24,680 nt of DNA from the NCBI GenBank assembly GCA_947476855.1, contig CANJSR010000014.1, positions 1 to 24,680 of the forward strand. Reading direction: 5' to 3'. The stretch comes from Acetobacteraceae bacterium. Lineage in GTDB: Bacteria > Pseudomonadota > Alphaproteobacteria > Acetobacterales > Acetobacteraceae. Shown here one piece after another: positions 1 to 24,680 of the stretch (within the stretch, counting starts at the first letter, position 1; each line of letters opens with the position of its first letter). Position numbers and translations under genes: made by a program. Below the pieces are notes generated by a model. That model was given only the letters and a program-made list of their open reading frames with translations. It had not been told where the DNA came from and did no database searches.

Positions 1-536
1 GTGGTGCGCGCACCCTCATCCAGATAGCCGTTGATCGGCCAGGCGTGTCGGCCCTCGGCATCGGTAGTCCAACCCTGCCGGACCGGCGCGGTCAGGACCG
101 GATGCTCGACCGAGAACACGAACCGTCCCCCCGGCACCAAGGCTCGCCGGACCGTCCGCAGCAACGGCCCGATATCCGGAAGATAATGCAATACCAGGGC
201 ACTATAGGCGAGATCAAACCCGGCTTCCGGCAGATCGAGCTGCTCCAGGTCGGCGCGCCGGTAGGTGATCGCCGCGTCCGAGGTCATCGCCCGCGCCCGG
301 GCCAGCATGTTCTCCGAAAGGTCGAGGCCGAGCACGGAGGCGGCACCCTGGGTCCGGGCCCAGCGGGGGAACCAGCCGAAGCCGCAGCCGAGGTCGACGA
401 CCCGCAGCCCCGCCAATTCCGGCAGCAGCGGCCGGAGCAGCGGCCATTCAGCCGCTCCGGACAATCCCGCGACCGATCGCTCCAACTGGCTGTAGCCGGC
501 GAAGAAGTCGGGCCGGTCGTAGATGTTCTGGGCCAT
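1..536 (-). CDS. Class I SAM-dependent methyltransferase (3' end missing)
   Basis: This minus-strand gene starts at an ATG at 536 and runs off the left edge without a stop, so only about 178 residues are visible. The Rossmann-fold SAM-binding loop VVDLGCGFGWF lies near residue 45, followed by an acidic turn (LGLDLSENML) and the later motif II/III region with ALVPGGRFVFSVEHP. This is the usual order in class I methyltransferases of the Methyltransf_11/25 type. It begins 18 bp after the tonB stop, so it is probably the last visible gene of the iron-uptake operon. The acceptor substrate is unknown; a link to siderophore or iron metabolism is only suggested by position. The fold assignment is firm, the biological role is not. 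Confidence 0.88.
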   Translation of the reverse strand, partial: MAQNIYDRPDFFAGYSQLERSVAGLSGAAEWPLLRPLLPELAGLRVVDLGCGFGWFPRWARTQGAASVLGLDLSENMLARARAMTSDAAITYRRADLEQLDLPEAGFDLAYSALVLHYLPDIGPLLRTVRRALVPGGRFVFSVEHPVLTAPVRQGWTTDAEGRHAWPINGYLDEGART

Positions 537-554
537 GGGCCGCTCCGTCCGGTT

Positions 555-1391
555 TCAGCGCAGTTGATACCGCATCGGCAGCAGCAGTTCGACCGTCTCC
601 CCCCCGACCTCGCGGGGCGGCGGCGGCAGGGGCGCGGCCCGGGACAGCACCGCCAGCGCCGCCTGGTCCAGCAAGGGAGAGCCCGAGCCGGTTTCGACCC
701 GCACCCCGGTCACGCCGCCCTTCCGGTCCAGCACGAAGGCCACGACGATGTCGCCCTTGATGTGCTTCTTGCGGGCTTCCTCGGGGTAGGTCTTGAAGCG
801 GCCGATATGGGCGAAGATCGCCTTCTGCCACGCGTTGATCCGCCGTTCGGCGTCCTTGGCATTACCCACGTCGGGGGCGGCGGCCTTCTCGGCCGGGGCC
901 TCGGCGCGCTGTTCCGGCGCGGCCTCGACGGCGACGGAGGCCTCGCTTTGCACCTTCTGTTCCTGCGCCTCGGCCGCCTCGGTGGCCTGGGTCATCTCCG
1001 GGGCGACCTCGGCTTCCTCGCGCGTTCGTTCCTTGGCCATCCGCAGGTCGGGGTCCTCGGCTTCGGCGGGGGAGGCCTGCTCGGTCGGCAGGTCGATGTC
1101 GGTCTTCTGCGACTTGACCTGTTCCAGCTCGGGCTTCGCCTGCTGGTCGGGCTGGGCCTGTTCGGCGGCGGCCAGTTGCGGGCGGGATTCGGCCTGGGTG
1201 ATCATGGGCGCGATCTCGATCACCAGTTCGGCACCCCGTTCCTCCTCGAAGGACGGGCTGGGAGCGGCGCGCACGGCCAGCCCGCCCGCCACGACGGCGA
1301 CCGACAGCCCGCCCAGCGCGCCGGTGGCCTTCAGCCAGGGAAGGGCGGCCATCACGAAGGACCGCTCGGGCAGGAAGGCGCCTTTGCTCAT
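555..1391 (-). CDS. tonB: TonB-family energy transducer
   Basis: The 278-residue protein links the ExbB-ExbD proton channel in the inner membrane to outer-membrane receptors. A single N-terminal membrane segment lies at about residues 20-42. A long periplasmic spacer follows at about 70-180, and the C-terminal TonB domain occupies about 185-278, with the YPEEARK motif and a VRVETGSGSPLLDQAAL stretch. The start ATG overlaps the exbD stop (ATGA), which implies translational coupling. Oddly, the spacer is rich in Glu, Ala and Gln rather than the Pro-Glu/Pro-Lys repeats of classical TonB. Its most likely partner is the receptor encoded upstream in the same operon. Family assignment is secure; receptor specificity is inferred from position. 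Confidence 0.93.
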   Translation of the reverse strand: MSKGAFLPERSFVMAALPWLKATGALGGLSVAVVAGGLAVRAAPSPSFEEERGAELVIEIAPMITQAESRPQLAAAEQAQPDQQAKPELEQVKSQKTDIDLPTEQASPAEAEDPDLRMAKERTREEAEVAPEMTQATEAAEAQEQKVQSEASVAVEAAPEQRAEAPAEKAAAPDVGNAKDAERRINAWQKAIFAHIGRFKTYPEEARKKHIKGDIVVAFVLDRKGGVTGVRVETGSGSPLLDQAALAVLSRAAPLPPPPREVGGETVELLLPMRYQLR

Positions 1392-1831
1392 GGCTGACCC
1401 CCTGGGATCGGTTCGCTGCCGCCCTGTTCCAGCGCGACCATCGCGACCTTGAGGTAGCCGATGGCGCGCAACGCGTTGAACAGACGCATGATCTCTCCAT
1501 ACGGGACCGTCTTGTCGGCGCGGATGAACAGCCGCCTGTCCCGGTTCGCGCCGGTCGCCATGTCGACGCCCGAGGCGAGCATCGGCCAGTCGAACGCCTC
1601 CTCGCCGACCGAGACGCTCAGATCGGCCTTCAGCGTCACGTATACCGGCTTGTCAGGCCGCGGCTGCCGCGTGGCGGTGGAGGCCGGCAGGTCCACCGGC
1701 ACATCGACGGTCGAGATCGGGGCCGCGATCATGAAGATGATCAGCAGGACCAGGATGACGTCGATGAAGGGGGTGACGTTGATCTCCCCCAGTTCGGAGA
1801 GTTCCTCGGTCTCCTGCGTGCGGATTGCCAT
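1388..1831 (-). CDS. exbD: ExbD proton-channel subunit
   Basis: This 147-residue inner-membrane protein forms the proton-conducting channel with ExbB and drives TonB. The N-terminus is short and cytoplasmic. It is followed by NVTPFIDVILVLLIIFMI at about residues 18-35, the single membrane helix with the essential membrane aspartate (Asp24, matching Asp25 of E. coli ExbD). The rest is a periplasmic domain of normal length. The start ATG is supported by a GGAGG ribosome-binding site 7 bases upstream. The gene lies 14 bp after exbB and overlaps tonB by 4 bp, so the three products are expected to be made together. Identification is secure. Confidence 0.96.
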   Translation of the reverse strand: MAIRTQETEELSELGEINVTPFIDVILVLLIIFMIAAPISTVDVPVDLPASTATRQPRPDKPVYVTLKADLSVSVGEEAFDWPMLASGVDMATGANRDRRLFIRADKTVPYGEIMRLFNALRAIGYLKVAMVALEQGGSEPIPGGQP

Positions 1832-1845
1832 GGCGTGCCTCCGTC

Positions 1846-2606
<761 letters not shown>

Positions 2607-2610
<4 letters not shown>

Positions 2611-3290
2611 GGTTCGGCCCAATGGCGCACGAGGTTGTGGTAGATGCCGGTCAGCCGCACCGCCCGGTCATCGCCCCCACCGAGGTCGGCCGAGAGGTCC
2701 TGGATGGTCTGGTCGAGGTCGAACAGCAGGCTGCGCTGCTCCTCCACCCGGACCATGCTCTGGAGCCAGAAGAAGGAGGCGGTGCGCTCCCCGCGCGTCA
2801 CCGGCAGGACCTGGTGCAGGCTGGTGGAGGGGTAGAGCACGAGGTGACCCGCCGGAAGCTTCACCTCCTGCGAGCCGTAGAGGGTTTCGATCACGAGTTC
2901 TCCGCCGTCATAGGTGTCGGGGTCGCTGAAAAACAGGGTGACGGAGAGGTCCGTGCGGATGCGCTCTCCGGTCAGGGGGTTGGCCCGGATGGCGTTGTCG
3001 ATATGCACCCCGAAGGTCTGGCCGGTGACGTAGCGGTTGAACAACGGGGGCAGGATCGTCTTGGGCAGGGCGGCCGAGAGGAAGGTCTGGTTCCGCCCCA
3101 GGGCCTGGAGGATGATCATCCCGGCCTCCCGCGCGGCGGGGCTGTCGGGGGGAAGCTGGAGGTTGTGCTTGACCAGCGCCGACTGCGACCCGGCCGTCAT
3201 CCGCCCGTCCGCCCAGTCGGCCGCCGCCAGAAGGGACTGGCAGTGGCGCAACTCGGCCGGGGTCAGGACGTCGGGGACGCAGATCAGCAT
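2607..3290 (-). CDS. piuC: PKHD-type Fe(II)/2-oxoglutarate hydroxylase (PiuC/YbiX family)
   Basis: A 227-residue cytoplasmic oxygenase. The iron-binding triad can be read as His96-x-Asp98 in [10 protein letters not shown] and His159 in STSLHQVLP, with Arg169 (GERTASFFW) placed to bind 2-oxoglutarate. The length equals that of PiuC/YbiX proteins. In E. coli (fiu-ybiX) and Pseudomonas (piuA-piuC) this family sits beside a catecholate siderophore receptor. The same pairing is seen here: the gene begins 12 bp after the receptor stop and overlaps exbB by 4 bp. The physiological substrate of the family is not firmly known. Expression should follow iron limitation through the Fur-like site ahead of the receptor. 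Confidence 0.95.
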
Positions 3291-3302
3291 CGCCCACCCG
3301 CC

Positions 3303-5876
3303 CTAGAACGTGCCCCGCAGGGTGAGGTAGGCCGCGCGTCCGGGGGCGATGTACACATAGGGGGCGTTGCTCCTGTAGAACGCGTCGTAGAGACGGGCGT
3401 TGAAGAGGTTGACCACGCGGAAACTGGCCGAGAGGTTCGGGGTGATCCGGTAGTCGGCCAGCAGGTCGAAGCGCCAGCCGGAGGGCAGCTTGTTGAACCC
3501 GCCGGGCGTGGCGGTGCTGACCCCGCCGACATTGACCGTGCCGGGGGCGTAGCTGACGGCCTGGAGGGTGCCGCCGTAGATCTCGCTTTTGTAGGTCGCC
3601 TGGGCGCCGATGGTCAGGTCCTCGGTCAGCTTGTACTTGGTCAGCAGGTTGAAGGACTGGTGGGCGATGTTCGCGAGCGGCAGGCCGGTGTTGTAGGGGA
3701 TCGCGGACTCCGTCATCTCGGAGTTCAGGAAGACGGCCCCGCCGAAGACGCTCCATTGGTCGGTGATGTTGCCGGCGGCGCCGAAGCTCAGGCCGCGCAC
3801 CCGGTAGGCGGCGCTGTCCTGGAGGGCGGCGCCGATCTGCTCGCGGGCGTTGTCCTTGGTGGTCTGGAACACGGCCGTGGTCAGCAGCAGGCGCTTCTGG
3901 AACACCTCCCACTTCAGGCCGACTTCCATCGAGGTGTTCTTTTCGGGGGCGAACAACTGGTTGTTGACGGCCAGCCCCCCATAGGCGTCCGCGCTGGCGT
4001 CGAGTTCGGAGCCGACCGGGTTGGAGGAGGTGCCGTAGGCGAAGTAGGCTCCGAGATTGGGCATCAGCTTGTACAGCAGCCCCGCGTTCCAGTTGAACAT
4101 GAGGTCGGAGCGGGCCGCGGAGGTGCCGCCGAACGGGTTCTTGGTGATGTTGTAGTTATCAAGCCGCCCGCCCAGCGTGACGTAAAGCCGGTCCTGCCAG
4201 TTCATCGTGTCCAGGACATAGAGGCTGGCCGTGTTGACCTCGGTTCCCGTCGGCCTTCCGTTCCGCGTCGGCGCGCTGAGCGTCGCGATCGAGTCCGATT
4301 GCGGCCAGAACAGGGAGTAGTTCACCCCGGTCGCGGCCGCGCTGGTGCAGTTCGGGAAGCATTCGACCGCGAGGTTGGAGTAGGTGTCCTGGGAGATCTC
4401 CTCCCGCGACAGTTCCAGCCCCGTCACCAGGTTGTGCTTGAAGCTGCCGGTGTCGAAGGTGAAGGTGGCGTCGGTCTGGTTGGCGATGGTCTTGTTGACC
4501 TGGTACCGGCTCGCGGGGGTGGAAGGCACCGACCAGAGCTGCCAGGTCGGACTGGCCATGTTGGGCGTGCCGGGCTTGGCCGCGACATAGTCGGTGACGG
4601 TGTAGCTGTAGCGGAACTTACTGCTCAGCAGCAGCCAGGGCTGGGCCTGCCATTCGCCGCCGGCGGTCGCCATGTGCTGGAAGTTGCGTTGGAAGTCCCG
4701 GCTGGCGACGCCATAGTAGCTGGAGCGGTTGACGCCGGACTCGGTGAAGGGCAGGCGGGTGCGGACATCGAAGGGCACGCCCCAGTCGGGCTTCTGGTCC
4801 AGATAGACGTAGTAGTAGTCGGCGAAGATCTTGACGTCGTCGGTCGGCTTCCACAGCAGGGCGATCGAGCCGCCATAGCGGTTGTCATGGATCTGGTCGC
4901 GTTCGGCGACATTGGCCTGCTGGAACAGGCCGTTGATGCGGATGGCGAACTTGTCGGACAGGTTGTGGTTGATGTCGGCCGTGATTCGCCTGGTCGCATC
5001 CGTCCCGCCGGTCACGGATAGGTCGTAGAAGTCGCGCTCCAGCGGCCGCTTGGTGACGATGTTGATGGCGCCCCCGGTCGTGCCCCGCCCGGCGATCACG
5101 CCGGCGGGGCCCTCCAGAACCTCCACCTGTTCGGCCATGAAGGTTTCGCGCGTGGTCACGCCCGATTCCCGGATGCCGTTGATATACATGTCGTTGCGGG
5201 CATCGAAGCCGCGGATGAAGACGCGGTCGCCGAAGGCGTTGCCGCCTTCCCCGGTGCCCAGCGTCATGCCGGGCGTGGTGCGGACCAGCTCGCGGACCGA
5301 GGTCGCGCCCTTGTCGCGCAGGATCTCCTTCGGGATGACCACGATGGAGCGCGGGGTATCGGCCAAGGGCTCGGTGAGCTTGATCGAGGACGAACGCTCG
5401 ACCTTGTAGGGGGCCGCCGGATTGGCCCAGGGGTTGGCGTCGGCCGGCCCGGTCGGTGCGGCGGAGGGCTGGCCAGCGCCGGCGGTTGCCTGGGTCGTCG
5501 TGGACTGACCGGGAACCGGCTCGCCCGTGGCGGCGGCCGGTTGGTCGGCGGCGGGGGCTGGATCGGCAGGCTGGTCCGCGGCGGCGGGCGCGACGGCGCG
5601 GGGCCGGCGCGAACGGGGCGTGGGGGTCGGTTCGGCGGGGGCGTCGACCGTCATGGTCGGCAGGCGGCTGGTGCCCGGGCCCTGCGCCTGGGCGGGCTCC
5701 ACCCCGGCGAGGCAGACCGCCGCGACCAGGCCGATGCCGGTGCCGAATGGAATGGATGCCCGGTCCATGGCGGACCGTCCACGCAGGCTGCGCGGGATCT
5801 TGATCGCTGGCCTAGCGTGGCTGGCTGGTATCGCGGGACCGTGGTCCCTGTGCGCCGGAAAGGCGTCGTCCGTCAT
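3303..5876 (-). CDS. TonB-dependent siderophore receptor (Fiu/catecholate type)
   Basis: An outer-membrane beta-barrel that imports ferric siderophores with TonB energy. The plug domain begins near residue 155 (KLTEPLADTPRSIVVIPKE) and includes RDKGATSVRELVRTTPGM and VEVLEGPAGVIAGRGTTGG. The barrel follows and ends with a terminal Phe (LTLRGTF). A hydrophobic signal segment ends in AQAQ at about residue 65. Between it and the plug lies an Ala/Pro/Gln-rich stretch of about 85 residues with no recognisable STN signalling domain. The start is uncertain: ATG 5876 has a GGGGGTGAG site just upstream, GTG 5885 is also in frame, and ATG 5768 would give a signal peptide of normal length. A Cys pair (CFPNC) probably forms a small disulfide in an external loop. 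It leads the iron operon, downstream of a Fur-like dyad. Confidence 0.95.
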   Translation of the reverse strand: MTDDAFPAHRDHGPAIPASHARPAIKIPRSLRGRSAMDRASIPFGTGIGLVAAVCLAGVEPAQAQGPGTSRLPTMTVDAPAEPTPTPRSRRPRAVAPAAADQPADPAPAADQPAAATGEPVPGQSTTTQATAGAGQPSAAPTGPADANPWANPAAPYKVERSSSIKLTEPLADTPRSIVVIPKEILRDKGATSVRELVRTTPGMTLGTGEGGNAFGDRVFIRGFDARNDMYINGIRESGVTTRETFMAEQVEVLEGPAGVIAGRGTTGGAINIVTKRPLERDFYDLSVTGGTDATRRITADINHNLSDKFAIRINGLFQQANVAERDQIHDNRYGGSIALLWKPTDDVKIFADYYYVYLDQKPDWGVPFDVRTRLPFTESGVNRSSYYGVASRDFQRNFQHMATAGGEWQAQPWLLLSSKFRYSYTVTDYVAAKPGTPNMASPTWQLWSVPSTPASRYQVNKTIANQTDATFTFDTGSFKHNLVTGLELSREEISQDTYSNLAVECFPNCTSAAATGVNYSLFWPQSDSIATLSAPTRNGRPTGTEVNTASLYVLDTMNWQDRLYVTLGGRLDNYNITKNPFGGTSAARSDLMFNWNAGLLYKLMPNLGAYFAYGTSSNPVGSELDASADAYGGLAVNNQLFAPEKNTSMEVGLKWEVFQKRLLLTTAVFQTTKDNAREQIGAALQDSAAYRVRGLSFGAAGNITDQWSVFGGAVFLNSEMTESAIPYNTGLPLANIAHQSFNLLTKYKLTEDLTIGAQATYKSEIYGGTLQAVSYAPGTVNVGGVSTATPGGFNKLPSGWRFDLLADYRITPNLSASFRVVNLFNARLYDAFYRSNAPYVYIAPGRAAYLTLRGTF

Positions 5877-5996
5877 GATTCTCACCCCCGAGATTGGCCG
5901 CTTCCGGCCGTCGCGTTCACTCTGGGGTGGCTATTGGAGTTGGCTGCCTGGAGTGCGCCCGAGGTATCCGGCGGCGTCTGGCGGGTCAAGCCATTT

Positions 5997-6018
5997 AATG
6001 CGAATAATTCTCATTACC
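5997..6018 (-). promoter_or_regulatory. Fur-type operator and promoter of the receptor operon
   Basis: The plus strand reads AATGCGAATAATTCTCATT at 5997-6015, a 9-1-9 dyad with one mismatch between arms. Read on the minus strand and shifted three bases, 14 of 19 positions agree with the classical Fur consensus GATAATGATAATCATTATC. It lies in a wider dyad whose outer arms are CCATTT (5991-5996) and AAATGG (6023-6028). On the minus strand a TTGATT and a CATTAA hexamer about 18 bases apart could be the -35 and -10 boxes, so the operator would cover the promoter. The AT-rich tract stands out from the GC-rich surroundings. It is 121 bp ahead of the receptor ATG at 5876. Fur is the natural regulator, but other iron regulators of alphaproteobacteria are possible. 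Confidence 0.78.
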
Positions 6019-6049
6019 AATCAAATGGCAGCGTCCTTTCCCGCGCATG

Positions 6050-6084
6050 GCAAAACGGCCGGGGTTGCGCGAACCCCGGCCGTT
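6050..6084 (-). terminator. Intrinsic terminator after tctA
   Basis: A perfect 13-bp stem (6054-6066 with 6072-6084) closes a 5-base loop. On the minus strand it is followed by TTTTG. It lies 29 bp past the tctA stop and separates tctBA from the Fur-controlled receptor promoter. Confidence 0.85.
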
Positions 6085-6113
6085 GCGCCGATCGACCTGA
6101 AAAGGCGGTTGGT

Positions 6114-7619
6114 TCAGCCCTCGTCGGTCGCCAGCTCCCGCCGGCGTTTCTGGAACGACGGCAGCAGCGGGGACAGCAGCAGCAGGGCCGCGGCCACCAG
6201 GCAGACCGCCGAAATCGGCCGCATGATGAAGGGCGTGAAGTCCCCCTGGCTCAGGATCAGGGCCTTGCGGAGGTTGTTCTCCAGCATTGGCCCCAGCACG
6301 AAGGCCAGCACGAGCGGCGCGGGCTCATACCCATACTTCTTCATGAGCCAGCCGATCACGCCGAAGGCCAGCATCAGGTAGACGTCGAAGGCCTGATTGG
6401 AGACGCTGTAGGCGCCGATGATGCAGAACAGCAGGATCATCGGGAACAGGATCTTGTAGGGCACCTTCAGCAACTGCACCCACATGCCGATCAGGGGCAT
6501 GTTCAGGACCAGCAGCATGACGTTGCCGATGTACATGCTGGCGACGATGCCCCAGAACAGAGCGGGCTGCTGGACCATCAGCAGCGGGCCGGGCTGTACG
6601 CCATGGACGATGAAGGCCCCCAGCAGCAGCGCCATCACCACGTTCGGCGGGATGCCAAGCGTCAGCAGCGGGATGAAGCCCGCGCCGGCGGCCGCGTTGT
6701 TGGCGGTCTCCGGTCCCGCCACGCCCTCGATCGCGCCCTTGCCGAAGCGTTCCGGGGTCTTCGACAGCCGCTTTTCCATGGCATAGGACAGGAACGACGC
6801 GATCACCGCGCCGCCACCCGGCAGGATGCCCAGGAAGAAGCCCAGGACCGAACCGCGGGCGATCGGGCCGGCGCTGCGCTTCCAATCCTCCTTGTTGGGC
6901 ATCAGGCCCTTCACGTTCGTCTCGAAAACCTGTCGGTCGAGCCGTTGTTCCAGGTTGCTGAGGATTTCGGCGATGCCGAACAGTCCCATGACGATCGGCA
7001 CCAGGCCCAGCCCGTCGATCAGTTCAAGCTGGTTAAAGGTCAGCCGCGGCATGGCCGTGATCGAGTCGATGCCGACCAGGCCCAGCACCACGCCGATGCA
7101 GGCCATGATCAGCGCCTTCAGGATGGACCCCTGGCTGAGCCACACCAGGATGGTCAGGCCGAGGACCATCAGGCTGAAATACTCGGTCGGGCCGAACTTG
7201 ACGGCGAAGCGGGCGAGGGTAGGGGCCAGCAGCATCAGCCCGACGATGGCCAGCGTGCCGGCGATGAAGGACCCCATCGCCGCCATGCCCAGGGCGGGGC
7301 CGGCGCGACCCTGGCGGGCCATCTGGTAGCCATCGAGGCAGGTGATGACCGAGGCGGCTTCGCCGGGGATGTTCACCAGAATCGAGGTGGTGGAGCCGCC
7401 ATACATCGAGCCGTAGTAGATGCCAGCCAGCATGATGATCCCGGCTTCCGGCGTGATGTTGAAGGTGATCGGCAGCAGCAGGGACATCGCGGCCACCGGC
7501 CCGATCCCCGGCAGCACGCCGATCAGGGTGCCGATGAAGACGCCGGCGAAGCAGAACAGCAGGTTGATCGGCTGGAACGCGACGCCGAAACCCAGCATGA
7601 GGTTGTTGATGACATCCAT
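6114..7619 (-). CDS. tctA: Tripartite tricarboxylate transporter large permease (TctA family)
   Basis: The 501-residue integral membrane protein is the large permease of a TTT transporter, which moves di-, tri- or other carboxylates with an ion gradient. The TctA signature is clear: GTLIGVLPGIGPVAA near residue 35, YYGSMYGGSTTSILVNIPGE near 70-88, and in the second half GILPGGGAVIASFLSYA and GIPPNVVMALLLGA. These two repeats of hydrophobic segments are typical of the family and the length is standard. It starts 3 bases after the tctB stop, so the two are certainly co-transcribed. The substrate cannot be told from the permease and depends on the divergent TctC protein. The transcript ends at the hairpin at 6050-6084. 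Confidence 0.96.
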   Translation of the reverse strand: MDVINNLMLGFGVAFQPINLLFCFAGVFIGTLIGVLPGIGPVAAMSLLLPITFNITPEAGIIMLAGIYYGSMYGGSTTSILVNIPGEAASVITCLDGYQMARQGRAGPALGMAAMGSFIAGTLAIVGLMLLAPTLARFAVKFGPTEYFSLMVLGLTILVWLSQGSILKALIMACIGVVLGLVGIDSITAMPRLTFNQLELIDGLGLVPIVMGLFGIAEILSNLEQRLDRQVFETNVKGLMPNKEDWKRSAGPIARGSVLGFFLGILPGGGAVIASFLSYAMEKRLSKTPERFGKGAIEGVAGPETANNAAAGAGFIPLLTLGIPPNVVMALLLGAFIVHGVQPGPLLMVQQPALFWGIVASMYIGNVMLLVLNMPLIGMWVQLLKVPYKILFPMILLFCIIGAYSVSNQAFDVYLMLAFGVIGWLMKKYGYEPAPLVLAFVLGPMLENNLRKALILSQGDFTPFIMRPISAVCLVAAALLLLSPLLPSFQKRRRELATDEG

Positions 7620-7622
7620 GGT

Positions 7623-8096
7623 CTAACCAGCCTCAAAGAGCGAACCGACGGGAAGCTGGGTCCCGAGCCAATGGACAAACACCAGCCAGGCACAGCCGGT
7701 GGTCAGCAAGGCGCCGATGATGGAGACCTTCCAGCTTTGCGGCTCGACTGTCTTGAACAGGATCAGCAGCAGGATCGCTGTCGCAACGACGAAGCCCAGG
7801 GTTGCAAGGATGAACGTGTAAGCAACCAACAGGCAAAGGACATACAGGACCTTGCCCCATCTGATCTCGGCGAAGCAGGCGCCGATCGTCGTGCGGTCGG
7901 CGGAGGGCAACAAGCTCTGCACGAACACGGTGCCTGCCAGCGCCGCCATCATCGATCCAGTCCAGAACAGGATGAACCCGGACCCGGGATTGCTGGAAGT
8001 GCCAATCTCAAGGTCTATGCCCTGATAAACGAGATAGGCAGCAATGCCGAGCGCGAGCGCCGACGTGAGCGTGTCCGCCCGAAGACCCCTGACCAT
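7623..8096 (-). CDS. tctB: Tripartite tricarboxylate transporter small permease (TctB family)
   Basis: The small membrane subunit of the TTT transporter, 157 residues from the ATG at 8096. It has four predicted hydrophobic helices, at about residues 8-26, 37-58, 80-115 (split around a polar turn) and 123-145. The family-typical GTSSNPGSGFILFWTG follows the first helix. The open frame extends upstream, but ATG 8096 is preferred: a GGCGGGGGAA ribosome-binding site precedes it, and the extra residues look like translated promoter. It lies immediately ahead of tctA, with a shared promoter facing tctC in the gap 8097-8244. Sequence in this family is poorly conserved, so the call rests on topology and context together. 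Confidence 0.9.
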   Translation of the reverse strand: MVRGLRADTLTSALALGIAAYLVYQGIDLEIGTSSNPGSGFILFWTGSMMAALAGTVFVQSLLPSADRTTIGACFAEIRWGKVLYVLCLLVAYTFILATLGFVVATAILLLILFKTVEPQSWKVSIIGALLTTGCAWLVFVHWLGTQLPVGSLFEAG

Positions 8097-8162
8097 GATT
8101 TCCCCCGCCTGGTTGGGAGGGAGCGTATGGCATGGTGGGGCGGCTGACTCAATTGTGCATCT

Positions 8163-8188
8163 GCTTGCAACCTCCGGCGCTTGCAACC
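8163..8188. repeat. Direct repeat in the tctBA/tctC divergent promoter region
   Basis: GCTTGCAACC occurs at 8163-8172 and again at 8179-8188, a 16-base period, in the 148-bp gap between divergent transporter genes. Such spaced repeats are often binding sites of a regulator that controls both directions. No regulator gene lies next to it, so the role is inferred. Confidence 0.5.
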
Positions 8189-8244
8189 CTGGGCCTGCGG
8201 CCTTATGCGGCGTCGGGATCAAGACAATTTACCAGGGGTATGGC

Positions 8245-9222
8245 ATGCGGTTTACCAAGCGGATGGGATTACTGGGTCTGGCGGGTCTGCTGGCGACGTT
8301 CGCACCGGGGATAGGGACGGCGGCGGCGCAGAGTTTTCCGACGAAACCGGTTACGATCGTCGTACCGTGGCCCGCGGGGGGCGCGACCGATCGCCATCTG
8401 CGCGTGCTGGCCGAAGCGACGAGCAAGCACCTCGGCCAACCCATCGTCATCGACAACAAGCCAGGCGCGTCCGGCACGCTCGGCGGGGCGACGATGGCCG
8501 CGGCCGCCAAGCCCGATGGCTATACACTCGCGCAGTTGCCGATCACGATCTTCCGCCTGCCCTATATGCAGAAGGTTTCATTTGATCCCGCCAAGGACTT
8601 CAGCTTCGTCATCCACGTGACCGGCTATACGTTCGGCACCGCGGTCAACAGCAAATCCCCGTGGAAGACCTGGGGCGATCTGTTGAGCTATGCGAAGGCC
8701 AACCCCGGCAAGATCCGCTACGGCACCCCCGGCACCGGCACGACGTTGCACATCACGATGGAGCAGATCGCGCTGGCCGAGGGGATCAAGTGGACCCAGG
8801 TGCCGTTCAAGGGTGAAGCCGAACAGACCGCCGCCCTGCTGGGTGAGCACGTGGAAGCGGTTGCCGGCGGCACGGGCATGGGTCCGTTGGTGGATTCCGG
8901 CGATTTCCGCATGCTGGTGGTCTGGACGGAGAATCGCTCCGCCCGGTTCCCTGACAGTCCGACCCTGGTCGAGCAGGGCCAGAAGATCATCTCGGAATCC
9001 CCTTATGGTCTTGCCGGTCCCAAGGGGATGGACCCGAAGGTCATGAAGATCCTGCATGACGCCTTCAAGAAGGGCATGGAGGAACCGATGCACCTCGCGA
9101 TCCTGAAGGAACTGTCCCAGCCGCTGATCTACAAGAACAGCGAGGACTACAAGACCTTCGCCTTGACACTGATCGAGGAGCAGAAGGCGCTGATCAAGCA
9201 ATTGGGACTCGGCGCGAAGTAA
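8245..9222 (+). CDS. tctC: Bug-family periplasmic substrate-binding protein (TctC family)
   Basis: The 325-residue extracytoplasmic receptor of the TTT transporter. The N-terminal signal peptide MRFTKRMGLLGLAGLL ends at TAAAQ (about residue 29). The mature protein starts with the Bug hallmark FPTKPVTIVVPWPAGGATD, whose PAGG-x-x-D loop contacts the ligand carboxylate, followed by VIDNKPGASGTLGG and YTLAQ. Length is standard. The frame stays open further upstream, but ATG 8245 has a GGGG ribosome-binding site and gives a proper signal peptide. It is divergent from tctB-tctA and lies 108 bp ahead of an amidohydrolase, which hints that the captured ligand is hydrolysed by that enzyme. Ligand identity is unknown. 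Confidence 0.95.
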   Translation: MRFTKRMGLLGLAGLLATFAPGIGTAAAQSFPTKPVTIVVPWPAGGATDRHLRVLAEATSKHLGQPIVIDNKPGASGTLGGATMAAAAKPDGYTLAQLPITIFRLPYMQKVSFDPAKDFSFVIHVTGYTFGTAVNSKSPWKTWGDLLSYAKANPGKIRYGTPGTGTTLHITMEQIALAEGIKWTQVPFKGEAEQTAALLGEHVEAVAGGTGMGPLVDSGDFRMLVVWTENRSARFPDSPTLVEQGQKIISESPYGLAGPKGMDPKVMKILHDAFKKGMEEPMHLAILKELSQPLIYKNSEDYKTFALTLIEEQKALIKQLGLGAK

Positions 9223-9234
9223 TCCCCGCCTTTC

Positions 9235-9260
9235 GTCCCCGCCGTGGTGGCGGCGGGGAC
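9235..9260 (+). terminator. Strong hairpin between tctC and the amidohydrolase gene
   Basis: A perfect 10-bp GC-rich stem (9235-9244 with 9251-9260) with a 6-base loop begins 12 bases after the tctC stop. No T-run follows, so it may be a weak terminator or an RNA-stabilising hairpin that sets more receptor than enzyme. Confidence 0.5.
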
Positions 9261-9330
9261 GTCGCCCGCGTGGGTTGAGCGTCGGGCCCGGTCGTGCGGT
9301 AATCGCCGCAAGCAATCGGGAGCATCGCCC

Positions 9331-10413
9331 ATGACCACCGCCACCAAGACCGCCTTCGGTCGCATCTTCCCCACGCGGGACGCCTGGCTCGCCAAGGCCC
9401 CGCCGGAGGAGATCATCGACCCGGCGCTGCCCATCATCGACACCCACCATCATCTCTGGGTCCGCACCGGCGGTGGCGCGCGGGGCGAGTCGTGGGATGT
9501 GCCCGCGTTCCGCTATCTGCTGGAGGAGTTCCTCGCGGACTGCGCCACCGGCCACAACGTCGTGGGCAGCGTGTTCCTGCAATGCCATTCGATGTACCGC
9601 GCCGACGGCCCGGAGCAGATGCGGCCGGTGGGCGAAACCGAGTTCGTCGCCGGCATCGCGGCCATGAGCGACTCGGGCGGCTACGGCAAGACCAAGTTGG
9701 CCGCCGGCATCGTGGGCTACGCCGACCTGACCGCGGGCGATTGGGTGACCCCGGTACTGGAGGCGCATATCCGCGCCGGCGGCGGGCGGTTCCGCGGCGT
9801 CCGGCACTCCTGCGGGTATGACCCTGATCCGATCATCGGCAACAGCGCCCCCGACATCCAGCCGGGCCTGTATCTGCGGGATGACTTCCGCGCTGGGATG
9901 AAGGCCCTGTCCGCGCTGGGCCTGTCGCTGGACGCCTGGGGCTTCCATCCGCAAATCCCCGACATCACCGACCTGGCGCGCGCCTTCCCGGGCACCAACA
10001 TCATCATGGGCCATTGCGGCGGGCCGCTCGGCTATGGCCGCCACGCCGGCAAGCAGGCCGAAGTCTTCGCCGAGTGGAAGAAGCACGTCACCGAACTGGC
10101 CAAGTGCCCCAACGTCACCATGAAGCTCGGCGGCATGATGATGCGGCTGGCCGCGCTGGACTACATGGCTCTGGACCGCCCACCGACCTCCACCGAACTG
10201 GCCGAAGCGTGGAAGCCCTACGTCGCGACCTGCGTCGAGTTGTTCGGCGCCGACCGCTGCATCGCCGAAAGCAACTTCCCGGTCGAGAAGATGGGCATCG
10301 GCTTCGCCGCCCTGTTCAACGCGTTGAAGCGGATTTGCGCCGGATGCTCCCAGTCCGAGAAGGAGGCGATTTTCGCGGGGACGGCGCGTCGGGTGTATCG
10401 CCTGAACTGCTGA
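9331..10413 (+). CDS. COG3618-type metal-dependent amidohydrolase
   Basis: A 360-residue TIM-barrel hydrolase of the amidohydrolase_2 group, the family of 2-pyrone-4,6-dicarboxylate and related lactonases. The metal-binding HxH is in IIDTHHHLW (His39 and His41). Further barrel motifs are FRGVRHS, the later IIMGHCGGP with a metal/substrate histidine, and CIAESNFPVEK, the position of the usual acidic residue at the strand end. ATG 9331 is chosen because the family begins about 35 residues before HxH; an upstream in-frame extension from 9244 covers the hairpin and is unlikely to be coding. It follows tctC on the same strand. Probable role is opening a lactone or hydrolysing an imported carboxylate. 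Its last 98 bp overlap the opposite-strand MmcQ gene. Confidence 0.92.
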   Translation: MTTATKTAFGRIFPTRDAWLAKAPPEEIIDPALPIIDTHHHLWVRTGGGARGESWDVPAFRYLLEEFLADCATGHNVVGSVFLQCHSMYRADGPEQMRPVGETEFVAGIAAMSDSGGYGKTKLAAGIVGYADLTAGDWVTPVLEAHIRAGGGRFRGVRHSCGYDPDPIIGNSAPDIQPGLYLRDDFRAGMKALSALGLSLDAWGFHPQIPDITDLARAFPGTNIIMGHCGGPLGYGRHAGKQAEVFAEWKKHVTELAKCPNVTMKLGGMMMRLAALDYMALDRPPTSTELAEAWKPYVATCVELFGADRCIAESNFPVEKMGIGFAALFNALKRICAGCSQSEKEAIFAGTARRVYRLNC

Positions 10414-10762
10414 CCTCGGAGCTTGGCAGGGTGGCGGCCAGCCGTTTCGGGGCCGTCATCCGCCAGCTTCGCTCGACCAGCGCCCGCATTTCGTCCCAGT
10501 CCGGATCGACGTCCAGCCAGACACCGATCCAGCCCTTGTGGCCGACATAGGGGGGCGAGAAGAACCGATCCGGAGCCGCCTCGGTCAGGATGGCCTGCGT
10601 GCCGCGGGGTGCCTTCATCCAGACCGATGGGCGGCCTTTGTCGGGATGCGCCATCGCGAAGATTTTGTCGCGGACGCGGAAGGTGGGGATTTCCCACGTT
10701 TCTCGCTCCTCGGCTTCGGGCAGGGCCATGCACAGGGCGCGGAGGCGGTTCATGGTGGTCAT
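10316..10762 (-). CDS. MmcQ/YjbR family protein
   Basis: A 148-residue protein of the MmcQ/YjbR (CyaY-like fold) family, whose molecular function is not settled. The family pattern is easy to follow: an N-terminal helix MNRLRALCMALPEAEERETW, then FRVRDKIFAMAHPDKGRPS, then PPYVGHKGWIGVWLD near residues 90-105 and the final helix WDEMRALVERSWRMTAPKRL. The family normally ends about there. The remaining roughly 35 residues (Ser/Pro/Arg-rich) are read from DNA antisense to the amidohydrolase end, so this tail is probably a fortuitous extension. The gene is convergent with the amidohydrolase and divergent from the DUF1028 gene across 87 bp. Confidence 0.87.
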   Translation of the reverse strand: MTTMNRLRALCMALPEAEERETWEIPTFRVRDKIFAMAHPDKGRPSVWMKAPRGTQAILTEAAPDRFFSPPYVGHKGWIGVWLDVDPDWDEMRALVERSWRMTAPKRLAATLPSSEVSSSGDTPDAPSPRKSPPSRTGSIRRKSASTR

Positions 10763-10849
10763 CGTGGGGCTGCCTTGCGATCGGAACCGCGCGGATCATA
10801 GCATCGGTGAAACCGGGTGGTCAGTCCGCCCCAACGGAGGAAACACGGC

Positions 10850-11524
10850 ATGACCTTCTCGATCCTCGCCCGCCGCCCCACCACCCGGATGCTCGGCATT
10901 GCGACGGCGACCAAGTCCTTCGCGGTGGGCGCGCGGGTGCCGTTCATCGTGCCGCGCCGAGGCGTCGTGGCCGTGATGTCGCGCGCCGATGCCCGGATCG
11001 GGCGGTTCGCGTGCGAGCTGCTGGAGCAGGGCTATACCGCCCAGCACGTGATCGACACGATGGTCGCAAACGATCCCTGGCCGGAACAGCGCCAGTTGGC
11101 GGTGATCGACGACGACGGGAACATGGCGGCACGCACCGGGTCGGGGAACACGCCCTGGGCGGCGCATCAGATCCATGACCAGTTCATCGTCCTCGGCAAC
11201 GTCCTGCCTGGCGTGCAGACGCTGGATGCGCTGCGGGAGACGTTCGTGAAGACGCAGGGCCAGCCTTTCGAGGATCGGCTGATGCTCGCGCTGGAAGCGG
11301 GGCGGGACGCCGGCGGGCAGATCGGCGGCCAGACCTCGGCGGCGATCCTGGTATACGACCAGGATCGTTTCGCCCGCATCGACCTGCGGGTCGACCAGCA
11401 CGACGAACCGGTGGGCGAGTTGCGCCGCGTGTTCGAGGCGTATCGTCCCTATATCCCGTACTACGTCCAGCGACAGCGGGACCCGCGGATCCCGCCGTGG
11501 CATGAATGGAAGCCCGAGGCCTGA
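10850..11524 (+). CDS. DUF1028 family protein
   Basis: A 224-residue protein of the DUF1028 family, related in fold to Ntn-type hydrolases. The start MTFSILARRPTTRMLGIATATKSFAVG is the conserved family N-terminus; the second half contains VIDDDGNMAARTGSGN, QFIVLGNVL and the acidic LMLALEAGRDAGGQIGGQTSAAILV. ATG 10850 has GGAGG 9 bases upstream. DUF1028 genes often lie in catabolic or amidohydrolase clusters, as here, and sometimes next to peptidase or urease-like genes. No reaction has been assigned with confidence. It converges with the dehydrogenase gene with only 4 bp between the stops and no visible terminator. Confidence 0.93.
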   Translation: MTFSILARRPTTRMLGIATATKSFAVGARVPFIVPRRGVVAVMSRADARIGRFACELLEQGYTAQHVIDTMVANDPWPEQRQLAVIDDDGNMAARTGSGNTPWAAHQIHDQFIVLGNVLPGVQTLDALRETFVKTQGQPFEDRLMLALEAGRDAGGQIGGQTSAAILVYDQDRFARIDLRVDQHDEPVGELRRVFEAYRPYIPYYVQRQRDPRIPPWHEWKPEA

Positions 11525-11528
11525 AGGT

Positions 11529-12302
11529 TCAGAACGCCGAATACCCGCCGTCGATCACGAAGGTATCGCCGGTGTGGTATTGGGAAGCCGAACTCATGAG
11601 GTAGACGGCGATTCCGCCGAAATCGTCGCCGGTGCCCCAGCGGCGCATGGGCACGCGGGGGGCCACTTTCTTCTGAAATCCTTCCGTCTGGAACCATTTC
11701 GCGGTCATGTCGGTTTCGATCCAGCCGGGTAGGATCGAATGGGCGCGGATGCCGTAGCGGGCGAATTCCACCGCGAGCGAGCGGGTCATCGACACCATGC
11801 CGCCCTTGGTGGCCGAGTAATGTTCGCTGCGCGGCGATGCCTCGATCGCGGCGAGCGAGGCGGTGCCGGCCAGCACGCCGCCCTGGCCGTGCTTGACCAT
11901 GTGGCGGGCGGCGGCGCGGAAGGTGAAGAAGGCGCCATCGAGGTTGATGCGCATGACCCGGCGCCATTCCTCGGCCGACATGTCCAGGAAGGTGGTGACC
12001 CCACGGCCGGACACGCCGGCATTGGCGAAGCAGCCATCGACCTGGCCGAAGACGTCCAGCACTCGGGCGAAGGTGGCGTCGACGGCGGCTTCGTCGCCGA
12101 CATCGCATTCCATCGTCTCGATCCGGCGGCCGGTGTCGGCCAGTGCGGCCTTGGCGGCGGCGTTCTTGTCGGCGTTGGTGCCCCAGATGGCGATATCCGC
12201 GCCAGCCTGTGCCATGGCGCGCGCCATGCCCAGGCCGATGCCGCTGTTGCCGCCGGTCACCAGGGCAACCTTCCCGGTCAGGTCGAAGGGGTTGTAGGCC
12301 AC
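11529..12302 (-). CDS. Short-chain dehydrogenase/reductase (classical SDR)
   Basis: A 257-residue NAD(P)-dependent oxidoreductase with every classical SDR feature. The cofactor loop TGGNSGIG is at 16-23, CDVGD at 66-70, ANAG at 93-96, and the active site is Ser149, Tyr162 and Lys166 (HYSATKGG). The end, GDTFVIDGGYSAF, is typical of the family. It starts at GTG 12302, supported by an AGGAG site 8 bases upstream. Divergent from the cupin-like gene across 126 bp. Substrate is unknown; nearby hydrolases suggest oxidation or reduction of a hydroxy or keto product of the same pathway. Confidence 0.95.
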   Translation of the reverse strand: MAYNPFDLTGKVALVTGGNSGIGLGMARAMAQAGADIAIWGTNADKNAAAKAALADTGRRIETMECDVGDEAAVDATFARVLDVFGQVDGCFANAGVSGRGVTTFLDMSAEEWRRVMRINLDGAFFTFRAAARHMVKHGQGGVLAGTASLAAIEASPRSEHYSATKGGMVSMTRSLAVEFARYGIRAHSILPGWIETDMTAKWFQTEGFQKKVAPRVPMRRWGTGDDFGGIAVYLMSSASQYHTGDTFVIDGGYSAF

Positions 12303-12428
12303 GTTGCGTCTCCTCTGCGTGCTGTCGGTTCTCTAGCACCGCCGAGGGAAACGGCAACCAAGCGCGTCTCTGGTGTGGAGGGCGCGTTCGGTATAGGATC
12401 GCGCGGGAAGAGAACAACGAGGCACGCC

Positions 12429-13196
12429 ATGATCCTGACCGCGGACAGCGTCGTCGCACACCAGACCAATCGCCGGAAGACCGGCAACGGGTGGCACACG
12501 ACCTATATTGGCCAGAACCGCAACACGTTGAAGGACGGCGAAGCGATGCCGGCCGACGACATCATCTATCCGATGGCCTTCCTGGTGGAGAAAGAGCCAG
12601 GCGCGATCGTGAAGCCGCATTTCCACTCCGCCGATCAGTATCAGGTGATCGTGCAGGGCGGCGGCAAGATGGGCATCCACGATGTCGCGTCAGTCGCGGT
12701 CCACTACACGGATCGTTACTCCGCCTACGGCCCGATCATCGCGGCCGAGGAAGGCGTGTCCTGGTTCACCCTTCGCAATGCCTGGGACCCCGGCGCGCGC
12801 TATATGCCGGCCCATCGCCTGCAACTGCGTGAAGCGCGGGCGCGCTGGCAGCACCGCGAAGCCACCTGCGGTCCGTTCGGAGCCCTGTCGGACGCTGAAC
12901 GGTCGGCGTTGACCAGCGTGACCGGCTCCGAGGTGATCGAGACGACCAAGGACGGGCTTGGCACCTGGCGCTATACCGTACCGGCGAATGGCTCCATCGG
13001 CGGCCCTGAGCCGGCCACGGGCGGCGGGCAGTTCTGGTTGGTGACGTCCGGCTCCGCCTGCGTGCCGGGCGGTTCGCTGCTGCCGGTCAATTCCTGCGTG
13101 TTCGTCGGGCCTGACGACGCGGCCGCGACGCTGATCGCCGGTCCGATGGGGGCCGACCTGCTGTGCATGCAGTTCCCGCTGCTCGCGCGGGACTGA
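12429..13196 (+). CDS. Cupin-like protein with a single intact cupin motif
   Basis: A 255-residue protein that I do not recognise at family level. Residues 55-85 carry a cupin motif 1, with His64-x-His66, Gln72 and a glycine-rich turn (VIVQGGGKMG). The region expected to hold cupin motif 2 (about 98-116, YGPIIAAEEGVSWFTLR) lacks the usual histidine, so metal binding would be incomplete. A second beta-rich part (about 180-255, QFWLVTSGSACVPGGS) may be another cupin-like half without metal ligands. ATG 12429 is chosen because the frame upstream is antisense to the dehydrogenase. A TATAGGAT element about 30 bases ahead of the start could be a -10 box. Function may be sensing or binding a small molecule; this is inference. 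Confidence 0.78.
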   Translation: MILTADSVVAHQTNRRKTGNGWHTTYIGQNRNTLKDGEAMPADDIIYPMAFLVEKEPGAIVKPHFHSADQYQVIVQGGGKMGIHDVASVAVHYTDRYSAYGPIIAAEEGVSWFTLRNAWDPGARYMPAHRLQLREARARWQHREATCGPFGALSDAERSALTSVTGSEVIETTKDGLGTWRYTVPANGSIGGPEPATGGGQFWLVTSGSACVPGGSLLPVNSCVFVGPDDAAATLIAGPMGADLLCMQFPLLARD

Positions 13197-13203
13197 CCGG
13201 GCC

Positions 13204-13380
13204 ATGGGCGGCGGCGATGCCACCATGCGTTGGGTATGGTGGGCGGTGGGGGCTGGGATCAGCTTCGTCGCGGTCGCCGTCGCCGTCTTTGCCCTCAACA
13301 TGCACGGCGCCCTTCTGCTCGGCTGGGCGATCGGCATGATCATCGCCGCCGTGCTGATGCTGTTCAAGCGGACGGCCTGA
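13204..13380 (+). CDS. Small two-helix membrane protein
   Basis: A 58-codon frame starting at ATG 13204, 7 bases after the cupin-like gene stop, ending at TGA 13380. It encodes MGGGDATMRWVWWAV at the N-terminus, then two hydrophobic segments at about residues 10-30 and 35-53, separated by NMHGA, and a short basic tail KRTA. An inner start at 13225 is possible. The tight spacing, sharp hydrophobic pattern and positive-charged end support a real gene. I do not recognise a family. It sits between the cupin-like gene and the D-aminoacylase-type gene, 55 bp ahead of the latter. Confidence 0.65.
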   Translation: MGGGDATMRWVWWAVGAGISFVAVAVAVFALNMHGALLLGWAIGMIIAAVLMLFKRTA

Positions 13381-13435
13381 GCCCTCCGCATCGGATAAGA
13401 ATTGGCGGGGAATCCCGCTTCCTGAGGAGAGTTCC

Positions 13436-15148
13436 ATGGCTGATTTCGATCTCGTGATCCGAGGCGGCACCGTCGTCGATGGCACCGGGCGCGTCCCGGT
13501 CGAGGCGGATGTCGGTGTGTCCGGCAACAAGATTACCCAGGTCGGCCGCATCGCCGGCCGCGGCACCGAGGAAATCGACGCCAAGGGCAAGCTGGTCACG
13601 CCCGGCTTCGTCGACATCCACACGCATTACGACGCGCAGGCGGTGTGGGACTCCCACATGACCCCGTCGTCCAACCACGGCATCACGACCGCCGTGATGG
13701 GCAATTGCGGCGTCGGCTTTGCGCCCTGCCGCCCGGCCGACCGGGAAAAGCTGATCGAGCTGATGGAAGGGGTGGAGGACATCCCCGGCGCCGTCATGCA
13801 CGAGGGGCTCAAGTGGGAATGGGAAAGCTTCGGCGAATACCTCACGGCCCTGGAACGCCGCCAGCGGGACATGGACATCTGCGCCCTGCTGCCGCACGCC
13901 GCCGTCCGCGTCTTCGTGATGGGCGAACGCGCCTTGCAGCTTGAAAACGCGAACCAGGCCGATATCGCCCAGATGCGCCAGATCGCGGCCGAGGCGATGC
14001 GCCAGGGGGCATTCGGCTTCTCCACATCCCGCAGTCTGAGCCACAAGACTCTGCGCGGCGATCCGACGCCGACGCTGCGGGCGCAGGAAGATGAACTCAC
14101 CGGCATCGCGATGGGCATGAAGGACGCCGGGTCGGGCATGCTGGAGATGGTGTCGGAATGGCTCCCCGATCATAACGCCGAATTCGCCATGCTGCGCCGA
14201 GTGATCGAGGCCTGCCAGCGGCCGGCGGTGTTCACCCTGACCCAGCGGCATGCGCGCCCGGAAGTGTGGCGCGACCTGCTCGCCGGTGCCGACAAGGCGA
14301 ACGCCGATGGTCTCTCCATCCGCCCCGTCTTCGCCCCCCGCGCCATCGGCGTGCTGCTGGGCCTGACCGGCAGCCAGAACCCCTTCGCCGGCTGCCGCAC
14401 CTATCGCACCATCGCCCACCTGCCGGTCGCGGACCGGGTGGCGGAGATGCGGAAGCCCGAGGTGAAGGCGGCGATCCTGAGCGAGGACCCGAAGGAGGGG
14501 AACACCTTCCCGCTGTTCCACCGGCTGTCGTTCGACTACATGTTCCGCTTCGGCAACCCTCCAAACTACCTGCCGCAAAAGGAAAACAGCTTCGCGGCCG
14601 AGGCGGCCCGGCGCGGGATCACGCCCGAGGAAATCGCCTATGATGCGCTGCTGGAAGATGACGGCAACGCCTTCATCTACCTGACGCTGTCGAACTATGC
14701 CTATGGCGACCTGTCGATGTCGGAGACGCTGCTGGGCAACCGCAACACGATCATGGGGCTGGGCGACGGCGGGGCGCATGTCGCGTTCATCCTCGATGCC
14801 GGCTACCAGACTTGGCTGCTGACGCATTGGGGGCGTGACCGGAAGCGCTTCGACGTGCCGGAGCTGGTGCGGCGGCTGACGTCCGATACCGCGCGGGCGG
14901 CGGGCCTGCTGGATCGCGGCGTGATCGCGCCTGGCATGAAGGCCGATCTGAACGTGATCGACTGGGATCGCCTCGGCGCCGGGTCACCGTATGTCGTCAA
15001 CGACCTGCCGGCGGGTGGCAAGCGGCTGATGCAGAAGGTCATGGGCTACGATGCGACCGTCCTGTCGGGGCGGATCACCTTCCGCGGCGGCGAACCGACC
15101 GGTGACCTGCCGGGCAAGCTGGTCCGGGGGCCTCAGGCAGCGGCCTGA
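13436..15148 (+). CDS. N-acyl-D-amino-acid deacylase-family amidohydrolase
   Basis: A 570-residue amidohydrolase_3 enzyme of the D-aminoacylase type, which removes acyl groups from N-acyl-D-amino acids or hydrolyses related amides. The small beta domain begins MADFDLVIRGGTVVDGTG. The metal-site HxH is His62/His64 in VDIHTHYDAQ, with Cys91 in GNCGVGFAP, a conserved ligand of D-aminoacylases. The catalytic Asp is probably Asp444 in GLGDGGAH. The tail GVIAPGMKADLNVID closes the beta domain. Start is supported by GAGGAG about 8 bases upstream. Many annotated members act on other amides or hydantoin-like rings, so the substrate remains open. It converges with the carbonic anhydrase gene, with 6 bp between stops. 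Confidence 0.94.
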   Translation: MADFDLVIRGGTVVDGTGRVPVEADVGVSGNKITQVGRIAGRGTEEIDAKGKLVTPGFVDIHTHYDAQAVWDSHMTPSSNHGITTAVMGNCGVGFAPCRPADREKLIELMEGVEDIPGAVMHEGLKWEWESFGEYLTALERRQRDMDICALLPHAAVRVFVMGERALQLENANQADIAQMRQIAAEAMRQGAFGFSTSRSLSHKTLRGDPTPTLRAQEDELTGIAMGMKDAGSGMLEMVSEWLPDHNAEFAMLRRVIEACQRPAVFTLTQRHARPEVWRDLLAGADKANADGLSIRPVFAPRAIGVLLGLTGSQNPFAGCRTYRTIAHLPVADRVAEMRKPEVKAAILSEDPKEGNTFPLFHRLSFDYMFRFGNPPNYLPQKENSFAAEAARRGITPEEIAYDALLEDDGNAFIYLTLSNYAYGDLSMSETLLGNRNTIMGLGDGGAHVAFILDAGYQTWLLTHWGRDRKRFDVPELVRRLTSDTARAAGLLDRGVIAPGMKADLNVIDWDRLGAGSPYVVNDLPAGGKRLMQKVMGYDATVLSGRITFRGGEPTGDLPGKLVRGPQAAA

Positions 15149-15154
15149 GGCCTG

Positions 15155-15898
15155 TCACGAGGGAGAAAGAACGTATCGACGGTTGAGCGGTTGGACCGGC
15201 CGAGCGTGTGGGGGAAAAGCGGAGACGTAGGCGCTCAGTTGTTCCTTCGATAGCTCGATCGGGTCAACCATCAGCACCCAGTTGACGTTTTCAGTGCAGG
15301 GCGGCGTCGTCAGTGATCCAGCGTAACGGTACTGATCGCGTCGCCTCGGCAGCAGGTCCGGCAGCCGCACGATGGTGTCGGAGCGTGCGCGCTGTCCGCG
15401 CAAGAGCGGCAGCGTCGCCCAAAGCGGCTGCAGGACCGGGTTCGCGGCCCCCTCGACCACGAGGAGGCCCAGAACGGCGAGGTCACCGTTGGCGTGGCGA
15501 TGGACGGCATGGACCGACATGGGAAAGCCCTGACCCGCGAGCTTGTGTTCGCCCGGTTGATGGAAATGCACGGCCAGCAGATCAAACCGTCGTCCATCCA
15601 GCACCATGAAGCTGCCTGGCTCCGGATTCAGCGCCATGTTGAAGCCGGGGTTGACCACTGAAAGTGGGGTCGGCCGCCAATGGACCTCGGCTGGCGGAAG
15701 GCGGGCGGCGATCGGATCCTGGAGATCGACGGGGGACTGCTGAGAGCCGTCACCGCACGCCCGGAACGCTCCGTTCAGTTGTCCCCAATGGGCAGGGCCG
15801 TCCGCGCCGTCGTAGCTCCACCCGGTTTCCTGTGCGCGTGCCAGGTTTGGCAAGCAGCAGGCGGCGAACAGGGACGCGAGGGTGGTGCGGCGGCGCAT
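15155..15898 (-). CDS. Periplasmic alpha-carbonic anhydrase with altered active site
   Basis: A 247-residue alpha-class carbonic anhydrase fold; the family hydrates CO2 at a zinc. A signal peptide ends at ARAQ (about residue 23), so it acts in the periplasm. The three zinc histidines are present: His111 and His113 in AVHFHQPGEH, and His130 in PMSVHAVHRH. Thr198 in GSLTTPPCTE and Glu117 (GEH) match the gatekeeper pair, and Cys48/Cys201 match the bacterial disulfide. However, the proton-shuttle His is Phe86, and the second-shell Gln and Glu that support the zinc ligands are Ala109 and Ser128. Activity may therefore be low or changed. ATG 15898 has AAAGGGG upstream. Family is firm, activity is not. 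Confidence 0.92.
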   Translation of the reverse strand: MRRRTTLASLFAACCLPNLARAQETGWSYDGADGPAHWGQLNGAFRACGDGSQQSPVDLQDPIAARLPPAEVHWRPTPLSVVNPGFNMALNPEPGSFMVLDGRRFDLLAVHFHQPGEHKLAGQGFPMSVHAVHRHANGDLAVLGLLVVEGAANPVLQPLWATLPLLRGQRARSDTIVRLPDLLPRRRDQYRYAGSLTTPPCTENVNWVLMVDPIELSKEQLSAYVSAFPPHARPVQPLNRRYVLSPS

Positions 15899-16043
15899 GG
15901 CATGCCCCTTTCAGGCAGGTGGTACACGACAGCCTGAATCGTGCCACATGCAGCACGACCCGACAAAGGGGGGGTGCATTGGGGGCAGGGGTCTACAGGA
16001 AATTGCGATCCCGCGGACCGCAAGGTCATGGCCTGCGAACAAC

Positions 16044-16079
16044 GAAAGGCTGGCGCCCCTTCGACCCGGAGCGCCAGCC
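16044..16079 (-). terminator. Intrinsic terminator after the nitroreductase gene
   Basis: A 9-bp perfect stem (16048-16056 with 16071-16079) with a 14-base loop lies 10 bases past the nitroreductase stop. On the minus strand it is followed by TTTCGTTGTT. The rest of the gap up to 15899 shows nothing further. Confidence 0.75.
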
Positions 16080-16089
16080 AGAATCTTTC

Positions 16090-16737
16090 CTAGTCGTTGG
16101 CGACCGCGGAATAAGGCTCGCCCCAGTTGTCCAGGTAGACGAACTCCGACAGCTTGCCTCGCCCGGTCGGGCCGAACTTGCCCATGGGCCAGCCGATCGG
16201 CAGGATCGCGTAGGAGTGGACGTTGGGCGGCAGGCCCAGCGCGGCTTCCGTTTCCTTTTCGAACCGCAGGTGGCGCGTGGTCAGGGTTGATCCCAGCCCC
16301 AGCGCGCGGATCGCCAGCAGCATGTTCTGCACCGCCGGATAGATGGACGCCCCCTGCGAGCGATCGGGGTTCGGCCCGTCCTCCAGGCACGCCACGATCC
16401 AGACCGGTGCCTCATGGTAATGCTCGGTCAGGTATTCCACCGCGCCGTGCTGGCGGGCATAGCGCGCGGGATCGCTGCCGGGCGGGGGCGCCGAGGACGC
16501 GTAGCGTGGGCCCACGACCTCATCGAATGCCTTCTTGTACCAAGCCTGTACGGCCTTCTTCCGGGTCGGCTCCTTCAGGACCAAGAACCGCCATTTCTGC
16601 GTGTTGCCGCCATTGGCCGCGCCCAGGCCGGCCTCCAGGATCTTGCGGATCAGGTCGTCGGGCACGGGATCGGGCTTCAGCCGGCGCATGGAGCGCGTGG
16701 TGGCCATGATCTCGAAAACGTCGGTGCTGCCAGTCAT
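16090..16737 (-). CDS. Nitroreductase family protein
   Basis: A 215-residue FMN-dependent oxidoreductase of the nitroreductase superfamily. The N-terminus holds the FMN phosphate-binding Arg-Ser-x-Arg motif (TTRSMRRLKPDPVP, about 13-26), followed by ILEAGLGAANGGNTQKWRFLVL (34-54). Later, YPAVQNMLLAIRALGLGSTLTT and the C-terminal IGWPMGKFGPTGR are standard nitroreductase motifs. Such enzymes reduce nitro groups, quinones, enones or halogenated aromatics with NAD(P)H. It begins 21 bp after the dehydrogenase stop and is the last gene of the minus-strand operon before the terminator at 16044-16079. Confidence 0.94.
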   Translation of the reverse strand: MTGSTDVFEIMATTRSMRRLKPDPVPDDLIRKILEAGLGAANGGNTQKWRFLVLKEPTRKKAVQAWYKKAFDEVVGPRYASSAPPPGSDPARYARQHGAVEYLTEHYHEAPVWIVACLEDGPNPDRSQGASIYPAVQNMLLAIRALGLGSTLTTRHLRFEKETEAALGLPPNVHSYAILPIGWPMGKFGPTGRGKLSEFVYLDNWGEPYSAVAND

Positions 16738-16758
16738 TGCCGTGTTCTCCCCAGTTGT

Positions 16759-17553
16759 TCAGCGTGCGCGCGGACCGACGCCGCCGGAACCCGAGCGGCC
16801 GCCATCGACCACGATCTGCGATCCCGTCATGTTGCCCGACAGGTCGGAGCAAAGATACATCACCGCGTTGGCGATTTCCTCGGGCAGGGTATAGCGGCCC
16901 GAAGGCATCCCGGCCGCTGTCGCCTGATGGACGGCTTCCGGCGCGTTCGGATCGCGCTGTGCCTCCAGCGACCGCATCATCCGGGTTTCGACCGGCCCGG
17001 GGCAGACGGCGTTGACGCGGATGCCCTTGGCGGCGAGTTCCGCGCCCGCGACCTTGGTCATGCCGAGGACCGCGTGCTTGGACGCGACATAGGCCGACAT
17101 GCCCGGGCTGCCGAACAGCCCGGCGACGGACGCCGTGTTGCAGATCGTCCCGCCGCCTTGGGCCAGCATGATCGGGATGACGTGCTTCATGCCCAGGAAC
17201 ACGCCCTTCAGGTTGACCGCGATGACCTTGTCGAACATCGCATCGTCGTAGTCCTGGGTGGCGGTGACCGCGCCCTCGATCCCAGCATTGTTGAAGAAAC
17301 AATCGATCCGGCCATACAGGTCGACGGTCTTGCGGACGTAGTCCTGGACCGAGCCAGCGAGGGTCACATCGGCCTGCACGCAGGCGATCGTCCCGCCGCG
17401 CTGGGTGACGACATCGACCGTGGCCTGGGCCTGCGCGGCGTCGGCATCGACCACCATGACCTTGGCGCCGCGCAGGGCAAAGCCGAGCGCGGTGGCGCGA
17501 CCGATGCCGCCGCCTCCGCCGGTGATGAGCGCGACCTTGCCGGTGAAATCCAT
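16759..17553 (-). CDS. Short-chain dehydrogenase/reductase (classical SDR)
   Basis: A 264-residue SDR with cofactor loop TGGGGGIG at 11-18, VVDAD near 34-38 (an acidic residue after strand 2 favours NAD over NADP), NNAG at 88-91 and the active site Ser142, Tyr155, Lys159. C-terminal SQIVVDGGRSGSGG is typical. It lies 65 bp after the FemAB-like gene and 21 bp before the nitroreductase gene on the same strand, so these two redox enzymes may act in sequence. It differs from the SDR at 11529-12302 in the active-site surroundings and is not a recent duplicate. Confidence 0.95.
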   Translation of the reverse strand: MDFTGKVALITGGGGGIGRATALGFALRGAKVMVVDADAAQAQATVDVVTQRGGTIACVQADVTLAGSVQDYVRKTVDLYGRIDCFFNNAGIEGAVTATQDYDDAMFDKVIAVNLKGVFLGMKHVIPIMLAQGGGTICNTASVAGLFGSPGMSAYVASKHAVLGMTKVAGAELAAKGIRVNAVCPGPVETRMMRSLEAQRDPNAPEAVHQATAAGMPSGRYTLPEEIANAVMYLCSDLSGNMTGSQIVVDGGRSGSGGVGPRAR

Positions 17554-17618
17554 GCTGGTGTTTCCTTCCCTTTGATGGATGGAAGGTTAGGCTGGGACCG
17601 AAGGCGGCGCCAGAGAGG

Positions 17619-18779
17619 CTACTCCTCGCCGGCCTTGCGGAACGGGGACCATTCGCTCAGCGCGGCCATTTCCTGGAGGACATGGGCGCGTTCCTCCTCC
17701 AGGAAGTTCTCGACCCCGCGGCGCAGACCGCCGTGCTCGATCCAGTGCGCCGAGTAGGTGGGCTTCGGCAGATAGCCGCGCTGGATCTTGTGCTTGCCCT
17801 GCGCCCCGGCCTCGACCCGTTGCAGGCCGTGTTCGATGGCCCAGTCGATGGCGCGGTAGTAGCAGAGTTCGAAATGCAGGAACGGCCAGTCGCCGCGGCA
17901 GCCCCAGTTGCGGCCGTACAGCGCCTCATCCCCCGCCAGGTTCAGAGCGCCGGCGACGGGGCGTCCATCGGCTTCGGCGTACATCAGCACGACCCGGTCG
18001 CCGAGGCGTTCGCCGAGCAGCGAGAAGAAGGAGCGGGTCAGATAGGCGGACCCCCATTTGCGATCGACCGTGGACTGGTAGAACGAATAGAACGCGTCCC
18101 AGTGCCGCTCCTTGATGTCCGCGCCGGACAGGGCCTGGAAGGTCAGGCCGGCGGCGTTGGCATCGCGCCGTTCCCGTCGCAGGACCTTGCGCTTGCGGGA
18201 CGACAATGCGCCCAGGAAATCGTCGAAGCAGGTGTAGCCGTTGTTCTCCCAATGGAACTGCGTGCCGATGCGGCGCAGCCAGCCGGCCTCGCCCAGGCCT
18301 TCCCATTCGTCTTCCTGGCAGAACGTGACGTGGACGGAGGAGAGCTTATGCGCCTCACACGCCTGGCGCAGCGCGTTGGCGATGGTGCCGAAGCCGACGC
18401 CCGAGCCGGGGCGGCGCAGCAGTCTGGGGCCGGGGACGGGGCTGAACGGAGAGGCCACCTGGAACTTCGGGTAGTAGTCGCCGCCCGCCCGTTCCAGCGC
18501 GTTCGCCCAGCCATGGTCGAAGACGTATTCGCCGTAGCTGTGGGATTTCGCGTACATCGGGATGGCCGCGACCATCGTTCCGGACTCGTCGCGCAGCACC
18601 GCGTGCTGGGGCATCCAGCCGGTGCGGGAACTGGCCGATCCGCTGTCTTCCATCGCGCTGAGGAAGGCGTGGCAGACGAAGGGGTTCCCCGGGCCGGCGC
18701 AGGCGTCCCACTCGGCCGCGTCGATCTCGGCGATCTTCGCGTGCAGCGACATCGTCAATGTGGCGGAACCGTCGGGCAT
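17619..18779 (-). CDS. FemAB-like (DUF482) GNAT acyltransferase
   Basis: A 386-residue protein of the DUF482/FemAB_like family, often labelled peptidogalycan biosynthesis protein. It is expected to have two GNAT folds in tandem. Recognisable parts are the N-terminal NPFVCHAFLSAMEDSGS (about 32-48), the central KFQVASPFSPVPGPRLL, the FLGALSSRKRKVLRRERR stretch near 185-205, and the C-terminal HFELCYYRAIDWAIEHGLQRVEAGAQGKHKIQRGY that is diagnostic of the family. It probably transfers an aminoacyl or acyl group, but neither donor nor acceptor is known. First gene of the minus-strand operon, facing the inverted repeat at 18852-18972. Confidence 0.92.
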   Translation of the reverse strand: MPDGSATLTMSLHAKIAEIDAAEWDACAGPGNPFVCHAFLSAMEDSGSASSRTGWMPQHAVLRDESGTMVAAIPMYAKSHSYGEYVFDHGWANALERAGGDYYPKFQVASPFSPVPGPRLLRRPGSGVGFGTIANALRQACEAHKLSSVHVTFCQEDEWEGLGEAGWLRRIGTQFHWENNGYTCFDDFLGALSSRKRKVLRRERRDANAAGLTFQALSGADIKERHWDAFYSFYQSTVDRKWGSAYLTRSFFSLLGERLGDRVVLMYAEADGRPVAGALNLAGDEALYGRNWGCRGDWPFLHFELCYYRAIDWAIEHGLQRVEAGAQGKHKIQRGYLPKPTYSAHWIEHGGLRRGVENFLEEERAHVLQEMAALSEWSPFRKAGEE

Positions 18780-18851
18780 GCGAAATCCTATGCCCGACGG
18801 CCGGGTTTGTCACATGGAAAGCGGAGTGGTCGGGATGATCGCACGGGGCCG

Positions 18852-18972
18852 CTTTCCGTCCTGGGCGGGCCTGACCCGCCCATCGCCAAGCACGCAGCCG
18901 ATAGGCACTACGCGCAAACACCATCGCCAGAATCCCTGGCGATGGCCGGGTCAGGCTCGGCCAGGACGAAAG
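18852..18972. repeat. Long imperfect inverted repeat with nested hairpin
   Basis: Two arms of about 36 bases (18852-18888 and 18937-18972) are near reverse complements; both carry a CGTCCTGG block and a CCTGACCC block. Inside the loop the stretch 18921-18945 forms a perfect 10-bp stem (CCATCGCCAG with CTGGCGATGG), so the right arm can pair with either partner. It occupies the 233-bp gap between the FemAB-like gene and the solute-binding protein gene. It resembles REP or small MITE-type intergenic elements. No gene was seen in this gap. Confidence 0.8.
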
Positions 18973-19012
18973 GGGTCGTCCGGGGGTCAAGCACGATTCT
19001 CGCCTGGGATGC

Positions 19013-20344
19013 TCAGACGAAGCCTTCCAGTTCGTCCTGTGCCCAATCCGTCACCTCCTTGATCGACTGTCCGCTTTGCAGCCGCGCGAGGATGCCGGGA
19101 TGGACGCCGCGGCTGTAGACCTGCACCGCGATGTCGGGCGGGGCCGGCTGCGCCGTGATCGAGGGCTGGGCGTTGTGCCAGGGGCGGATCGGATAGTTGT
19201 AGATCGTGCCGGCCGGCGGGCCGACCTTCGACCAGACGTCGAAATCGGACATGCTGACGAAGGGCGGCAGGTCATAACCCTCGGACACCGCGCAGCGTTC
19301 GGCGACCTGGGGGCGTTCCTGCAAATGGCGCACCAGGTCCTTGGCCGCGCTCTTGTTCGGGCTGAATTCCCAGACTGTGTAGAAGGTGAAGCTCCAGGGG
19401 ATGAAGCGGCCGGTGGGGCCTTTCGGCATCGGAAAGGTCCAGCAATCCTCGGCGATCGCCGGCGCGTCGCGCTTGGCCACCGCCCAGGCCGACGGCGGGT
19501 TCATGATCAGCGGGCTCTTGCCCGAGATCAGCGCGCGGTTATTGGAGGCATCGTCGTAGGTCTTGGCATCCGCCGGCAGCACCTTGACCAGGCGCTGGGC
19601 GTATTCGAGGAATTTCTGCACCTTGTCGGAGCGGACCTGGATCTTGCCCTCGGAATCGATCAGTTCGGCGCCGAACGCCGCGTACCAGGCGCCGGTATTG
19701 TTGATCGAGTCGTTGGTGGAACCGATGCCGAGGGCGAAGGGCATGCCTGCCTTATGGCAGGCCTCGGCCGCCTTCAGGAAGGCGTCATAGTCCCAGGCCT
19801 GCCCGATCTCCTTGTCAGATGGTTTCGCCGGATACATCTCCCTTATGTCGATCCCGGCGTGCTGCTTCAGCAGGCTGATGCGGCCGCAGAAGGTCAGGTT
19901 CAGCGATCCGGTGCTGGACGGTACCGCGACCCAGTGGTTCTTGACCTTGCCCAGATAGCTGTAGGCCGGGGCATAGGGGCCGTATTGTTTCTGCAGGTGC
20001 TCGACGATGTCGTCCATCGGCTCCATCCGGTCCGCGAGGTTGCGGACTTCCCAGTTGGAGACGGGCAGGATGTCGTGTCCCTTGCGGGCCTGGTACTCGG
20101 CCTGCTGGGTCAGGATCAGCTTCTGGCCGACCGAGGTGATGAAGTCGATATTGACCTCCACCTTGTTCTTTTCGGCCCATTCGCCGACCTGCTTGCGCAT
20201 GGTGGCGTTGGTGGCGGGCACCCAGTGGTCCCAGAACCCCAGATTGAGCTTTCCTGCGGCCCCCGCGGTGCGGATATGCACCAGGGGCAAGGCGGCGCCC
20301 GCCATCATGGCGGCACGACGCGTGATGCGACGTTGGTTTCTCAT
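19013..20344 (-). CDS. Extracellular solute-binding protein (ABC type), Tat-like signal
   Basis: A 443-residue periplasmic binding protein of extracellular solute-binding family 1, of the sort used for sugars, glycerol phosphates and other polyols. The N-terminus MRNQRRITRRAAMMAGAALPL carries a twin-arginine motif (TRRAAMM) ahead of a hydrophobic stretch and a cleavage near AAG (about 30), so Tat export is likely. The mature part begins KLNLGFWDHWVPATNATM, and the family pattern continues with HDILPVSNWEVRNLADRMEPMDD. No permease or ATPase gene lies within the window, so it looks like an orphan component. A hairpin cluster at 20403-20454 precedes the gene. Ligand unknown. Confidence 0.9.
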   Translation of the reverse strand: MRNQRRITRRAAMMAGAALPLVHIRTAGAAGKLNLGFWDHWVPATNATMRKQVGEWAEKNKVEVNIDFITSVGQKLILTQQAEYQARKGHDILPVSNWEVRNLADRMEPMDDIVEHLQKQYGPYAPAYSYLGKVKNHWVAVPSSTGSLNLTFCGRISLLKQHAGIDIREMYPAKPSDKEIGQAWDYDAFLKAAEACHKAGMPFALGIGSTNDSINNTGAWYAAFGAELIDSEGKIQVRSDKVQKFLEYAQRLVKVLPADAKTYDDASNNRALISGKSPLIMNPPSAWAVAKRDAPAIAEDCWTFPMPKGPTGRFIPWSFTFYTVWEFSPNKSAAKDLVRHLQERPQVAERCAVSEGYDLPPFVSMSDFDVWSKVGPPAGTIYNYPIRPWHNAQPSITAQPAPPDIAVQVYSRGVHPGILARLQSGQSIKEVTDWAQDELEGFV

Positions 20345-20402
20345 GATACGAATCTCCCTGACCGGCCAGAGTAGAACGCTGGCCGTTTGCCTTTTGGCTG
20401 TT

Positions 20403-20454
20403 CACGGACCAGGTCCGTGCCGAAGTCACTTCGAGGCGACTTCTCCCAAGGCAC
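20403..20454. repeat. Hairpin cluster upstream of the solute-binding protein gene
   Basis: A perfect 8-1-8 palindrome (CACGGACC-A-GGTCCGTG, 20403-20419) is followed directly by overlapping inverted repeats: CGAAGT-C-ACTTCG (20421-20433), GAAGTC with GACTTC (20422-20427/20438-20443), and an outer GTGCC/GGCAC pair (20417-20421/20450-20454). It lies 59-110 bp ahead of the solute-binding protein start. It could be a regulator site, a leader RNA structure, or an end-of-transcript structure for the RidA gene; no T-run was seen. Confidence 0.6.
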
Positions 20455-20529
20455 GTCGGGGTGATACCCGCCACGAGAGTGCGGATTCAGTCTATGTCAG
20501 GGGTTTGCGAGAATGCCAGTAAAAGAAAG

Positions 20530-20997
20530 TCAGGCGATTTCGAACATGCCCTCGACCTCGACCGCCGCGTCGGCGGGCAGGGACGGCACGCCGATCGTTG
20601 TTCTGGCGTGACGGCCGGCTTCGCCGAAGACGGCAACCGCGAGGTCGGAGGCACCGTTCATTACCTGGGCATGATCGCGGAAATCCGACGGCGCGGCGAT
20701 GAAGCCGCCGAGGCGCACGACGCGGCGGACGCGGTCGAGGTCACCGCCGCAGGCCGCCTTCAGATGCACCAGCAGGTTGATGAAACACAGGCGCGCGGCG
20801 TCCTTGGCCTTGTCGGCGGAAACGCCCCAGCTCACCTTGCCGGCTACCGCCACCTGGCCGTCGACCGCCGGCAACTGGCCCGAGATCACGACGAGGTTGC
20901 CGGTCACGACATAGGGCACGTAGTTGGCGATGGGTGCCATGGGGCGGGGTAGGGTGATGCCCAGTTCCGCCAGGCGAGTTTCGACCTGTCCGGCCAT
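20530..20997 (-). CDS. RidA-family protein
   Basis: A 155-residue member of the YjgF/YER057c/UK114 (Rid) family, whose best-studied members deaminate reactive enamine/imine intermediates. The N-terminus is about 25 residues longer than RidA of E. coli, as in the YjgF_1 subgroup. Recognisable parts are YVVTGNLVVISGQLP (27-45), ARLCFINLLVHLKAA with the helix, and the C-terminal HARTTIGVPSLPADAAVEVEGMFEIA. The active-site arginine (HAR) and the late acidic residue are present, so imine deamination is possible. ATG 20997 has an AAGGA site about 8 bases upstream. The solute-binding protein gene follows on the same strand after 185 bp, but with hairpins between. Confidence 0.93.
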   Translation of the reverse strand: MAGQVETRLAELGITLPRPMAPIANYVPYVVTGNLVVISGQLPAVDGQVAVAGKVSWGVSADKAKDAARLCFINLLVHLKAACGGDLDRVRRVVRLGGFIAAPSDFRDHAQVMNGASDLAVAVFGEAGRHARTTIGVPSLPADAAVEVEGMFEIA

Positions 20998-21089
20998 GTA
21001 CTGCTTCCTTCCGATTGTGACGGGCGGAAACCTGCCGGACGCGGGACGCGGCGTCTACCTGGGAGGCGATCGGATGGCCTCGCGCGCTA

Positions 21090-21164
21090 CGTCATCCCGG
21101 CCGCGTGCCGGGACCAATCGCGGGACGGTGCTGGTGATGGTCCCGGCACAAGGCCCGGATGACG
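21090..21164. repeat. Intergenic palindromic element (REP-like)
   Basis: Arms of 27 bases at 21090-21116 and 21138-21164 are reverse complements at all but a few positions, and both include CGTCATCC and GCCGGGACCA (or complements). The loop is 21 bases. It occupies the 184-bp gap between the RidA gene and the NrdJ-like gene. Similar CGTCATCC-type palindromes are common between genes in alphaproteobacteria. It lies between one gene start and one gene end on the same strand and could also act as a barrier to transcription. Confidence 0.85.
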
Positions 21165-21181
21165 GTTGAAACGCCGGTGCC

Positions 21182-22675
21182 CTACTTCCCTACCACCCGG
21201 AACCCACGACGGCGGGCACGAGGAGAGCCCTCGGCCGGCAGGTCCATCGGCAGCAAGGGGGAGGTATCGCCGGCGATGTCCGTCTCCTCCATCTCCGGGT
21301 CCGGCAAATCGCGCCGTCCCAGGTAGTTCGCGGCCAGATGGCGGACCGTGTAGTCGATCAGCGACGACGCCTTGCGGACGGCGGGATCGCCCTCCACCGC
21401 GCCGGCGGGGCCGAAGCGGGTCAGGGTGAAGGCCTCCACGAAGGAGTCGAGCGGCACGCCGTGCTGCAACCCGATGCTGACCGAGACCGCGAAGCTGTCC
21501 ATCAGGCCGCGGAAGGCGGTGCTTTCCTTCAGCAGCGCGATCGAGATTTCACCCAGGCTGCCGTCATCATACTCCCCGGTGCGGAGGAAGATGCGGTGCC
21601 CGCCGACCATCGCCCGCTGGGTATAGCCGGTGCGCCGGCCCGGCAGGTCGCGTCGGGTGGCACGCGGGGCCGGACCATCCAGCGCCACGGGGCGCGGCGG
21701 CATCACGTGCAGGAAGGGTGCGACCGCGTCATGCATCGCGACATGGGCCTGTGCGCCGGAGACGGGCAGGGGGCTTCCCCCGGCCAGCACCATCGCCAGT
21801 GCCTCCTCGGCGGTCAGCCCGCTGACGGCGAGCCAGGCGCGCGTCGCCTTGCTCAGCCCGCCAGTCGGCCCCAGCGGCGAGAAGGCGGGCGCGATTCCGC
21901 CGGTCTCTACGCCCAGCAGCGCGTCAACGGGGCCGGGGGGAAGGATCGCGGTCGTCATGCGGTGGCGGGGCATGCCGGCCTGTTCGGCGGCGGCGCGGGC
22001 GGCCCGGGCGGCCTCGGCCAGGCCGGACAGCGCGGTCTGGGCGGGCGGTTCGGGCCAGTCCAGCGCGACGCGGGGCGCCGATCCGTCATGCGCCGATGCC
22101 GCGTCGGCGCGACCGCGCAGGATGGTGGCCAAGGCGCGGGCGATGTCGCGGGCGGCGGCGGACCCGTGGTCAATGCCGAGCGCGGCGAGGAGGCCGAAGA
22201 GGTCGGCCATCGCGATATGGAGGACGCGGTTGGCGGGGGCGGCCAGCGTCAGGGCATGGACCGCGGTCTCCACCGCCTCGGCGAAGTCGGCGGCGTCGAA
22301 ATGCCCGCCGCTGTCGAGGAAGGCCGGCAGGTTGAGCACGAAGCCCGCGCCTTCCTCCGGCCGGCCGATCCACACGGTCTCGGTTGGCGCACCGCGGCGC
22401 AGCAGCAGCAGGCGGTGCAGGCGTTCGGCCATCGGCAGGCCCAGGCCCGAGTCGCGGGCGGCCCGCTCGATCGGATCGATCCAGGCATGGGCGGCGGTCG
22501 CCAGCTGGATTCGGCGCGCGGGCGGTGTCGCCTCGGCCGCCAGCGCCGCGAGACCGGCCGCGGCCGTATCGTCCCACGCCGTGGGCAGGGTCACGAGGCA
22601 GGGGGTCTCATCCGGATCGGCGCCGACGGCGATCTGCCGCATGCGGACGCCGTGCCATGTGCGATGGGTCTTCAT
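21182..22675 (-). CDS. Degenerate NrdJ paralogue with TSCPD domain
   Basis: A 497-residue protein corresponding to the second half of the B12-dependent (class II) ribonucleotide reductase NrdJ. Residues 112-190 follow NrdJ's region around its SCNLASLNL motif, here [16 protein letters not shown] without the cysteine. Residues 238-268 follow the APTGTIG loop region, here [17 protein letters not shown]. Residues 344-457 are a well kept TSCPD domain: [51 protein letters not shown]. Only one cysteine (Cys26) is present, and the C-terminal Cys pair of NrdJ is absent, so it cannot do radical reduction alone. It may be a regulatory or scaffold subunit, distantly like the split NrdJb of Pseudomonas. 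The N-terminal 100 residues are not recognised. It is divergent from the NDUFA12-like gene. Confidence 0.85.
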
Positions 22676-22846
22676 GCCGGCATGCTAGGCCGAGGCATGG
22701 GGCCCGGAAAGCACATTTTGCGGTCCGGGTGTCCCCGACACACAAAATCCTGTGGATAGTCGAGTCGAACCGGCGCTCAGCCTGGATCACGGAGGTTCAC
22801 ACCGGGGCGGTGGACCTCGGCCGGCAAGACGCGTATAGGAAGCGTC

Positions 22847-23203
22847 ATGAATATCGGAACCTGGCTCTACACAAAGCTCAAGGGCCGTCAGGTCGGCACC
22901 GACATGATGGGCAATACCTACTACGAGGAGCGGAAGCCGAATCCCGGCTATGGCCGCACCCGTCGGTGGGTGATCTACGCCCGCGCCGCGGAAGCGAGCG
23001 AGGTGCCGCCCGAGTGGCATTCCTGGCTGCACTACACCACTGACGCCCCCTTGGCCGTCACGGGGCGGAAGCAGTGGCAGAAGCCGCACCAGTCCAACGC
23101 GACCGGCACGCCGTCCAGCTATCGTCCGCCCGGGCACGATTACCAGGGTGGCCAGCGCGCTCGCGCTACAGGCGACTACGAAGCCTGGACCCCCGGCGCC
23201 TAG
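22847..23203 (+). CDS. NADH:ubiquinone oxidoreductase accessory subunit, NDUFA12 family
   Basis: A 118-residue homologue of mitochondrial complex I subunit NDUFA12 (B17.2), found in alphaproteobacteria. Signature parts are the N-terminal GTWLYTKLKGRQVGTDMMGN, YYEERK, RRWVIYARAAEASEVPPEWHSWLHYT and a C-terminal proline- and glycine-rich tail (TPSSYRPPGHDYQGG). It attaches to the outside of the hydrophilic arm of complex I at a late stage. An AGGA site lies 7 bases ahead of ATG 22847. First gene of a plus-strand operon; mlaD follows after 9 bp. The pairing of this gene with mlaD is known from alphaproteobacterial genomes. Confidence 0.96.
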   Translation: MNIGTWLYTKLKGRQVGTDMMGNTYYEERKPNPGYGRTRRWVIYARAAEASEVPPEWHSWLHYTTDAPLAVTGRKQWQKPHQSNATGTPSSYRPPGHDYQGGQRARATGDYEAWTPGA

Positions 23204-23212
23204 GCCCCATCG

Positions 23213-23710
23213 ATGGCGCAGCGCCGCGGCGTCGCGGAAATTCTGACCGGCGCGGCCGTCCTTGCGGTCGCCGTCGGCTTCCTCGTCTATGCGGTGTCGC
23301 ATTCTGGCCAGACCACCACCGCCGGCTATACCCTCCAGGCACGGTTTGAGCGGATTGATGGCCTCGCCATCGGGTCCGACGTCCGTATCGCCGGGGTTAA
23401 GGTCGGCACGGTGACCGAGGCACGGATCGACCCCAAGGATTTCATCGCCGTCGTATCCATGTCGGTCCGGCCGGACATCCAGTTGCCCAAGGACACCTCG
23501 GCCGAGATCACCAGCGAGAGCCTTCTCGGCGGCAAATACCTGTCGCTGTCGCCGGGCGGGGACGATACGATCCTGAAGCCTGGGCAGACGATCACGATCA
23601 CCCAGTCCTCGATCAGCCTTGAACAACTCCTCGGCAAGTTCATCTTCAACCTGACAACCGTCAGCAAGCCCGCCGACGCGGCGCCCTCGACGGATGGAGC
23701 GTTGAAATGA
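23213..23710 (+). CDS. mlaD: MlaD-type lipid transport protein (MCE domain)
   Basis: A 165-residue inner-membrane-anchored MCE protein, which forms a hexameric ring in the periplasm for phospholipid transport between membranes. One N-terminal membrane helix lies at about residues 9-29 (ILTGAAVLAVAVGFLVYAV). The MCE domain covers about 36-115: YTLQARFERIDGLAIGSDVRIAGVKVG and ITSESLLGGKYLSLSPGG. A short helical C-terminus follows (LEQLLGKFIFNL), the part that lines the central pore in E. coli MlaD. MlaE/MlaF are not in the window. The stop overlaps the start of the next gene (ATGA). Confidence 0.95.
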   Translation: MAQRRGVAEILTGAAVLAVAVGFLVYAVSHSGQTTTAGYTLQARFERIDGLAIGSDVRIAGVKVGTVTEARIDPKDFIAVVSMSVRPDIQLPKDTSAEITSESLLGGKYLSLSPGGDDTILKPGQTITITQSSISLEQLLGKFIFNLTTVSKPADAAPSTDGALK

Positions 23711-23928
23711 TCCCACCACCCCCCGCCGCCTGGCCCGGTCTCGACGGCAACGGTGTCGGCTGCCGGGAGAAGATCCGGGTCCTGAACGAAAACCACGCCG
23801 AGGTCGCGCAGGTCCTGCGCGACGCCTTCGACGACGCCGTGCTGATGGGTGTGGATGAAGCCGCGATGCGGGACATCCTGCTGGGCATGGTCCAGGGCCT
23901 CGAGTCGCCCAAGCGCGCGGTGCGATGA
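23707..23928 (+). CDS. Small hypothetical protein between mlaD and a DUF2155 gene
   Basis: A 73-residue protein whose start overlaps the mlaD stop and whose stop overlaps the next start, both as ATGA. That coupling makes it a convincing gene. After a proline-rich start (MIPPPPAAWPGLDGNG) comes a Cys19-containing turn and a helical region with CREKIRVLNENHAEVAQVL, then DAFDDAVLMGVDEAAMRDIL, rich in acidic residues and with two amphipathic helices. No signal peptide or membrane helix, so cytoplasmic. I do not recognise a characterised family; position suggests a role with lipid transport or envelope upkeep. Confidence 0.85.
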   Translation: MIPPPPAAWPGLDGNGVGCREKIRVLNENHAEVAQVLRDAFDDAVLMGVDEAAMRDILLGMVQGLESPKRAVR

Positions 23929-24389
23929 AAGCGCTTCCCGCGGCGGCGTTCCTGGCCCTGGCGCTGTCCGGTCTGGCGCATGCACAGGGCCCCATCGTCG
24001 CCACCCCGCTCCCGCCGCTCGACGCGCAAGGGACCGAAACGGGCACCGAGGTCCCGCCGGCGGCCATGTCCCGTGCGGCTTCCTTTCCCAATGTCTGGCA
24101 GCAGCGGCAGGGTGCCACGGTCCAGGCGCTCGACAAGATCAACGCCCGGCATGCCGAGTTGACGCTGCGCCTTGGCGTGCCGGTGAAGTTTCATGCCCTG
24201 ACGATCATGCTCAAGGCCTGCGTCGTGCGCCCGCCGGACCAGCCGGCCGATGCCGCGGCCTTCCTCTCGGTGACCGATGGCGCCGACAACTCCCAGGCCT
24301 TCAACGGCTGGATGGTGCGGTCGGCGCCGGCCGTCTCGATGTTGCAGCATCCGGTCTATGATCTGCGGGTGATGGGATGCACCCCATGA
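23925..24389 (+). CDS. DUF2155 family periplasmic protein
   Basis: A 154-residue exported protein. The signal peptide MKALPAAAFLALALSGLAHA ends at residue 20. The DUF2155 core spans about 63-152: GATVQALDKINARHAELTLR, FHALTIMLKACVVRPP with Cys99, then AFLSVTD, FNGWMVRSAPAVSMLQHPVYDLRVMGC with Cys152. The two cysteines probably form a disulfide. Family function is not established, but it is widely found beside mlaD or complex I accessory genes in alphaproteobacteria. It overlaps both neighbours by 4 bp. Confidence 0.95.
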   Translation: MKALPAAAFLALALSGLAHAQGPIVATPLPPLDAQGTETGTEVPPAAMSRAASFPNVWQQRQGATVQALDKINARHAELTLRLGVPVKFHALTIMLKACVVRPPDQPADAAAFLSVTDGADNSQAFNGWMVRSAPAVSMLQHPVYDLRVMGCTP

Positions 24390-24680
24390 CCCTGCCGCCA
24401 CTGGAGCAGACCGCCCTGCTGCTCGACATGGATGGCACGCTGATCGATATCGCGCCGACGCCGGATGCCGTCGTCGTCCCGCCTTGCCTGGTCGCGTCGC
24501 TGCGCCGCCTGGGTGAAAGGCTGGATGGGGCGCTCGCCGTCGTCTCCGGACGGCCGGTGGAGGATGTGGACCGCCTGCTCGACCACGCCCCGCACGCCGT
24601 CGCCGGGGAGCATGGGGTTGCCATCCGCCACGATCCCGGCGCCCCGCTCCAGCGCGCCACCCTGCCAACGCCCCCCGAAG
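24386..24680 (+). CDS. otsB: Trehalose-6-phosphate phosphatase (5' part only)
   Basis: The visible 98 residues form the N-terminal part of a HAD-type trehalose-phosphatase; the gene continues past the right edge. The catalytic motif I is LLLDMDGTLIDIAPTPDAV, with nucleophile Asp14 and general acid Asp16. Motif II is in ALAVVSGRPVEDVDRLL (VVSGR), then AVAGEHGVAIR, the usual OtsB glycine-rich stretch. The enzyme releases trehalose from trehalose-6-phosphate, usually for osmotic or desiccation tolerance. Its start overlaps the DUF2155 stop (ATGA), so it appears to be translated as part of the same operon. An otsA gene would be expected downstream. Confidence 0.9.
   Translation, partial: MTLPPLEQTALLLDMDGTLIDIAPTPDAVVVPPCLVASLRRLGERLDGALAVVSGRPVEDVDRLLDHAPHAVAGEHGVAIRHDPGAPLQRATLPTPPE

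Follow-up and report, generated by a model that had tools for sequence, protein, structure and literature searches.

Results and Discussion

An eroded NrdJ in the nrdJ slot

The window, the whole stretch of 24,680 nucleotides analysed here, contains a gene that is almost certainly a vitamin B12-dependent class II ribonucleotide reductase (RNR) gene by origin, nrdJ, eroded in place and maintained by selection as a non-catalytic protein (Table 1). The 497-residue product, read on the minus strand from an ATG at 22675 to a stop codon ending at 21182, matches the alphaproteobacterial NrdJ model NF005736 (E = 4.7e-56, 190.1 bits), against a curated equivalog cut-off of 1737. It also retains a TSCPD domain (PF12637, residues 354-448) scoring 27.6 bits, the Pfam gathering score being 22.8. 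The protein was read for PxACFI, NPCSE, TACNLAS and APTGTI, which we take to be the catalytic motifs of class II RNR, and none was present; its single cysteine is residue 26. The initial annotation, which saw an NrdJ derivative that had lost its catalytic motifs and kept TSCPD, is therefore borne out on all three counts. Moreover, NPCSE, PxACFI and APTGTI were matched in none of 51 Acetobacteraceae relatives. The CRD of class II RNR lies in the same C-terminal region of NrdJ (150-220 aa), but its six conserved cysteines, the zinc tail, are all missing from the window protein. As the catalytic motifs are absent, AdoCbl-dependent reductase activity is not expected, and on its sequence the protein should be unable to reduce ribonucleotides; cysteine-mediated electron transfer is ruled out. 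The further suggestion of a new nucleotide-binding protein finds no support, given a degenerate APTGTI loop and an absent C-site motif.

Full alphaproteobacterial NrdJ (PRK07562/NF005736; R. sphaeroides 7b9p/7b9q) occupies the orthologous slot and shares with the window protein the order of segments 113-497, the TSCPD domain, the C-terminal peptide and the NrdJ-like fold of residues 2-334. However, the window protein is ~700 residues shorter and lacks the C-site cysteine motif, NPCSE, an intact APTGTI loop and the zinc/Cys tail. Its AlphaFold model has a mean pLDDT of 91. Residues 1-112, which carry the family motif W.GVRMRR..A.ADPD..PR.V.LP..W, probably derive from the N-terminal region of NrdJ, a placement based on alignment of the structures and on a weak chain by way of the longer relative L062, and one that the profile alignment contradicts (low confidence). 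The segment that follows begins right behind the lost NPCSE finger loop. In the profile alignment the C-terminal peptide corresponds to the GFVR peptide found after TSCPD in full NrdJ. Most likely, the plus strand frame that overlaps the gene (21338-22759) is no more than its antisense shadow.

Table 1. Features of the window, with the occurrence of conserved neighbours among short-form loci.
Feature	Position	Strand	Basis or occurrence
Eroded NrdJ gene, 497 aa + stop	21182..22675	minus	
Residues 1-112, probable remnant of NrdJ N-terminal region	22340..22675	minus	structure
Residues 113-337, second half of NrdJ barrel, shrunken	21665..22339	minus	profile alignment
Residues 338-465, TSCPD (IscU-like) domain, Pfam core 354-448	21281..21664	minus	
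Residues 473-497, conserved C-terminal peptide LLP.DLP...R.RRR..R.V	21185..21259	minus	
NDUFA12 (complex I accessory subunit), divergent neighbour	22847..23203	plus	110/119 loci (99/108 distinct)
MlaD-domain protein, conserved neighbour	23213..23710	plus	112/119 loci (101/108 distinct)
DUF2155 protein, conserved neighbour	23925..24389	plus	107/119 loci (97/108 distinct)
RidA/YjgF family protein, downstream, same strand	20530..20997	minus	99/119 loci (89/108 distinct)
FemAB-like/GNAT protein (PF04339), next conserved gene downstream	17619..18779	minus	80/119 loci (71/108 distinct)

Neighbours were named from Pfam and counted over 119 short-form loci, which include places fetched twice; 108 of them differ in the last 150 residues. 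RidA follows the short form at a median gap of 38 bp. Twenty NrdJ loci were also fetched across Alphaproteobacteria, two of which (L186 and L188) turned out to be eroded, leaving 18 of full length. NDUFA12 lies near nrdJ in 14 of these 18, whilst L194 and L200 have RidA and the FemAB-like gene too and L203 has RidA. Since the short-form and full NrdJ loci have neighbours in common, the short protein sits in the nrdJ slot, and by position the window gene is orthologous to alphaproteobacterial NrdJ and has been eroded at its original location. NDUFA12 and nrdJ, whether full or eroded, are divergent in most of the alphaproteobacterial loci fetched (e.g. L191, L200, L230), a pairing that could stem from common regulation or function. 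The window also holds a gene for a solute-binding protein (19013-20344), placed between RidA and the FemAB-like gene, an arrangement found in 2 of the 119 loci (L104 and L123).

Retention of the short form in Acetobacteraceae

We screened 120 Acetobacteraceae genomes, requested at a completeness of at least 90% (G001, at 64%, was included). The short-form profile matched 117 genomes, representing 89 of 91 genera; no match was obtained in G058, G062 and G120, and the match was partial or odd in G042, G087 and G111. Carriers of the short form include the non-pathogenic acidophiles Acidocella aminolytica (L173) and Acidocella facilis (L172). Full NrdJ exceeded the cut-off in two genomes, G049 and G114, both of which keep the short form as well. 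With full NrdJ in 2 genomes and the short form in 117, we reject the idea, put forward in the initial annotation, that the short protein is a regulatory or assembly partner of full NrdJ, and the two do not always occur together. The class I subunit NrdB was found in 113 of the 120 genomes. The class II model TIGR02504 was matched above cut-off in 19, G049 and G114 among them, and the match in G012 is false, as TIGR02506 identifies the protein as a class I subunit.

Selection on the short form, as first proposed from the uninterrupted frame, was upheld. The window gene, whose frame is open, differs from that of its nearest relative, UBA6159, with dN of 0.010 and dS of 0.141 (dN/dS = 0.073). Across the 180 pairs listed (72-98% identity), a non-independent set in which some places occur more than once because they were fetched twice, dN/dS ranged from 0.05 to 0.36. 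The C-terminal 165 residues were usually the slowest-changing, and the body was constrained as well. The reverse arrangement is seen in genus g42, where the protein in the slot (L208:5889-7535 of G111 and L209:5704-7164 of G042) has an NrdJ-like body and no recognisable TSCPD, with dN/dS of 0.23. As this body is kept without TSCPD, the domain is not the sole selected part.

Eroded NrdJ in other families and in SAR11

A wider survey covered 387 alphaproteobacterial genomes, counted from hand-copied per-genome lists in which weak rows (14 for TSCPD, 5 for NrdB) were treated as negative. TSCPD was present in 262 genomes, 239 with and 23 without full NrdJ, 'full' here meaning that the best NrdJ match has a printed E of 0; the curated cut-off is exceeded in 237 of the 387. 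The 23 comprise 5 Acetobacteraceae and 18 genomes from nine other families. All 18 of the latter loci were fetched, and NDUFA12 adjoins the eroded gene in 17. The five loci fetched from 1.2 Mb SAR11-type genomes yielded neither RidA nor the FemAB-like gene.

At one extreme of the eroded forms, G151 has a 1229-aa frame that is nearly full-length and carries no motifs; at the other, families f8 and f83 have lost the body and keep TSCPD-only proteins of ~280-300 aa, with frames of 667-1089 aa in between. Family f83 is SAR11, its closest named database proteins being 'ribonucleotide reductase' of Candidatus Pelagibacter and of a Pelagibacteraceae bacterium; its TSCPD-only form is the mirror image of the g42 protein. 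None of the four catalytic motifs was present in the 17 readable eroded loci (L226, with many N, was excluded from the count) or in the 801-aa L062; all four were found in each of the 18 full loci in which motifs were checked. L188 (1229-aa frame, protein start near residue 109) is full by length and was reclassed as eroded for the absence of all motifs. The CxxC..CxxC tail is retained in 8 of 18 eroded rows (the 17 readable loci and L062). Values of dN/dS were 0.02, 0.06 and 0.15 for pairs of SAR11 TSCPD-only proteins, 0.08 for the f8 pair, 0.07 for f126 and 0.55 for the f52 pair (51% identity).

NrdB accompanies the eroded form in 22 of 23 genomes, compared with 93 of the 239 with full NrdJ (Fisher p = 6e-8; p = 3e-6 when Acetobacteraceae are removed), although these tests are descriptive as the genomes are related. 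The exception is G453 (93% complete), in which NrdJ is eroded and no NrdB was found. Conversely, 106 genomes have NrdB and no full NrdJ, and 84 of these have no TSCPD; two of the 84 (G198 and G302) are hit by the NrdJ model with E = 0, leaving 82 of 104. Most such genomes therefore lack TSCPD, and NrdAB has no general need of it.

A single origin of all eroded forms was not rejected by a TSCPD tree of 46 rows and 120 columns (p-AU = 0.41). Two rows with long branches, L235 and L062, were excluded from it, as were 39 of the 51 further Acetobacteraceae rows, those retained being hand-picked; a larger TSCPD tree had 87 rows. Given this p-value and the short alignment, we do not use the tree to say how many times erosion happened independently. 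However, the missing segments differ: L188 is nearly full-length but has lost the motifs, NrdJ 182-499 is missing from L205, and in f8 and f83 only the C-terminal part is left. These differences argue for several separate erosions of NrdJ.

Probable reductase turnover in genus g49

Neither NrdA nor NrdB was found in G049 and G114, the two Acetobacteraceae genomes with full NrdJ. Their full NrdJ (L184 and L185; genus g49) is located outside the old nrdJ slot and groups with family f49 in the TSCPD tree (support 97/94); constraining it to group with the Acetobacteraceae forms was rejected (p-AU = 0.024, in a test devised once the first tree had been seen). Its location and grouping make horizontal acquisition probable, and the same grouping and test disfavour its origin by duplication in the stem of the Acetobacteraceae. 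This one genus has apparently reverted to class II RNR from class I.

The short protein shares 53% identity between G049 and G114, with 75% for the neighbouring NDUFA12 and MlaD proteins. In 137 pairs with similar neighbour identity the short protein averages 70% (sd 7) and none falls below the G049/G114 pair, which has the lowest residual of 5778 pairs. Between these genomes dN/dS is 0.36 for the short protein versus 0.15 for full NrdJ. One reading is that the short protein was relaxed once NrdAB had gone. Against this, the short protein evolves at an average rate (rank 50 of 108) in G069 (100% complete, 180 contigs), in which neither NrdA nor NrdB was found, and several fast short proteins come from genomes with ordinary NrdB (e.g. 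L058 of G102, L056 of G004). The relaxation signal thus belongs to one genus, g49, and G069 does not follow it.

Possible function of the retained protein

We propose that an ancestor of the Acetobacteraceae turned to class I NrdAB for its dNTPs and that NrdJ would then have been stripped by internal deletion and substitution. What remained would be a compact, well-folded protein ending in the TSCPD (IscU-like) domain, most likely a non-catalytic protein-interaction module kept for partner binding. We favour an interaction module because the TSCPD region is involved in oligomerisation in full NrdJ. In the part of PMC5704485 available, the C-terminal region of full NrdJ has a part in oligomerisation and electron transfer, and the C-terminal domain drives the formation of higher oligomers in Stackebrandtia NrdJ. 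For the IscU-like domain in the long C-termini of class II RNRs, PMC9669993 notes that no function had been described and suggests oligomerisation. That domain has the same position and alpha+beta fold as TSCPD, and a model of a TSCPD-only protein (mean pLDDT 64, about 90 in the domain core) likewise gave weak IscU matches. However, as described there it is part of class II RNRs and NrdJb, whereas the eroded forms keep it without the RNR.

Taken as a whole, erosion of nrdJ in place to yield a non-catalytic interaction module, perhaps linked to NrdAB, is the best explanation we can offer, and we consider its chances to be evenly balanced. The likeliest partner would be the homologous barrel of class I NrdA, and the short protein could then act in trans as a modulator of NrdAB assembly or activity, which we put forward tentatively. 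Such a modulator is attractive since the ATP-cone is absent from class I NrdA in all 11 eroded-NrdJ genomes scanned; the two controls were chosen for a different NrdB type. Against the explanation as a whole stand G069, the fast rows with NrdB, the NrdB genomes without TSCPD, g42, G453 and the genomes without a short-form match (G058, G120, G062). An RNR large subunit fold that regulates another protein is seen in BORF2 of Epstein-Barr virus. Side jobs of viral RNR large subunits, BORF2 included, are mentioned in the available part of PMC9669993 and provide a comparison for an eroded NrdJ.

Alternatively, TSCPD could have a second, ancient role outside ribonucleotide reduction, fulfilled by full NrdJ where present and otherwise by the eroded forms, with NDUFA12 pointing to respiration or complex I biogenesis. 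We consider this rather unlikely. It is consistent with the presence of NDUFA12 beside nearly all eroded loci outside Acetobacteraceae, even in the 1.2 Mb SAR11-type genomes, with selection on the SAR11 TSCPD-only proteins, and with a fold that looks IscU-like (weak IscU matches, and the part of PMC9669993 available). Equally doubtful, and perhaps slightly more so, is the specific claim that an RNR-independent function of the domain was preserved when the enzyme was dismantled, the near-constant head-to-head NDUFA12 hinting at respiratory complex I.

An improbable reading is that of an oligomerisation or structural protein built on the inherited NrdJ scaffold, with no link to dNTP metabolism. 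Constraint on both body and TSCPD would suit it, as would the oligomers of Stackebrandtia NrdJ, but SAR11 and f8 lack the body and the scaffold is therefore not universally needed.

It is very unlikely that NrdJ is split here, with the window gene encoding the TSCPD half and another gene the catalytic half. According to the available parts of PMC4520616 and PMC9669993, the NrdJb of Pseudomonas has the domain as a separate chain; in P. aeruginosa it mediates disulfide exchange for NrdJa (PMC4520616), and like the window protein it holds the C-terminal NrdJ region in its own chain. Unlike NrdJb, the window protein has no redox cysteines and no NrdJa alongside, so that the analogy drawn at the outset stands for the domain and fails for the biology, NrdJb working with NrdJa. 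The first 500 residues of NrdJ matched no open frame of the window and, among the 119 short-form loci, those of one, L182 (Acidocella sp. STC_51), where a separate 775-aa RNR frame (L182:110-2434) lies 3.6 kb from the short form. Moreover, the window protein retains eroded body segments and has neither the zinc tail nor the Cys pair, and with full NrdJ so rare and 19 of 120 genomes above cut-off for TIGR02504 (G049 and G114 full, G012 class I), most have no candidate body gene.

That the window gene is a decaying pseudogene, still open by chance, is extremely improbable: interrupted copies with stops or frame changes occur in small genomes (G112 and one of two copies in G119), G028 has one stop within the matched stretch and three Acetobacteraceae genomes gave no match, but the low dN/dS of the listed pairs refutes decay as a general account, and both the presence of the short form in nearly all genera sampled and the confidently modelled window protein weigh against it.

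In the literature searched there is no description of an eroded NrdJ in Acetobacteraceae or SAR11, nor of TSCPD retention without the reductase. As far as we have seen, the parts are known, and what is new is that the enzyme has been stripped down repeatedly while the TSCPD domain stayed. Across Acetobacteraceae and streamlined SAR11 genomes the reductase has been removed and the IscU-like domain kept under selection, so its role becomes directly testable in non-catalytic genes of 280 or 500 aa. If an RNR-independent function were true, Acetobacteraceae, SAR11 and eight further families would be natural separation-of-function strains. For annotation, a TSCPD match or a 'ribonucleotide reductase' label, as borne by some SAR11 forms, does not imply B12-dependent dNTP synthesis, a caveat that bears on predictions of B12 need.

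Other variants of the locus

Genus g58 has no short-form match; NDUFA12, MlaD and DUF2155 are still there, and the 1.4 kb visible next to these neighbours holds no remnant. A second eroded NrdJ copy in G304 (L236:3-2294, contig C13), near-identical by eye and cut by the end of a 6.3 kb contig, is either an assembly duplicate or a genuine second copy. Lastly, the 801-aa Acetobacteraceae form L062 (L062:5666-8068 of G036) occupies the same slot, retains more of the barrel and is followed by two tandem RidA frames; it is a possible intermediate.
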